Origin: Myxococcales bacterium
GTDB taxonomy: Bacteria; Myxococcota_A; Polyangia; Polyangiales; Houyiibacteriaceae
Direction of reading: 5' to 3'
Assembly: GCA_029861865.1 (NCBI GenBank)
Contig: JAOTYL010000013.1
Span: forward strand, 69,995 to 133,994
DNA length: 64,000 bases
This document shows positions 1-64,000 of this stretch, piece after piece. Position 1 is the stretch's first letter. Each line of letters starts with the position of its first letter. Below the pieces are notes generated by a model. That model made no database searches and was not told where the DNA came from. It saw only the letters and a list, made by a program, of their open reading frames with translations. The position numbers and the translations under genes were made by a program.

Positions 1-1419
1 AACCTCGACGTAGCTCGGCAGTGTGACCGTCGAAAGACGGACACCGACGTTGGGATAGTCATTTCTTCCCTCGGTCAAGATCTCATATCTCTTGGACGGC
101 TTTTCGATGATCTCGTAGTTGAACCAGTCATCATGGAATGTTTCGTAGTTCACCATGTGCGCGAAATGAATTTCGCATTCGCCCTGATGCACACCTTCCG
201 GGCAAACCGGCCTGCTCTTGGCGACCGGCGTGTCAACGGTTTCTGCGCTCTGTTGTACGCTGACCACCTGGTATCTATGTGCGGTGCCGCGAGGATAATT
301 TGCGTCGCTGCTCGTCCGCCAGAGTCCCCGCCGTGCGTCTACATTGGCTTTCCAGTGCCGACTCTCCGTTGCATCGAAAGGCTCCGCAAATCTGAGTATC
401 GTGGATGCGTATTCATCGATGGCGCAGACTAGTACGGGATAACCGCCTTCACCCAACGAGCACGTGCTGTCGTTACTTTCGTCCATGCTATCCCAAACCG
501 TGAAAGGAACCCCAACGAAGATTACACTGGCGCACCCGACGAAGTCGTCGTTGTCCGGGGTATGCTTCTTCCGGAATAGTGAGATGATGTTTGGCAGCAC
601 CTCGAGAGCACCACCCACGATGCCTAGCACCGCACCTACGCCAATCTTTGGCTGGAAATTGTCGATTCCCTGATCGATCAGCTCAATGAAATCATCGATC
701 TGAGCAAGTATCTGTTCGTAAAGTGGTGTATTCTGCGCTCGCTGCTGGGCCGTCAACGCGTTGAAGGCGGTTGTCGCCTGAGATCTCAGTACTGTCGCAA
801 CCTGCCGGAAGGCTGCTTTGGTCTGAGTTGACCCGAACAAGTTCTCCGAATAGACGTTGTCAAGGGTGGCCTCCAGCGCGGCGGCGAGATTCCCAAATTC
901 GGTCAGAATGGACCCGAGTTGATTCGCGTCGTCCTGCTCGAATCCACACGTTGTCAGCCCGGCGATCTTGACGTGCTTGCCAAGTCCAGCGAACGCAGTC
1001 TCCGGTACGTCCGGGAAATCGAACACGGCATGGCTAATGTCCTCTCCAAGGAGGACCTGTTCGCTGATCCGTGCGTTCCTCCGAACCTGAGCGGGCAGGT
1101 CGCCCCTCGTCACTCGAACTTTGGTGCTTCCGTCCGCGGTCCCTCCGGATACTGCTTTGGCCGACGTGGCTTCCCATATCATGGTCACGAAGTAAGGCTC
1201 TTCGTTTTCCCCACTGGCCCGATCGACGATCTCGAGAATCGGAAGGTCGATCTGGAGGTGTTCGGGATACGGACGAGGCGGACAGTTCGACCCGCAACAC
1301 GTCGGCCCTGCATTCAAGTACGAAGCCGCCAGAATGATCGGCACAAAGAAGGCCGCCGATTGCGTGGTTAGGCTAAGGGCTTTGCGACTTCGGGTTTGGG
1401 TCTTGCTTGGCTGGGCCAT
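1..1419 (-). CDS. Secreted or membrane-anchored protein of unknown function, C-terminus beyond the window
   Basis: An open frame of 473 codons runs on the minus strand from an ATG (complement 1417-1419) to the window edge without a stop. The N-terminus starts MAQPSKTQTRSRK and continues into a hydrophobic stretch of about 20 residues (around residues 16-36), so a signal peptide or anchor is likely. Shortly after come clustered cysteines (PTCCGSNC). The rest is mostly hydrophilic, with a Gly/Ala/Leu/Ile segment near residues 245-270 (around GAVLGIVGGALEVLP) that could be a second hydrophobic helix. I do not recognise a family and found no catalytic motif. A purine-rich AGGTGG lies just upstream of the ATG. 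The plus-strand frames here are shadows. The ATGAA array at 1465-1519 lies 46-100 bp upstream. Function unknown. Confidence 0.75.
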   Translation of the reverse strand, partial: MAQPSKTQTRSRKALSLTTQSAAFFVPIILAASYLNAGPTCCGSNCPPRPYPEHLQIDLPILEIVDRASGENEEPYFVTMIWEATSAKAVSGGTADGSTKVRVTRGDLPAQVRRNARISEQVLLGEDISHAVFDFPDVPETAFAGLGKHVKIAGLTTCGFEQDDANQLGSILTEFGNLAAALEATLDNVYSENLFGSTQTKAAFRQVATVLRSQATTAFNALTAQQRAQNTPLYEQILAQIDDFIELIDQGIDNFQPKIGVGAVLGIVGGALEVLPNIISLFRKKHTPDNDDFVGCASVIFVGVPFTVWDSMDESNDSTCSLGEGGYPVLVCAIDEYASTILRFAEPFDATESRHWKANVDARRGLWRTSSDANYPRGTAHRYQVVSVQQSAETVDTPVAKSRPVCPEGVHQGECEIHFAHMVNYETFHDDWFNYEIIEKPSKRYEILTEGRNDYPNVGVRLSTVTLPSYVEV

Positions 1420-1464
1420 GACACCACCTACGCTTTCTTCACGTCGATGATGCGCTTCTGAACT

Positions 1465-1519
1465 ATGAATTAGTGTGAAGTCTTATGAAGTTTGATGAAC
1501 GAAAATGAATGAAGATGAA
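1465..1519 (+). promoter_or_regulatory. Six-unit array of ATGAA direct repeats with exact 10-bp period
   Basis: ATGAA (GTGAA in unit 2) occurs at 1465, 1475, 1485, 1495, 1505 and 1515, each exactly 10 bp from the last, so every copy faces the same side of the helix. The array lies in the divergent gap between the secreted-protein gene and the lgt-like gene. A four-unit version of the same array lies upstream of the response regulator gene (3974-4008). Seen: the periodicity. Known: OmpR/PhoB-type regulators bind tandem direct repeats spaced about one helical turn apart. Inferred: this is an operator for such a regulator, most simply the one encoded at 3212-3907. Confidence 0.6.
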
Positions 1520-1524
1520 AATCA

Positions 1525-1540
1525 TCCCTCACGTGAGGGA
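1525..1540. promoter_or_regulatory. 16-bp perfect palindrome, possible operator
   Basis: TCCCTCACGTGAGGGA is a perfect inverted repeat that begins 6 bp after the last ATGAA unit. It has no loop and no following T-run, so it fits a dimeric regulator site better than a terminator. It sits 82 bp before the lgt-like start codon. No second copy was noticed in the window. Confidence 0.4.
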
Positions 1541-1622
1541 GGGCGTCGTGCGTGAGGCTGCGCGCGTTCAGCGATCACGATCGTTGACCGGCACCTGTGC
1601 AGGCCGGTAAAGGCTCGGACTC

Positions 1623-2447
1623 ATGGCGACGCAGCTTTTGATTCCGTGGTTCGTGGCAGAGCCCTGGGTGGTTCACCTGCCGTTTCGCGAGCGCGAGCTC
1701 GTCGTGCAACCGTTTGCGGTGTCCGTGATCGCGGCGCTGTTTGTCGGGTACGTGGTGGCGATTTTGTTTGCGAGAAAGCACGACCGCCCGGTCGACCTGA
1801 CGCTCAATCTCGCGCTTTACCTCGTCGGGTTTGCCTTCCCCATTTCGTACTTGCTGAACGGGCTCTTTTACCAGCCGGACAAGTTCTTCCATGTGCTCAC
1901 GCGTCCTTCGGAGATCGCGGGCGCCGGGCTTGGTTGGTCGATGTACGGGGGGATCATCGGCACGATCATCGGTGCTCTGGTGTGGAAGTGGCGGCGAAAG
2001 GCGTCGATCCTCGCGGTGGGCGATTCGTTTGCGTTCGCGGGGCCGTTTGGGTGGACGATCGCGCGCCTCGGCTGCTTTGTGACGCACGATCATCCGGGGC
2101 GGGTGAGTGATTTCTTTTTGGCGGTGGCGGATTATCAAACCGGGGCGCCGCCCTACGAGCCGCGTCACGACCTCGGCCTCTACGGAGCGATCGTATTGAC
2201 AGGAGTTGCGATCACGTTCTTCGTGCTCAACCAAAAGCCGCGGAAGCCGGGGTTCTACGTGGGGCTGCTTCCGATGCTGCATGCACCCTGTCGGTTCATG
2301 CTGGATTTCTTGAGGGCGCCAGCCGCGGAGGGCGGGGATCTTCGCTACGCAGGGTTGACCCCGGCGCAGTATGTGGCGGTGATCCTGTTCGTCGCGGGGG
2401 TGCTAGTGATGCGGCGGGTCGCCAGAAGCGATGCGGCGCCAAGCTAA
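1623..2447 (+). CDS. Prolipoprotein diacylglyceryl transferase (Lgt)-like membrane protein
   Basis: This 274-residue protein has several membrane segments and the family hallmarks of Lgt, which moves diacylglycerol from phosphatidylglycerol to the lipobox cysteine of prolipoproteins. Recognisable parts are the glycine-rich SMYGGIIG, the signature region ARLGCFVTHDHPG (where Lgt enzymes carry GRIGNFINGE-like sequence), RHDLGLYGA, and RFMLDFLR near the C-terminus. The HDHPG variant differs from classical Lgt, so this may be a paralogue with a different acceptor or lipid; I therefore give no symbol. It starts at ATG 1623 and its end overlaps the convergent CPBP gene by 4 bp. The phased repeat array and the palindrome lie just upstream. 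Three putative lipoproteins in the window would be substrates of a true Lgt. Confidence 0.75.
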   Translation: MATQLLIPWFVAEPWVVHLPFRERELVVQPFAVSVIAALFVGYVVAILFARKHDRPVDLTLNLALYLVGFAFPISYLLNGLFYQPDKFFHVLTRPSEIAGAGLGWSMYGGIIGTIIGALVWKWRRKASILAVGDSFAFAGPFGWTIARLGCFVTHDHPGRVSDFFLAVADYQTGAPPYEPRHDLGLYGAIVLTGVAITFFVLNQKPRKPGFYVGLLPMLHAPCRFMLDFLRAPAAEGGDLRYAGLTPAQYVAVILFVAGVLVMRRVARSDAAPS

Positions 2448-3208
2448 GCGAGCTCCGACCTCTTCGACTGCTCCGAGGTTTGCTCCACGTGCCAATACCC
2501 GACGAACACCAACACGAGGGCCATCGAGGACCCGACCGCGACCCACGCGTTGCCTTCGATAACGTTGAACGTCATCCCTTCACTCAGGACTCGCCCATCG
2601 AGAGAGTACGTGCTGTTGAAGCGGTAGAAGTTCCAGGCGTAATGAAGCGCAAGGCCGTACCCGATGTGCCGGTAACGCACGAAGAGGGCATTCGCGATCG
2701 CGCCAAACGAGAAGAGGCTCACCATGGCCGGCCACTCGATGTCGACGCCGTTGAGCCCATAAAGCAGGTGGTGGCCTACCGAGAACAGCGCCGCGGTCAG
2801 GATGATCACGGTTTTAGGGTAGGGAAACGCGCGAAGCAGCAGGGTGAGGAGGGCGGCCCGGAGGACGATTTCGTCATTGAGCACCTGAAAGAACTGATGG
2901 ATCTGCGCAGGGGGATAGGCATTCAGATGCGCGCTGACCGGCTCGACGACCACGACCGAAAAGATCAAATACCAACACGCCGGCAGCAGGATGAAAAAGA
3001 GCCCGACGCTCACGGCAAGCTCTCTTGACGACAACTTCACGCCGAAGAACGTCAGTGTCTCTCGCCCATAGAACATCGCTCCGACGAAGAGGATCACGCA
3101 TGTGCTCGGAATCGCGCGCCACCAAACCCCGGGTAGGTAGAGATACGGAAACACATAGGCTGCGACGGCAACCGCGGCCGTAGCGCCGGCCCAAACCTCG
3201 CGGAGCAA
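2444..3208 (-). CDS. CPBP family intramembrane metalloprotease (CAAX protease-like)
   Basis: This 254-residue, very hydrophobic protein has about seven predicted membrane segments. The CPBP/Abi motifs are visible: NDEIVLRAALL (an acidic pair plus arginine, with Asp-Glu in place of the usual Glu-Glu), then FSVGHHLLYG and HYAWN, which supply the metal-binding histidines. Members of the family are membrane-embedded proteases or membrane chaperones with varied substrates. The gene starts 3 bp after the response regulator stop, so the two are almost certainly cotranscribed. The acidic substitution is conservative but worth noting. Its substrate cannot be inferred from sequence. Confidence 0.8.
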   Translation of the reverse strand: MLREVWAGATAAVAVAAYVFPYLYLPGVWWRAIPSTCVILFVGAMFYGRETLTFFGVKLSSRELAVSVGLFFILLPACWYLIFSVVVVEPVSAHLNAYPPAQIHQFFQVLNDEIVLRAALLTLLLRAFPYPKTVIILTAALFSVGHHLLYGLNGVDIEWPAMVSLFSFGAIANALFVRYRHIGYGLALHYAWNFYRFNSTYSLDGRVLSEGMTFNVIEGNAWVAVGSSMALVLVFVGYWHVEQTSEQSKRSELA

Positions 3209-3211
3209 CGT

Positions 3212-3907
3212 TCAGAGGCTCCAACGATAGCCGTGCCCGCGTTCTGTTCGTATGGCGTCGAACCCGGGGTCGATCGCGCGGAAGCGTGACCGGATCGAGC
3301 GAATGTGGGCGGCTACGGTGTTCGGTGCGACTTTGATGTTTGCGGCGGTCATGAGCTCGTTGGCGGTCTTGGCTTGGCCAGGTGAAGAGGCTGCGAGGGC
3401 AACCACCATCCAGTAATGCGTCAGCGAGAGCTCGATCGGTTGGCCATTCCAACGAACCGTCGTGCGCTGCAAATCGATCGCGAGTGGCCCGACGACCACT
3501 TGGGTGTTGCGTCCCTCATCCCCTTCAAGGATCGCCTCGTGCCGTTCTAGCAACGTCTCGATCCGCACCGCGAGAAACTCGAAGCTGCTGTCCTTCGACA
3601 GATAGTCGTCGCCCCCTACGCGCAGTCCCGAGATGCGGTCGGCATCACTGTCGTATGACGTGAGAAAGATCACCGGCAGGGTCGACGATATCTTGCGAAG
3701 ATCTTGGCATAACCGAAACCCGCCATCTCGCTCATCGCCAAGCGCCACGTCGAGCACTGCAATGTCGGGGAGGGCGGCGGCGAATGCCTGGGTTGCGGCC
3801 TCCCGCTCGGCGAAGTGGCGGACGCCGAAGCCACGTGCCTCGAGGAAGTCCGCGTAGTTCTCGCGAATCACATCGTCATCTTCGACTAGGCCAATGGTGC
3901 AACGCAT
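3212..3907 (-). CDS. OmpR/PhoB-type response regulator, resembling the sortase-system regulator PdsR
   Basis: The 231-residue protein has a receiver domain (acidic pocket EDDD at residues 9-12, phosphoacceptor Asp53 in AVLDVALGD, the conserved Thr in IFLTSYDSD, the Lys in DYLSKD) followed by a winged-helix output domain ending in RTERGHGYRWSL. The receiver, especially LGDERDGGFRLCQDLR and FLTSYDSDADRISGLR, resembles what I remember of the proteobacterial dedicated-sortase response regulator family. No sortase and no partner histidine kinase is visible nearby, so it is an orphan here. A four-unit phased ATGAA array lies 67-101 bp upstream, suggesting autoregulation. The family assignment is from memory and moderate; the OmpR-type architecture is firm. 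Confidence 0.85.
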   Translation of the reverse strand: MRCTIGLVEDDDVIRENYADFLEARGFGVRHFAEREAATQAFAAALPDIAVLDVALGDERDGGFRLCQDLRKISSTLPVIFLTSYDSDADRISGLRVGGDDYLSKDSSFEFLAVRIETLLERHEAILEGDEGRNTQVVVGPLAIDLQRTTVRWNGQPIELSLTHYWMVVALAASSPGQAKTANELMTAANIKVAPNTVAAHIRSIRSRFRAIDPGFDAIRTERGHGYRWSL

Positions 3908-3973
3908 CTGTGTACCATCCGTTCAGTCACCATATCCTCAGACGCGCCCGAGGCCTAGACCCCGTCGCCCCAA

Positions 3974-4008
3974 TTCATTTTCATTCATCAAAAATCATCG
4001 AAATTCAT
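3974..4008 (-). promoter_or_regulatory. Four-unit ATGAA array with 10-bp period, matching the one at 1465-1519
   Basis: Read on the minus strand, ATGAA/ATGAT/ATGAA/ATGAA recur with exact 10-bp spacing (TTCAT on the plus strand at 3974, 3984 and 4004; ATCAT at 3994). Spacer sequence is partly shared with the first array as well (ATGAAtgaaaATGAA here, ATGAAcgaaaATGAA there). It lies between the divergent response regulator (start 67 bp away) and the lipoprotein gene at 4080 (72 bp away). Its AT-richness contrasts sharply with the GC-rich surroundings. Probable operator for the neighbouring regulator. Confidence 0.6.
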
Positions 4009-4079
4009 AAACGCAGCGAGATTCTTTGTCCGCGTGGCTTTGGTTGGGCGACTTGGCGGCCATCGCATACCCTAAGGAT

Positions 4080-5387
4080 ATGGCCTTGGTTCGTTCATTT
4101 TCTTTGTTTGTTCTCCCCGTGGCTCTATTGGCTTGCGGGGACGATGGTGCGCCGGCGCCGGTGGCGCTTCAAGACGTGGTGCGGTGCGATATCACGCAGA
4201 GCGTGTGTCAGCGTGCGATTTTCGAATCGGTGGCGGAAAGCCTGGGGGCCGATTCGACTACGCTGCCCGCCATCCGCACCATTTCGGTCGAGCAGTTCGA
4301 GGAAGAGGTTCGGAGTGGGGTGAGCGCCGACGACTTGATGGGGAATGACCCCGAGACGCGCGGCCTTCGCCTGATCGGGTTCATCCCGGAGGCGGCCGAG
4401 AGCGTGACCGAAACTGAGATCGACTACCAGGTGAGCGGGATCGCGGCGTACTACAGCAGCGGAAGCCGCTCGATCACGGTCATCGATCGCGACTACGAAG
4501 TGGTGACCGCACAGTCGATTCTGGCGCACGAGTTCGTGCATGCGATTCAGGACCGGCAGTTTGGGATCGGCTCGGTCTATGCCAACGTCGATACGACCGA
4601 CGGCGTGATGGGAGCCCGGACCGTCATCGAAGGGGACGCAACCTATTCTTCGTTCGCATGGATCTACGACAAGCTCGGCACCGCGGTCGACTGGGATCAA
4701 TTGTATCTCGACTTCCAAGAGGGCTCCCTTCTGGAGGCGGCGGATCCGGAAGTGCCGATCATTGCCTCAGCGTCGGGTTTCCCGTACGCGTACGGGCTCG
4801 AGCTCCTCGGTCGAGCAACTCAAGCGGAAGGGCTTTCGGGGCGTGCCGCGTTCTTCATGGCGCCGCCACCTTCGGCGCGGGACTCGATGGTCGGGTACGA
4901 GGCGTTCGTCAACAATGGCTTCACGATGATCGACGCGCCGGAGGATGCCTTCCCCGCGCCGGTGGCGGAAAGCGCGCTGACTCTCGAGGACCGCTTCGGC
5001 GCTTGGTATGCGTTTGCGACGCTTTTGCGTGCGGGGTTCGAGCGGGAGGTCGCGTTCTTCTACGCTAGCCTGTGGCTCGGCGATGAGCTCGGGGTCTTCG
5101 AGAACGGCTCGGAGGTCGTTGCGGTGTGGCGCATTCGGTTTGCGGTCGACCCGAGCCTTGTGGCCGAGGCGATCAATCAATCGGACCGAGACGTGGCCTG
5201 GTCGGCGGTGTTGCAGGACAATGACTTGTTCATCATCGCCGCCGAGAGCGATGCCTCGTTGGCGCTTTGGGAGGCGCAGCCACTCGACGTCGTGGCCGCC
5301 GCGCTCGCGTCGGTGCCGGATGTCCGAAAGGGGATTCCGGGGGCGGGCCCGCTCCGATGCAATCCGCCCCGTTTCCGCGGGAACTGA
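4080..5387 (+). CDS. Putative lipoprotein with HExxH metallopeptidase motif
   Basis: From ATG 4080 the product is 435 residues: a short signal peptide, then LPVALLACG, which reads as a lipobox with the lipidated Cys. The central part contains SILAHEFVHAIQDRQFG with His150, Glu151 and His154, the HExxH zinc-binding signature, followed some 30 residues later by TVIEGDATYSS, whose Glu may be the third ligand. This pattern suggests a gluzincin-like secreted peptidase, though the family is unknown to me. A TTG 54 bp upstream in frame would put extra residues before the signal peptide and is rejected. It lies downstream of the phased array and faces away from the regulator gene. Confidence 0.75.
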   Translation: MALVRSFSLFVLPVALLACGDDGAPAPVALQDVVRCDITQSVCQRAIFESVAESLGADSTTLPAIRTISVEQFEEEVRSGVSADDLMGNDPETRGLRLIGFIPEAAESVTETEIDYQVSGIAAYYSSGSRSITVIDRDYEVVTAQSILAHEFVHAIQDRQFGIGSVYANVDTTDGVMGARTVIEGDATYSSFAWIYDKLGTAVDWDQLYLDFQEGSLLEAADPEVPIIASASGFPYAYGLELLGRATQAEGLSGRAAFFMAPPPSARDSMVGYEAFVNNGFTMIDAPEDAFPAPVAESALTLEDRFGAWYAFATLLRAGFEREVAFFYASLWLGDELGVFENGSEVVAVWRIRFAVDPSLVAEAINQSDRDVAWSAVLQDNDLFIIAAESDASLALWEAQPLDVVAAALASVPDVRKGIPGAGPLRCNPPRFRGN

Positions 5388-5422
5388 CCTTTCCGTTTGA
5401 CCTCCCGCCAGCCCTCCCCCAA

Positions 5423-5505
5423 AATAGAACACGTTCTATTCCAAAAAGGGGACAGTCCCCTTTTTACAAGGGTTAACCCCTCGGAAAAGGGGACTGTCCC
5501 CTTTT
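5423..5505. repeat. Tandem palindromes including two GGGGACWGTCCCC elements
   Basis: Four dyads follow each other between two genes: AATAGAAC/GTTCTATT (5423-5440), a 23-bp odd palindrome centred on 5454 (core GGGGACAGTCCCC flanked by A5 and T5), GGGTTAACCC (5470-5479), and a 21-bp palindrome centred on 5495 (core GGGGACTGTCCCC). The same core with a similar AGGGGTTAA tail recurs at 14454. It behaves like an interspersed extragenic palindrome (REP-like). The A/T-flanked stems could also terminate transcription in both directions. Confidence 0.65.
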
Positions 5506-5515
5506 CAGGTGTTGC

Positions 5516-6649
5516 ATGAAGACTGAGATTTGTGAGCGGTTGGGGATCGAGTTCCCGATCTTTGCGTTTAGTCACTGCCGCGATGTGGTGGCGGCGGTCA
5601 GTCGGGCGGGGGGGCTCGGGGTGTTGGGAGCGGTCGCGTACAGCCCAGAGCAGCTCGAGCTCGAGCTGAAATGGATCGACGAGCATGTCGACGGCAAGCC
5701 TTACGGCGTCGATACGGTCATCCCCGCCAAGTACATCGGCAAGGACCAGGGCGACATCACCAAAGAGCAGCTCGAGCAGATGATCACGCCTGCGCATCGC
5801 AAGTGGATCAACGACCTTCTCGACCGCCACGGCGTCCCGCCGCTCCCCGATGACGTCGAGCAGATCGAAGGCTTGCTCGGGTGGTCGGCCTCCGGTGGCC
5901 GTGCGCACTTCGAGGTGGCGATGAAACATCCAATCGCGCTCATCGCCAACGCGCTCGGCCCGCCCCCCGACGACATCATCAGTCAGGCACACGACAAAGG
6001 TGTGATGGTCGCGGCCCTTTGCGGGACCGTGAAGCAGGCGATCAAGCAGAAGGACGCCGGCGTCGATATCGTCATCGCGTCGGGGTTCGAGGCGGGTGGT
6101 CATACCGGTGAGATCGGCTCGATGGTTCTGTTGCCGCAGGTGGTCGATGCCGTGGCTCCGACGCCCGTGCTTGCCGCCGGCGGGATCGGCTCGGGCCGAC
6201 AGATGGCAGCGGCGATGGTGATGGGAGCTGCGGGCGTCTGGACCGGCTCGATTTGGCTCGCCACCGAAGAATCCGACTCGATTCCGTCGTTGGTCGACAA
6301 GCTGCTCGTCGCCGATTCGACCGAGACGGTGCGCTCGCGCTGCATCAGCGGCAAGCCCGCCCGCCAGCTCAAGACGGCGTACACTCGCGCATGGGACGAA
6401 GACCCCGAGTGCCCCGGCTACCTACCGATGCCGCTACAATTCATGGCGACCTCCGAAGCGACACAGCGCATCACGCGCTTCGCGCAGAGTGGTGTCGAGG
6501 GCTCGGAGGCGCTCCTCGGCACGCCGGTCGGTCAGGTCGTCGGCCAGATGAACACGCGCAAGCCTGCCCGTCAGGTCGTCGAAGAAATGGTCAGCGAGTA
6601 CATCGACGCCGTCGAACACATCTCAACGCTGCTCGCCAACTCCGAGTGA
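5516..6649 (+). CDS. NAD(P)H-dependent flavin oxidoreductase, nitronate monooxygenase family
   Basis: The 377-residue product matches the FMN-dependent TIM-barrel family of nitronate monooxygenase/2-nitropropane dioxygenase. Characteristic stretches are IFAFSHCRDVVAAVSRAGG with LGVLGA at the N-terminus, the phosphate-binding ASGFEAGGHTGEIGSM, and VLAAGGIGSGRQMAAAMVMGA followed by GVWTGSIWLAT. The family oxidises nitronates or acts on other small substrates; the exact substrate is not readable. The ATG is 11 bp after the second REP-like palindrome, so that palindrome lies in or next to its leader. It probably forms a single-gene unit, since the next gene is convergent. Confidence 0.85.
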   Translation: MKTEICERLGIEFPIFAFSHCRDVVAAVSRAGGLGVLGAVAYSPEQLELELKWIDEHVDGKPYGVDTVIPAKYIGKDQGDITKEQLEQMITPAHRKWINDLLDRHGVPPLPDDVEQIEGLLGWSASGGRAHFEVAMKHPIALIANALGPPPDDIISQAHDKGVMVAALCGTVKQAIKQKDAGVDIVIASGFEAGGHTGEIGSMVLLPQVVDAVAPTPVLAAGGIGSGRQMAAAMVMGAAGVWTGSIWLATEESDSIPSLVDKLLVADSTETVRSRCISGKPARQLKTAYTRAWDEDPECPGYLPMPLQFMATSEATQRITRFAQSGVEGSEALLGTPVGQVVGQMNTRKPARQVVEEMVSEYIDAVEHISTLLANSE

Positions 6650-6661
6650 CGACGACTGAGG

Positions 6662-9094
6662 TCACTTTGCGGGGCACTGGCGCACGACGTTGCGGACGCG
6701 GGAGGCAAACCGACCGGCACGATTCGTCTTGAGGTAGCGTTTTGCCATCTCGCAGCCGTCTTCGGTGGGCCCGAGCAAGACGGCGAGCCTGCCTACAGCA
6801 ACCGGCATCGGCACCGGCGAGCCGGCGGCAAGTCGGAGCGGTCCCTCCGGGGAACGCTCGCGGTCCTCTTCGATGTCGGCCTGCAAGAGGAACACGTCGG
6901 CGTCGTTCGGTAGTAGCTCCGATGCGCGCTTGGCATAGCGAACGGCACCCCCGCGCTTTTCGTCGGCGAGGGCGAGCCGCGCTTTCACCACGAGCTCCCA
7001 GACCTGCACCAGGGTGCTCGGCGGCGGTGGTGGCTCGGTTGCATCCTCGGGCACTTCGCCGGCGCGCTCGAGCGTTTTCTCGGCGCCCAAGATTCGTCGG
7101 CCATAGATCTGCGCAAGGGCGAGCCCGGTTTCGGCGGTGCGGGGGTCGGCCCCGAGGCGTTTGGCCTGTTGATAGTAGCTCCCCGCCTTCGAGTACTCCT
7201 CAGCCTGAAGATAGACGCGAGCAGCGGCGAGTCGGAGCCCGCTGTTGCGGCTGTGACGGTTCACCGCGTTTCGCATCGTGGTGAGCCCGCTTTGCCCCGC
7301 CCCGGTGCGCACGAGATATCGGATTCGCTGCTCGTCTGCCCGGAGGTCACGCACCTTGGCGTTGTCCATCTGCTGTATGAGCTCTGCAGCGCGCGCAAAG
7401 TCTCCGGTGTCGATCAAGAGCGCCAAGAAGCCAGAGAGCGCCCGTGGCTGTTCGGAGTCGAGCTCGAGAGCCTTTTCGTAGCTCGCCTTGGCCGCGCTCG
7501 TGTCGCCTACCGCCCGCGCCGCATCACCACGAAGCGCATGAAGGCTTGCGTCGTTCGGGCTTAGCTCGATTGCCCGGTCGAGCTCGGTGACGGCTTTCGA
7601 AGGCTCTCTCTTGGCCAGCAACACCCGAGCACGGCTTCCATGCGCCCAACCCTCGTCACCGAACGGACCGAGCGCAGCGGTGGTGACCGCGTCAGCTTCC
7701 GCGAGCTGGTTCGATGCGATGTAGGCCTCCGTGGCGGTATCGACCAACGTCAAATGATGCGGGTGCTCGGCCAACGCTTCTTTGAGAACAGCGATTGCTT
7801 GTTCGCTATCGCCGTCTTCGATCAACATGCGGGCAAGTGCATCAGACGCGGCGACACCCCATGCTGGATCCTGTGCGGCCTGGCGGTACAGCGCTGCGGC
7901 GCGGTCGCGTTCACTGGCCCTAGGAGAGCTCTTCCAAAGCTCGGCGATCGTGAGCGCCCGAAACGCCGAATCCGCTTCTTTTTTGGGGCCCAACCCCGCA
8001 CCCGACAAAGTGGCGAGCCCCGCTTTGAGGTCACCGGTTTGGGCATACCACCACGCGATCACGTGTGCGCGACTCGAAAGGTCAGCCGATGGGCCACTCG
8101 ACAGCCTTTGCAATAGTTGTTTGGCTTCGCTTGCGCGTCCGAGCGCCAACAAGAGTTGTGCCGTGCCGACCGTCAAGGGCTCGTCGACTTGCACCTCTGG
8201 CTCAGCCGCAGCGCGGGCGTGCGCGTAAGCCGCACCGATCGCGCCTCGTCGATAGGCGAGCACGCCTTCGATCAATTCTGCCCATGCCTTTTGAACGATG
8301 GTGGCATTCGAATCCTCGCGCACGCGCTTGGTGAGCGAGAGTGCGTCTTCCGCGTTTCCTTGCTCCAGACCGACGATGCGGGCGCGTGCGACCCATGTCG
8401 CAGGGGTTTGGTCATCGGCCTCGCCGAGCACTGCTAGCGCCGCGTCAGGCCCTTCGGTTTGGGCGGTGACGAGCGCAAGGAGCGCCGCTGGCTCGGGTGC
8501 TCCGGGTCGCATCTCGACCGCGCTTTGCGCATCTTTGAGGGCCTGGGCCGACTGGCCGCGAGCCATTGCGATCATCGCACGCCCGCGCAAGAAGGCAGCT
8601 GCCTGGTCATCGTATTTGGCCGGCCGTTCTGCCTCGGCGTGAGCTCCACGCGCATCACCCCGCGCAAGAAGTGTGTAGACGCGCGCGATACGCGCATCGG
8701 GGTCATTGCCCATATCCCCTGCGGCGAGGAGCGCTTCGGCCTCTTGGAGTCGTTCTTGGTCACCTCCAAGCGCTGCCGTGGCGAGCAACCGCGCGCGCAC
8801 GGCTCCATTTGGGTCCTCGCGAAGCAGGATGAGGGCGTTGTCGATCGTGGCCGGGCTACTGTCGTCGATCACGTCGTCGAGCGCAGCGGCCAAACGGTTC
8901 TCGTGGATCCAACCGAGCACCAAATGCCCGATGTAGAAGAAAATGACTGCCGCGACTCCGGCCAAGGCGAGCCGTTTGATACGACGCTTGAGCGCCTCCT
9001 CGGGCGGCAGAACGATCTTCTCTACCGGAGAGATCGATGTCGTCGCCTCCTCGACCTTGAACAGATCAGATGGGTCCCTCCGCTTTTCGGCCAC
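6662..9094 (-). CDS. Membrane-anchored TPR-repeat protein
   Basis: A hydrophilic N-terminus is followed by one membrane segment (around AGVAAVIFFYIGHLVLGWI) and about 700 residues of Ala/Leu/Glu-rich helical repeats with repeated TPR signatures such as ALLALVTAQTEGPDAALAVL and LHALRGDAARAVGDTSAAKA. It is likely a scaffold for protein-protein contacts. I place the start at GTG 9094 (VAEKRRDPSD) because GGGGAGG lies at the right distance; the longer frame from GTG 9133 lacks a clear ribosome site. The C-terminus ends with RNVVRQCPAK. No enzymatic motif was found. Myxococcota carry many such proteins, so a specific role cannot be given. Confidence 0.8.
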   Translation of the reverse strand: MAEKRRDPSDLFKVEEATTSISPVEKIVLPPEEALKRRIKRLALAGVAAVIFFYIGHLVLGWIHENRLAAALDDVIDDSSPATIDNALILLREDPNGAVRARLLATAALGGDQERLQEAEALLAAGDMGNDPDARIARVYTLLARGDARGAHAEAERPAKYDDQAAAFLRGRAMIAMARGQSAQALKDAQSAVEMRPGAPEPAALLALVTAQTEGPDAALAVLGEADDQTPATWVARARIVGLEQGNAEDALSLTKRVREDSNATIVQKAWAELIEGVLAYRRGAIGAAYAHARAAAEPEVQVDEPLTVGTAQLLLALGRASEAKQLLQRLSSGPSADLSSRAHVIAWWYAQTGDLKAGLATLSGAGLGPKKEADSAFRALTIAELWKSSPRASERDRAAALYRQAAQDPAWGVAASDALARMLIEDGDSEQAIAVLKEALAEHPHHLTLVDTATEAYIASNQLAEADAVTTAALGPFGDEGWAHGSRARVLLAKREPSKAVTELDRAIELSPNDASLHALRGDAARAVGDTSAAKASYEKALELDSEQPRALSGFLALLIDTGDFARAAELIQQMDNAKVRDLRADEQRIRYLVRTGAGQSGLTTMRNAVNRHSRNSGLRLAAARVYLQAEEYSKAGSYYQQAKRLGADPRTAETGLALAQIYGRRILGAEKTLERAGEVPEDATEPPPPPSTLVQVWELVVKARLALADEKRGGAVRYAKRASELLPNDADVFLLQADIEEDRERSPEGPLRLAAGSPVPMPVAVGRLAVLLGPTEDGCEMAKRYLKTNRAGRFASRVRNVVRQCPAK

Positions 9095-9165
9095 CCTGCT
9101 TCCCTCCCCGACGACAAGCGCCCTTGGTCGCACATTGTCGCGTCAAGAGGGTGGTGCTGGCAAGT

Positions 9166-9960
9166 CTAGAGCAGGTACGGAATCAGCGCGCGCCTGTCTT
9201 TCGGGTAGTCGCTGAAGTGCTCGAGGTACCAGCGGTGGTTGGAAAACGCCCGAGGGACGAGGTTCGCAGCGGTGAAGAAGACGAATACGGCGGCTGGGAC
9301 TGTCCAGGCGGCCAGCGCGAATCCGGTCCATTCGATCAGCTCGCCAAAGTAGTTGGGGCTCGAAACCCAGCGATAGAAGCCCCCGTGAGGGATCTTGTAG
9401 CCGCTCTCCCCGGGTTTCCGGAGGTTTCGCAGGATCGCGTCCGATTGGTGGTTGATCGCGTACCCGGCCGCGAAGACGAGCGCGCCAACGAGGAATCGAG
9501 GATCGGCGAGCCAGGCCGTGCTGAGCAAATGTGGCGAGAGCTCGGTGATCGCGAAGGCGTTCGTCGATCCGTTGGCGATGTTGAACGTGATCGCGAGCCC
9601 ACCAGTCAGGATGGGCTTACGCTTGTGTCCCCCGCGCATCCGGAATGGATAGATGAACGACCGATAGAGGTAGTGGACCATGTACATCCCGAGCAAAATC
9701 AGCGGGACCGGCTTGAACGCATTGTCGGACATGAAGTACACGATCGCGAACGAGAGCGGGGACGGGGCTTCCATCACGACCCACAACACCGTCGCGTTCA
9801 TCGTGGGACCCCACCCGCCGCGGAGGTGTCGCCCGTAGGGCGCGGAGATAAACGACAAGACCAAGAAAGCGATGATCCCCATCACGACGACGCCGAGGAC
9901 GGTCCATGTGTAGAGCGGGTGAGCGGCTAGCGAGTCGTTGAAGGCTTCGATGAAGGGCAT
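9166..9960 (-). CDS. Steroid 5-alpha-reductase (SRD5A-like) family membrane protein
   Basis: The 264-residue, multi-pass protein matches the eukaryotic 3-oxo-5-alpha-steroid 4-dehydrogenase family along its whole length: SAPYGRHLRGGWGP near residue 40, VMEAPSPLSF, LYRSFIYPFRMRGG, then the NADPH-binding C-terminal block NLRKPGESGYKIPHGG, SSPNYFGELIEWTGFA, SNHRWYLEHFSDYPK and the terminal RRALIPYLL. Family members reduce the delta-4 double bond of 3-oxo steroids, or the double bond of enoyl or polyprenol substrates. Length and motifs argue for a complete enzyme rather than the shorter DUF1295 relatives. No other sterol gene is visible nearby, so the in vivo substrate is open. Confidence 0.85.
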   Translation of the reverse strand: MPFIEAFNDSLAAHPLYTWTVLGVVVMGIIAFLVLSFISAPYGRHLRGGWGPTMNATVLWVVMEAPSPLSFAIVYFMSDNAFKPVPLILLGMYMVHYLYRSFIYPFRMRGGHKRKPILTGGLAITFNIANGSTNAFAITELSPHLLSTAWLADPRFLVGALVFAAGYAINHQSDAILRNLRKPGESGYKIPHGGFYRWVSSPNYFGELIEWTGFALAAWTVPAAVFVFFTAANLVPRAFSNHRWYLEHFSDYPKDRRALIPYLL

Positions 9961-10000
9961 GGCTCTCGCGGCGCATCTCGGTTTGGCCTAGACTCGCGCC

Positions 10001-10552
10001 GTGGCCCCTAATTGGTTCATCGCGTTTCCGATGCAAGTCGAGGGTTTGCGCCTCGTGCCAGAGCCGCCACCGCGGGTTCGCGTGTTTGGGAGCGCCGATC
10101 GGCATTGCACCTTGGGCTTTCTCGGTTCGGTCACCGAGGCCGACGCGCGGCGCGCTTGGAGCCGGGTTCCAGATCTCGTGAACTCCGAGGCGGTGACCGG
10201 CTCGTTCGTCGAGGTGAAGCCGCTCGGCAATCCTCGTAAACCATCGGCGCTGTCGGCGATGGTCGGCGATGGGCGCGAGTCGCTGTCCGCGATCATCGAA
10301 CACGCGCGCGGGCCGCTCTTGGAAGCCGCGGGTGCTCCTCCAGACGAGCGCCCGCCGTTGCCGCACATGACCCTGGCGCGGATTCAACGACGGGCATCGG
10401 CGGGGGAACGCAGGGCGGCACTTCGGTGGGCCGAGTCACTAAAGCTCGCAGATACCTCGTTCGTCGCATCGTCGGTCGCCCTCTACACATGGGCCGACGA
10501 TCGGAGGGAGCGGTTGTTTCAGATCGTCGAGCAGCGCGGTCTTGGTGCTTGA
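10001..10552 (+). CDS. thpR: RNA 2',3'-cyclic phosphodiesterase (2'-5' RNA ligase family)
   Basis: The 183-residue product has the two HxT motifs of the 2H phosphoesterase superfamily: DRHCTLGFLG in the N-terminal half and PHMTLARIQ in the C-terminal half. The spacing and the opening NWFIAFPM fit the ThpR/LigT branch, which hydrolyses 2',3'-cyclic phosphates on RNA and can ligate tRNA halves in vitro. It starts with GTG at 10001, since no ATG gives both motifs with a normal N-terminus. It stands alone between the divergent 5-alpha-reductase gene and the BON protein gene. Confidence 0.85.
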   Translation: MAPNWFIAFPMQVEGLRLVPEPPPRVRVFGSADRHCTLGFLGSVTEADARRAWSRVPDLVNSEAVTGSFVEVKPLGNPRKPSALSAMVGDGRESLSAIIEHARGPLLEAAGAPPDERPPLPHMTLARIQRRASAGERRAALRWAESLKLADTSFVASSVALYTWADDRRERLFQIVEQRGLGA

Positions 10553-10691
10553 CGGCCTTGCAACGGCCACCCGATCGGGCGAGGCCACCCTCGGATTTGT
10601 GTGGTGCCTCTCGCTAGGCGGGGTCTGCGCTTGTCGGAACGTGGCTTTTTCGGAGCAAATCGGTTTCAATGCCGCCTAGGCAACACGAACC

Positions 10692-11018
10692 ATGTGGAAG
10701 AAGGGAGTCTTTGGCGCAGTTTTCGCGGCCTTCCTCGGCTACGTCGCATGGGTCGCGTATCTCAGCCCGGCCCGTCACCAGATCGAATGGGACGTGGCCA
10801 CCCGGGTGACGAGCGTCCTCGAGCGGACTGGGTTCGATGACATCATGCCAGTAGTCGAAGGGCGGGACGTCGAACTCGAAGGCCGGGTAGCGTCGAGGTC
10901 CGAAGCCGAGCGAGCCGAGCGCATCGTGCGCAATTTGCGGGGGGTTCGAGTAGTGCGTTCGCAGCTCGTCGTCGCCAAAGAGCGCGGCTCCGGGCGAAAA
11001 GGGGGAGGGGATACGTGA
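10692..11018 (+). CDS. Small membrane-anchored BON-like domain protein
   Basis: The 108-residue product starts with a membrane segment (FGAVFAAFLGYVAWVAYL) and continues with a single BON-like fold: a helix (WDVATRVTSVLERTG), a strand with DVELEGRVASRSEAERAE, and IVRNLRGVRVVRSQLVV. BON domains bind phospholipid surfaces. The last codons overlap the next gene (GTGA), so the two are translationally coupled. The pair may form an envelope complex. Confidence 0.65.
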   Translation: MWKKGVFGAVFAAFLGYVAWVAYLSPARHQIEWDVATRVTSVLERTGFDDIMPVVEGRDVELEGRVASRSEAERAERIVRNLRGVRVVRSQLVVAKERGSGRKGGGDT

Positions 11019-11824
11019 CCTATCTGGTGTTACAGATGATCGGCGCCCTGTTCGTGTCGGCTGCATTTGGAGCCGTCATGCTGTGGTTGGGCCAGGTGCT
11101 TTGGGGGCGGTTCGGGGCGCCCGTTCACGCCAAGACGCTCGAATACGAGCTCGACGAAGCGCGCACCGACATGGCTTCCCAAAACGAACGCATCGAGGCC
11201 CTTCATAGGCAGCTCAACAAAGCCAACGAACAGATCGACTCACTGCAACGGTCGAAACGACAGCTCACGGCCACGCTCGATGCGCGTAATGAGGCCATGC
11301 ACCACGTGCAAACGCGGCTGTCGGAGGCCCCCGAGGCTCCGCGCCCGACATCACGGGAGTCTGCAGAGGACCTTCGTCGCGAGCTTCGGTTGGCGGTCGA
11401 AGAGCGGGACGAGGCCCAGGCATCGCTTCGCCAAGCGGAGGCAAGACAAGAACGCCTCCGAGCCGAGCTCGAGGTGCTTCACGGGATTCACGAGCGCATG
11501 CTCGACGACATGGAGCGGCTCAAAGGGCGCATTCGGGAAGCCGAGCTAGAGGTCAAGACCACCGGCAAGTCGCGACCGCCGGCCTGGGTCATGGTACAAC
11601 CGTACGGGCCGCGTGACGATCTGCAGCGCCTCGAAGGCGTCGATCCCAGCGTCGAGCGCTCGCTCAACCGTCTAGGCATCTATCATTACCATCAGATCGC
11701 GCGCTTCGAGACTTCCGACGTCGAATGGCTGGTCGAGCACGTCGAGGGGGTCCCCGCGCACATGATCCGCGATAGTTGGATCGTGGACGCGTCGCGGCTT
11801 TCGGGCGCGCGGCCAGACCACTAG
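11015..11824 (+). CDS. Membrane protein with coiled coil and C-terminal helix-hairpin-helix domain
   Basis: The 269-residue protein has one N-terminal membrane segment (VLQMIGALFVSAAFGAVMLWLG), a charged coiled coil of about 130 residues with several RxEL heptads, then a C-terminal domain containing DDLQRLEGVDPSVERSLNRL followed by GIYHYHQIARFETSDVEWL. This last part resembles the helix-hairpin-helix fold placed in COG3743 (a predicted 5' DNA nuclease-like or DNA-binding module). It starts with GTG 11015, overlapping the BON gene by 4 bp. A membrane-tethered HhH protein could anchor DNA or a nucleoprotein; that is inference only. Confidence 0.7.
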   Translation: MTYLVLQMIGALFVSAAFGAVMLWLGQVLWGRFGAPVHAKTLEYELDEARTDMASQNERIEALHRQLNKANEQIDSLQRSKRQLTATLDARNEAMHHVQTRLSEAPEAPRPTSRESAEDLRRELRLAVEERDEAQASLRQAEARQERLRAELEVLHGIHERMLDDMERLKGRIREAELEVKTTGKSRPPAWVMVQPYGPRDDLQRLEGVDPSVERSLNRLGIYHYHQIARFETSDVEWLVEHVEGVPAHMIRDSWIVDASRLSGARPDH

Positions 11825-14395
11825 TCAGGACGCCGCGTCGAGTGCCCGGTCCGCAAGCCTGGTCAGTGCGTCGCGCGCACCCTCGAGCTCGCCCTCCAGC
11901 TCTGCGAGAAGCGCCTCTGCGTCCTCGATGGTGTCGAGCTGCTCGAGCTTTCGGCATGTCAACCCAAACCGACGCGCGCCGAGTTGCTGGCTGCTGCCGC
12001 CGACCATGTGAGCCGCAGCCCGGAGGGCTTGAAGATCGCCATCGAGGATCGCCGTCTCCATGCGAGCGATGCTGTCCTCTGCGGTTTGAAAGAAGGAGTC
12101 GATGACATCACACAAGAACCCAGGCTCGTCTCGTTCGAGATCCAAGAGCTGGGCGGTGATGCCCGTGTCGAGCACGTGGGGTGGGAATTGCGAAATCTTC
12201 TCCTCGTAGACACCGGTCCACCGTGCGAGCGCCATTTGCAGTTGCCTCTGGGTGAACGGCTTCGAGAGATAGTCGTCCATTCCAGCGGCGAATGCTGTCC
12301 TGCGGTCGCCCGTCATGGCGTGGGCGGTCAACGCGATGATGGGGACGCGACGCTGTCCAGATTCCGCCTCGCGCCCACGTAGTGCTCTCGCTGCCTGATA
12401 GCCATCGATCTTTGGCATCTGGCAGTCCATCAGGACCGCCGCGTAAGGGTGGGTTTGGTGAAGGGTCTCGAGCGCAGCCTCGCCGTCGGTCACCGTGTCT
12501 ACCTCGTAGCCGAGGGCCTCGAGGTGTGCCTGCGCGACCTTGCAGTTGATAGCATTGTCTTCGGCGACGAGGATGCGGATGCCGTTCGACCGCAAGCTCT
12601 TGGTGACGATCGGCGCTGGAAGAGAGGGGCGCTCGGGGACACTAGAGAGCAAGCTTGGACGCTGCCTGCCCTCGAGCGTCCTCAGGAACGCCGCGATGAT
12701 CTTGGCACGGCGCAGGGGCTTTTGGACGTGGACATCGATGCCAGCCTCGATCATGTCGTTGATCTCGTGGCGTCCCGAGCAAACGGCGATGACCGAGCTT
12801 CCGACCCTGGCCGCAGCGCTTGCGATGTCTTGGGCTCTCATTCGCCAATCTTTGCCGAGGCTCCGCACGTCAATCAGCGTGACGTCGGGATACGGCGCGG
12901 CGCGGAGTGTTCGCCTTGCACCGTCGAAGGTTGTCGTGGTCCAAACCGTCATGCCCCAAGCTCGGAGCTGGGCGTTCAGGGTCTCGCTCGTCCGGTGATT
13001 GCTCTCGAGAAGAAGCACTCGCATCCCGGAAAGGCCTTCGGTCACCGCTTTGAGCTGATCGCTGAGCTGTTCCTCGAGCTCGAACCGTGCGGAAAAGAAA
13101 AAGCTGCTTCCCTCGCCGACCCCGCTTTGCAGCTCGAGACTTCCGCCCATGAGCTCGACGAGTTGGGTGCAGATCGGAAGCCCGAGGCCCGTGCCGCCGT
13201 AGTTGCGCGTGGTCGACGCATCCGCCTGCGAGAATGGCCGAAAGATGCTCTTGGCCTGTTCCTCCGAAACGCCGACACCGGTATCCGATACGCGAAGCTC
13301 GAGCTCGGCGTGATTTTCGTCGCGACTGAGGACGCGGATACTCATGCGCACCTCGCCTTCGTTCGTGAACTTCAACGCGTTGTTCAAGAGATTCGACAAG
13401 ACTTGCCGCAATCGCAGGGGGTCACCGCACACTTCAGATGGCACGTCCGGGTCGATTTCAGTCACGAGCTCGATCCCCTTCGCAGCGGCGGCCGACGCGT
13501 AGTTCACGGCGATCTCCTGCATCATGGAGCCCAGGTCGAAAGGCACGGACTCGAGCCGCATCTCTCCGGCCTCGATCTTGGACAGGTCTAGGAGGTCGTT
13601 GACGATCGCGAGAAGCGACCGGCCGGATTTGTGAACCTCTCGCAGATATTCGCTTTCCGGCTCAGGGAGCTCGGAAGGGTCGATCAGTTGAAGTAGTCCG
13701 AGAATGCCGTTGAGCGGGGTTCGCACCTCGTGGCTGACGTTGGCGAGGAACTGACCCTTGGCTTGGGCAGACGCCAGCGCGGCGTCGCGGGCTCGAACGA
13801 GCGTCTCGGCCTGTTCGGTGGCGAGCAGTCTCATGGCTTTGGCCTCCTCCGTTTCTTGCAGAAGGCTCAACATGAGTCGGCGGCGGGACCACAAGACGAG
13901 ACCACCCACGACGGCCGCTGCCCAAAGGTGAAAAGCCGCCAAGACGAACTCGCGCATAGGGACGCCGTACGCAATGGGAGGCCAGCCGATGAAGACGACG
14001 GCGACCATGACCAGGTACATCGAGAAGCGATAGAGGAGCGCCCCAGCTGCGACGATCGAAATGACGAGCGTCGTGGTGTTGGACATTTCGCCGGTCACCG
14101 CAAACATCGAGAGGCCCATCCCCGCCGCGATGGTGATGGTGAAAAGCGTAATCGGTGTGTCGAAACGCGGGTCGTCCGTGCGGATGATCGCCCACACCAA
14201 GCATATGAGGGCCGAGGCGAGGGAGCAGATCAAGATATGGGGCTCTGCCGGAATGAAGGGTGGGGCGATCAAGAACATCGCCGTGGCGGCGGCATAAATG
14301 AACGCCAGCACCGGGAGCATGTGGGACAGGGCTTGGAGCGAACGCAGTCGTGTCTGCTCCTCGAGCTCGCGCCGACGTCGGGCTTCCTCCTCCAT
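11825..14395 (-). CDS. Hybrid sensor histidine kinase with two receiver domains and an HPt domain
   Basis: From ATG 14395 the product is 856 residues: a helical head, about six membrane segments (residues 25-175), a short coiled coil, HisKA with QFLANVSHEVRTPLNGI (His222), HATPase with LSNLLNNALKF and TRNYGGTGLGL, a first receiver that appears degenerate (LLLESNHR in place of the acidic pocket), a second canonical receiver (VAEDN; Asp657 in MDCQMP), and a C-terminal HPt domain (His796 in AAHMVGGSS). This is the ArcB/BarA-type phosphorelay layout. No signal-binding domain is present beyond the membrane part. A TTG two codons upstream is less likely. No cognate regulator is adjacent. Confidence 0.9.
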   Translation of the reverse strand: MEEEARRRRELEEQTRLRSLQALSHMLPVLAFIYAAATAMFLIAPPFIPAEPHILICSLASALICLVWAIIRTDDPRFDTPITLFTITIAAGMGLSMFAVTGEMSNTTTLVISIVAAGALLYRFSMYLVMVAVVFIGWPPIAYGVPMREFVLAAFHLWAAAVVGGLVLWSRRRLMLSLLQETEEAKAMRLLATEQAETLVRARDAALASAQAKGQFLANVSHEVRTPLNGILGLLQLIDPSELPEPESEYLREVHKSGRSLLAIVNDLLDLSKIEAGEMRLESVPFDLGSMMQEIAVNYASAAAAKGIELVTEIDPDVPSEVCGDPLRLRQVLSNLLNNALKFTNEGEVRMSIRVLSRDENHAELELRVSDTGVGVSEEQAKSIFRPFSQADASTTRNYGGTGLGLPICTQLVELMGGSLELQSGVGEGSSFFFSARFELEEQLSDQLKAVTEGLSGMRVLLLESNHRTSETLNAQLRAWGMTVWTTTTFDGARRTLRAAPYPDVTLIDVRSLGKDWRMRAQDIASAAARVGSSVIAVCSGRHEINDMIEAGIDVHVQKPLRRAKIIAAFLRTLEGRQRPSLLSSVPERPSLPAPIVTKSLRSNGIRILVAEDNAINCKVAQAHLEALGYEVDTVTDGEAALETLHQTHPYAAVLMDCQMPKIDGYQAARALRGREAESGQRRVPIIALTAHAMTGDRRTAFAAGMDDYLSKPFTQRQLQMALARWTGVYEEKISQFPPHVLDTGITAQLLDLERDEPGFLCDVIDSFFQTAEDSIARMETAILDGDLQALRAAAHMVGGSSQQLGARRFGLTCRKLEQLDTIEDAEALLAELEGELEGARDALTRLADRALDAAS

Positions 14396-14419
14396 CCCCA
14401 ACTAAACAAAGTGCCTTAG

Positions 14420-17712
<3,293 letters not shown>

Positions 17713-17852
17713 GGCGACAGGCTGTACGGCCCTAACTGCACGAGATCTAGTCGCAATCGGGTAGGAACCCCGGCGTCTGAGACATGCACCTGCGCACGGG
17801 CACGCAAAACCCTTTGAATCTCGGGTGATTACGGGTATGGAGCCTTTCCGCC

Positions 17853-18380
17853 ATGAAGTCGCTCGTCGTGACAGTGATCGGAAAGGACCGGCCTGGCTTG
17901 GTCGAGTCGGTCTCGGCCGCGGTGGAGGCGCATGGGGGGAGCTGGGTCGAGAGTCGGATGTCTCGCCTAGCGGGGCAGTTTGCGGGGATCCTGCGCGTAA
18001 GCGTGCCCGCGGCCAACGTCGATGCGCTCACCGCGGCGCTCGAGGCTCTTCGTTCCGGCGGGCTGCGGGTCGTGATCGAACGCGGGTTCGAAGGGCCGCC
18101 CGAAGAAGGCCATGTGATTCTCCTCGACGTAATCGGAAGCGACCGACCCGGGATCGTTCACAAGATTTCCGAAGCGCTGGCCTCGCGTGGCGTCAATGTC
18201 GATGAGCTCGATACCGAGTGCGATGGCGCGCCCTGGTCCGGCGATGCTTTGTTCAAAGCCCAAGCCCGTTTGCGTGCGCCCAAGTCACTAGACGTCGAGC
18301 AGCTTCGCGAAAGCCTCGAGGCGATTGCCGCCGACCTGATGGTCGACATCACCATCGGCGAGCCCGAGTCGGGATCCTGA
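17853..18380 (+). CDS. Double ACT-domain protein, GcvR-like
   Basis: Two ACT domains fill the 175-residue protein: SLVVTVIGKDRPGLVESVSA and, after about 90 residues, VILLDVIGSDRPGIVHKISE. The paired DRPG turn motifs are typical of the glycine-cleavage regulator GcvR and related small amino-acid sensors. It lacks any DNA-binding or enzymatic domain, so action through protein partners is likely. It ends 2 bp before the fused hydrolase-synthetase gene and probably shares its transcript. Confidence 0.75.
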   Translation: MKSLVVTVIGKDRPGLVESVSAAVEAHGGSWVESRMSRLAGQFAGILRVSVPAANVDALTAALEALRSGGLRVVIERGFEGPPEEGHVILLDVIGSDRPGIVHKISEALASRGVNVDELDTECDGAPWSGDALFKAQARLRAPKSLDVEQLRESLEAIAADLMVDITIGEPESGS

Positions 18381-18382
18381 CG

Positions 18383-21361
18383 ATGGCGAGGACCCGACGC
18401 AAGAAGCGGTTGCGGGGCTTGTTTCGCCGTGCAGCGATGGCGACTGAGAACGCTTTCGAGTTGGCACGGCTCGGCCGCTTCACCGATCCGGTCCACGCGC
18501 CCTACAAAGTCGCTCACCGCATGGAGATCGCGAGGCTTCGGCGGTACGGGGGCGACGACCACCGTCCGTCGGTTTCTGGTCCCGTCCTTCTGATTCCGCC
18601 TCTCATGGTCACCGCCGAGATCTACGACGTTGCGCCCGACATCAGCGGCGTGACCGCGTTGGTCGCCGAAGGGCTCGATGTGTGGGTCATCGACTTTGGC
18701 TCGCCCGAGCAAGAAGAGGGTGGCATGAAGCGCACCTTCGACGACCACGTCAAGGCGGTGAACGATGCGATCGACTGGCTTCGCAACACGACCGGCCACG
18801 ACGTACACCTAGTCGGGTACTCGCAGGGCGGCATGTTCGCATACCAGACCGCCGCGTATCGAAAATGCGCAGGCATTGCCTCCGTGGTGACGTTCGGCAG
18901 CCCCGTCGACATCCACCGCAACATCCCGATGCTCGACGACACGATCGCAGGTCGCGTCTTCGAGCTACTGCAGAACGCGCTCGATACGCCCTTGGACAAG
19001 CTCGAAGGCGTGCCCGGCTTTTTGAGCAGCAATGGGTTCAAGCTGCTGGCGCTCCACAAGGAAGCAGGTCAGCTCGTGGATTTCGTTCGGAAGCTCCACG
19101 ACCGACAAGCGCTCGAAAAACGCGAAGCTCGTCGCCGGTTCCTCGGCGGAGAGGGCTTCGTGGCGTGGCCAGGCCCCGCCCTCAAGAAGTTCATCGACGA
19201 GTTCGTCGTCCACAACCGCATGCTCTCGGGTGGGTTCGTCGTGGACGGTCGTACCGTAACCCTAGCCGACATTACGCGCCCCGTGCTGTTCTTCGTCGGC
19301 GAGCGAGATACGATCGCCAACGAGAAGGCGATCCGCGCCATCCGAGGAGCCGCCCCTAATGCAGAGCTGTACGAGGTATCCATGCGTGCGGGCCACTTCG
19401 GTCTGGTCGTCGGCAAGCAAGCGATGTCGTTCACTTGGCCTACGGTCGCAAGCTGGGTGCGGTGGCGTGCGGGGGTCGGAGAACAACCCGAGCCGCTCCG
19501 GGCACCGACTCCGCTCGAGGAGCCAGAAGAGGCAGACTTCGGCGCCGTCGACTTCGATGTCGAGCTTTTTTATCAAACGATCGTCGGCTCACTCGGTGCT
19601 TGGTGGAATCGGATCGGACGCACTGCGTCCGACTACGGAGAGCAACTCGATAGTCTTCGTTGGCAGGTGCCGCGACTGAGCGTTTTACAGCAGCTGAAGC
19701 CCGACACCCGAGTGAGTCTCGGGCTCGCCCTGACCGAGCAGGCCACGCGAAACCCCGAAAGCACGTTTTTTCTCTGGGAGGGTCGCGCTTTTTCGTATGC
19801 AGACGCCGACCGACGCGTTGACAACATCGTGCGTGGGCTCATCCGTTGCGGGGTGCGGCGTGGGGCGCGTGTCGCCGTGCTGATGGGCGCGCGTCCTAGT
19901 TATCTTTCCATCACTGCGGCGCTCAGTCGCCTGGGTGCCGTTCCGATCTTGCTGAGTCCGAGGCGGCCGAAAGAGCTCCTCGAGGAGGCCCTCAAGGGGT
20001 TTGGCGCGCGCTATCTGGTCGCCGATCCGGAGAGCGCAGCACTTGGCACGCAGTTGTCGAGTGAAGTACTCGTGTTGGGCGGTGCGCACCAGGATCGGCA
20101 GATCCCGCCCGGCGCAACCGACATGGAGCTCATCGACCCTGACTCGGTCGAGCTTCCCGCGTGGTACGAGCCGAATCCGGGCTGCGCGCGAGACCTCGCG
20201 ATGGTCATGCTGACCGCCGGTCGCGGAAAAAAGCCGCGCGCCGCGAAGATCACCAACCAGCGCTGGGCGTTTTCCGCCTACGGGACGGCCGCAGCCTGCA
20301 CCCTCTCACCGAAAGACACCGTTTACTGTTGCCTTCCACTCCATCATCCGGCCGGGATGTTGGTAACGGTGGGCGGCGGCCTGGTCGGAGGTTCGCGTCT
20401 CGCGCTGTCCGAAAGCTTCCGGCCGGAGCAGTTCTGGGGAGACGTGCGGCGCTACGGCGCCACCGTCGTCTTCTACGCGGGCGAAATGCTACGCGGGCTC
20501 CTGGAGCTCGAACCCTCGGCCGCCGACAACGAAAACCCGATTCGGTTATTTGCCGGAAGCGGTCTACGTGGTGACATTTGGCGGCAGGTAGTCGAGCGTT
20601 TCGGCCCTGTCGGTATTTTGGAGTTCTACGCTTCGACCGAAGGCAATGCTGTTCTTGCCAACGCATCAGGCGAGAAGATCGGCGCGCTCGGAAGGCCGCT
20701 TCCGGGGAGCGCAGAGGTGGCGCTGATTCGCTACGATTTCGACCGGGGCGACTTCGCGCGCGACGAGCATGGCCTCCTCGTCCGCTGCCACGTCGATGAG
20801 CCCGGAGTGCTCTTGGCGCGGCTCGATGCCGAACATCCGGTGGCGGCCTTTGCGGGCGGAGACGAGGCAGGCTCACGCTTGCTTCAAGGGGTGTTCGAGC
20901 GAGATGACACTTGGTTCGTGACTTGGGACGTGCTTCGTCGTGATGCAGACGGGGACTACTGGTTCGTCGACCGCTTGAGCCGCATGTTGCGAACGCCGCG
21001 CGGTCTGGTCGCGACGCGAAGCATCGAAGACGCGCTCTATGGATTTGCGGCCCTCCGGCAGGCCGTCGTCTACGGGGTCGAGCGGGAAGGCCTGACGCTG
21101 CCGGTGGCGGTCGTGGCCACCCATGAAAACCGGGCCCTCGACCTTCCATCCTGGAACGCTTTCGTCGCCGGGCTCGATCCGAGTCAGCGGCCGGCATGGG
21201 TGAAGTGGGTCGAACGCATTCCAATGACCGACGGCTTTCGTCCCGACAAGTCGCTCCTAGAAGGCGATTTGCTGGCCAACGCCGCCGAGCTCTACACATT
21301 CGACGAGCAAGAGCAACGCTATGCGCCCGCCCGAGATTTCAGCTCTGCCCTACGGCCTTGA
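18383..21361 (+). CDS. Fusion of PhaC-like alpha/beta hydrolase and FATP-like acyl-CoA synthetase
   Basis: From ATG 18383 the product is 992 residues. The N-terminal 360 or so resemble PHA synthase/PhaC-type hydrolases: nucleophile elbow LVGYSQGGMFAYQ (Ser in place of the PhaC Cys), Asp in FVGERDTIAN and His in RAGHFGLVVG. The remainder aligns with the very-long-chain/FATP branch of the ANL superfamily (YCCLPLHHPAGM, FYASTEGN, then VDRLSRMLR). The ATP-binding loop reads LTAGRGKKPRAAK where active enzymes have TSGTTGLPK, and TWD replaces TGD, so adenylation may be lost or altered. Similar fusions occur in actinobacteria. Likely role: handling of acyl esters. An upstream in-frame extension inside the ACT gene is rejected. 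Confidence 0.85.
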   Translation: MARTRRKKRLRGLFRRAAMATENAFELARLGRFTDPVHAPYKVAHRMEIARLRRYGGDDHRPSVSGPVLLIPPLMVTAEIYDVAPDISGVTALVAEGLDVWVIDFGSPEQEEGGMKRTFDDHVKAVNDAIDWLRNTTGHDVHLVGYSQGGMFAYQTAAYRKCAGIASVVTFGSPVDIHRNIPMLDDTIAGRVFELLQNALDTPLDKLEGVPGFLSSNGFKLLALHKEAGQLVDFVRKLHDRQALEKREARRRFLGGEGFVAWPGPALKKFIDEFVVHNRMLSGGFVVDGRTVTLADITRPVLFFVGERDTIANEKAIRAIRGAAPNAELYEVSMRAGHFGLVVGKQAMSFTWPTVASWVRWRAGVGEQPEPLRAPTPLEEPEEADFGAVDFDVELFYQTIVGSLGAWWNRIGRTASDYGEQLDSLRWQVPRLSVLQQLKPDTRVSLGLALTEQATRNPESTFFLWEGRAFSYADADRRVDNIVRGLIRCGVRRGARVAVLMGARPSYLSITAALSRLGAVPILLSPRRPKELLEEALKGFGARYLVADPESAALGTQLSSEVLVLGGAHQDRQIPPGATDMELIDPDSVELPAWYEPNPGCARDLAMVMLTAGRGKKPRAAKITNQRWAFSAYGTAAACTLSPKDTVYCCLPLHHPAGMLVTVGGGLVGGSRLALSESFRPEQFWGDVRRYGATVVFYAGEMLRGLLELEPSAADNENPIRLFAGSGLRGDIWRQVVERFGPVGILEFYASTEGNAVLANASGEKIGALGRPLPGSAEVALIRYDFDRGDFARDEHGLLVRCHVDEPGVLLARLDAEHPVAAFAGGDEAGSRLLQGVFERDDTWFVTWDVLRRDADGDYWFVDRLSRMLRTPRGLVATRSIEDALYGFAALRQAVVYGVEREGLTLPVAVVATHENRALDLPSWNAFVAGLDPSQRPAWVKWVERIPMTDGFRPDKSLLEGDLLANAAELYTFDEQEQRYAPARDFSSALRP

Positions 21362-21407
21362 GCCACAAAATCGCGCCTCGCCGCCTCTCTTGCTACAACC
21401 CGTCTCG

Positions 21408-21989
21408 ATGAGGCCTCCAGCCTGGTGTGTGCTCTGCGTTTTGGCTTCGACCGTGGTGTTCGGATGCAGCGACCCTGCCCGCATAAGCTCGGCTTGTTTC
21501 GATACGGCCAGCTGCTCGAGCGGAGTTTGCACCGTCACGGTGTACGGCAACTACTGCCTGAGTACCTGCACTGCCGACATCATCCGTTGCGATGATGGCC
21601 AGGCCTGCGTGCAGGGCGAGGGGCTCCCCTCCGATGGTGGGGTCGACGGAGGCGCTGACGCCGGGGTCGATGGCGGAACCGACGCCGATTCAGGCGTCGA
21701 AGGCGAGGCGGATTTCTGGGTGTGCCTTCCAGGCGAGCTCGACAACGAAGACTTCACGCCGGTGCTCATCGGTGAAGTGTGCACCTACAGTATCGACTGT
21801 GAGCTCGGCGGGATCTGCGTGTGTCTCGACGGGCAGAATTGCGATCTCGAAAACGTCGACCGCGACGGTCCGGTCTGCGTCGAGGCCTGTGATGCCACCG
21901 TCGTCAGTCTGTGCCCATTTCAGCAGGCCTGCCTGGATCTGGGCAACGGCCGCGGTTTTTGCGATCCCGCGAGCACCCCGACGAATTGA
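21408..21989 (+). CDS. Cys-rich lipoprotein with Asp/Gly-rich linker
   Basis: From ATG 21408 the 193-residue product has a signal peptide with lipobox ASTVVFGC, then a cysteine-rich region (TASCSSGVCTVTVYGNYC, STCTADIIRCDDGQAC), a low-complexity linker DGGVDGGADAGVDGG, and a second cysteine-rich block. The arrangement is typical of surface lipoproteins of Myxococcota and may bind through disulfide-rich EGF-like folds. A longer frame upstream overlaps the synthetase end and lacks a signal peptide at its start, so it is rejected. Function unknown. Confidence 0.75.
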   Translation: MRPPAWCVLCVLASTVVFGCSDPARISSACFDTASCSSGVCTVTVYGNYCLSTCTADIIRCDDGQACVQGEGLPSDGGVDGGADAGVDGGTDADSGVEGEADFWVCLPGELDNEDFTPVLIGEVCTYSIDCELGGICVCLDGQNCDLENVDRDGPVCVEACDATVVSLCPFQQACLDLGNGRGFCDPASTPTN

Positions 21990-22030
21990 CCGTTTACGAC
22001 GGGCCGCCACGACATTAGACTCGTCCGGTC

Positions 22031-22717
22031 ATGCCCACCCCCCAAGAAACAGTTGACGCCCTCCGCGGCTACCTGCGTTCGCACCCAGAGGAGATCGGCC
22101 GCGCCGTGAGAAGCGCGCTCGGGCTTCGCTTCGGTGTTCCCGTCGCCGCCCTGCGCTGGCTCGGCGCCCAAGCCGAGCGTGCCGGCAAAGTCGAAGACTT
22201 CAGCATCGACTCCATTCCTCCCGGCCTTCGGTTGTCGGGCAACGTCGAGATGATGTCGACGCCCATTCGGGCTTCCGCCATCGTCTACGTTGAGCGGGTG
22301 GTGTTCAATGAAGACGAGCTCACCGTCGCGCTTCGTCTCGAGGAAGTCATGATGAAGCTAAACGGCGAGTCCGAAACGCCGGTGGCCGCGCTGATCAAGT
22401 CGGGGGCTCTCGACCTCACCAACCCCGGGACGCTCGTCGCCTACCTGCCTGGGCGCTCCCCGATTCTTGCCGAAGCCAACGGCAATCGCATCGTGCTCGA
22501 TCTCATGCGTGATCCGAAGATCGGCAAGAACCCGCTCGTTCGGCGCGCCGTCTCACTCCTGACGTCGTTCGTCACGCTGCACGGTGTGGAGACCGACCCA
22601 AAGCATGTCGACATCGAGTTTCGTGCGCTTCCGGTCGGCCTCGGCGGTGCGGTGCGCTCGGTGAGAAAACACGTCGTCCTTCCATCCATGAGCCGCTTGC
22701 TCCCACGCGCGAGATAG
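22031..22717 (+). CDS. Conserved-looking protein of unknown function
   Basis: The 228-residue product has no signal peptide and no recognised motif. It starts with an acidic helix (TVDALRGYLRSHPEEIGRAV), has a middle with alternating hydrophobic strand patterns (RASAIVYVERVVFNEDELTVALRL written across residues 75-100) and ends with basic RKHVVLPSMSRLLPRAR. It could be a lipid-binding beta sheet similar to DUF2993/LmeA-like proteins, but that is only a resemblance in pattern. The small Cys4 gene begins 1 bp after its stop, so they are likely cotranscribed. Confidence 0.6.
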   Translation: MPTPQETVDALRGYLRSHPEEIGRAVRSALGLRFGVPVAALRWLGAQAERAGKVEDFSIDSIPPGLRLSGNVEMMSTPIRASAIVYVERVVFNEDELTVALRLEEVMMKLNGESETPVAALIKSGALDLTNPGTLVAYLPGRSPILAEANGNRIVLDLMRDPKIGKNPLVRRAVSLLTSFVTLHGVETDPKHVDIEFRALPVGLGGAVRSVRKHVVLPSMSRLLPRAR

Positions 22718-22718
22718 C

Positions 22719-22895
22719 ATGGCCGTCTGCCGTTCATGTGAAGACGAAGTCGACGAGCTCGTGTCCGTGAAAACCGAGGGTCGACGCATCAATGTCTGCG
22801 AGGACTGCGCCGAGCGCCTTCTCGAAGAGGCGGAGATCGCCGAGATGAGCGAGTCCGCCATGCAAGACATGATGGGCTACAAGGGCCGCCGATAG
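22719..22895 (+). CDS. 58-residue acidic protein with two CxxC motifs, probable zinc ribbon
   Basis: This short frame reads MAVCRSCEDEVDELVSVKTE and continues through NVCEDCAERLLEEAEIAEM to KGRR. The two CxxC pairs, about 20 residues apart, fit a small zinc ribbon, followed by an acidic helix. The ATG is 1 bp after the stop of the previous gene. Its last 19 bp overlap the end of the convergent membrane-protein gene. Codon pattern and the paired cysteines argue that it is real. Function unknown; possibly a regulator or adaptor. Confidence 0.65.
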   Translation: MAVCRSCEDEVDELVSVKTEGRRINVCEDCAERLLEEAEIAEMSESAMQDMMGYKGRR

Positions 22896-23425
22896 CGCTG
22901 CAGCAACACCTTGGCACCGCCGACCAGGCTGTAGAGCACGGAGACACCGAGCAGGGCGAACTTCGCTCCGGCGAATGCCAGGGCGAGCTGCGCGTAGGGC
23001 GCGGGCGATGAGACTCGAGCTACCTCGAACAACAGGACCCCGTTTTCGAGCACGTCGAAGCCCGCGGCGACGGTCGCTCCCCAGGCAGCGCGCGTGCTCC
23101 AGGTTTCCTCATCGAGCCGTTTGCCGACCCAAACCGCGAGCATCGAAAAGAACAGGCCGTAGATCAACAAGTAGACGAAATCGATGATCAGACTGAGCTT
23201 GGCGTGGCCGAGCGCCGACTTGCTCTGCCACTCGAGCAAGATCGCGAGGGCCCGGTTGGGAGTCCCCGCAAGCTCGAACGAAATGATGCCCCACGGCGCA
23301 GCCTCACCCTGCAGAGGTACGTCCACGAAAGCCATGAGGGCCGTCGAGAAGACGAGAAGCGCACCGAAGCGGAGGGTCAGCGCCCCCAGGAATCGCGGCT
23401 CGAGTGACCATAGAGGATGCGACAC
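22877..23425 (-). CDS. Four-helix membrane protein of unknown function
   Basis: The 182-residue product has about four membrane segments (RFGALLVFSTALMAFV, LIIDFVYLLIYGLFFSMLAV, the region around GATVAAGFDVLENGVLLF, and LALAFAGAKFALLGVSVLY). It starts with GTG at 23425, sharing one base with the stop of the kinase gene (TAGTG), so the two are translationally coupled. No family recognised. Context suggests it works with the sigma-like/kinase protein, for example as a membrane partner. Confidence 0.65.
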   Translation of the reverse strand: MSHPLWSLEPRFLGALTLRFGALLVFSTALMAFVDVPLQGEAAPWGIISFELAGTPNRALAILLEWQSKSALGHAKLSLIIDFVYLLIYGLFFSMLAVWVGKRLDEETWSTRAAWGATVAAGFDVLENGVLLFEVARVSSPAPYAQLALAFAGAKFALLGVSVLYSLVGGAKVLLQRYRRPL

Positions 23426-25692
23426 TAGCTGCCGGGCGCCGAGTCGCCGTTCGGCTTGTCCTTGTTGGCCGGACCGGGCTCGGGTTCACGCGGAAGGTTT
23501 CGAATGCGAAGCGCCTCGAGCTCCTCCTGCAAGAACTCCATCTCTAGCTCTGCGCGGCTTCGTGCAGCCACGGCTCGCGCCACCGCGGACTGTAGCTCCT
23601 CGGTCTTCGCAGCCTCGGCGCTGAGTCGGACTTCGAGTGCAGCGAGCTCAGCCTGAAGCTCGAGCTTGCGATCTTCTTCACGCTTCAGCTGCCGGCCGAG
23701 TCGCCGTGTCGTGTCTTCCTCGGTCGAGAGCTTTTGCAACGTCACCGTCAGCCGTCGCTCTGTTTCGGAAAGGTCGCGCTCCGTTTCGGCAAGGTGCTGC
23801 TCGACTTCGACCTTCTCCTGACGGTTCTGGACGAGCTTGTCGCGCGTGCGTATCAGACGCCGCTCTTCTTCTTTGAGCTCGCTCCGGAGCTCAGCGACCT
23901 TGCCGTCGGTTCGAGCGAGCCGCTTTGCAAGCTCGGTGCGGGTGAGTCGACTCTGCTCGTAACGGAGCTCGAGCCGTTCAGCGATCTCGCGAGTGTCTGC
24001 CAAGTCTTGCCGGAGCCCTGAAGCGGCAAGTCGCGCCCGGTTGGCTTCTTCTCGCTCGATCTCGGCCTGTTGGTAGAAAACGGTGACCGCGGCGCCCGAC
24101 GCCCCGAGGAGCGCAAGGGCCAGCGGGATCGTCCATCGAAGGATCGTCTTGATTCGCTCGCGGCGTACCTCTGGCAATGCGAGCACAGACAGCTCTTCGG
24201 CGAGCTCATCTGCCGTCGGACGAACCGCCGCGTCTCGGTTCAACCACCGGTCGAACGAAGGCGTGAGATACTTGAGCGCGTGCCTGGTCGGTGCCCGGGG
24301 TGTTTCGTGGGAACGCTCCTCGATGAAGGTGTCGACCGCGCCGGCGGCCACGTCGGCCTGCGTCTCGGGCTCGAGGGCGTTCCGAAGTGAGAGGGCTAGG
24401 GCAAAAATGTCTGCTTTGTTGGTGACCGGCGGCTTTTGATCGACCGAAGCAAACTGCGCGGCGACTTCAGGTGCAAAATAGGTCGGGGTCCCGGCGACGA
24501 CCATCTCTGCCTCGGTCGCCGCAACACCAAGGTCGAGCAAAACGGGAGTGACTTCATCTCCACCGAAGCCGGGGATGCGAGCAAGAAAAATGTTCTCGGG
24601 CTTCACGTCCTGGTGGCGAACCCCCGCTGCGTGCATCGCGGCTAGCGCACGGGCGAGGGGCTGGAAGATCTTCAGCGCTTCCTCTCGGCTCAAGGGCTCA
24701 CGTTGAAGACGCGACTGCAGCGTCTCGCCGTCGTACCACGGCATGACGAACCAAAGTCGCTCCTCGAACCACCCGTGGTCTTTGAACTGCACGATCGACG
24801 GATGGAACACCGAGGCGATCAAGCGCAACTCGCGAAGCGATGCTTGTTTTGCGCTCTTCGAGTGGGCCGCCTGATGAAGCAGCTTGAGCGCCACCACGTG
24901 GCCCGGAACTTCCGTGTCTTTCGCGCGATACACGTCGCCAAACGCTCCAAGCCCCACCCGTGCTTCGATCGAGTAGCGGCCACCGACGATCGTGCCGATC
25001 GGCAGCGGCTCGATGCCGTCGTGATCTCGATCGCGGGTGCGTGGGCGCTCCTCCAGGGCGAACGCCTCGATGATGATGCGGCCGAATCGGTCTGCGTCTC
25101 GGACACCGTGTTCTCGAAGGACGTCCTTGGCGTCGGCCATCGCGGCATCGAGCCGGCTCTTCATCTCGACCGCCGTCTTCCCGTAGACGAAAGCCAGCTC
25201 TTCGACGCCCAACTCTCGCGCGAAACGAAGCTCGAGCAGTTCGGACTCTTCACCGTTCAAATCGAATCGAAGCCCATTGAGTGGGCTCGCCGACCTGTGT
25301 GCCGAGGGAAGGGCGCGCCACGGAAGCGCCTCGAGTCGTTCCCGGCTCGGCGGTTTGAGCGGGCGGCTGGCGTTGCGGATGTACCCACGCGCGGCGCGAT
25401 AAAGACGAGCACGAATCCCAGGAGCTTTGATCAACGAATCGCTTGCCGTCTTGGCGACGAATGCGCGAAGCTTCGCCAGATAGTGTTCGGCACGCTCTGT
25501 GGACCCGGTTCGGATCGCGAGGTACTGCCGCAGCCCTTCTTCGTAATAACGAAACGCACGTCCGTGAAGGACGTCGACGATCGTTTGTGGCTGACCCTGG
25601 GCAAGAGCGATCGATGCGGCGGCCTGCGTCAGCGCGGCGCCGCCCTTCCCAAGTGGTCTCAACTGGTTCAGCAGAAAAGGCTCAGTTGCCAT
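23425..25692 (-). CDS. Serine/threonine kinase with N-terminal ECF-sigma-like domain and C-terminal coiled coil
   Basis: The 755-residue protein has three parts. Residues about 45-110 (YLAIRTGSTERAEHYLAKLR ... ARLYRAARGYIRN) resemble sigma region 2 and about 150-205 (LLELRFARELGVEELAFVYG) resemble region 4 of ECF sigma factors. A protein kinase domain follows (about 235-500) with VGLGAFGDVYRA, ALKLL, RHQDVKPENIF and LLDLGVA, that is HQD for HRD and DLG for DFG, so it keeps the catalytic Asp and Lys. Then comes one membrane helix (IPLALALLGASGAAVTVFY) and a long coiled coil rich in EL/RR heptads. ECF factors working with Ser/Thr kinases are known; an in-chain fusion looks unusual. The sigma-like part may be degenerate. 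Confidence 0.8.
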   Translation of the reverse strand: MATEPFLLNQLRPLGKGGAALTQAAASIALAQGQPQTIVDVLHGRAFRYYEEGLRQYLAIRTGSTERAEHYLAKLRAFVAKTASDSLIKAPGIRARLYRAARGYIRNASRPLKPPSRERLEALPWRALPSAHRSASPLNGLRFDLNGEESELLELRFARELGVEELAFVYGKTAVEMKSRLDAAMADAKDVLREHGVRDADRFGRIIIEAFALEERPRTRDRDHDGIEPLPIGTIVGGRYSIEARVGLGAFGDVYRAKDTEVPGHVVALKLLHQAAHSKSAKQASLRELRLIASVFHPSIVQFKDHGWFEERLWFVMPWYDGETLQSRLQREPLSREEALKIFQPLARALAAMHAAGVRHQDVKPENIFLARIPGFGGDEVTPVLLDLGVAATEAEMVVAGTPTYFAPEVAAQFASVDQKPPVTNKADIFALALSLRNALEPETQADVAAGAVDTFIEERSHETPRAPTRHALKYLTPSFDRWLNRDAAVRPTADELAEELSVLALPEVRRERIKTILRWTIPLALALLGASGAAVTVFYQQAEIEREEANRARLAASGLRQDLADTREIAERLELRYEQSRLTRTELAKRLARTDGKVAELRSELKEEERRLIRTRDKLVQNRQEKVEVEQHLAETERDLSETERRLTVTLQKLSTEEDTTRRLGRQLKREEDRKLELQAELAALEVRLSAEAAKTEELQSAVARAVAARSRAELEMEFLQEELEALRIRNLPREPEPGPANKDKPNGDSAPGS

Positions 25693-25763
25693 AAGTCGCC
25701 TCTACGACATCGGACATACAAGGATGAGTCACCCTTGTGGCGGACCTCAACAAAACGGCAAGG

Positions 25764-27188
25764 CTACGCCCAGCCGTACGCAATGCTCAGAGACCAGAGC
25801 ACTGCCAACAGAATCAGTGCAGCTACGATGTTCAGCACGAAGCCGACGCGCATCATTTGTCTGAGGTCGATCAGACCTTGGCCGTACGCGACGGCGTTGG
25901 GGCCCGTTGCGATCGGAAGCATGAACGCACAACTCGCCGCGAGACCAACCGCGAGGGCAGGTAGTAGTGGCGACACTCCGAGCTCCACTGCAGCGGCAAT
26001 GGCCAGAGGGACGATCATGTTCGACGATGCGGTGTTGGAGCATGCTTCCGTAAAGAAGACGGTGAAGAAGATCATGGCGGCGGTCAAACCCCATAGCGTG
26101 TTGATGCCCGTGATCGACAGGAACCAATGACTCATCGCCGAAGCGAGGCCGGTTTCGAACATCTGTGCGCCGAGTGACAAACCTCCGCCGAATAGAAGTA
26201 TCAGTCCCCAGTCGATGCGCACCGCATCGTTCCACGGGAGCACGGGGGTCGTGCCGTCTTCGTCTACGATCAAGAAGAGGGGAGCCGCAGCGAGGATCGC
26301 AACCGCGCCGATCGGCAATGCTTCCGCCACCGCTTCCGCATTCGGAGCACCGACGGCGCGCATGATTCCAGGAATCGTCCAACCCGCGACTGCCAACCCG
26401 AAGCACACGGCAGTGACGATTTCGCCGCGCGACCAAGCTCGCGTGACCCCGGCCACCTCGGACTCGATCGGGGGCGGCGGCGCAAGCCACTGGAGCACGA
26501 GCCCGACAACCAGCGCGAGCGTGAGCGCTGCGGGCACCCCGATGCCCATCCACTGAAGGAAATCGATCTGAATGTCGGCCTGCTCCTGAAGAAAGCGGAC
26601 CGTGATGAAGCTCGGTGGGCTTCCGATCAGGGTGCCCATCCCACCGATCGAGCTTGCATATGCCACTGCCAGAACGCTCCCTGGATTGCCGGCGTGGTCG
26701 TCGGGGAGGGTGCCGAGCAGGATCGGGATCAGGATCGCCGCGGTTGCGGTATTGCTGATCCACATGGAAAGCACGACGGCCGACATCATGAAGGCGATGC
26801 GGATCCGAACGGGTGATCCCCTGACCAGCGGAAACTGCATCAGCGACCGGGCAAGCCGCCTGTCGAGGCCGTGGCGCGTCATCGCACGGGCGATGAAAAA
26901 GCCACCGATGAAGAGGAAGATCAGCGGGTCTGCGTACGGCGCGAAAGCGGTCTTGCTATCGGTCACTCCCACGACGACCATCGCGGGCCCGATCAGGAGA
27001 GCCGTAACGTAGATGGGGATCACCTCGGTGACCCACGCGATCAGGACGGCGATGAAAACCGCGGCTAACCGCTGAGCTCGCGGTTCCAGTCCGAGCGGCG
27101 CAAACCAGGTCGCCAGGAACAGCGCCGGGGTGAGCACTAGCCCTACAGTCCGCCGCTCGAAAAAGCCCATCCCCGCGCCATCTAGCAC
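25764..27188 (-). CDS. SLC13/DASS family anion symporter
   Basis: The roughly 470-residue, highly hydrophobic protein has the two SNT motifs of the divalent-anion:Na+ symporter family, MWISNTATAAILIPI in the first half and ACSNTASSNMIVPLAI in the second, plus IFLFIGGFFIARAM and the PxT-like turn near GTLIGSPPSFI. It probably imports dicarboxylates, sulfate or phosphate with sodium across the inner membrane. The N-terminus may start at GTG 27188 or at ATG 27170 (MGFFERRTVG); both keep all membrane segments. Monocistronic in appearance. Confidence 0.88.
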   Translation of the reverse strand: MLDGAGMGFFERRTVGLVLTPALFLATWFAPLGLEPRAQRLAAVFIAVLIAWVTEVIPIYVTALLIGPAMVVVGVTDSKTAFAPYADPLIFLFIGGFFIARAMTRHGLDRRLARSLMQFPLVRGSPVRIRIAFMMSAVVLSMWISNTATAAILIPILLGTLPDDHAGNPGSVLAVAYASSIGGMGTLIGSPPSFITVRFLQEQADIQIDFLQWMGIGVPAALTLALVVGLVLQWLAPPPPIESEVAGVTRAWSRGEIVTAVCFGLAVAGWTIPGIMRAVGAPNAEAVAEALPIGAVAILAAAPLFLIVDEDGTTPVLPWNDAVRIDWGLILLFGGGLSLGAQMFETGLASAMSHWFLSITGINTLWGLTAAMIFFTVFFTEACSNTASSNMIVPLAIAAAVELGVSPLLPALAVGLAASCAFMLPIATGPNAVAYGQGLIDLRQMMRVGFVLNIVAALILLAVLWSLSIAYGWA

Positions 27189-27265
27189 GGCCCCCTACCG
27201 GTCCGTCCAGTCGGACGGGCTCGAAACTTGCGCCTCCCGCATATACGCCCCAAGGTGATTACGTC

Positions 27266-29521
27266 GTGGCTCAAGTGCGTTCGGGATTATTGATGATTCT
27301 GGCGTGTGCGGCCCTTTGTGGCTGCACACCGAGGCAGGATCCGGCGCGGGCTCCAATCGAGCAAGAAACTCGAACGGTACCTGCGTCCGCGGACGAAGCT
27401 CCCAAGGTCGTCTTGGAAGCTCCTGTGCCGTTTTGGAAAGACGGCTCCGCCCAGGGCCAAGTCGATGCGGCCAGGGCGGACGTCGACGGGCTGCTGCTCC
27501 TCGACCTCGGCGAAGACTGGACCCCGTACATCTTCACCGACTCTTCCTCTCCGGACGAAGAGCCGAAGCCCATGGCGTACCGACCGACCTATCTAGCCCT
27601 CGCGCGCGGCGAGTTCCCAAACGACCGGCACGGAGCCCGCGCACGTAAGGACAAGTACCTCGAGCTCTACGGGATCCTTCCCACGATTTCTCTGATTCGA
27701 ACCCGCTTCGAAGAGATCCGCAACCTCGAATGTGCCGAAACCCTCGATCTGACGCCGCTCCAAAGCTTCGAAGGCTTTCTCGCGTATCGGCCAGGGCGTA
27801 GACCCGCTCGACGACTAGCCCAATACCAGCGGTTGAAGCCCGAGGTGGAAGCTCTGGTTGCCCAGCTCGGCGTGAGCGGCCTCGACGAGATCACGGCCTC
27901 CCAACTCCCCGAGGAGCGGTGGGCGAAAGTCGAGGAATACAAAGTCTTGGCTCCCGAGATTGAGGCCATCGATGCGGCTCAACAACGGTTGCAGTGCGAA
28001 GGCTTCTTCGAGGGGCGAGGTGACTACGTTCCCGGATTGTTCGACTGGCGCACCCATGAAGCGTTGGCGGAGTTCGAGCGTCGGCATCGCGTCTACGGCT
28101 GGGGGTTCATTGGCGACGAGACGTTGGCCGTGCTTCAAAAGACGCCTCTAGAGACCGAACAAGAGGCCGTCATACGAGTCCTGACCGAGCGCGCGATGCA
28201 CGCAGCGCAGGTCATCGAAGACGGAAGCACCTCCATGCTCAAGTCCGGGGAGCCGCGCACCTTCAAGACCGAGGACGGCAGAGAGGTCATCGTCCCTAAC
28301 TTCGAAGCCGAGCTGCGCGAGCGGGTCATTGAGGCCTTCGGCCTTCAGACTCCCGAGTCGACGTATGCGTGGCTCCAATCTCTCGGCGGAATTGGCCCGC
28401 ATGAAATCGTCGCCATCGAAGGCATCGAGCTTCCGCCTTACTATAGCGATAACATGGACCTTTCCGTCTCGATCAATCGAGGCGACGTTTGGTACGAATT
28501 CCCCTACGACGAAGAGGGCAAGGCGAGGTCGCAACCGGTCAGCCGTCGTCCACGCCTCACGGTCTATGTGAAATACAACGACCAGAAGATCCCCTTGGCG
28601 CGATATGGGACGACGGTCGGTGGCTGGCGGGGCGAGTACATCGACGGTGCGGTGATGTGGAAGTACAAGGACTCTCCCGTGGGGAAGCGGGTGTGGAGCC
28701 GTATTGCAGCCGCACCAGTCTGGGTGCCGCCCGAGAGCACGCCGCCAAAGGTGGTGCTCATCAAGACCCGAAAGGGCAAGTACGAGGTCAACTACCACGA
28801 TACCGGCCCGAGCTACGCGTCCGCATACGGTTTGGTCGCCGCGTATCACCGAAAGTTTTACCGCTCGCCCGAGGGTGAGATCCAAATCGGTGGCGATGAG
28901 GGGATCCGCACCCACGGCTCAGTGGACTACATGAGCATCATGCGCCGCCACTCGCATGGCTGTCACCGCATGCACAATCACATCGCCGTCCGACTCATGT
29001 CGTTCGTGCTCGAGCATCGCCCCCATACGCGATATGGGCACCAACCGATGGTGTTCAGACGTGAGTTCGAGTTCGAAGAGGAGATGTATCTCATGGAGTT
29101 CGACCAGGGCGGCTACAACTTCGTGTTGGAAGAACCGCTTCCCGTCGAAGTTGCGATCGGACGGGTCCGCGGTCAGGTCAAACGGCCGATCGAGCACCAC
29201 TTGCCGCGGTTCGACAAAGAAGTCGCCGCGTACGTGATGCCCGATGGATCGTGGGTGACCGTCGACCGCTTCGGCATGATGATGCCGCGGATCAAGCCGT
29301 TCGACTTCGATGTGCCGCTCGACGGTCCAGAGCTCGATCCGAGCCTCGAGCAACCGACTGTTGTGGGTGCTCCTCCAGCCGCGCCAACCGATCCGTCGGC
29401 GGTTGGCGAACCGTCCGCGTCCGGGGAGCCATCGGGAGTGACAACCCCGACGACGGCGCCCGCGGCGATTCCAGTCAACACTTCCGCTGTTCCTGTTGCA
29501 CCGGCCCCCTCGTCGCCTTGA
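27266..29521 (+). CDS. L,D-transpeptidase (YkuD) lipoprotein with peptidoglycan-binding domain
   Basis: The 751-residue product begins with a signal peptide ending in a lipobox (ILACAALCGC). A central segment YVPGLFDWRTHEALAEFERR resembles a PG-binding-1 repeat. The catalytic YkuD region carries GIRTHGSVDYMS (His550) and RRHSHGCHRMHNH (Cys566), the HxG...SxGCxR signature of enzymes that make 3-3 crosslinks or attach proteins to peptidoglycan. The C-terminus is a Pro/Ala/Thr/Ser-rich tail of about 60 residues. GTG 27266 is used; the in-frame ATG ten codons on would still leave a short signal peptide. Longer than typical family members. Confidence 0.85.
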   Translation: MAQVRSGLLMILACAALCGCTPRQDPARAPIEQETRTVPASADEAPKVVLEAPVPFWKDGSAQGQVDAARADVDGLLLLDLGEDWTPYIFTDSSSPDEEPKPMAYRPTYLALARGEFPNDRHGARARKDKYLELYGILPTISLIRTRFEEIRNLECAETLDLTPLQSFEGFLAYRPGRRPARRLAQYQRLKPEVEALVAQLGVSGLDEITASQLPEERWAKVEEYKVLAPEIEAIDAAQQRLQCEGFFEGRGDYVPGLFDWRTHEALAEFERRHRVYGWGFIGDETLAVLQKTPLETEQEAVIRVLTERAMHAAQVIEDGSTSMLKSGEPRTFKTEDGREVIVPNFEAELRERVIEAFGLQTPESTYAWLQSLGGIGPHEIVAIEGIELPPYYSDNMDLSVSINRGDVWYEFPYDEEGKARSQPVSRRPRLTVYVKYNDQKIPLARYGTTVGGWRGEYIDGAVMWKYKDSPVGKRVWSRIAAAPVWVPPESTPPKVVLIKTRKGKYEVNYHDTGPSYASAYGLVAAYHRKFYRSPEGEIQIGGDEGIRTHGSVDYMSIMRRHSHGCHRMHNHIAVRLMSFVLEHRPHTRYGHQPMVFRREFEFEEEMYLMEFDQGGYNFVLEEPLPVEVAIGRVRGQVKRPIEHHLPRFDKEVAAYVMPDGSWVTVDRFGMMMPRIKPFDFDVPLDGPELDPSLEQPTVVGAPPAAPTDPSAVGEPSASGEPSGVTTPTTAPAAIPVNTSAVPVAPAPSSP

Positions 29522-30715
29522 AAACGAGACGCAATTCATTCGCGTCGCGGGGTGTGGACAGGTTGGGTGAAACGCGGGTTGCTTGGGGAGAAAAAAATGC
29601 ATTTTTCCACAAGCGAATTTCGTTGATCTCGCCAAGCAGATCTGTAGAAGTAGACGTTCGGAAGATCGCGACACGCGAGTTCGACGTTCTTTGAAGCAAC
29701 CCATCTGACAACAGCAACGAGAAGTTGTTGTTTCTCCCTCTCACGGGGGCGAGAGGCGGGGCCGCGAGGTTCCGCAGTCGGGGCGCTGAGAGCGCCGAAC
29801 GTGTCCGTGGGTCGTGAGGATTGCAGAAGTCATTGGTCGTCTGCGGGTTTCGAGTCGAGCGAGAGCTACGACGAGGTTCCCACAACGCAGGGGGGCAGTG
29901 GCGGAAGGCGCGCCTGAATCGGGACACCATCCTGTTTCACCGCACGGTGGTCGCGAAGATTCTTGGCGAGGCGCCGACGGTCTTGGCACTGAGACCGATC
30001 GGTGACGGCGACGGCGCGTCAGAGGTTCGGCATTACGCTGCCTGGCAGTGGAGTGCCCGCCGAAGCGAGCGTGACGGGGTGACACCGTCGGCTCATTGCG
30101 AACACCGGTTCGGAACCGGCCGCGGTAGTCCCACGAGGTGCGGGTGCCCATCTTTGAAAACTAAATCTGGATTGCACGCGTCGGTCTGAGCATGCTGCGC
30201 GACACCGTTGCTCACGGGGCCAAAAGCTCCAACAACGGCATGAGACAAAGCATGTGTCTTAGGATCCACGAGAAAGCGCATCCCAACTGGCGCCCCTGGC
30301 GAGCCGAAATCCAGGGGTTCAGGCACGACGAGAGTCGTCGCGGAGTCCAATCACGCCGGTTTGCTAACACCAAACCGGCGCTGGGGCTTCGTCCGGAGGC
30401 CGAGCATAGGGCAACCTATGCAGGCCGACGGTACTTCGAAGCGATCAAAAGCAGACGAGTACGACGACAGCGCTCGAGACGTATCGGTCAAAGCTTCTCC
30501 AGTGAGCAAAAACATGTTTACGCGAGTTGTTAGTAGGCTTCCCGACGGGGGACGCATCGCGCCGAGACGTGTCGATCAAAGCTGGCAACGCTGAATAAGC
30601 CTGCCATCGAGCCTCGCGCTCGAAATCCAGACAAAGTCGGTCGTGGTGCACGCAACGTATGGGCGTGCACGGAACCGAGCGATGAACAACTCATCGCAAG
30701 GCGAGCGAAATTCCA
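29522..30715. other. 1.2-kb non-coding, hairpin-rich segment next to the integrase
   Basis: No frame here looks like a real protein. Many short dyads do occur: CCTCTC/GAGAGG (29738-29757), GGCGCT/AGCGCC (about 29782-29796), CCGGTTC/GAACCGG (about 30105-30119), CCCCTGG/CCAGGGG (30293-30317), GCCGGTTTG/CAAACCGGC (30355-30379), GTGCACG/CGTGCAC (30646-30670) and GATGA/TCATC (30681-30695). It may hold a structured RNA or the attachment region of the integrase. I could not match it to tmRNA, RNase P RNA, a tRNA or a known riboswitch. Confidence 0.45.
30475..30583 (+). repeat. Two near-identical 21-bp direct repeats, 88 bp apart
   Basis: CGAGAC followed by GTATCGGTCAAAGCT (30475-30495) recurs as CGAGAC followed by GTGTCGATCAAAGCT (30563-30583), with two mismatches in 21 bp. 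Direct repeats of this length beside an integrase gene often are arm-type binding sites or duplicated attachment cores. No third copy was noticed. Confidence 0.5.
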
Positions 30716-30746
30716 AAAGGGGCGATCCGTGCCGGGTCGCCCCTTT
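30716..30746. terminator. Intrinsic terminator-like hairpin downstream of the integrase gene
   Basis: AAAGGGGCGA and TCGCCCCTTT form a perfect 10-bp stem around an 11-nt loop, with T and A runs outside, so it could work in both directions. The right 22 nt (30726-30747) are identical to 46747-46768, next to the decayed recombinase, which marks it as part of the same mobile-element family. Confidence 0.65.
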
Positions 30747-30790
30747 CCTATGTAAGCTGCTGAAATCTAAGCAGCTTTTCGGATGGTGCC

Positions 30791-31855
30791 TCAGCCCGGT
30801 GCCGTCAGGGTGCCGTGGGGAGGTGATGAGGGCTCGAGGTCGGCCACGATTCGGAGCTGTGCGCGCTTTCCAAGGTGCGCATACTGCTCCGTGCTCTTGA
30901 GCGATCTGTGCCCCAGCTGCGCCTGGATCGCCTTCATGGAGTGCCCTCCCGTGGCCGCCTGACTGGCTACAGAGTGACGCCCAATCCTGTGGTGTCCGAG
31001 CTCGCGAAGCCCTAGAGCGCGTTGCACGAGGTGCATCGGGCGCGCGTGGGAGTGGATCTTCTTGGGAAAGCGCCCGTCCTTGCTGAACAGGAACTCTGGC
31101 CCTGCAAATCCGCTCTTGATGTGCCATCGAATCGCGTCGACCACGTCCTGCGTGAGCGACAATGTCAGCACACGATTGTTTTTGCGTGGCCCCAGGGCCG
31201 CAGGCCGATCCTTGTGGCCACGTTGCACAGCGCGATCGACCACCAACATAGGCGGTACGTCGCGAATCCGATCCTTCGAGATCGCGTAGACCTCCCCGGC
31301 GCGCAGCCCGAGGCGTGTCGTGATGTAAAAGAACGTGTACCATTGCGGGAACCTCTCGAACATGCCGTCTAGGAACCTGTCGCGCTCCTGTTCGGTGTAC
31401 CATTCGGGGTTCTGTTCGGGGGCACTTTCCATCGGTACGTAAGGCACTGATGGCAGGTGTCCCCTTTTCCACATGAAGCGGAGCACAGCGCGCACCACTT
31501 TCGTGCGGTTGTTGATCGACTCCGGACCGAGGTGATCCGGCAGACTCTGCTTGAGCTCGTCGATCGCGGAGGTGTCCACTTGCTCGATGTACAGGTGGCC
31601 GAGGCACGGCTCGATCTGACTCCAGAATCGCCTTCTGTGATCGATCGTACCGGGCCTCACGGTCGTCGCGGACATGTACATCTCGTACGCGTCCGATAGG
31701 ACGAAGCGCTTGCGCGCCATCAAGAGCTCTTCGCGCTTCTGTCGTTCTGCTGCGCACGCCTCGGCCTTGGTGCGGAACCCGGCATGCCTGTGCCTGCCGT
31801 GCCCCTCCAAGGTAAAGTCGTACAGCCATGATCTATCTCGTCGTCTAACGGTCAT
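30791..31855 (-). CDS. Phage/island-type tyrosine recombinase (integrase)
   Basis: The 354-residue protein has the core-binding region (TVRPGTIDHRRRFWSQIEPC) and the catalytic domain with Arg in TTRLGLRAGEV, His-x-x-Arg in HHRIGRHSVAS, and LGHRSLKSTEQYAHL with the nucleophile Tyr. It lacks the extra integron-integrase patch, so it is not an IntI. It integrates or excises an element by site-specific recombination. ATG 31855 has AAGGA upstream at a fair distance, while a longer GTG start at 31876 does not. The start overlaps the excisionase end. The terminal HGTLTAPG coding sequence resembles DNA near 46600. Confidence 0.9.
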   Translation of the reverse strand: MTVRRRDRSWLYDFTLEGHGRHRHAGFRTKAEACAAERQKREELLMARKRFVLSDAYEMYMSATTVRPGTIDHRRRFWSQIEPCLGHLYIEQVDTSAIDELKQSLPDHLGPESINNRTKVVRAVLRFMWKRGHLPSVPYVPMESAPEQNPEWYTEQERDRFLDGMFERFPQWYTFFYITTRLGLRAGEVYAISKDRIRDVPPMLVVDRAVQRGHKDRPAALGPRKNNRVLTLSLTQDVVDAIRWHIKSGFAGPEFLFSKDGRFPKKIHSHARPMHLVQRALGLRELGHHRIGRHSVASQAATGGHSMKAIQAQLGHRSLKSTEQYAHLGKRAQLRIVADLEPSSPPHGTLTAPG

Positions 31856-32108
31856 GCGGTCGTTTCCTTTCTGCACGAAACTTCCGCATCGCCATGTTCG
31901 GGTCCGTCAGATAGAGGTCTAACATATCTCGACGGAACCGGCGCGAGCGAGGCCGGCCGTAGACAGGAATCTTCCCTGCGCTCACGAGGTTCTGTAGGTA
32001 GCCAACCGACCAGCCTGTGTAGGCGGCGGCCTCGGCATAGGTAAGCCAGGGTGTCGGCGGATTTGCGCCGCCGCCAGGCGTGATTGAATCTCCCCTCGTC
32101 GTCCACAT
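31845..32108 (-). CDS. Excisionase-like helix-turn-helix protein
   Basis: The 87-residue product contains a MerR/excisionase-type winged helix: LTYAEAAAYTGWSVGYLQNL then VSAGKIPVYGRPRSRRFRRD. Such proteins bend DNA at attachment sites and set the direction of the recombinase, and often repress their own promoter. Its 3' end overlaps the integrase start by 11 bp, a compact int-xis unit transcribed leftward. The hairpin field at 32240-32475 lies upstream. Confidence 0.75.
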   Translation of the reverse strand: MWTTRGDSITPGGGANPPTPWLTYAEAAAYTGWSVGYLQNLVSAGKIPVYGRPRSRRFRRDMLDLYLTDPNMAMRKFRAERKRPHDR

Positions 32109-32239
32109 CTATGTTGCGCTGGATCGCGATTTTTTTTCGCGTCCGGTTCCCTGAAGAGGATTGGTCCGTCTGTGACTTTCAGTGCCAGCGAGTGACAGAA
32201 AGTGCCAACATTGGTCAGAATGTGACTCAACTTGTTCGG

Positions 32240-32475
32240 GCAAGGTGGAGTTTTGTTTAACAAAACTGCAAGCGCTGCGCGCGACGTCTTCGACGTTCGC
32301 GCCGCCGCACTTTGTGGAAGTGCTCAACGCCTTCGGCTTATTTGCAGTGGCCATACGAGCCGCTGCGCGCGAATAAGCCGTAGGCGTTGAGCACGTCATC
32401 ACGCTCGAGTGCGGAACGATACAAGTTCCGAGGCGAAGGGCGTGCAGTTTTGGTGTCTGCCAAAACTATGCCTTG
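32240..32475. other. Field of inverted repeats upstream of the excisionase gene
   Basis: Within about 235 bp there are AGTTTTGTT/AACAAAACT (32249-32267, centre T), GCGCGACGTC/GACGTTCGCGC (about 32278-32302), the 75-bp dyad 32320-32394, GGAAC/GTTCC (about 32413-32429) and AGTTTTGG/CCAAAACT (about 32449-32470). Repeated GTGACT and AGTGCCA words lie just to the left. No gene is visible from 32109 to 32696. It could be an origin, a transfer region, an attachment region or a structured RNA. Confidence 0.55.
32320..32394. repeat. 75-bp imperfect dyad with attC-like terminal boxes
   Basis: Arms of 23 bp (32320-32342 and 32372-32394) pair with one mismatch, and an inner 8-bp stem (GCAGTGGC with GCCGCTGC, one G-T pair) closes a 7-nt loop. 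The ends contain GCTCAAC (fits RYYYAAC, 32322-32328) and GTTGAGC (fits GTTRRRY, 32386-32392), the R boxes of integron attC sites, in the correct order. The central spacers are almost complementary, which is unusual for attC. No integron integrase is in the window. Confidence 0.5.
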
Positions 32476-32696
32476 CCCCAACAAAGTTTGGTCCCTTTTG
32501 ACGCGCGATGAATCGACTTGGAGTTTATTGCACCAATCTGAACCACAGTGACTCCTTTTGCCTCACGGTGACTCAAGCTGCGTCATTCGGAGTCAGACCG
32601 AATCACTTCAGTGCAAAAAAACGCAGCACGCGCCAAAGAAGAGCAGAACGAGCCACTCTGCATCACTACGAAATGATTCCGCGACTCGAGCAACTT

Positions 32697-32897
32697 TTTG
32701 GGGCGCTTGGTCTTGCGCTTCAGAATGGCTAGCTGCTGACTCAAGGCGAGGTTTTCGAGAGCGAGCTCGCGCTGCGGCCGGAGGCACGATCTAGCGGTCG
32801 CAAGCAGGGCGTACAGCAAGTGAACCATTGGGTTGGCCAGCCTGACCCCGAGCGCGGAAACGTCAACGATTGTGCGGTCGCCGGGGTTCTGAGGAGG
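32697..32897 (-). mobile_element. IS remnant 1: transposase N-terminus and left end
   Basis: A minus-strand fragment of 44 codons (HLLYALLATARSCLRPQREL ... LKRKTKRPK) is the N-terminus of a DDE (rve-type, IS3/IS481-like) transposase. Upstream of it lies a left-end sequence related to copies at 42822-42892, 46218-46281 and 46451-46513 (core GATTGTGCGGTCGMCGGGGT, then TTCTGAGGAGG). The rest of the element is gone. It ends 25 bp from the ndvB-like stop codon. Confidence 0.7.
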
Positions 32898-32921
32898 TAC
32901 AGGGGAATTGCGTGGGCGTTC

Positions 32922-35900
32922 CTAGCTAGGTAGCAGTCCGCGTCTATCGGCTAAGAGACGGATGCTGACCTGGTGAGTCTTCCCATCGTTGGGCAGAGGG
33001 ACCTCCTGGCCATCGATTGGCTCTCCGTCGACGAGGAGCTCGGCGACGCCATGGCCCGAACCCCCTGGGTTCTCCACCTCGATCCGCAGAGCTCCACCTG
33101 CCGTTCGGATCGTCGCATTGAATCCGGGCCAGTCCCCCGGAATCCGCGGGTCGATCCGCAGCCCGCCGTCGACCCTCCGCAGCCCAAGGATGACCTCGAT
33201 TCCGAGCCGCCAGAACCACGCTGCCGAGCCTGTGTACCAACTCCAGCCGCCACGCCCGACATGAGGATCGACGCTGGCGATGTCCGCGGCCAGGACGTAG
33301 GGCTCGAGCCGATAGCAGAGCGCGTCGCCTCTGCTGCGGGAGTGCGCGATCGGGTTGAGTAGCTGGGCGATACGCACCGACTGCTCCCAGTCGCCGGACT
33401 CCGCAAGGGCCCAAGCGAGCCATGCCGAAGCATGTGTATACTGGCCGCCGTTCTCGCGGATCCCCGGAGGGTAAGCCTTGATGTAGCCTGGGTCGCGTGG
33501 TGTCGCATCGAAAGGAGGCCAGAGAAGCCGCAAGAGCTTCTGATCCTCCCGAAGCAACACCGATCCCGCCGAATGAAGCGCTCGCGCCGACCGCTCGGGC
33601 GGTGCCGCTCCCGAAAGCACGGCCCATGACTGCGCAATGGAATCGATGCGGCACTCCTCTGAAGCGCTCGACCCCCACGGCTTGCCGTCATCGTCGTACG
33701 CCCGTCGATACCAGCCCCCGTCCCAACCCTCGCGCTCCACCACGGCTGCGAGCTCCCGGGAACGGTCACGCCAGGCATGCGCATGATCCCCCTCACCCCT
33801 TTGCTCACACAGACTCGCGAATCCGTCCATCGCTGCGATCGCGAACCACGCGAGCCAAACGCTTTCGCCACGGCCTCGGGAGCCGACGCGGTTCATGCCG
33901 TCGTTCCAGTCCCCGTCTCCGATGAGTGGCAAGCCCCGCGGCCCGCGCGTCACGCCGCGCTCTAGCGCTCTATGGCAGTGCTCGAACAGAGATCCGGTTG
34001 AAGTGGTCGCGTCAAAAAGACCGAAGCGGTCGTGCTCGTCCGGCTGGAGCGGCGGGCCCGTGAGAAAAGGAACCTGCTCATCCAGGATCGCCAGATCCCC
34101 CGTCGCTTCGACGTACTGAGCCGTGACGTAGGGAAGCCACAGAAGATCGTCGGAGCAGCGCGTGCGAACGCCCCGACCCACTGGAGGATGCCACCAGTGG
34201 AGCACGTCTCCCTCTTCGAATTGCCGTGCGGCGCTCTCGAGGATGTGTCGTCGCGTCATCTCGGGGTCGACGTGGGCGATAGCCAGCACGTCCTGAAGCT
34301 GGTCGCGAAACCCAAAGGCGCCACTCGACTGATAGAAGCCTGTGCGACCGAGGATTCTCGACGAGAGAACCTGGTAGAGGGCCCAGCGATTGAGCATCAG
34401 GTCCATCTCCTTGGAGGGCGTCCGTACCGTGATGGCATCGAGCAGGGAGTCCCAGTGCACCCCGAGCTGCTGCCAGGCCTCTTTGACCCTCGCCGGATCA
34501 CGCCAGGCGCGGACGAGCTCACGCATGTGTTCGGTATTTCGCCCCGTACCCAGGACGAAGAACGTCTCCACCTCTTCGCCGGGACCAATGTCGAGGTGCA
34601 CTTGGAACGCTCCACAAGGGTCGAGCCCGGCACGCGTCATACCGCTCAAGCCCACACGTCGGAGCGCCGCGGGGGAACCCACGTTGCCCTCCCGTCCCAG
34701 GAATTCCCTTCGGTCGGCGGTTAATCCGTGAGGATCGCGGTCCGAGCTCAGAAAGGCAACCCGCTCGGCGAAGTCTGGGTTCCAAGCGTTGCGGGCCACG
34801 AGCGCATGGACCTCGGCGTCGTAAAGCGGCACTACGTGAGCTCCGCTGACATCCGCAGAGCGCCCCAGCACCCACTGGGCGTAGTACGTAGCCGTCACCC
34901 TCCGCATGCGGGCCTCGCAGTTGCGCAGCCGGATCTGGACAATCTTCACGGGGTCGTCTGGAGGCACGAAGACGCGCAGCAACTGCTCGAAGGCGTGGCC
35001 GTTCTGCCTCCATTCCGTATATCCCGCACCGTGGCGGACCTCGCATGCAACGTCGCTGCCCGCTGGTTTCGGTGTGGGCGTCCAAACTTCCGCCGTCTCC
35101 TCATCGCGCAGGTACAGTGCTTCGCCAGGCCCGTCGAGAACCGGGTCATTCGTCCACGGAGTAAGGCGGAACTCCCCGCTGTTCCCGGCCCAAGTGTAGC
35201 CTCCACCAGCCTCGGTCACGAGGCAGCCGAACTCCTCGTTTGCCAGCACGTTGCACCACGGGGCGGGCGTCGTCTGCCCGGGCCGGAGGTGAATCACATA
35301 CTCACGTCCGTCGTGTGAGAATCCACCAAGCCCATTGTCGAAGTGCAAATCCTCGGGTCGACCGAGCGGCTTTGTCGGGGCGCGCCGCGGGGCAGGGCGC
35401 ATGGAGACGAAGCGGGGAAGCGGGTGCGGCTCGACGTGGGGAGAGAGCTGGGCGGCAAGCGACCGACCGTCGGACTCGAGGATGACGCCTGCTGCGGCCG
35501 CGAGGAGACCGAGCTGGTCCTCCTGAGCCTGGTCCTCTCGCAGTAGGTGAATGCCACCATGCCGCCCTAGCCAATCCGCGGAACCCAGACCTGAGACGAG
35601 ACGATGTGCTGCCTGCAATGCATCGTCCCGGTAGGCCGAGGCCGTCTGTGACTGCACGACCAAATCGATCACGATCCCTCGCCTCCGCCATAGCTCGTGC
35701 GCGCGAATGAGGTCTGCGAGGAGCTTGTCGTCCCTTGGATCGGGCGTGCGATGGAGCAGGATGGGGTTATCGCCGGAGATCCCCAGTGCCCAGAGTTGTG
35801 GTTGGCCCAGACGATTGGCAGCGATGGTCTCGGGATCCGCACGAAGCGCAGCGCCGGGATCGAGCAGAACGGAGAGCAGCTCTTGGAGCTCGGGCAAGCG

Positions 35901-38900
35901 ATCCGGATCCAGGCCTAGACGCTGGATCTCACGTCGGACGTCGGTGTAGGCGTCGGTCAGCAACCATTCCAGGGAGTCGAGCGTACCGTAGCGCGCGGCC
36001 GTCTCCTCTACGGAACGTCGAGATCCGCCGGCAATCGTGACGAAGGCGAGCTGCTCGGTGGCGTAGGGTGCGAGATCCACCCGGGCCTGCAGCGCCATGA
36101 TCGTATCGAGCGTCGTGCCCACGGTCGACGATAGCCCAGCCTCCATGGCTCGGGGAAAACGCGCGCTTCTATTCCTTCCAAGAAAACGCTCCCGGTCGGT
36201 CTCGAAGCCAATGCATTGCACAGCATCTGAATCCGCCACCAGCCGGTGCATGACGACGGGGGGTTGCTTGCCCGGCTCGCGCGGACGGCGATTGAATACC
36301 AACGCGTAGCGCTCCGGCTGGTAGCTCCCCTCGACGAAGAGCTTGCTGAATGCCAGGTGTCGCGCATCCTCGAGCACCGGCGCGAGAACCACCTCGCCGT
36401 AGCTGGTCAGCGAAAGCTGTCGGTGACGATCGGTCTCGTTCACGACGGTGAGTCGGCGCATCTCGATGTCGTCTGCCGGGCCCACCGCTAAGTCCATGCG
36501 CAAAGCGATCCCGTGGTAGCGCGTGTGGAGCTCGATCATATGCGCGTGGAAGACGACATCCGTTTCCGCGCCCTGAGGGCCAGTGGGTTGTCGGCCCGCG
36601 GACCAGACAGCTCCACTCTCCTCGTCTCTCACGTAGATCCAGAGCCCCGAAGCATCGAGTGTGCTGTCCGGCACCGAGCGAGTGACCGCGTGGCCTCGCC
36701 AGTGGACCGCACCGGATCCAGCATCCGTGATCCAGGAGCCCAAGCGGCCGTTGCCGAGCGCGTGGACCTGCGGCGAGCTGTTTGGCTGCTTCGGGCGCCA
36801 TGGCCGGAGGACGACGGCCTCGGTCTCCCGTGGTCGTTCGGCCGAAACCTCGGAACCGCGTGCCGCCTCCACAGGGAAGACATCCGGCACACGCTCCTGA
36901 AGCAACAGTTGCGTCGCCTGCACCCGCGCGTCCGCTTCGAATCGCCGCACCAATGCCTCGTCGCAGAGGAGATTGTCGAGCGCTGAGAGTGTCATCCCCT
37001 GGTGATGCGACATATAGGAGCTGACAATCGAGAAGGCTTTCCCTTCGGGTAGGCGGCTCGGCGTGAAATCGACGGCTTCATAAAGACCGTACGTTCCCAG
37101 CGCTCCGAGCTCGCAAAGAGCGGTCAGGTTCTGGACGCTGGATGCAGGAAAGAGCGGTAAGGCGAGCGCGGTGGCATAGGGCGCGATGACGATGTCGTCA
37201 TGGAGGCCCCGTTTCCGGCCCAGGCCAGGTGAGCCGAAGGCGTAGTACCTGTAATTGTGATCTGCATCGACCGCCCCGTATCCTGATTCGGAAACACCCC
37301 ACGGAACTCTCCGGCGGTGTCCGTCAGCCATCTGTTGCTCCACCGCTGCCCTCTCGCTCCTCCCGAGTAGTGTTCCGTCGTAACTGCGCATCAAGAGCGC
37401 GGGCATCAGGTACTCGAACATCGAGCCGCCCCAGGACAGAAGCGCGGCGCCGCCTTTCGTCTGCGTCAGGGGTCGCTCGAGCGCGAACCAGTGCTCGACC
37501 GGAAGATCTCGCTTGGCGATGCCCACAAAGCTGGCCAGCCGAGCCTCCGAAGCAAGCAGGTCGTAGTGATGCGGATCGATTTGGTCCGCATCGACGTTGT
37601 AACCAATATGTAGATGACGTACGCGTGAGTCGTAGAGCAGGCGAAAATCCATCGCGAGCACTTCCTGCTCCGCCTGTGCGGACAAGCGGTCGAGCTCGAC
37701 TCGAAGCTCGCTCGCGTTGCGTTCTCCTACGTCCAAGGATCGTTCGAGATCGCCGAGCCACCCGATGACTTCTGGCGAATCGCTGTCGCGTGTCGTCCGG
37801 TCGTCACCGAGGCGGACGCGCAGGTCTGAGATCACCTCCCGCGCGAGCGCACAATGTCTGGAAACAGCGTTCACCCGCACGGTTGGCGAGAGGAGCTCGG
37901 CCAGTCGCGTGCGGGTCTCCGAAAGATACGGCTCGGCGGCATTCGGATTCAGGGGGGATGGCGCCGCATCGAGAATGGGAAGCCATGGTGCGAGAGACGC
38001 CAGCTCGTCTTGCATGCTTTGGATGTGGTCGCGGACACGCGAAAGCCAGAGATGCACCTCGTGAAGAACCGATGGATCGGTCGACACGCTTCGCCCGCCC
38101 ATGGTTTCGAGTACGAGCGGCTCGAGATCCCCAGACTCCATCTCGCCCAGCGTCTGAATCGTGCGACGCCAGGACTCCGGTGCATTCCGCGCTGCCAGGG
38201 CTGCCTGCCGCATGGCACGGGCCTTCTTGCCAGGTTCAGCAATGACTGATTCGTCGCCTCCGGCGGCCATCCGTTCGAGGCTCTCCTCTAGCAGCGCAAT
38301 CGTGTCCGCCAGCCCTTGCCAAAGGGCACCCCGCAGGCAGGGCGCAGACTGGACCTCGGCGCAGGCCGCCTTGAGCGCAAGAAGCGCTCCCGCGAGATTG
38401 CCGCTGTCGACCGCGGAGACATAGCGGGGAGCCAGTGGCGCGAGCGTTCGCGTGTCATACCAGTTGAGGAGATGACCTCGATAGCGCTGCAGGCGCCTGA
38501 CCGTCTCCAATTTGTTCCGGAGCCGAAGCGCCAGTCCGCGTAAGCTCACGTACCCGAGGTCGTATGCGGCGACCGTCGACAATAGCAACATGCCGATGTT
38601 GGTCGGGGAGGTGCGATGTGCGATTCCGACGTTCGGATCCTGCTGATAATTGTCCGGGGGGAGCCAGTGATCGTCGGGGCCGACGAAAACCTCGAAGAAG
38701 AGCCAGGTGCGCCGGGCGAGGCCCCGGAGAAACTCTATCTGGTCGGCACCAAGACGCTCGCCACTCGGCTCGTAAGGCCGACTAATACGTTCCGCGATCT
38801 CGGGTGAGAAGAGCCAAAGAACGAGAAGGGGCGCCGCGTAGGGGAGCGCCGGTGACCGCCAGTACGCGAGCGCGACGCCGACGGCAATGGACATCAGGGG

Positions 38901-41462
38901 TGCTACAACCATCTCGCGCCATGCGAGCCGCTGCGTTCCCCGACGGGCGATCGACGCCGCAGTCTGCGCGGCCGTCATCCATTGCATGAGGTGGCGCCGC
39001 GTGATGGTGAGGCGCACCAGAGTGCGCGCGATGGCGTTCGTGGTCACCGCGGCCTCATGTGGCAGGAAGACGAGGAACAGCAGCCAACGCTCGACCTGCT
39101 CTCGGAGGCTCCGACGGAGCCCAGGAGTGGGGCGCCCCCTCTCCCGTATCAGGCCGTTCGCAAACTCGAGGAAGAAGGGGCCGGCCGGCGCAAGGATGCC
39201 GAGCAGCGTCCACATCAGTGCGTGTCCAGGAAGCCAGATCCAGCCCGAGATGATGAACAGGAGCAGGCCCGGGGGAAGGAGGCTTCGCCGTAAGTTATCG
39301 AGGATTTTCCAGTGATCGATCGTCAGGAAGCGACTCGGAACATAGTCACTCCCTGCCCCGGGAACGCGTGGCAAGAGCCACGGAACGAGCTGCCAGTCTC
39401 CGCGAACCCAGCGGCTCAAACGGCGCGTGAAGGCCACATAAGTCGATGGATAACTCTCGTAGAGAATGATGTCCGTGGCCAACGCGACGCTTCCGTGAAT
39501 CCCCTCGAAGAGATCGTGGCTCAGGATTGCGTCCTCAGGGACGCGATCGGCCAAGCTGCGGGAGAAGGCTGTGACGTCGTAGATGCCTTTGCCGACGTAG
39601 ATCCCTGTTCCGAACAGGTCCTGATACACATCCGAAACCGCACGGCTGTAGATGTCGATGGCGGTGTCGCCGCAGTAGATCCGCGCGAAGGGAGAGCGGC
39701 GGCTGCTTGTCGGGGACGTCTCGAGTCGGGGCTGTATGATGGTGTAGCCAGCAACGATTCGGCCGGTGTTGGGCTCGAACTCCGCCTGGTTGAGGGGATG
39801 CGCAAGGGTACCGATCAGCCGCGCGGCTGCCCCTCGCGGCAGCACCGTATCGGCGTCCAGGGTGATTACGAAGCGCACGCTACGCAGCTCCTCGGTATCG
39901 CCTTCCTGGACGACAAACTCGGTCTCATCGTTACCCGCAATCAAACGGTTCAGCTCCTCGAGCTTGCCGCGCTTGCGCTCCCGGCCCATCCAGCTGCTCT
40001 CGCGCTCGGCGTAGCGGCGCTCGCGGTGCAGGAGGTGAAACGGCCCTTTACCGTTTAACCCGTGCGTGCGGTTCAGGTGCTGGATGCCCGAAACAGCCTG
40101 TTTCCCGAGTTCTCGGTCCTCGGGGCGCTTTGCAACGTCCGCCTCCGGGAAGTCCGTGAGGAGAACGAAACGCAAGCTCGGATCGGGATTGCACAAGTAG
40201 TGGCGTTCGATCTGGTCGAGCAGATGCTGCACCTCAGCCGCATCGCCGAGCAAGCTCGGCACGACGACAGCGGTCTTGCACTCGGAAGGAATCCCCTCTT
40301 CAAGTGCCAGCTTGGGGAGGACCCTAGGGGAAAGCACTCGCGAGATCGCAGCGTGAAGAACCGTGAGCGCCAACATTGAAGCGGGCAGAAGCCCGAGGAC
40401 CATGCTGCCGGTCCACAGGGCAGGTGAAGCACCCACACGAGCGAGATAGAGCCCTAGCAACAGGTCAAAGCCGACTGTGAGCACCAGCAGAGAACCGAGG
40501 TAGAAGGGTGTCGCATTCTTCAGCAAGCTCCGCCGTGCAGGCTCTTGCCAGGGGGCCTGATACCCGAGCGACCGCTCGAGCTCTGCGCGACCCTCGTCGA
40601 TGAGCCAATAGCCAACATGTGACATACGACTTGCAGGCTCCGTGGCTCTGCGCGCATGTGTCACGGCGCGACCGGCTACGTCGCGCTCGGTGTGTTCGGA
40701 GCGACTCGCGAGGTCCTCGACGACCCGCCGATAGCGATCGCGCGTCTCCGAGTCCATGCGCTCGTAGGACTTGACCGGGTCATTCCGAAGCACAGCCTCG
40801 ATGACGCTGGTCTGCTCAACGAAGTCTTGCCAGGAAATGGAGGCCAGAACACTGAGGCCTCGGATCGAATTGGCAACCAGTTCGGCGTCGTCCCGCAGCG
40901 GGAGCAGTCGATGATCGAAATCGATCGCGAACGGAGCGCGAAGGTCCGGGGCAAGGCGCTCGAGCGCGCCCGCGAGCACCTCGAGACATGTAAGGCGCAA
41001 CATCGTCGGCAGAGCCCAGAGCTCGCCAAGGTTGAGCGGCGCGATCTGCTGATAGTCGTTCGTGAATCGAATGACGCTCTCAGCGCTGAGCTGAAGATTC
41101 GCGTCGTGGACCAGGCCGTGTGCGATCGCATAGACTCTTGGAGCGCGCTTGTCGCCGTCTGAAGCGAGGGCGGGTAGACGCGTGTAGTATCCGGCAGGTA
41201 GGTCCGTCTGAACCTGGCGGACGGCGCCCTCTACCAGGTAGGTGTTGTCGAGGAGCCACTCCGCGGCCTTGCTGGCTATCGGGTCCTGCGCCGTGGGAAG
41301 GACGGCGCGCGCCTGGGCTAGCCAGCCCGACATCGCCGACAACCCACTGAGGGAAGTGAGCATCCGTGGCTTCTGCTCGGAAAGGGCGTGCACGCGGGCG
41401 AGGTCGTGCGCTGCGGCATCGAGGCTCCGAGGGGGAGCCTCGGCGGGCGCCTGTGCGCTCAC
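32922..41462 (-). CDS. ndvB: Cyclic beta-1,2-glucan synthase (NdvB/Cgs-like), GT84-GH94 multidomain enzyme
   Basis: At 2846 residues this matches the usual size of NdvB/ChvB. Order of parts: N-terminal region; membrane helices (residues about 320-390); a GT84 glycosyltransferase with FVITLDADTVLPRGAA and a catalytic-type region near SRWVRGDWQLVPW; more membrane helices; a glycoamylase-like domain with WGGSMFEYLMP and SSYMSHHQGMTLSALDN; then a C-terminal GH94 phosphorylase-like half with GDWNDGMNRVG, ENGGQYTHASAWLAWA and GSAAWFWRLGIEVILGL. It makes cyclic osmoregulated periplasmic glucans from UDP-glucose at the inner membrane. Its start overlaps the stress-protein gene (ATGA). IS remnants flank the operon. 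Confidence 0.92.
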   Translation of the reverse strand: MSAQAPAEAPPRSLDAAAHDLARVHALSEQKPRMLTSLSGLSAMSGWLAQARAVLPTAQDPIASKAAEWLLDNTYLVEGAVRQVQTDLPAGYYTRLPALASDGDKRAPRVYAIAHGLVHDANLQLSAESVIRFTNDYQQIAPLNLGELWALPTMLRLTCLEVLAGALERLAPDLRAPFAIDFDHRLLPLRDDAELVANSIRGLSVLASISWQDFVEQTSVIEAVLRNDPVKSYERMDSETRDRYRRVVEDLASRSEHTERDVAGRAVTHARRATEPASRMSHVGYWLIDEGRAELERSLGYQAPWQEPARRSLLKNATPFYLGSLLVLTVGFDLLLGLYLARVGASPALWTGSMVLGLLPASMLALTVLHAAISRVLSPRVLPKLALEEGIPSECKTAVVVPSLLGDAAEVQHLLDQIERHYLCNPDPSLRFVLLTDFPEADVAKRPEDRELGKQAVSGIQHLNRTHGLNGKGPFHLLHRERRYAERESSWMGRERKRGKLEELNRLIAGNDETEFVVQEGDTEELRSVRFVITLDADTVLPRGAAARLIGTLAHPLNQAEFEPNTGRIVAGYTIIQPRLETSPTSSRRSPFARIYCGDTAIDIYSRAVSDVYQDLFGTGIYVGKGIYDVTAFSRSLADRVPEDAILSHDLFEGIHGSVALATDIILYESYPSTYVAFTRRLSRWVRGDWQLVPWLLPRVPGAGSDYVPSRFLTIDHWKILDNLRRSLLPPGLLLFIISGWIWLPGHALMWTLLGILAPAGPFFLEFANGLIRERGRPTPGLRRSLREQVERWLLFLVFLPHEAAVTTNAIARTLVRLTITRRHLMQWMTAAQTAASIARRGTQRLAWREMVVAPLMSIAVGVALAYWRSPALPYAAPLLVLWLFSPEIAERISRPYEPSGERLGADQIEFLRGLARRTWLFFEVFVGPDDHWLPPDNYQQDPNVGIAHRTSPTNIGMLLLSTVAAYDLGYVSLRGLALRLRNKLETVRRLQRYRGHLLNWYDTRTLAPLAPRYVSAVDSGNLAGALLALKAACAEVQSAPCLRGALWQGLADTIALLEESLERMAAGGDESVIAEPGKKARAMRQAALAARNAPESWRRTIQTLGEMESGDLEPLVLETMGGRSVSTDPSVLHEVHLWLSRVRDHIQSMQDELASLAPWLPILDAAPSPLNPNAAEPYLSETRTRLAELLSPTVRVNAVSRHCALAREVISDLRVRLGDDRTTRDSDSPEVIGWLGDLERSLDVGERNASELRVELDRLSAQAEQEVLAMDFRLLYDSRVRHLHIGYNVDADQIDPHHYDLLASEARLASFVGIAKRDLPVEHWFALERPLTQTKGGAALLSWGGSMFEYLMPALLMRSYDGTLLGRSERAAVEQQMADGHRRRVPWGVSESGYGAVDADHNYRYYAFGSPGLGRKRGLHDDIVIAPYATALALPLFPASSVQNLTALCELGALGTYGLYEAVDFTPSRLPEGKAFSIVSSYMSHHQGMTLSALDNLLCDEALVRRFEADARVQATQLLLQERVPDVFPVEAARGSEVSAERPRETEAVVLRPWRPKQPNSSPQVHALGNGRLGSWITDAGSGAVHWRGHAVTRSVPDSTLDASGLWIYVRDEESGAVWSAGRQPTGPQGAETDVVFHAHMIELHTRYHGIALRMDLAVGPADDIEMRRLTVVNETDRHRQLSLTSYGEVVLAPVLEDARHLAFSKLFVEGSYQPERYALVFNRRPREPGKQPPVVMHRLVADSDAVQCIGFETDRERFLGRNRSARFPRAMEAGLSSTVGTTLDTIMALQARVDLAPYATEQLAFVTIAGGSRRSVEETAARYGTLDSLEWLLTDAYTDVRREIQRLGLDPDRLPELQELLSVLLDPGAALRADPETIAANRLGQPQLWALGISGDNPILLHRTPDPRDDKLLADLIRAHELWRRRGIVIDLVVQSQTASAYRDDALQAAHRLVSGLGSADWLGRHGGIHLLREDQAQEDQLGLLAAAAGVILESDGRSLAAQLSPHVEPHPLPRFVSMRPAPRRAPTKPLGRPEDLHFDNGLGGFSHDGREYVIHLRPGQTTPAPWCNVLANEEFGCLVTEAGGGYTWAGNSGEFRLTPWTNDPVLDGPGEALYLRDEETAEVWTPTPKPAGSDVACEVRHGAGYTEWRQNGHAFEQLLRVFVPPDDPVKIVQIRLRNCEARMRRVTATYYAQWVLGRSADVSGAHVVPLYDAEVHALVARNAWNPDFAERVAFLSSDRDPHGLTADRREFLGREGNVGSPAALRRVGLSGMTRAGLDPCGAFQVHLDIGPGEEVETFFVLGTGRNTEHMRELVRAWRDPARVKEAWQQLGVHWDSLLDAITVRTPSKEMDLMLNRWALYQVLSSRILGRTGFYQSSGAFGFRDQLQDVLAIAHVDPEMTRRHILESAARQFEEGDVLHWWHPPVGRGVRTRCSDDLLWLPYVTAQYVEATGDLAILDEQVPFLTGPPLQPDEHDRFGLFDATTSTGSLFEHCHRALERGVTRGPRGLPLIGDGDWNDGMNRVGSRGRGESVWLAWFAIAAMDGFASLCEQRGEGDHAHAWRDRSRELAAVVEREGWDGGWYRRAYDDDGKPWGSSASEECRIDSIAQSWAVLSGAAPPERSARALHSAGSVLLREDQKLLRLLWPPFDATPRDPGYIKAYPPGIRENGGQYTHASAWLAWALAESGDWEQSVRIAQLLNPIAHSRSRGDALCYRLEPYVLAADIASVDPHVGRGGWSWYTGSAAWFWRLGIEVILGLRRVDGGLRIDPRIPGDWPGFNATIRTAGGALRIEVENPGGSGHGVAELLVDGEPIDGQEVPLPNDGKTHQVSIRLLADRRGLLPS

Positions 41463-42490
41463 GTCGAGGCCAGTGGGGGGAGACGCCCGCTTTCCGAATC
41501 ACGGCGCTTCGGCATGAGAGACTCCCGCTCGTCTGCCCTCTCGCGAATGACCAGGATCGGCGCAGTCGCGTGCTCGAGGAGGAATCCCACAACGCTTCCG
41601 AATGGGAGCTCGGTGCGCCCACTCTGGCCGTGTCCGGAGACGACGATGAGGTTCGGGCGTTCCTCCTTGATGCAGCCCAGGAGCTCGAATCGGACATCGT
41701 CAGCGGTTAGGACGGTTCGCACGCGTAGCCCCTGGTCAATCAGGCGTCCTGCGACTCGTGCGAGATAGCTCTCACCCACGCGGGTGTTTCGGTCGATCAG
41801 ACGTCGCTCGAGCTCCAGCTCTTCCTCGTCGAGGGGAGCAGGGCGCGTGAGCTCGGGCACTGGAACAGCATGGACAAGGACAAGCTCGGAACCGTGCATG
41901 CGAGCGAGACGGACGGCCGGGGGCAGGGCACTCTCGGCGCGTGGTGAGGCGTCCAAAGGAGCGAGAATGCGCTCGTAGATCACTTCCCGCGTGAGCGGTT
42001 CCTCGAGGGCGCAGGCTGGCACCAGGAGCGTCAGCCCAGAAAGACCTTCGATCAACTTCCTGGCCGTACCCGCCAGACTCCAATCGGTCGATCCGCTCGC
42101 TCCGTGACTGCACAAGACCGTGAGGTCGACGTGGTGGCTCGTCTCCCACCCGCAGATCTCCTCGGCCACGCGCCCCTCGAGGAGCACTGTCTTGACGGGC
42201 AGCTCGGGGGATCCGTACTCTGCCGAGATGCCGTCCAAATGACCGCGAGCGTCGGTGCGCTGCATCTCCCACTCCAACGGATTCGTCGAAGTCAATGTGC
42301 CATCTTGGCGCTGAGGCTCGAGCACGTGCAGCACTGTGAGCGACGCGCCGAAAGCGCGAGCGATTGCAAGTCCATGCGGGATGATCCGGTTGGAGACGGG
42401 AGACCCGTCGATACAAACGCAGACGTGATCCACCCCGATCGACGCGGGCGCCTCTACATGGGATTCGGATCTCTCCGGCGTTGCGCTCAT
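41459..42490 (-). CDS. Tandem universal stress protein
   Basis: The 343-residue product has two Usp domains. The first begins HVCVCIDGSPVSNRIIPHGL and ends with LTVLCSHGASGSTDWSLAGT; the second begins ERILAPLDASPRAESAL and contains LIVVSGHGQSGRTELPFGSV with the GxGx9G[ST] nucleotide-binding pattern, followed by HATAPILVIRE. It probably binds ATP and supports survival under stress. It is the promoter-proximal gene of a two-gene operon with the glucan synthase (4-bp overlap), which suggests an osmotic or envelope stress role. An IS remnant starts about 100 bp upstream. Confidence 0.88.
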   Translation of the reverse strand: MSATPERSESHVEAPASIGVDHVCVCIDGSPVSNRIIPHGLAIARAFGASLTVLHVLEPQRQDGTLTSTNPLEWEMQRTDARGHLDGISAEYGSPELPVKTVLLEGRVAEEICGWETSHHVDLTVLCSHGASGSTDWSLAGTARKLIEGLSGLTLLVPACALEEPLTREVIYERILAPLDASPRAESALPPAVRLARMHGSELVLVHAVPVPELTRPAPLDEEELELERRLIDRNTRVGESYLARVAGRLIDQGLRVRTVLTADDVRFELLGCIKEERPNLIVVSGHGQSGRTELPFGSVVGFLLEHATAPILVIRERADERESLMPKRRDSESGRLPPLAST

Positions 42491-42584
42491 CGCACGCTAT
42501 CGTAGCTCGTTTCGTTCGGTCCAGCGAGCGCCTATGCATCAGCCCCCAGACGGACCGAGTGGTCGAGGCAGTCCCCCGAATGGT

Positions 42585-42895
42585 ACCGATCACGGTCTCA
42601 GGGTTCACGAGGATCAGGGCGTTCTGCCAGTCTGGCCACAGACCCGAGAGCGCGCCCCAGAATGCGCGGTCCGCGTTGTTGAGCTTTGGGCGTTTGGTCT
42701 TGCGCTTCAGAATGACCAGCTGCTGTCTCAAGGCGCGGTTTTCGAGAGCGAGTGCGCGCTGCGGCCGGAGGCTCGATCGGGCGGTTGCAAGAAGGGCGTA
42801 GAGTAACGGAAGCATGAAGGTAGGCTAGGTTGACCCCGAGCGCGCAAACATCAACGATTGTGCGGTCGACGGAGTTCTGAGGAGGCACAGGTGTG
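42585..42895 (-). mobile_element. IS remnant 2: transposase N-terminus and left end
   Basis: The longest copy of the IS fragment keeps 77 transposase codons (LPLLYALLATARSSLRPQR through RPKLNNADRAFWGALSGL to NPETVIG) and the full left end (GATTGTGCGGTCGACGGAGT ... GGCACAG). The frame then runs into unrelated sequence. Same orientation as remnant 1, so the stress-protein/glucan-synthase operon lies between direct repeats of the IS. Confidence 0.75.
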
Positions 42896-42967
42896 GCGCA
42901 CGTGACAGGTGATCGCGTCGGGTGAGCGGCGTATGTTGATCGACGCCGTCCGACATGGAGAACGAAC

Positions 42968-43213
42968 ATGACCGACAAGAATGAGCTCCAAGAACTATAC
43001 GCCTCGTTTGCGCGCGTCTATGCGGACGGGAAACCGATTCGAAGTGTGTTCGAGCTCGTGGCTGCGATCCGCGCCGCGGGACTGGAACCGGAGCTGGTCA
43101 CCGAGGACTGGCTCAGAACGCTCAATCGGGACTGGGTGTACGGGGAGTCGCTCCTGCCTTTCCAAGACCCTGCGGTGAATCGCCTCTATCGCCGTATTCT
43201 CATCGGAGGGTGA
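42968..43213 (+). CDS. Small protein of unknown function
   Basis: The 81-residue product (MTDKNELQELYASFARVY ... LYRRILIGG) is soluble and amphipathic with no recognised domain. GGAGAACG lies upstream of the ATG at a suitable distance. Its stop overlaps the GTG of the broken synthetase gene (GTGA), the arrangement of a former operon. It could be intact or a leftover. Confidence 0.5.
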   Translation: MTDKNELQELYASFARVYADGKPIRSVFELVAAIRAAGLEPELVTEDWLRTLNRDWVYGESLLPFQDPAVNRLYRRILIGG

Positions 43214-43491
43214 GCGGCATGCGCATCGCGCAGGAGGCGATCGACCGTCACGCGGCCCACGGGCACGGAGACCAGAAGGCGATCACCTGGCTGGACAAGA
43301 AGGGCGAGCGGATCAAGCTGACTTATTCCACGCTCGACTCGCTCAGCAATCAGTTCGCCAACTTGCTGGCCAAACTCGGTGTCGAGCTGGGTGATCGGGT
43401 CTACTCCCTGGTTTCCCCGAACAGCTTCCTGATGTTGAAGATGACGATTGGCTATCCGGTGGTCCAAATCTTCGAGAGATCCACTGAATGA
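43210..43491 (+). pseudogene. Truncated acetyl/acyl-CoA synthetase (N-terminal fragment)
   Basis: The 93 residues align with the start of AMP-forming acetyl-CoA synthetase-like enzymes: AIDRHAAHGHGDQKAITWL, LTYSTLDSLSNQFANLLAKL, GVELGDRVYSLV. After SFLMLK the similarity stops and the frame ends 16 residues on, so the ATP-binding loop and all later motifs are missing. It is a remnant, likely created by a deletion in this rearranged region. Confidence 0.75.
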
Positions 43492-43501
43492 GGGATACGT
43501 G

Positions 43502-43699
43502 ATGCCCTTGATCGTCCGAAAGCGCGGCGAAAAATACCGCATCCTGGAAAGGGACACGGGCAGGATCGCCAGAGGGCCAACAGGCAAGGCGCTCGACCAC
43601 GGCGGGAGCCGAAGCGCCTCGTCGCTAAGAGCGCAAGCGGCTGCCATCAACATCGCCCAGGCGCGCAAGCGCGGACACGAGATCCCAAGACCGAAATGA
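43502..43699 (+). CDS. Small basic protein of unknown function
   Basis: From ATG 43502 the 65-residue product reads MPLIVRKRGEKYRILERD and ends ARKRGHEIPRPK. GAGGG lies 8 bp before the start. The pattern of two N-terminal strands (LIVRKRGEKYRILERDTG) and a C-terminal helix (SLRAQAAAINIAQARKRG) recalls small phage or island proteins that carry a HATREQA-like helix. It starts just after the synthetase remnant. Probably a real small gene. Confidence 0.5.
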   Translation: MPLIVRKRGEKYRILERDTGRIARGPTGKALDHGGSRSASSLRAQAAAINIAQARKRGHEIPRPK

Positions 43700-43791
43700 C
43701 GAACTCCCAAGACGTCGAGGCATGGCCCTTGCACCGAAGCAGTGCGGGTCGCCGCGTAGGCACCCTCGGGAAGCCTCGGGCGGTGTCCATT

Positions 43792-44109
43792 TTAACTTAG
43801 CACGCAAAGTGCTTCATAAGGACCGCAGGGCCCGACTGACGTGGCCGAGCAAGGTCCTAGTTTTTGGAGAAAGTACAAATGCTTCCGGCCCGTCACCCGA
43901 AGATAGTCTTGGCGGTCGGCCGACAGCGGTTCTTGGATCGCGAGCGACGCGGTAGGGACGAACACCTGGGTCGTGATGTCGGCCACGGAGTGCAGCAGTT
44001 CGGCCATGATTGCGGTCGAACCGGTGAGCAGGAATGCCGCTGCCTTCGCGGCCCCGGTCACGCAATTTACGAACAGCGCAACCGCCACGGCCTGCGTACT
44101 CGTCGGCAT
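43792..44109 (-). pseudogene. Truncated cation diffusion facilitator (N-terminal fragment)
   Basis: The first 60 or so residues fit the CDF metal transporter family (AVAVALFVNCVTGAAKAAAF, TGSTAIMAELLHSVADITTQ), covering the first two membrane helices and the HSxxD metal-site motif. Beyond LAIQEPLSADRQDYLRV the frame loses similarity and ends. The remaining helices and cytoplasmic domain are absent. Confidence 0.7.
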
Positions 44110-44166
44110 AGGCTCCCCCAGCACCGGAATTTTGCGAAACTACCTATTGTCTTCACTTTCACGCTC

Positions 44167-44736
44167 TCAACTTGAAGCAGGGAGCGCCGCGATGACGCTT
44201 TCGATGTTGCACCTGTCGTCATGACTGACCGGACTCCGTTGCGTCAAAGCCCTTTGAAGCTCGTACGCTACCTGAAGGCCAACTCCGGTCTCCTCGTCCG
44301 ACACGGACGTGGCCCCCGATGCGAGTAGATCTTCGTTCCACCTCTGGTATCGACTTCGCGTGACGATGACTGCGTTTCTCGCGCCCGCGCGCGCGTGGGC
44401 GGTGATCGTTCGGGCAGCTGTGGGATCGGGTACGGTGATGGCGACGGCTTTCGCCGTACCCACACTCGCGCGAGTCAATACGTCTGTTCTGGTGGCATCG
44501 CCAATGATCGTGTCAATCCCCATCGCATCTGCCCTCTGCGCCAGAAGAGGGTTCCATTCGATGAGCACCAAGGGGGTCTTCTCCTTCGTGAGGTGTGCCG
44601 CTACCGCCTGATCCGCGGGTCCGAAGCCGACAAGAACGACGTGCGCCGAGCGACGCTCAGCGACTCCTTCCGTGTCACCGGTGGCCGGGGCGTGCCTCTC
44701 GATGAACCGAGCCAAACGCGGTGCGAGCGCCACCAA
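44167..44736 (-). pseudogene. C-terminal fragment of a Kef-type potassium/proton antiporter (RCK/TrkA-N domain)
   Basis: The 189 residues hold a Rossmann RCK domain: HVVLVGFGPADQAVAAHL, LVLIEWNPLLAQRADAMG, IDTIIGDATRTDVLTRASVG, AKAVAITVPDPTAARTI. Kef proteins have this domain after about a dozen membrane helices, of which only the end seems left (VALAPRLARFIERHAP). The GTG start is arbitrary. No transport domain remains, so it is probably dead, though a free RCK subunit cannot be excluded. Confidence 0.65.
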
Positions 44737-45031
44737 GTTCCGTTGCGACTGTGGCTTCCTCGGACGAGATGCTCCGCTAGACTGCTAATCGCGCGGAGTA
44801 CAGTGCGCAAGTGCCTCGAGGCCGATAGCGGCTACTCAGCGCTTGGCGCGCCGCCAGGTCTCGATCGGCCCCGGCACATTCGCCGTCTCGGGTCAGTCAA
44901 CGCTGTTGCCATCGTTTTCCCCATCACAGCCTCCATCGCCGCCGGGTTTCGCCTATTGGTTCATCTACTTGCGGAAGAAGTGACCCGGTCGCACGGCGCA
45001 GAACATTACCGGCGCCACCAGTGGATAGACC

Positions 45032-45979
45032 TCACAAGAGGAAGTAGGCGGCCACATACGACGCGATGAACCCTGCACCGCTGAACCGGTCATGTTTTCC
45101 GCGCAGCGCAAGGGTCAGTCCCGCCACCACCATCACGGCGATAGCGATGACAGCGCCGCGCAGCGCCAGGCTCGATGTGACCGCGATCGGGAACAGGAAC
45201 GGACCTGCAGCCACCGAGATTGATGCGTCCAACAGACAGGCCCCGAGAATGCCGCCCAACGCGATCTCGGGATGGCCGCGTCGCATCGCCCTGAGATTGA
45301 CGACCAACTCCGGCAACGAGGTTCCAAGCGCGGCTCCGAAGAAGCTCACCACGTATTCAGAAACACCAAGGCTCGCCGAGACCCCAAGAACGGCATGAAC
45401 GAGTCCAGAGGCACCGCTGCCAACTGCCGCCAGCGCCAACAGCGCCACACCTCCGTGACGGAGCGCACCGCCCGTCGCTGTCACAGGCTTTTTGACTTCT
45501 GGATCCACCGCATGGAAACGCCAGGCTACGGCAGTAGCGGCGAGCGACACCAAGACGAGGATGGCGGCGTCGAACCTGGCCAGTATCCCGTCCCGCATGA
45601 GCCATGCGCCAATCAAGAGCGCGGCGACAGTGAGACCAGTCAGCAGGCCCGCGTCGCGACGATTGACGGAGATGACGTTGCTGGTGAGGAACGGAATGAG
45701 CCCAAGTACGAGCGAGCCCTGCGTGAAGACCGATCCGACCGAGTCGCCGACGTTGATGTCGCCGTGCCCAAGGTATGACGAGACGACCGAATTCATTATC
45801 TCGGGCAAGTCCGTACCGAGTGCAACGAGCGTGATGCCAACCAAGAACGGTGGAACGCGGAGCTTGTCGCTCAGCGCAACCACGTGTCGGATGGCCACGC
45901 GGCTCGCCGCCGTCATGACGACCGCTCCGGCGAGGCCCAAGAGAATCCAGAGAGCGATCGTCATGACACCCCATACCAT
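45032..45979 (-). CDS. Calcium/cation antiporter (CaCA family, YrbG-like)
   Basis: The 315-residue protein has about ten membrane helices arranged as two inverted repeats. Each repeat carries the alpha motif: ALGTDLPEIMNSVVSSYLGH in the first, ALGTSLPELVVNLRAMRRGH in the second, followed by INVGDSVGS and IALGGILGA. The acidic residue in each TxLPE is the ion site. It exchanges Ca2+ for Na+ or H+ across the inner membrane. It looks intact, unlike its neighbours. ATG 45979 is used; ATG 45964 is an alternative. Confidence 0.88.
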   Translation of the reverse strand: MVWGVMTIALWILLGLAGAVVMTAASRVAIRHVVALSDKLRVPPFLVGITLVALGTDLPEIMNSVVSSYLGHGDINVGDSVGSVFTQGSLVLGLIPFLTSNVISVNRRDAGLLTGLTVAALLIGAWLMRDGILARFDAAILVLVSLAATAVAWRFHAVDPEVKKPVTATGGALRHGGVALLALAAVGSGASGLVHAVLGVSASLGVSEYVVSFFGAALGTSLPELVVNLRAMRRGHPEIALGGILGACLLDASISVAAGPFLFPIAVTSSLALRGAVIAIAVMVVAGLTLALRGKHDRFSGAGFIASYVAAYFLL

Positions 45980-46217
45980 CTTGACGGCAACGGCGGCCTG
46001 TCTTTCCTCAGAACCTTACCCGTCGCGAGATGTTAGGCGCCATGCTCGCGAGGATGGGAAAGCGGACAAAGCTCAGACGCTCACGTGCATTGCCGACGGC
46101 TCGAAATGCGCAAGTCGAGCGCGGCATCCGCGTTAACCCCGCAAGTTGGCGAAGGTCACCCCTCCACCCGACACCGTGTGGGACCGAGACTTTCGCTCAG
46201 GCTGCGCGTCGTGTGTA

Positions 46218-46281
46218 GGTTGGCCCCGAGCGTGGGAACATCGACGATTGTGCGGTCGATGGGGTTCTGAGGAGGCACAAG
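46218..46281 (-). mobile_element. IS left end without transposase
   Basis: A lone copy of the IS left end (CCCCGAGCGTGGGAACATC, GATTGTGCGGTCGATGGGGT, then TTCTGAGGAGGCACA). No transposase sequence follows on its left, and it abuts the broken coding end of remnant 3 on its right. This shows repeated insertion and deletion at this spot. Confidence 0.6.
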
Positions 46282-46282
46282 G

Positions 46283-46515
46283 CACAGCCACCCAGAATGC
46301 GCGGTCTGCGTTGTTGAGCTTGGGGCGTTTGGTCTTGCGCTGCACACTAGCGAGTTGCTGTCGCAAGGCGAGGTCCTGCAGAGCGAGCTCGCGCTGCGGC
46401 TTCAGGCTCGATCTGGCGCTTGCGAGCAGGGCGTACAGCAAGGGAAGCATCGGGGGTAGGTTAGCTCGACTCCGAACGCGATTGTGCAGTCGACGGGGTT
46501 CTGGGGAGGCACAGC
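46283..46515 (-). mobile_element. IS remnant 3: transposase N-terminus and left end
   Basis: 56 transposase codons remain (LPLLYALLASARSSLKPQRE ... RPKLNNADRAFWVAV), then the frame leaves homology. Its left end (46451-46513) has a deletion of about 16 bp relative to the other copies and reads GATTGTGCAGTCGACGGGGT before TTCTGGGGAGGC. Same orientation as remnants 1 and 2. Confidence 0.7.
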
Positions 46516-46560
46516 GCCCGGTGACCCACGATGTGAAGCTGAATGATAAGCAGAGCTAAT

Positions 46561-46715
46561 CAGTTTCTCTCTTCGTTTGTGTTCCGGTTGTCGCGCCTCG
46601 GTGCCGTGAGGGTGCCGTGGCGATCTTTGATCATGTGAGATCGAGTGACGTGACGTGAACATGGCGACGCGTGTACTCGTGCATGATCATTAGGGAAGTG
46701 TTGTTCTGGTTGACG
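46561..46715. repeat. Module-boundary repeat, copy A (155 bp)
   Basis: Aligns without net gaps to copy B (48469-48623, also 155 bp), about three quarters identical over positions 41-90 and weaker outside. It contains CGGTGCCGTGAGGGTGCCGT, almost identical to DNA encoding the end of the intact integrase (30797-30818). The decayed recombinase frame reads into it and stops there. Next to it lies the 22-bp sequence (46747-46768) shared with 30726-30747. Confidence 0.6.
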
Positions 46716-47161
46716 TTTCGCGAGACGGCGAAACGGACCATTGGGGTCCGTGCCGGGTCGCCCCTTTCTTTTTCGGAACGATTCCGAGGGGTTACGTGCG
46801 TAAACTCGGCAGGATTTGACAGCGGTTTGGTCTGTGCTGCCTTCGTTGCAAGCCGATGGCTGAGCACGTGGTAATAGGTGTCGGTCGTCTTGGCGTTCGT
46901 GTGGCGCATCATGTCGCGCGCCTCCGCGCGTTCCCAGTGGTCGCCGAAATAGCCGTTGGCAAGCGCCACGCAGAAGCCGTGCCGAAAGGCATAGAGCCCG
47001 CGTCCGTTGCCTTTAGACCTGGCGTTCATGATTCCAATGTCGCTGATCTGAAATGTCGACTCACCGTGGGGCTCACCTCGAGCTGATAAGCTGATAGCCG
47101 CTACAAACGCCTTCTTTGCCGAAACCGAAAGTAGACAGATAAGACGTCGAGCTTTTTGCAA
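46631..47161 (-). pseudogene. Decayed tyrosine recombinase, C-terminal catalytic fragment
   Basis: The 176-codon frame contains RGLYAFRHGFCVALANGYF (the H/RHxxR-type box) and DMMRHTNAKTTDTYYHVLSH with the nucleophile Tyr, so it holds the last third of an integrase. The upstream part with the first catalytic Arg is missing, and the last 60 residues are non-homologous read-through into repeat A. It probably drove integration of an older element that left this boundary. Confidence 0.7.
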
Positions 47162-47343
47162 TTGCTAGCGAGAACGAGGATTGGCGCCCTCCTGGTTTTT
47201 TTGTCGCTATCGGTGCTGCCCATGCGGTTCTCGCCGGCTCGTGGGTCGTTTTCTGACGTTTTGGTTGCCTCGCGGCGCCTTCCACGACTCTATGGTATCG
47301 GCGAACCTCGACGAACGGAAAAGCATAGCCGAAACTGAGTCAA

Positions 47344-47952
47344 ATGGGACGCTATCACCGCAGAACAGCTACCAAGGTCCGCGATGGCGAGGTGCAGAAG
47401 AAGAACCGCCATGCCGCGACGCCGACCTACTGGAACACGCCTCAGGCGGTTCCGGCTGTCGATCGCGAACGTCCTGGCCGAGGATACAAGCATCTCCTTC
47501 GCAAGCAAGACATCGTGGATTTCGCTTCCATCGTACCTGAGTGGGAACGGCTGTCGGTCGGTCTAGACGCCGTCTTGTTGGCGCGCGGCAGCTCGCAGGT
47601 GGATGGATGGTACGACCTTGGAGTGGTCGGGATTTGCGCATGGGAGAGGGAGATCGCGCAGGTCCACAGCCGTAGCCACGTAGAGGAGCACGAGGCCCTG
47701 CTTGACCGCCTTCAGGTCCACCGTGAACGAGATGGCAAGGGGTGGGTTCGCTGCGAGTTCACCGAATCAACGGCGCGGGCGTACCAGCTGTTGCATATCT
47801 TCCTGCACGAACTCGGGCACCACTGCGACCGAATGTCCACCAAAAGAAAAAAGGAGGGTGGGCGCGGGGAACCGTTCGCGGAGGAGTGGGCGTACAGATA
47901 TGAACGGGTGGTCTTGGATCGCTACCTAGAGACCTTCGGGCTCACGTGGTGA
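47344..47952 (+). CDS. Putative HExxH zinc metallopeptidase-like protein
   Basis: The 202-residue product has no signal peptide. It contains LLHIFLHELGHHCDRMSTKR (His155, Glu156, His159), the zinc-binding HExxH, and 20 residues later GEPFAEEWAYRYERV, whose Glu could be the third ligand as in gluzincins. The N-terminus is basic (MGRYHRRTATKVRDGEVQKK). I do not know the family. It sits alone between the decayed recombinase and a small TPR gene in the island. Possible roles include a protease of an accessory or defence module, but nothing proves it. Confidence 0.65.
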   Translation: MGRYHRRTATKVRDGEVQKKNRHAATPTYWNTPQAVPAVDRERPGRGYKHLLRKQDIVDFASIVPEWERLSVGLDAVLLARGSSQVDGWYDLGVVGICAWEREIAQVHSRSHVEEHEALLDRLQVHRERDGKGWVRCEFTESTARAYQLLHIFLHELGHHCDRMSTKRKKEGGRGEPFAEEWAYRYERVVLDRYLETFGLTW

Positions 47953-48010
47953 GTCGCTGGCCCTATGCCCTACAATCTAGATTCCGAGGACTTCGATTGA
48001 GCTGGTCAGC

Positions 48011-48409
48011 ATGACTGTCAATGACAAACTGTCCGAGTCGGACCGTGCCAAGTATGGCGAGGCGCGGCGGCTTAGTGAACGCGGCGACGTGTCTGGCTAC
48101 ACATCACTGTTGTTGGAGCTAGTAGATTCGAATCCGAACGTCGGTATCCTGCACGCGATGGTCGCCAACGGCTGTTGGGACCTTGACGAGCATGTTCGCG
48201 CGGCGGTTCACTTTGGCCGAGCGGTACAGCTTTCGCCAACGTCGGAAGCAATCTCGTTAGTTTACTTTCATTTTCTTCTCGAGCATGGCCTAGAAACCGA
48301 AGCTGAACACGAGCTGCGGCGGTTTCTGAAAGGTGAAGAATCCGAGGAGCATCTCGCCCTGGCGCGCACACTTGGCATCGAACTCTCCGATGGCCGGATC
48401 GATAGGTAA
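48011..48409 (+). CDS. Small TPR-like protein
   Basis: The 132-residue product is a helical repeat protein: GEARRLSERGDVSGYTSLLL, NVGILHAMVANGCWDLDEHV, RAAVHFGRAVQLSPTSEAIS and HFLLEHGLETEAEHELRRFL read as three or four TPR/Sel1-like hairpins. It is soluble and has no enzymatic motif. It starts 58 bp after the metallopeptidase-like gene on the same strand, so the two may act together. It is the last gene before repeat B. Confidence 0.6.
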   Translation: MTVNDKLSESDRAKYGEARRLSERGDVSGYTSLLLELVDSNPNVGILHAMVANGCWDLDEHVRAAVHFGRAVQLSPTSEAISLVYFHFLLEHGLETEAEHELRRFLKGEESEEHLALARTLGIELSDGRIDR

Positions 48410-48468
48410 CAAAACAGACCCCCGGCGCATAGGTGCTCTGGAGACCGGGAACAAGAGGAGCCTTCAGG

Positions 48469-48623
48469 CAGATTTCCTTCTCGACGTTCGACGTCTCGGG
48501 GGCGTTCGTTGACCTGACGTTGACGTGGTGATCTGAAATCAAGTGATATGGAGTGACGAACCGCGAACACGCCGATGCGGCCAAGCTCCCGCGATTATTG
48601 GTAGATAGTTGTTTCTGTTGATC
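48469..48623. repeat. Module-boundary repeat, copy B (155 bp)
   Basis: The right 82 bp (48542-48623) match copy C (51412-51493) at 73 of 82 positions without gaps. The whole matches copy A over 155 bp. On the minus strand the region reads INRNNYLPIIAGAWPH and on to SSLHIT and a stop, and copy A reads VNQNNTSLMIMHEYTR to TSLDLT and a stop, so the copies keep the same frame signature. It lies 59 bp after the TPR gene. Confidence 0.65.
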
Positions 48624-48638
48624 ATTTGGCGGACCTCG

Positions 48639-48695
48639 AAAAGGCCCCTCGATTCTTATGGTTAGGCAGGCCCCCTGCCACGCCGACAGGGCCTT
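48639..48695. terminator. Terminator-like hairpin after repeat B
   Basis: AAGGCCC (48641-48647) pairs with GGGCCTT (48689-48695), enclosing a second perfect stem GGCAGG/CCTGCC (48665-48679). T residues follow (CGTTT). A comparable GC stem follows repeat A and accompanies the integrase end, so hairpin plus repeat seems to be a unit. Confidence 0.45.
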
Positions 48696-48839
48696 CGTTT
48701 CGACCGATTTCGGCGCACCGTCTTGGAATTCTTGACGCGACGGATCCATGTCAGCAACAAGCGTGCAATATCTGCTGCTTTAGGGTTGACAGGCACGCCC
48801 CGGTTGGGTGTATTTCTACCGGCGTTTGATCAGCGCCTT

Positions 48840-48888
48840 AAGAGGAGGAGGTCCCCACCCGTTCGTGCTTGGGGGCAATCTCCTCTTT
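48840..48888. terminator. Two-step hairpin followed by TTT
   Basis: Outer stem AAGAGGAG (48840-48847) with CTCCTCTT (48880-48887), inner stem CCCCA (48853-48857) with TGGGG (48870-48874), then TCTATG. It could terminate transcripts from either side; no gene directly precedes it. Confidence 0.45.
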
Positions 48889-49292
48889 CTATGTGCCCTA
48901 CCGCGTTATTGGGCCGGCCGGCCGCAGGGTCTTGTCGAGCTCGCCGATTGGGGGGAAACCAAACCGGGGCGCGATGTGTTTCGGCCGTACTTCCGACGCA
49001 CGTTGTCGAAGTTCAGCCGACTCGGTGCGCGCGTTCTTTGGATGGGCCACGCTCGCGGTGTGGTCACCGGCACGCTGGACATACCGCGAGGGGACCACAT
49101 CATGCGGTTTTGTATCCTTCATACGATGCGCTCAATCGCATGGTCGCGAACGCCGGCTTGCAGTCGAATAGTAAGTCGACATAAGAGCTAGTACCGCGCA
49201 ATTCGGGAGCTGAGTGGCACCCCTGGGGTTACGAATCCCCTACGAGGAGCTAAGTTCGCGGACATGATTCACTTCTAACCGGGGAGTCCGAC

Positions 49293-50441
49293 ATGACCGA
49301 ACCACCTTCTGGTGAGGCGCTGCAGTTGCGCTCGACGATCAAAAAGGGGGGGACTCTCGAGCTTTCACTCGCCAGCGTGCCCATCCCACATCCCAAAGAC
49401 GGTGAGGTCCTCGTCCGTGTCGAGGCATCGCCGATCAACCCTTCGGACCTCGGCTCATTGTTCGGGGCCGCAGACCTCGCAACCCTCCAGTGGTCGGGAA
49501 GCGATGATCGGCCGATCGTGACCGCCCGGGTTCCCGACAACGTGATGCACGGGATGGCGGCCCGCGTCGACAAGTCGCTGCCCGTAGGCAACGAGGGCGC
49601 AGGTATCGTGATCGCGGCTGGCGCCGACGATTCGGCACGGGCCCTCATCGGCAAGACGGTAGCGCTCATCGGCGGAGCGATGTACTCGCAGTATCGATGC
49701 GTACCGGTGGCCCAAGTGCTCCTCTTGCCTGAGGGCACTACGCCCGCCGAGGGCGCCTCGTCCTTCGTAAACCCGCTCACGTCGCTCGGTATGGTCGAAA
49801 CCATGCGGCTCGAGGGTCACACCGCATTGGTGCACACGGCCGCGGCCTCCAATCTCGGCCAGATGCTGCAGAAGGTCTGCCTCGGCGACGACGTGCCGTT
49901 GGTGAACATCGTGCGCAAACCGGAACAAGTCGAACGCCTCCGAAGCATCGGTGCAACCCACGTGTGTAACTCGAGCGAACCGACATTCATGAAAGACCTG
50001 ACCGAAGCGCTAGTCGCTACCGGCGCTACCCTCGCCTTCGACGCCATCGGCGGGGGTAAGTTGGCGGGCCAGATCCTGACCTGCATGGAAGCGGCTGTGA
50101 GCACGAATGCGACGTCATATAGCCCCTATGGTTCTGCCAAACACAAGCAGGTTTACATTTACGGTGGCCTCGATCGCAGCCCAACGGAGCTGAAGCGCAA
50201 CTTTGGCATGGCGTGGGGTATCGGCGGTTGGCTGTTGTTTCCGTTTTTGCAAAAGATCGGGCCTGAAGCTTCGCAGAAGCTACGCGAACGCGTCGCCGCG
50301 GAGATCAAGACCACCTTCGCGAGCAGCTACACACGAGAGGTATCCCTCGCCGAAGCCCTGTCTCTCGAGGCCATGTCTGTGTACGGCAAACAGGCGACGG
50401 GCGAGAAGTACCTGATCAATCCCAACAAGGGGCTAGGGTGA
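49293..50441 (+). CDS. Zinc-type/quinone-type MDR dehydrogenase
   Basis: The 382-residue protein belongs to the medium-chain dehydrogenase/reductase superfamily: DGEVLVRVEASPINPSDLGS in the GroES-like domain, VGNEGAGIVIAAG (the G-[HN]-E region), then the nucleotide-binding half with ALVHTAAASNLGQMLQKVC (GxGxxG-like turn altered) and NIVRKPEQVERLRSIGATHV. No structural zinc Cys cluster is visible, so a quinone-oxidoreductase-like NADPH enzyme is more likely than an alcohol dehydrogenase. GGGGAG precedes the ATG. It leads a three-gene unit with overlapping ends. Confidence 0.82.
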   Translation: MTEPPSGEALQLRSTIKKGGTLELSLASVPIPHPKDGEVLVRVEASPINPSDLGSLFGAADLATLQWSGSDDRPIVTARVPDNVMHGMAARVDKSLPVGNEGAGIVIAAGADDSARALIGKTVALIGGAMYSQYRCVPVAQVLLLPEGTTPAEGASSFVNPLTSLGMVETMRLEGHTALVHTAAASNLGQMLQKVCLGDDVPLVNIVRKPEQVERLRSIGATHVCNSSEPTFMKDLTEALVATGATLAFDAIGGGKLAGQILTCMEAAVSTNATSYSPYGSAKHKQVYIYGGLDRSPTELKRNFGMAWGIGGWLLFPFLQKIGPEASQKLRERVAAEIKTTFASSYTREVSLAEALSLEAMSVYGKQATGEKYLINPNKGLG

Positions 50442-50872
50442 GCAAATCGATGGAAAACGAGAACCCCAGCATCATGTCCCACGTTTCAATCGGGACCAAC
50501 GACATGCCTCGCTCTCTTGCGTTCTATGACGCCGTGCTTCCCGTGCTCGGCTGCAAGAAGCTCTTCGAGTATCCCTTTGCGGTCGCGTACGGAAAGCAGT
50601 TTCCGGAGTTCTGGGTGCAGAAGCCGATCGACGGCCAGGCGGCCTCGGTCGGCAACGGGACGCACTTCTCTTTCATCGCGGAGAGCAAAGAAGCTGTGCA
50701 CGCCTTCCACGAGGCCGCCATAGCAGCTGGCGCGACCGACGACGGAGCGCCCGGACCACGGCCCGACTACGGCCCCGGGTACTACGGAGCCTTTGCGCGC
50801 GACCCGGACGGCCACAAAATCGAAGCCGCCTATTTCGATGCCTCGCTTGTCGAGCATGAATCGTCCCCTTGA
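50438..50872 (+). CDS. VOC (glyoxalase/bleomycin-resistance) family protein
   Basis: The 144-residue product has the paired beta-alpha-beta-beta-beta layout of the vicinal oxygen chelate fold: HVSIGTNDMPRSLAFYDAVL, FWVQKPIDGQ, THFSFIAESKEAVHAFHEA, YYGAFARDPDGHKIEAAYF. The His near the start and the Glu near the end are candidate metal ligands. It starts with GTG in GTGA overlapping the dehydrogenase stop; ATG 50450 is an alternative. Substrate unknown; the dehydrogenase partner suggests detoxification or catabolism of a small carbonyl compound. Confidence 0.82.
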   Translation: MSKSMENENPSIMSHVSIGTNDMPRSLAFYDAVLPVLGCKKLFEYPFAVAYGKQFPEFWVQKPIDGQAASVGNGTHFSFIAESKEAVHAFHEAAIAAGATDDGAPGPRPDYGPGYYGAFARDPDGHKIEAAYFDASLVEHESSP

Positions 50873-51407
50873 CAAATTCACCCGTTGGTTCGCATGGTCT
50901 GGTGTGCGCGTTCCAAAGCAGCTTTTTCTTGCGTTCGTTCCAGTTTCGGTGTGGTTCAGCAGCCGCCCTCGGCTGAACGGGATCACCCGACCGCTCATGC
51001 GCTTTTTGGGCGGAGTCACGCTCAAGATGCGTAAGGCCCAACCCCAGTCGACCATCGAAGGTGTCGGCAATGAGTGGCAACGCATGTTCCCGTCGCGAAA
51101 AGACGTCCCAATCACGGGCATTGAAAGCGACACAGTCTATGCGGAGATTCACATGCCGTGCCCGCACCGGGGCACCGGCAACGTCGAGGGTTGCTACAGA
51201 ATGATGGAGTACGACCGCAAAATGCTGGAGCGCATCGGTGGGCAGCTCGTGGTGCTTCGTTCGCAGGCAGAGCCCGGTGTCGAGGTCTGCCAACTCGCGA
51301 TTCGCAAGGTCGACGCACCTGTAGACGACTTGGTTCCAGCGCACATTCGCACAAAGAGACCAGACCCAGAAGCAAACCCGCATCGATCGGGGAGCCCTTT
51401 CTTCTGA
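50856..51407 (+). CDS. Protein of unknown function in dehydrogenase-VOC operon
   Basis: From ATG 50856 the 183-residue product overlaps the VOC gene by 17 bp. It has one hydrophobic segment (FLAFVPVSVWF), then a soluble part with AEIHMPCPHRGTGNVEGCYR, EYDRKMLERIGGQLVVL and EVCQLAIRKV. The Cys/His-containing stretch HMPCPHRGTGN could bind a metal or be a catalytic site. I do not recognise it. Repeat C follows 5 bp after its stop. Confidence 0.6.
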   Translation: MNRPLDKFTRWFAWSGVRVPKQLFLAFVPVSVWFSSRPRLNGITRPLMRFLGGVTLKMRKAQPQSTIEGVGNEWQRMFPSRKDVPITGIESDTVYAEIHMPCPHRGTGNVEGCYRMMEYDRKMLERIGGQLVVLRSQAEPGVEVCQLAIRKVDAPVDDLVPAHIRTKRPDPEANPHRSGSPFF

Positions 51408-51411
51408 CGCT

Positions 51412-51493
51412 AGTGATATGCGGTGACGAACCGTGAACACGGCGATGCGGCTAAGCTCCTGCGATTATTCGTAGATAGTTGGTTTTGTTGATC
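51412..51493. repeat. Module-boundary repeat, copy C (82 bp)
   Basis: Matches the right 82 bp of copy B with nine substitutions and no gaps. The minus-strand reading INKTNYLRIIAGA then meets a stop, where copy B has Trp. It begins 5 bp after the stop of the unknown gene and lies 66 bp before the TPP enzyme start. The left half found in copies A and B is not recognisable here. Confidence 0.65.
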
Positions 51494-51558
51494 GCTTAGA
51501 GACGCTCAAGATCAAAGCAATATTGCTTGTTGGTTCATGTATTATAGTCTCGCGCACC

Positions 51559-53214
51559 ATGGCCAATGGCGCACAAGCTCTGATTCAGACTCTCGTCAAC
51601 GCAGGCGTTGACACGTGTTTTACCAATCCTGGCACTTCGGAGATGCACTTTGTGGCGGCGCTCGATGGCGCGGACATGCGAGGTGTACTGTGCTTGTTCG
51701 AGGGGGTGGCCTCGGGGGCTGCCGACGGTTACGCGCGCATGGCGGACAAGCCGGCCGCCACTCTGTTGCATCTCGGATGTGGTCTCGGCAACGCCCTGGC
51801 GAACCTACACAACGCGCGCAAGGCGCGTGTGCCCATGGTCAACATCATCGGAGATCACGCGACCCATCACACCCAATACGACGCGCAGTTGCAGTCGGAC
51901 ATCGAGACGGTCGCGAAGAATGTTTCTACGTGGATCAAGACTACGCCTGAAACGAGTCAACTCCCCGCCGATGCCGCCGAGGCTGTGGCGGTAGCCAAAG
52001 GCCCGCCAGCGCAGATCGCCACGCTCATCTTGCCCGCAGATGTGTCCTGGAACGAGGGTGCCGAGCCCGTGCAAGCGCACGCGCCTGTGCAAGCGCCGCC
52101 GGCCTCGGATGCGACCGTGCAAGCGATCGCACAGGTCATCAAGAAGTCAGGAAAGAAGGTCGCGTTCCTGTTGGGCAATCGGGTGCTGCGTGAGGCAGGG
52201 TTGCGCGCGGCATCGCAGATCGCGGAGAAGACAGGCGCCACGCTCTTCTGTGAGGTCTTTCCGACACGACTAGAGCGAGGCGAAGGGCTGCCTGCCGTCG
52301 AGCGCATTGCGTATCTCGCCGAACTGGCCTCTGTACAACTCGCCGGCTACGACCACTTGGTCCTGGTGGATGCCAAGGCGCCTGTGTCGTTCTTCGCGTA
52401 TCCAGGCAAGAAGAGCTATCTGGTGCCAGACGACTGCACGGCCCACACATTGGTGCAGCCCGATGAAGATGCGGTGGCCTCGCTGCAGGCTCTCGTCGAG
52501 GCCGTTGGTGCGTCCGACATTGCTCCCAAGCTGCAGGGCGCCAGCCGTCCCACGTTGCCGAAAGGCAAACTCAGCGCCGCCAAGGCGAGCCAGGCGATTG
52601 GTGCCTTGTTGCCTGCAAACGCGATCATCTCAGATGAAGCGCAAACTTCAGGCATCAAGCTGCCGACTTACACTGCCGGCGCGCCTCGGCATGACGTGCT
52701 GACCTTGACCGGCGGCGCCATCGGGCAAGGCCTGCCGGTCGCCTTGGGCGCGGCGACGGCCTTGCCCAGCCGTCCCGTGCTTGCGCTCATTGGCGACGGC
52801 TCCGCCATGTACACGATTCAGGCCTTGTGGACCATCGCGGCTGAGGGCCTCAATGTGACAACCGTCATTTTCAACAACCGCTCGTACGGAATTCTCAACA
52901 TTGAGCTCGAGCGCGTAGGGGCAGAGAAGATCGGCCCCGAGGCTAAGGCGCAGTTGGATCTGTCGGAACCGGCGATCGACTTCGTGTCGATGGCCCAAGG
53001 CATGGGTGTACCGGCACGACGGGTTGCAAGGGCCGAGGACTTCAGCGCAGCCCTGAAGGACGCCTTCGAGACGCGTGGCCCGTTTTTAATCGAAGCGATC
53101 GTACCGAGCGAGTACGAAGGCCTGAAACTCAAAGCGCTGCCGCATATGCTGAATGCGCTCGAGAGCGTCCCAGCACCCGTCGCAAAGGCGATCAAGAAGA
53201 AGATTGCACCCTGA
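51559..53214 (+). CDS. Thiamine-diphosphate enzyme, acetolactate synthase/benzoylformate decarboxylase-like
   Basis: The 551-residue product has the three-domain TPP fold: N-terminal PYR domain with NPGTSEMHFVAALDG and the activating Glu in LFEGVASGAADGYARM, a central Rossmann-like domain, and the PP domain with GDGSAMYTIQALWTIAAEGL and NN about 27 residues after GDG. It resembles stand-alone acetolactate-synthase large-subunit homologues more than IlvB, and no regulatory subunit is nearby. It could make or break 2-keto acids. ATG 51559 gives a natural N-terminus (MANGAQALIQTLV); a TTG 36 bp upstream is rejected. Confidence 0.85.
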   Translation: MANGAQALIQTLVNAGVDTCFTNPGTSEMHFVAALDGADMRGVLCLFEGVASGAADGYARMADKPAATLLHLGCGLGNALANLHNARKARVPMVNIIGDHATHHTQYDAQLQSDIETVAKNVSTWIKTTPETSQLPADAAEAVAVAKGPPAQIATLILPADVSWNEGAEPVQAHAPVQAPPASDATVQAIAQVIKKSGKKVAFLLGNRVLREAGLRAASQIAEKTGATLFCEVFPTRLERGEGLPAVERIAYLAELASVQLAGYDHLVLVDAKAPVSFFAYPGKKSYLVPDDCTAHTLVQPDEDAVASLQALVEAVGASDIAPKLQGASRPTLPKGKLSAAKASQAIGALLPANAIISDEAQTSGIKLPTYTAGAPRHDVLTLTGGAIGQGLPVALGAATALPSRPVLALIGDGSAMYTIQALWTIAAEGLNVTTVIFNNRSYGILNIELERVGAEKIGPEAKAQLDLSEPAIDFVSMAQGMGVPARRVARAEDFSAALKDAFETRGPFLIEAIVPSEYEGLKLKALPHMLNALESVPAPVAKAIKKKIAP

Positions 53215-53404
53215 GTGACGTCGTCTCTGATGGCGGCCAACCTCGCCGCGGCGGTCGGTCGATCAGGCGACGTCTTCTTGTTCGCGCCTACGCGACACTA
53301 TGTAGGCCACACCGCCAAGCAACAGCACGACTGCACAAGTCTTCCCGTAGCTATCCCTCAGCGAGCTCGGGGCAACGGCGAGCGTTTGCGACCGATATCT
53401 CGGC

Positions 53405-54322
53405 ATGCTCGATGATCTGTCGGGGCGGGCGCGGGTGGTTGCGTCCGCGGGTGATGAGTATCCGAGCGGGTTGCGCGATCTTTCCGATGCGCCTGAGCAA
53501 GTCCGCATCGTTGGCGAGCTCCCCGACCTGTCTCGTTCGGTTTCGATCGTCGGGACGCGCCTGGCCGATGATGAAGCGCTCGATTTCACCCATAGCTTCG
53601 CGCGGAGGCTCGCGTTCGAGGGGGTCGTGGTGGTCTCTGGAGGGGCGGTCGGCATCGATCGTGCCGCCCATGAAGGGGCGCTCGACGGGGGAGGGCGAAC
53701 GATCGTCGTCCTTCCGATCGGCTTCGACAAGCCATACCCAGCTCACAATCACGATCTCTTCGAGCGTGTGATCAGGGCCGGCTGTTTGCTCACCGAGGTC
53801 GCCGATGGCGTCGACATGCAAAAGGGGCGCTTCCTGACTCGGAACCGGCTCGTCGCGGCCCTCGGCCACTCCACGGTCGTCATCCAGGCGCCTGCGCGAT
53901 CGGGGGCGTTGTCGACGGCGCGGCATGCAAGCGCCCTCGGCCGATCTGTTTTTACGACACCCGCTTCCCCTTGGGATCCGCGGGGATCGGGCAATCTCAT
54001 GCTCCTCCATAAGGGTGCGAGGATTTGCATGGGGCCGGGCGATGTCCTATCCGGGTCGGCTGTGGGGGCTAGCGATTTTCAAGCTTCAGGCCCCAAAGAG
54101 AGTCCAGAAGACCCTGATTACAGCAACTTGAGTCCATCGGAACAACAGATTCTCGACGCTCTTCGCGGTCGGGCCCGGCATGCGGAGGACCTCTGCCACC
54201 GCACCGGAATTCCGGCCTTCGAGGTCCAGCGGTCTATCCTGAGGCTGCTCGTGCGCGGTCTGGTCGAGGAGAAGCCGGGTGGGCGGTTCCAAAGTTGCCG
54301 GCGGAGCACCAAGCCTTACTAA
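53405..54322 (+). CDS. dprA: DNA processing protein DprA/Smf
   Basis: The 305-residue protein has the Rossmann-like DprA core: VSIVGTRLADDEALDFTHSF, VVVVSGGAVGIDRAAHEGAL (the [SG]GGAxGID motif), IVVLPIGFDKPYPAHN and FLTRNRLVAALGHSTVVIQA, and a C-terminal winged helix (EQQILDALRGRARHAEDLCH). DprA loads RecA on incoming single-stranded DNA in transformation. It lacks the N-terminal SAM domain of some homologues. It is directly upstream of topA, a common order. Confidence 0.9.
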   Translation: MLDDLSGRARVVASAGDEYPSGLRDLSDAPEQVRIVGELPDLSRSVSIVGTRLADDEALDFTHSFARRLAFEGVVVVSGGAVGIDRAAHEGALDGGGRTIVVLPIGFDKPYPAHNHDLFERVIRAGCLLTEVADGVDMQKGRFLTRNRLVAALGHSTVVIQAPARSGALSTARHASALGRSVFTTPASPWDPRGSGNLMLLHKGARICMGPGDVLSGSAVGASDFQASGPKESPEDPDYSNLSPSEQQILDALRGRARHAEDLCHRTGIPAFEVQRSILRLLVRGLVEEKPGGRFQSCRRSTKPY

Positions 54323-54331
54323 AGGAGATCG

Positions 54332-56719
54332 ATGTCCAAAACTCTGCTCATCGTGGAGTCCCCAGCCAAGGCGAAGACCATCAAGAAGTACGTCGGCGAC
54401 GGCTATGAGGTTCTTGCGTCCAAAGGCCACATCAAAGACCTGCCCAAGCGCGGGGGGGTCGACATCGAGAAAGGTTTTCAGGAGACCTACGAGCTCCTCG
54501 AGGAAAAAGGCAAGCCCGAGGTCGTCAAGGCGATTCGGGCCGCCGCCAAGAAGGCTGACAAAGTTCTGCTCGCGACCGACCCGGACCGTGAGGGTGAGGC
54601 GATCGCCTATCACCTGATGGAGGTCGCCAAGAAGGCGAACAAGGGTGCCGAAATCAAGCGCGTCCTCTTCGAGGAGATCACCAAACGAGGGGTGAAAGAA
54701 GGCCTCGAACGCCCTCGCGACCTCGATGCGAACCTGTATGAAGCGCAGCGCACCCGCCGCGTACTCGACCGGATCGGCGGCTATCCGCTTTCGAGCCTCT
54801 TGTGGAAGAAGCTCGCGTTCGGCCTATCGGCTGGTCGGGTGCAGACCCCCGCGCTTCGCATCATCGTCGATCGTCAGCACGAGCGAGACGCGTTCGTGCC
54901 CCTCGACTATTGGTTGGTCGATGCTCGCCTTCAGGGTCTCAAGCCTCAGTCTTTCATGGCCACGATGCAGAGCGTCGATGGGGAGAAGCTCGACAAAGTG
55001 GGCTCCCGTCTTGCCGCGCTGAGCGAGGCCGACGCGACCAAGTATGTCTCGGACCTCAAGCGAGCCAACTACGAGGTCAAGGGCATCACCAAGCGCAAGG
55101 CGTCTCGCAAGGCTCCTGCACCGTACACCACGTCCAAGCTCCAGCAGGACGCCGCCAACCGACTCAGCCTTCCTCCCAAGCGCACCATGCGAATCGCGCA
55201 GCAACTCTATGAAGGCGTCACGCTCGGTCGCGGCAAGAACGCCGAGATAGTTGGTCTGATCACCTACATGCGCACCGACAGCGTGCGGCTTTCGCCTGAC
55301 GCGGTGAACGAGTGTCGCAACTACATCGTCGGGAAGTACGGCAAGGATGCAATCCCCGACAAGCCGAACATCTTCAAGTCCAAGAAGCAAAATGTACAGG
55401 ACGCTCACGAGGCGATTCGGCCCACACAACTCGACCACCCGCCCGAGGTCGTCAACAAATACCTCAAAGATCCACAGCGTAAGCTCTACAAGCTCATTTG
55501 GGATCGTTTCGTCGCGTCGCAGATGATTCCTGCCGTGTTCGACCAAACCGGGGTCGAGATCGAGGCGATTGCCGGCGCTCGTAAGTACGGTCTTCGCGCG
55601 AGCGGCAGCGTGCTCAAGGTTCCGGGATGGCATGCCGTGTACGGAGCTACGACGGAGCCGCTTGCGGGCGAGGAACAAGACCCGGAAGGTGACGACCGCC
55701 TTCCGGAGCTTCAGGAAGGAGAGGCGTTGACTCTGGTCATTCCGCCAGGAGCCGACATGCACCACAAGCAGACCGAGCCACCGCCCCTATTCACCGAGGC
55801 GACCTTGGTCAAGAAGCTCGAGGAGGAGGGCATCGGCCGGCCGAGCACGTACGCCGAGATCATCAGCAAGGTCGAGCAGCGTGCGTACGTCCAAAAGCAG
55901 GGCAACAAGCTGGTTCCCACACCCCTCGGCACGCTCGTCATCGAAAAGCTCGTCGCCGACAACTTCGACCTCGCGGACATCGGGTTCACTCGCAAGCTGG
56001 AGGAGGACCTCGACGCCGTCGAGGAGGCTCGCGCAAAGCGGCTCGACGTCCTTCAGCCATTTCACGAACGCTTGCAGGCACAGATCGCCCACGCGGTCGA
56101 GCAGAAGGGCAAGTGGTGGCCGGAGCCGGTCGAGATCGGCGAGAAGTGTCCCGAGTCGGGCGATCCACTCGTGAGGCGCTGGGGCCGCAACGGGCCGTTC
56201 ATCGGGTGCACCAGTTATCCGGATTGCCGGTACACGCTCAACATCGGCCCAGATGGCGAGATCGAAGAACCCAAAGAGCCTGAGCTCACCGACTACGACT
56301 GCAACGAGTGCGGCGCCAAGATGACCAAGCGCTGGGGGCGTAACGGCTGGTTCCTCGGCTGCTCGCGCTACCCGGACTGCAAGCATACGCGCGCGGTTCC
56401 GCTCGGATACAAGTGCCCCAAGTGCAAGACCGGCGACATCATTCCGATCAAGCCCAAGGGCCGGGGGCGCCCCTTTTACGGCTGTACCAACTACCAGTCC
56501 GAACAGCAGTGCGATTTCCGTGTGTGGCAAAAGCCCATCGGCAAGAAGTGCCCGACCTGCGGAAGCGACTTCCTGGTGCCGATGGGTGGCAAGAAGAATC
56601 CCAAGCTCAAGTGCGCGAACGAAACCTGCGACTACGAGCGACCCTACGATCCCGAGGATCTCCTCGACGAAACCCAGTCCGAAGAGCCCACTCCTACCGC
56701 GGGCTCCGCGACGGGCTAA
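54332..56719 (+). CDS. topA: DNA topoisomerase I
   Basis: The 795-residue type IA topoisomerase has the Toprim start (LLIVESPAKAKTIKKYVGDG, ATDPDREGEAIAYHL), the active-site Tyr312 in GLITYMRTDSVRLSPDAV, and EAIRPT. The C-terminus carries several zinc-ribbon modules (CPESGDPLVRRWGRNGPFIG, CNECGAKM, CPKCKTGDII, CPTCGSDF). It relaxes negative supercoils. AAAGGAG lies 5 bp before the ATG. The gap to dprA is 9 bp. Confidence 0.95.
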   Translation: MSKTLLIVESPAKAKTIKKYVGDGYEVLASKGHIKDLPKRGGVDIEKGFQETYELLEEKGKPEVVKAIRAAAKKADKVLLATDPDREGEAIAYHLMEVAKKANKGAEIKRVLFEEITKRGVKEGLERPRDLDANLYEAQRTRRVLDRIGGYPLSSLLWKKLAFGLSAGRVQTPALRIIVDRQHERDAFVPLDYWLVDARLQGLKPQSFMATMQSVDGEKLDKVGSRLAALSEADATKYVSDLKRANYEVKGITKRKASRKAPAPYTTSKLQQDAANRLSLPPKRTMRIAQQLYEGVTLGRGKNAEIVGLITYMRTDSVRLSPDAVNECRNYIVGKYGKDAIPDKPNIFKSKKQNVQDAHEAIRPTQLDHPPEVVNKYLKDPQRKLYKLIWDRFVASQMIPAVFDQTGVEIEAIAGARKYGLRASGSVLKVPGWHAVYGATTEPLAGEEQDPEGDDRLPELQEGEALTLVIPPGADMHHKQTEPPPLFTEATLVKKLEEEGIGRPSTYAEIISKVEQRAYVQKQGNKLVPTPLGTLVIEKLVADNFDLADIGFTRKLEEDLDAVEEARAKRLDVLQPFHERLQAQIAHAVEQKGKWWPEPVEIGEKCPESGDPLVRRWGRNGPFIGCTSYPDCRYTLNIGPDGEIEEPKEPELTDYDCNECGAKMTKRWGRNGWFLGCSRYPDCKHTRAVPLGYKCPKCKTGDIIPIKPKGRGRPFYGCTNYQSEQQCDFRVWQKPIGKKCPTCGSDFLVPMGGKKNPKLKCANETCDYERPYDPEDLLDETQSEEPTPTAGSATG

Positions 56720-56728
56720 GGTTCGACC

Positions 56729-58105
56729 GTGGCAGAGGCGGTCGTCATCGGTGCGGGCCTAGCCGGCACCGAATGTGCCTGGCAGTTGGCCAGCCGTGGC
56801 GTGTCGGTACGGCTGATCGAACAGAAGCCATCGTCGCGCACCCCGGCCCAGCACTCGAGCTCATTTGCCGAGCTCGTGTGCTCCAACTCGTTTCGGGGAG
56901 CGGCTCTGCACAACGCCGTCGGCCTCTTGAAAGAGGAGATGCGCCGTACGGGCTCGCTCGTCATGGAGGTCGGTGAGGTGCATCGGGTCCCAGCAGGTGG
57001 TGCGTTCGCAGTCGATCGCGAGCAGTTCAGCGCGGAGATCACGCGACGGATCGAGGCTCATCCACTTATCGAAGTGATTCATGAAGTGGTCGATCGCATT
57101 CCGGACGAAAGGCCCGTCGTGATCGCAACCGGGCCGCTCACCTCCGGCGGGCTCGCAGACGACGTCGCACGGGCTGTCGGGGCCGAGCATCTGGCTTACT
57201 ACGACGCGATCGCTCCGATCATTGCGGCCGACTCGATCAACTGGGATCGCGCGTTTCGCGCCTCCCGCTACGGCAAAGGTGGCGACGACGCCTACGTCAA
57301 TTGCCCGCTCGACGAGCACGAGTACGAAGCGTTCGTTATGGCCATCATCGAGGCAGAAAAGGTGACGCCGCACGAGTTCGAGCAGGTGCGGTACTTCGAG
57401 GGCTGTCTTCCGATCGAAGTCATGGCCGCCCGCGGTCCCAAGACTCTGGCTTTTGGCTGCATGAAGCCCGTGGGTCTGACCGACCCGCGTACCGGGAGGC
57501 GCCCCCACGCCGTGGTCCAGCTTCGCCAGGAAGACGAGGCGGGAACGGCATTCAACATGGTCGGGTTTCAAACACGCATGAAATGGCCCGAACAGAAGCG
57601 GATCTTTCGCACGATCCCCGGGCTCGAGACGGCCGAGTTCGAGCGCCTCGGGAGCGTTCACCGTAATACGTTCGTCGATTCGCCGAAGGTGCTCGACGAT
57701 GATTTGGCGATCGCCGGGCTCCCTGGCGTGTACCTCGCCGGTCAGATCAGCGGCGTAGAGGGGTATGTCGAGAGCGCAGCCTGCGGTTTGCTGCTCGGGA
57801 TCAAGATCGCGCATGAATCGAAGCGCCGGCCGTTTTCGTTTCCGCCACGCACGACGATGCTTGGCGCGCTCGTCGGTCATCTACGCACGCAGCACGACGA
57901 CTTTCAGCCCTCAAACGTGATGTGGAGCATGATTCCGCCGCTCGAAGGGAGGCGCATTGCCAAACGTGCACGTCGAGATGCGCAGGTGGAGCGCGCCTTG
58001 CAGGATCTCGGGCCGTGGTTAGCCGACGTGGTAGAGTCGAGCGATGCCGCCGACGGATCCGCTCCACAAGCAGATCGACGCGTTCGCACGATATCTCGCG
58101 GATGA
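56729..58105 (+). CDS. trmFO: Methylenetetrahydrofolate-tRNA-(uracil-5-)-methyltransferase TrmFO
   Basis: The 458-residue FAD protein has an N-terminal dinucleotide motif [17 protein letters not shown], the TrmFO-specific [16 protein letters not shown]-like stretch ([12 protein letters not shown] seen), [30 protein letters not shown] and [17 protein letters not shown]. It methylates U54 in the T loop of tRNA using methylene-THF. Start is GTG 56729. Its 3' end overlaps xerC by 62 bp, a long overlap for two essential-type genes. Confidence 0.95.
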
Positions 58106-58988
58106 GCGTCGAAGCTCCACGCGGACGGTTGAGACCTACATTCGTGACCTTCGCAGCTTTCGCGATTTCGTGCGCGAAGAGGGCCTTCCCGCGGATGCTC
58201 GCAAGCTCGACATCGTCGCGCTGAGGGGTTTCCTATCGAGCTTGTTTCGCTCGAACCAGGCGAGCACGCTGTCGAAAAAGGTGAGTGCGATTCGGTCCTT
58301 CTATAGGTTCCTTCTGAAGCGTCGCATGATCGACGAGAACCCAGCAGCAGGTTTGCGGTCACCCAAGGTCGCGAAGTCGCTCCCGAGGTTCCTGACGGTC
58401 GACCAGGCGTTTCGGGTCATGGATTCGCCGCCGAAGGAAAGCACGCGCGCCAAGCCTCTTCAGGCCCGCGACAGCGCGCTTCTCGAGACGCTCTACGGCA
58501 CCGGCGTCCGCGTGGGCGAGCTCGCTTCGATGAACATCGACGACTGCGACTTCGAAGCCGCGAGCGCTCGCGTTCTAGGCAAAGGTGGCAAAGAGCGTGT
58601 CGTCCCGCTTGGTCGATCTGCCGTGGAAGCGCTCGGAGCCTATCTGCCAGAGCGTCGCGGCCTGCTCGCCAAGGCGAAAGAAGGCGACGAGCAGGCGCTT
58701 TGGCTTTCTCGACGCGGAACCCGCCTCAGCGTTCGCCAGGTGCAGAACATCGTTCGGCGACATGGAACGCTCGGCGCAGGCCGGGGCGACTTGCATCCGC
58801 ATGCCATGAGACATACCTGCGCAACTCATCTCCTCGACGCCGGAGCGGACCTCCGCGCGATTCAGGAGCTTCTCGGGCACGCGAGCTTGTCGACGACGCA
58901 ACGCTACACGCACGTGAGCGTGGATCGTCTGATGGAGGTCTACGATCGCTCCCATCCACTCGCCCGCGAGAAAAAAGGAGGTAGTTGA
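58044..58988 (+). CDS. xerC: Tyrosine recombinase XerC
   Basis: The 314-residue protein has the XerC/D pattern: SAM-like N-terminal domain ([19 protein letters not shown]), Arg in [15 protein letters not shown], HxxR in [14 protein letters not shown], and [15 protein letters not shown] with Tyr. It resolves chromosome dimers at dif together with XerD. The position between trmFO and hslV is a classic order, which separates it from the island integrase. The stop overlaps the TTG start chosen for hslV. Confidence 0.92.
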
Positions 58989-59581
58989 CAGTCGAAAGGG
59001 CCGTACTTAGGTTGCTTCGGTCCGAGATGAATCAACACGAGAAGCCCGTTTTTCGCTCCACCACAATCGTTGCTGTCCGCCGCGATGGGAGGGCAGCCAT
59101 GGCGGGAGACGGCCAGGTGTCGCTTGGCGAGACCGTCATGAAGGGCCAGGCTCGCAAGGTTCGACGCATTGCTGACGGCAAGGTCGTGGCCGGCTTTGCT
59201 GGAGCCACCGCCGACGCGTTTACCCTCCTCGATCGATTTGAAAGCAAGTTCAAGGAGCATCGAGGGAGCCTGCAGCGCGCAGCAGTCGAGCTCGCCAAGG
59301 ACTGGCGGACCGATCGGTATCTCAGGCGTCTCGAAGCGATGTTGGTCGTGATGAACGACGAGACCACGTTGTTGGTCAGCGGAACGGGCGATGTGATCGA
59401 GCCGGACGAAGGGGTGATCGCCATTGGCTCGGGCGGCTCTTACGCGTTGGCTTCGGCGCGGGCTTTGATGCGGAACACGGACCTGAGCGCGGGAGATGTG
59501 GCACGCAAGGCGCTCGAAATCGCATCCGAGATCTGCGTGTTCACGAACAACGAGATCGTGGTCGAGGAGATTGGCGGATGA
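58985..59581 (+). CDS. hslV: ATP-dependent protease peptidase subunit HslV
   Basis: The protein is HslV: mature N-terminus [20 protein letters not shown] (catalytic Thr), then [20 protein letters not shown] and [18 protein letters not shown]. It forms the proteolytic rings used by HslU. Two starts are possible. TTG 58985 has a strong AGGAGG 3 bp upstream and overlaps the xerC stop, giving 198 residues with about 24 before the catalytic Thr. ATG 59027 gives 184 residues and a shorter leader but a weak ribosome site. The leader must be removed for activity in either case. Confidence 0.92.
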
Positions 59582-60993
59582 CGCTTGGCAATTTCACGCC
59601 TCGGGAGACGGTCGGAGAGCTCGACCGGTACATCATCGGGCAAGACAAAGCGAAGCGCGCCGTGGCAATTGCCCTGCGCAACCGCTGGCGACGCCAACAG
59701 GTGACCGACGACCTCCGAGACGAGATCGCCCCTCGCAACATCATCATGATCGGACCAACAGGTGTCGGTAAGACCGAAATCGCGCGACGCCTCGCCAAGC
59801 TGGCCCGTGCACCGTTTGTGAAGGTAGAGGCCTCGAAGTTCACCGAGGTCGGCTACGTGGGCCGCGACGTCGAATCGATGATTCGCGACCTCGTCGAGAA
59901 CGCGATTCAAATCTGTGAGCGAGAGGCCCTCGAGGGTGTGCAGACCCGCGCGCAGGACAGCGCAGAGGAACGCCTGGCCCGGATGGTCTTGTTGGCGCAA
60001 CGGCCGCAGGTACAACCCCAGCAGGCCGAGGTGAAGCCGCAGACGCATCAGTTCGGGCCGCTGAGCTTCCAAGTCACACCCCAGCAGTCTCCCCAAGCCC
60101 AAGCGTTCTTTTCAGATAGCGAGGTCAACGACACTCGGCAGCGCATTCGAAACGGGGAGTTGGACGACGTCGAGGTCGAGCTCGACGTGACCGACAGCAA
60201 CAATCCGTTCATGACGATTTTCGGGGCGCAAGGTACCGAAGAGGTGAACCTCCAAGACATGATGTCACAAATGCCAGGGTTCAAAGGCCGCACGAAGCGA
60301 CGGCGACTCAAGGTTCCCGAGGCACTCGAGGTGTTGAAGCAAGAGGAGGCGGGAAAGCTGATCGACCACGACGCCGTTCAGCGCGATGCCGTTCAACGCA
60401 CTGAGCAGGCCGGCATCGTCTTTCTCGACGAGATCGACAAGGTGAGCTCGGATCGCCGCGTCGGCGGTCCCGACGTGTCGCGCGAAGGTGTTCAACGCGA
60501 CCTCTTACCGATCGTCGAGGGTTCGACGGTGAGCACCAAGTACGGCGCCGTGAAGACGGATCACATCCTCTTCATCGCTGCGGGTGCTTTCCACGTGTCG
60601 AAGGTGGCCGACCTGATCCCAGAGCTTCAGGGTCGCTTTCCAATCCGTGTCGAGCTCGATTCGCTCGAAAAACAGGATTTCGTCAGGATCCTCGTGGAGC
60701 CGAAGAACGCGCTGACCAAACAGTACCAAGCATTGATGAAGACCGAGGGCATCGAGCTCGTCTTCGAGCCGAACGCAATAGAGGAGCTCGCAGGGTATGC
60801 GGCCGAAGCCAACCGGCGGGCAGAAAACATCGGCGCGCGGCGCCTCTACACCATCATGGAGGCGCTCCTAGAGGAGCTTTCGTACCACGCGTCGGAGCGT
60901 GCCGACTCGAAGTTCATGGTCGATGTGGAATACGTGAGAACGACGCTAGAGCCCATTCTCGCGGACGAAGACCTGGCGAAGTACATCTTGTAG
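59578..60993 (+). CDS. hslU: ATP-dependent protease ATPase subunit HslU
   Basis: The 471-residue AAA+ protein has [20 protein letters not shown], Walker [19 protein letters not shown], the pore motif [12 protein letters not shown], an inserted I domain (about residues 110-250, here Gln/Pro-rich), Walker [11 protein letters not shown] and the conserved C-terminal end LAKYIL that activates HslV. It unfolds substrates for HslV. It starts 4 bp before the hslV end (ATGA). Confidence 0.95.
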
Positions 60994-61106
60994 TCGTGGC
61001 GCCACCGGTGAAGCGGCCTGCGGCCGCGAAGCAGCTAGCTTCCATCTATGCTCTTGCGCAAAAGAACGAAGAAATGGTAACGCCGTCCTCTATGCAGGAG
61101 GTCTAT

Positions 61107-61412
61107 ATGGTTGAGCGCACACTACTCATCATGGCGCTAGCACTGAGTGCATTTGGCTGCGGCTCGTCGGATGCATCGGTTTGCAGACAAGCTTGTGATT
61201 TGATCGAAGAAGCATGCATGAGCACGACACCGGATTGCGTTGGAGAATGCTCCGAAGATCTGAATGATTGCCCAGATGAAATGGGCGCCGTGCTCGATTG
61301 TCTTTTTGCAAGCGAGCTTCAATGCGATCCGGGACAGGACCAGGGTCTCGCGGAAGCTCCGTGTAAAGCAGAACACGATGCGACGGCACTCTGCGGTAAG
61401 GATCCTTTCTAG
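61107..61412 (+). CDS. Small Cys-rich lipoprotein
   Basis: From ATG 61107, preceded by AGGAGG at ideal distance, the 101-residue product has a signal peptide with lipobox ALALSAFGC, then a compact cysteine-rich domain (VCRQACDLIEEACMSTTPDC, GECSEDLNDC, CLFASELQCD, CKAEHDATALCG). The spacing suggests several disulfides, probably a helical Cys-rich fold exposed in the periplasm or on the surface. A longer frame from 60996 without a signal peptide at its start is rejected. Function unknown. Confidence 0.75.
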   Translation: MVERTLLIMALALSAFGCGSSDASVCRQACDLIEEACMSTTPDCVGECSEDLNDCPDEMGAVLDCLFASELQCDPGQDQGLAEAPCKAEHDATALCGKDPF

Positions 61413-61499
61413 ACTACATTGCGGCGCTGGCACTGGCACTGACGCTGACACTGTCCCTGCCACTGACTCGGCCCGCGAAGCCTGCTATACGGCCCCCTC

Positions 61500-62369
61500 A
61501 TGGATGACCTCATCCAAAAGGCGGCCACTCTCCAAGAAGCGCTTCCCTACATTCAGCGCTTTCATGGGGACATCTTCGTCATCAAGTATGGTGGCAATGC
61601 GATGGTCGATCCGGAGCTTCGAGATGGCTTCGCGCGGGACGTCGTTCTGATGAAGTACGTGGGCCTTCATCCGGTGGTGGTCCACGGAGGTGGGCCGCAG
61701 ATCGACGATGTCTTGAAGTCGATGGGTGTGGAATCCGAGCGGCTCCATGGGCTTCGGGTGACGGACGACCACACGATGGAGGTGGTCGAGATGGTTCTCG
61801 GCGGGAAGATGAATCAGGAGATCGTTTCACTCATCGCCAGCCACGGTGGTCGTGCCGTTGGGCTCACCGGCAAGGACGACGCGTTTCTGCGCGCCGAAAA
61901 AGTCGAAAAGATGAAAACCAAGAGCGGGAAGTGGGTCGATCCGGGGCGCGTCGGCAGCGTGACCCAGGTGAACCCCGATGTCGTTCGTCGCCTGGTCGAA
62001 GATGGCTTCATCCCCGTCATTGCTCCCATCGCGATCGATTCGGACGGTCGCTCGCTCAACGTGAACGCCGACACGGTCGCCGGAAAAGTCGCCGAAGCCC
62101 TCAAAGCACGAAAGTTCGTCATCCTCACCGACATCGAAGGCGTACGGGGGGGCGACGGCGAGGTCGTGAGCTCCCTTAGCGCTCGCGAGATCGATGCCTT
62201 AAAGCTCGACGGCGTGATCGAAGGCGGGATGGTTCCCAAAGTCGAGTGCGCCCTCAGTGCCCTGTCGGGCGGTGTTCGCAAGGCGCACATCATCGATGGC
62301 CGCGTGCGGCATGCGGTGCTGCTCGAGATCTTCACCGATCACGGGATCGGTACCGAGATCACGCGCTGA
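61500..62369 (+). CDS. argB: Acetylglutamate kinase
   Basis: The 289-residue protein has the amino-acid-kinase fold signatures: FVIKYGGNAMVDPELRDGFA, VVVHGGGPQIDDVLKSMG, VTDDHTMEVVEMVLGGKMNQ, VNADTVAGKVAEALKA and LDGVIEGGMVPKVECALSAL. It catalyses the second step of arginine synthesis, phosphorylating N-acetylglutamate, and is usually inhibited by arginine. It leads the argB-argD-argF cluster. Confidence 0.95.
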   Translation: MDDLIQKAATLQEALPYIQRFHGDIFVIKYGGNAMVDPELRDGFARDVVLMKYVGLHPVVVHGGGPQIDDVLKSMGVESERLHGLRVTDDHTMEVVEMVLGGKMNQEIVSLIASHGGRAVGLTGKDDAFLRAEKVEKMKTKSGKWVDPGRVGSVTQVNPDVVRRLVEDGFIPVIAPIAIDSDGRSLNVNADTVAGKVAEALKARKFVILTDIEGVRGGDGEVVSSLSAREIDALKLDGVIEGGMVPKVECALSALSGGVRKAHIIDGRVRHAVLLEIFTDHGIGTEITR

Positions 62370-62437
62370 GCGACGGTCGGGCAGGGTCGACGCCCTCGCG
62401 CAATGGTGGTATGCCGCGGGCTTCCCCAGAGCACACC

Positions 62438-63649
62438 ATGACCAGGCAGGATGACATGCTTCGGACCGCGAAAGAGGTCCAGCTCGGCAACTACGCCCCG
62501 GCCCCGTTCGTCTTGACTCACGGGCGTGGGCGTCGTGTGACCGACGCATCCGGTCGCGAGTATCTCGACTTGTCGGGGGGCATTTCCGTGCTCTCGGTGG
62601 GTCACAGTCATCCCAGGCTCGCTGCCGCAATCGGGGAGCAGGCGGCACGGCTGATGCACGTATCGAATCTCTTTTACAACGATCGCGCGATCGAGCTCGC
62701 CGAGGCGATCTGCGCAAGGACTTCGTTCGAAAAGGTCTACTTCTGCAACAGCGGTTCGGAGGCCAATGAGGCCCTTTTGAAGCTCGCCCGTCGCTACCAC
62801 CACGACCGCGGGGATCGAAAACGGGTCGAGTTCGTTTCGACGCACAACAGCTTTCACGGCCGAACGATGGGCTCGCTGTCGCTCACAGGGCAGCCCAAGT
62901 ATCACAAGGGGATGGCGCCGCTTCTCGAGGGTGTCAGTTTCATCGAGTTCAACGATCTTTCTGCGCTCGACGCGGCGGTGTCCGACGAAACGGCGGCGGT
63001 CATCTTCGAGCCCGTGCAAGCCGAAGGGGGCATCATCCCTGCAACGCCGGAGTTCGTTCAGGGTGCGCGACGCATCTGTGATGAACGCGGTGCATTGCTC
63101 TTCCTCGACGAGATCCAAACCGGCTATGGACGCACCGGTCGTTTTCTTGCGCAGGAATGGTTCGATGTGGTGCCCGATGCATCCTCGCTCGCCAAGGGAA
63201 TCGGAGGGGGGTTCCCGCTCGGCGCTATCGCGGTCACCGAGCGCGTAGCCGGGGGGCTCCCTCCGGGCAGCCACGCGAGCACCTTCGGCGGCAATCCACT
63301 AGCATGTGCGGCTGGCCTCGCGGTTCTCTACATCATCGACGAAGAAAACCTGATCGAAAACGCCAACCGAGCGGGCGAATATCTCTCGGGCCGGCTTCAG
63401 CAAATCGACGAGCGGCTGACCAGCACCGCAGGAGCTCGAGGGCTAGGCCTCCTACAGGGGCTCGTGCTCGCCGACGACGTTGACCCTGCCGCAACGCTCG
63501 GCGCCATTTTCTCGGCGGGGCTGCTTCTCACCTTGGCTGGCGGCAATGTCATTCGGATTTCGCCGTCGCTCAACGTCACCCACGACGAGCTGGACGAGGG
63601 CCTGACCCTATTAGAGTCCGTCCTCGTCGACCCGCCGAGGACGACATGA
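62438..63649 (+). CDS. argD: Acetylornithine aminotransferase
   Basis: The 403-residue protein is a class III PLP aminotransferase: LDLSGGISVLSVGHSHPRLA, FCNSGSEANEALLKLARRY, NSFHGRTMGSLSLTGQPKYH, FLDEIQTGYGRTGRFLAQEW and SLAKGIGGGFPLGAIAVTER with the PLP lysine. It converts N-acetylglutamate semialdehyde to acetylornithine. ATG 62438 is chosen; ATG 62453 is also possible as the ribosome site is weak. The stop overlaps the argF start (ATGA). Confidence 0.93.
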   Translation: MTRQDDMLRTAKEVQLGNYAPAPFVLTHGRGRRVTDASGREYLDLSGGISVLSVGHSHPRLAAAIGEQAARLMHVSNLFYNDRAIELAEAICARTSFEKVYFCNSGSEANEALLKLARRYHHDRGDRKRVEFVSTHNSFHGRTMGSLSLTGQPKYHKGMAPLLEGVSFIEFNDLSALDAAVSDETAAVIFEPVQAEGGIIPATPEFVQGARRICDERGALLFLDEIQTGYGRTGRFLAQEWFDVVPDASSLAKGIGGGFPLGAIAVTERVAGGLPPGSHASTFGGNPLACAAGLAVLYIIDEENLIENANRAGEYLSGRLQQIDERLTSTAGARGLGLLQGLVLADDVDPAATLGAIFSAGLLLTLAGGNVIRISPSLNVTHDELDEGLTLLESVLVDPPRTT

Positions 63650-64000
63650 CCCTGCGGCACTTCCTGACAATCTCGGACCTCACCTACGATGAGCTCATTC
63701 GACTGCTCGATCGTGCTTCCGCGCTCAAGGCACTCCGCGGTGCACCTGAGCACCCTAAACCACTCGACGGCAAAACCGTCGCGCTCGTTTTCGAGAAAGC
63801 GTCCACTCGGACCCGGTTGTCTCTCGAGGTGGGGATCAACGAGCTGGGTGCGAGCCCGGTGACTCTGATTTCCAAGGATACTCAGCTTGTCCGCGGTGAG
63901 CCGATCGAAGACACCGCTCGAATGCTGAGCAGCTATGTCCATGCCGTCGTCTACCGAACCTTTGGTCATGATCGGCTCGAAAGGCTCGCGCAGAGCTCGA
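63646..64000 (+). CDS. argF: Ornithine carbamoyltransferase, cut by the window edge
   Basis: 118 codons of the N-terminus are present: MTLRHFLTISDLTYDELIRL, then VALVFEKASTRTRLSLEVGI, the carbamoyl-phosphate-binding STRTR motif, and LISKDTQLVRGEPIEDTARM. It makes citrulline from ornithine and carbamoyl phosphate. It overlaps argD by 4 bp, so the cluster is one operon. The ornithine-binding half is beyond the window. Confidence 0.95.
   Translation, partial: MTLRHFLTISDLTYDELIRLLDRASALKALRGAPEHPKPLDGKTVALVFEKASTRTRLSLEVGINELGASPVTLISKDTQLVRGEPIEDTARMLSSYVHAVVYRTFGHDRLERLAQSS

Follow-up and report, generated by a model that had tools for sequence, protein, structure and literature searches.

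The canonical locus of the proteobacterial dedicated sortase system combines PdsR and PdsS (families TIGR03787 and TIGR03785) with a TIGR03788 target and a class GN sortase (TIGR03784); TIGR03787 is the response regulator of the system, and it carries the name PdsR in annotated plasmids. Regulators of the wider OmpR/PhoB type bind direct-repeat units head to tail, with multi-unit operators described for Streptomyces PhoP, whose PHO boxes form simple and complex operators with a varying number of units (PMC4415409). Cys-containing tags are cleaved by myxosortase, a CPBP protease; an Lgt-like acyltransferase is proposed to lipidate first, and MrtX is described as occurring throughout its phylum (PMC11980579).

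Here we describe a locus of a Myxococcales bacterium in which a PdsR-like regulator gene lies beside an Lgt paralogue, a CPBP protease gene and two arrays of short direct repeats that very probably serve as the tandem operators of that regulator, as judged from sequence comparison. The stretch of DNA analysed, 64,000 nucleotides long, is referred to as the window, and its features are given below in window coordinates, except for two kinase genes given in coordinates of the contig (C16).

1465..1519, plus strand: array 1, six RTGAA half-sites with an exact 10-bp period (pattern search and rank under the Desulfobulbia matrix)
3974..4008, minus strand: array 2, four RTGAW half-sites with an exact 10-bp period (pattern search and rank under the Desulfobulbia matrix)
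1..1419 in the window, minus strand: secreted protein with an N-terminal hydrophobic segment and Cys (AASYLNAGPTCCGSNC), 667 aa in full
1623..2447, plus strand: Lgt paralogue (PF01790, 7.2e-26)
2444..3208, minus strand: CPBP (Rce1-like) intramembrane protease (PF02517, 2.6e-9)
3212..3907, minus strand: OmpR/PhoB-type response regulator, PdsR-like, presumed binder of both arrays (Pfam and NCBIfam; TIGR03787, 262.6 bits)
4081..5387, plus strand: HExxH lipoprotein (AHEFVH), divergent from the regulator (weak Hvo_1808-family match, 64 bits against a cut-off of 200)
C16:56864-58276 (L052 865-2277), outside the window on the same contig: PdsS-like kinase candidate 1, transmitter nearest TIGR03785
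C16:63560-64897 (L052 7561-8898), outside the window on the same contig: PdsS-like kinase candidate 2, transmitter nearest TIGR03785

Array 1 lies in the divergent intergenic region between the minus-strand gene starting at 1419 and the plus-strand Lgt-like gene at 1623; 46 bp separate its edge from the former gene's start codon. Its copies start at 1465 (ATGAA), 1475 (GTGAA) and 1485, 1495, 1505 and 1515 (all ATGAA), and its GC content is 29% against 62% for the window; coordinates, composition and gene positions thus bear out the preliminary description of six ATGAA/GTGAA copies, spaced by exactly 10 bp, in an AT-rich divergent intergenic region. A three-copy pattern with up to two mismatches occurs nine times in the window, where 0.38 matches are expected, and all four exact matches fall inside array 1. 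The matching array that had been placed before the OmpR-type regulator gene is likewise present, as four copies at 4008-3974 on the minus strand in the order ATGAA-ATGAT-ATGAA-ATGAA (5′ ends at 4008, 3998, 3988 and 3978), followed by a possible degenerate fifth copy, GCGAC, at 3968-3964. Array 2 is upstream of the regulator gene and in sense with it, 66 bp before its start at 3907. Both arrays consist of direct, not inverted, repeats, with six and four copies and a period within the 10-11 bp that marks OmpR/PhoB-type tandem operators. When the whole genome (4.2 Mb) was searched for four copies with three mismatches allowed, the two arrays, each within 2.5 kb of the regulator gene, were the only places with zero or one mismatch, and three other scattered places had exactly three each. 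Directly past array 1, at 1525-1540, we also observed a perfect 16-bp palindrome, TCCCTCACGTGAGGGA, which may be a further operator or else a terminator, its minus-strand score being that of a weak terminator-like stem.

Slippage produces short-period repeats, and in some genomes of the phylum ATGAA 10-mers resemble plain minisatellites (for example ATGAAGGGGG, repeated in G1017), so array 1 could have arisen passively through tandem duplication or slippage, or could be intrinsically bent DNA that has no specific binder. Its spacers (TTAGT, GTCTT, GTTTG, CGAAA and TGAAG), however, are mutually unrelated while five positions in ten are kept, which argues that it is not a simple duplicated minisatellite; the spacers also differ between array 1 and array 2, and the phase is kept by homologues in another phylum (see below). 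We consider a passive origin extremely unlikely.

The regulator is, by profile comparison, a relative of the dedicated-sortase-system regulator PdsR. TIGR03787 is its best family, although the score is below the cut-off of 335.7 bits, with CreB next at 132; all 47 of the 47 Desulfobulbia relatives also score below the TIGR03787 cut-off. The two kinase genes lie 8-17 kb from the regulator locus, and their transmitters match TIGR03785 at 1e-44 and 1e-46, with the next family at 1e-24, about 20 orders of magnitude away, whereas an unrelated kinase in a genome of the same genus (G026), taken as a control, has no such preference. Only the transmitter domain matches, with scores of 159 and 152 bits against a cut-off of 612. 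The kinase genes are 5 kb apart and have similar PdsS-like transmitters and multi-pass N-termini, and they could be paralogues that sense different signals. A profile search for the class GN sortase (TIGR03784), for which G318 was positive, found none in this genome.

Among the 318 genomes of the class, the full regulator occurs only here; in G026 the gene is truncated and interrupted by a stop, and no array accompanies it. We rejected the idea that the regulator is ancestral to the genus, as it is absent from all other members apart from the G026 remnant. The nearest full homologues, 45-49% identical, come from a Desulfobulbaceae bacterium, a Woeseiaceae bacterium and unclassified proteobacteria, suggesting that the regulator was probably acquired horizontally. 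An array common to the genus was likewise rejected: the exact three-copy pattern occurs in 3/34 genomes of the family, and repeatedly at one place only in this one. Regulator homologues elsewhere in the phylum (39-42% identity) have no comparable array, and four-copy matches in other genomes of the phylum, considered as like arrays, mostly resemble plain minisatellites or low-complexity DNA. One further genome, G017, carries an Lgt paralogue and a CPBP gene together (56% and 52% identical to the window genes) with no array upstream, where the preceding gene directly abuts. The preliminary description had named arrays missing from relatives with the same genes as grounds for giving up its reading, and this pair does lack one; yet no regulator was detected in G017 either, and the genome is 82% complete, so that this is the expected outcome and does not count against the reading. 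As far as one comparison can say, the array appears to go with the regulator and not with the enzyme pair.

We compared the regions upstream of 30 Desulfobulbia PdsR-like genes and 30 gammaproteobacterial PdsR genes, using coding sequence as a control. In the Desulfobulbia, pairs of RTGAC recur at a spacing of 10 bp in 16/30 loci and of 21 bp in 15/30, against 0/30 in the coding control; the only other spacings seen were 6 (five loci) and 8 (one locus). RTGA[CT] followed by RTGAC at 10 bp is found in 20/30 loci, and the remaining 10/30 show no repeat within 450 bp. When aligned, the half-sites typically fall at 0, 22, 43 and 53, several loci having a further NTGAA-like one around 11, and are thus helically phased over ~58 bp, where array 1 spans 55 bp. 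Most of these repeats lie in divergent intergenic regions, usually between the regulator and the divergent gene, which in L014/L113 is a TIGR03788 sortase target; several other divergent genes encode, by eye, a similar DPGN/DPGY-type N-terminus. Upstream of the gammaproteobacterial PdsR genes we found instead RTGGC at 11 bp (9/30 loci; coding control 0/30). The recognition-helix region reads NNAIAAHIRRIRDKF in the Desulfobulbia, PNTVAAHIRSIRSRF in the window regulator and STITSHIKRIRKKF in most Gammaproteobacteria, so that the window regulator and its Desulfobulbia relatives have in common the helix type AHIR, whereas gammaproteobacterial PdsRs have SHIK. AHIR therefore goes with RTGAC at 10 bp and SHIK with RTGGC at 11 bp, suggesting that helix type and half-site change together, although the half-site itself differs between the window (ATGAA) and the Desulfobulbia relatives (ATGAC).

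We built a matrix from the Desulfobulbia half-sites alone, chained it four times with 10-bp steps and scanned 78 kb of the contig, where it ranked array 2 first (19.75) and array 1 second (16.22); in 40 simulated sequences the maxima were 7.5 ± 3.5, the largest being 14.9. The runners-up, at 15.4 and 13.9, were iterated GTGAC sites near 32.2-32.6 kb. A matrix of two half-sites did not place the arrays first in the 78 kb, its best match being a chance-like pair at 48011. The sites near 32 kb are iterated GTGAC/GTGCC in ~10-bp steps on opposite strands (window 32170-32230 and 32540-32610), and by eye they resemble the ends of a transposon or integrative element. The Desulfobulbia comparison and the matrix together support what had been proposed from the letters of this locus, namely an operator, helical phasing, head-to-tail binding and a link to the regulator at 3212-3907.

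BldC-like MerR-fold proteins and nucleoid proteins also use direct repeats near 10 bp, and array 1 is AT-rich, both of which would suit binding by such a head-to-tail polymerising protein in place of the adjacent regulator. Against this, the genome has such arrays at two places only, each next to the regulator gene, and distant homologues of the regulator have a similar layout upstream; a general binder would not be expected to follow this gene. We regard a binder of this kind as highly unlikely.

What we observe is the two arrays, how nearly unique they are in the genome, and the matching 10-bp repeats of the regulator family; what we infer is binding, a phosphorylation partner, a sign of regulation and a regulon. 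In the proposed mechanism, one of the PdsS-like kinases (C16:63560-64897 or C16:56864-58276) would phosphorylate the regulator, which would then bind head to tail along one face of the helix, each RTGAA half-site taking up one DNA-binding domain at 10-bp intervals, so that array 1 would carry three dimers and array 2 two. Through array 2 the regulator would control the unit of its own gene and the CPBP gene, and through array 1 the Lgt paralogue and/or the genes for secreted proteins on the opposite side, making both flanking transcription units a plausible regulon, predicted from pattern searches of the genome. Activation is the likelier sign, because about half of the Desulfobulbia loci have an extended -10-like element 42-44 bp past their last half-site, and TATGGT lies 44 bp after that of array 2; for array 2 we propose activation with fair confidence. 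Beside array 1, no sigma-70-like promoter was found on either strand. The same operators could instead be repressor sites that keep the Lgt and surface-protein genes silent as long as the kinase gives no signal, as array 1, this close to the minus-strand start codon, could cover the promoter of that gene, whereas the Desulfobulbia sites, upstream of their -10-like elements, sit in the position of an activator. We consider repression somewhat unlikely; it differs from activation through tandem operators of the PdsR-like regulator in sign alone, and our estimate for it does not compete with the operator assignment.

The genes around the arrays form a cluster in which the CPBP gene is directly downstream of the regulator gene and convergent (tail to tail) with the Lgt paralogue, which is 47% identical to a probable housekeeping Lgt elsewhere in the genome (C18). 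A run of genes for secreted proteins begins with the minus-strand gene at 1419: 7 bp after the end of this gene, whose product has 667 aa, comes one for a 664-aa protein that has RTX-type repeats and resembles the first at its N-terminus, and beyond it a Doc-like protein and one of 547 aa are encoded. An N-terminus with YLNxG and then Cys is common to two secreted proteins of the run. The run occupies L052 8985-13403 (C16:64984-69402), with the Doc-like (Fic/DOC) gene between its members. On the other side, a repeated, partly self-complementary AAAAGGGGACTGTCCCCTTTT-type sequence lies at 5440-5510, between the genes at 4081-5387 and 5516-6649. Another genome of the genus, G025, has three Lgt-like genes (L049, L051). 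In E. coli Lgt, His103 is essential; at the matching position, the two G025 copies that were aligned and the window paralogue have Tyr.

The preliminary description could not match this system to anything described, a view that is not supported: the regulator and both kinases near it are of PdsR/PdsS descent, and operators made of tandem direct repeats are usual among OmpR/PhoB-type regulators. Systems of this kind are already known, and what is new is a sortase-system regulator re-used beside an Lgt-paralogue/CPBP-protease pair. In a literature search we found no paper on the PdsR-type regulator, its operator code or its detachment from sortase. The comparison yields a predicted operator code for a widespread, little-studied regulator family, with RTGAC/RTGAA at 10 bp or RTGGC at 11 bp according to helix type.

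Compared with myxosortase, the window cluster similarly pairs a CPBP protease with an Lgt-like enzyme and Cys-bearing secreted proteins, and by analogy we suggest that the pair may resemble the lipidation-plus-cleavage scheme proposed there. The window CPBP protein, however, is narrowly distributed (two genomes and one weak match among 318), unlike the phylum-universal MrtX (PMC11980579), and a CPBP relative in G124 has no Lgt neighbour. The Cys motifs of the cluster are N-terminal, and by eye none of its three secreted proteins has a C-terminal Cys-TM-Arg tag. It is a speculative and on balance unlikely reading that a sortase-system two-component module has been rewired here to govern dedicated lipid-anchoring machinery, such that the Lgt paralogue would lipidate, and the CPBP protease trim, a few co-encoded surface proteins with a non-standard N-terminal Cys signal; if true, it would supply the dedicated lipidating partner that has been proposed for CPBP sorting enzymes but is still missing. 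The paired cluster makes the proposed lipidate-then-cleave model testable.

The arrays resemble the PHO boxes of PhoB/PhoP in their tandem head-to-tail direct-repeat units, with binding here predicted, but differ in unit length (11 nt, CTGTCAT or GTTCACC, in PHO boxes and 10 nt, RTGAA, here), regulator family and regulon (PMC4415409). The likeness to PdsR/PdsS extends to the regulator family, the kinase transmitter family and the presence of direct-repeat arrays in a divergent intergenic region beside the regulator. The locus departs from that system in the absence of the class GN sortase from the genome, in kinases with a different sensor part that are encoded several kb away, in having an Lgt paralogue and a CPBP protease beside the regulator, and in its six- and four-copy RTGAA arrays, as against two to four RTGAC or RTGGC sites.
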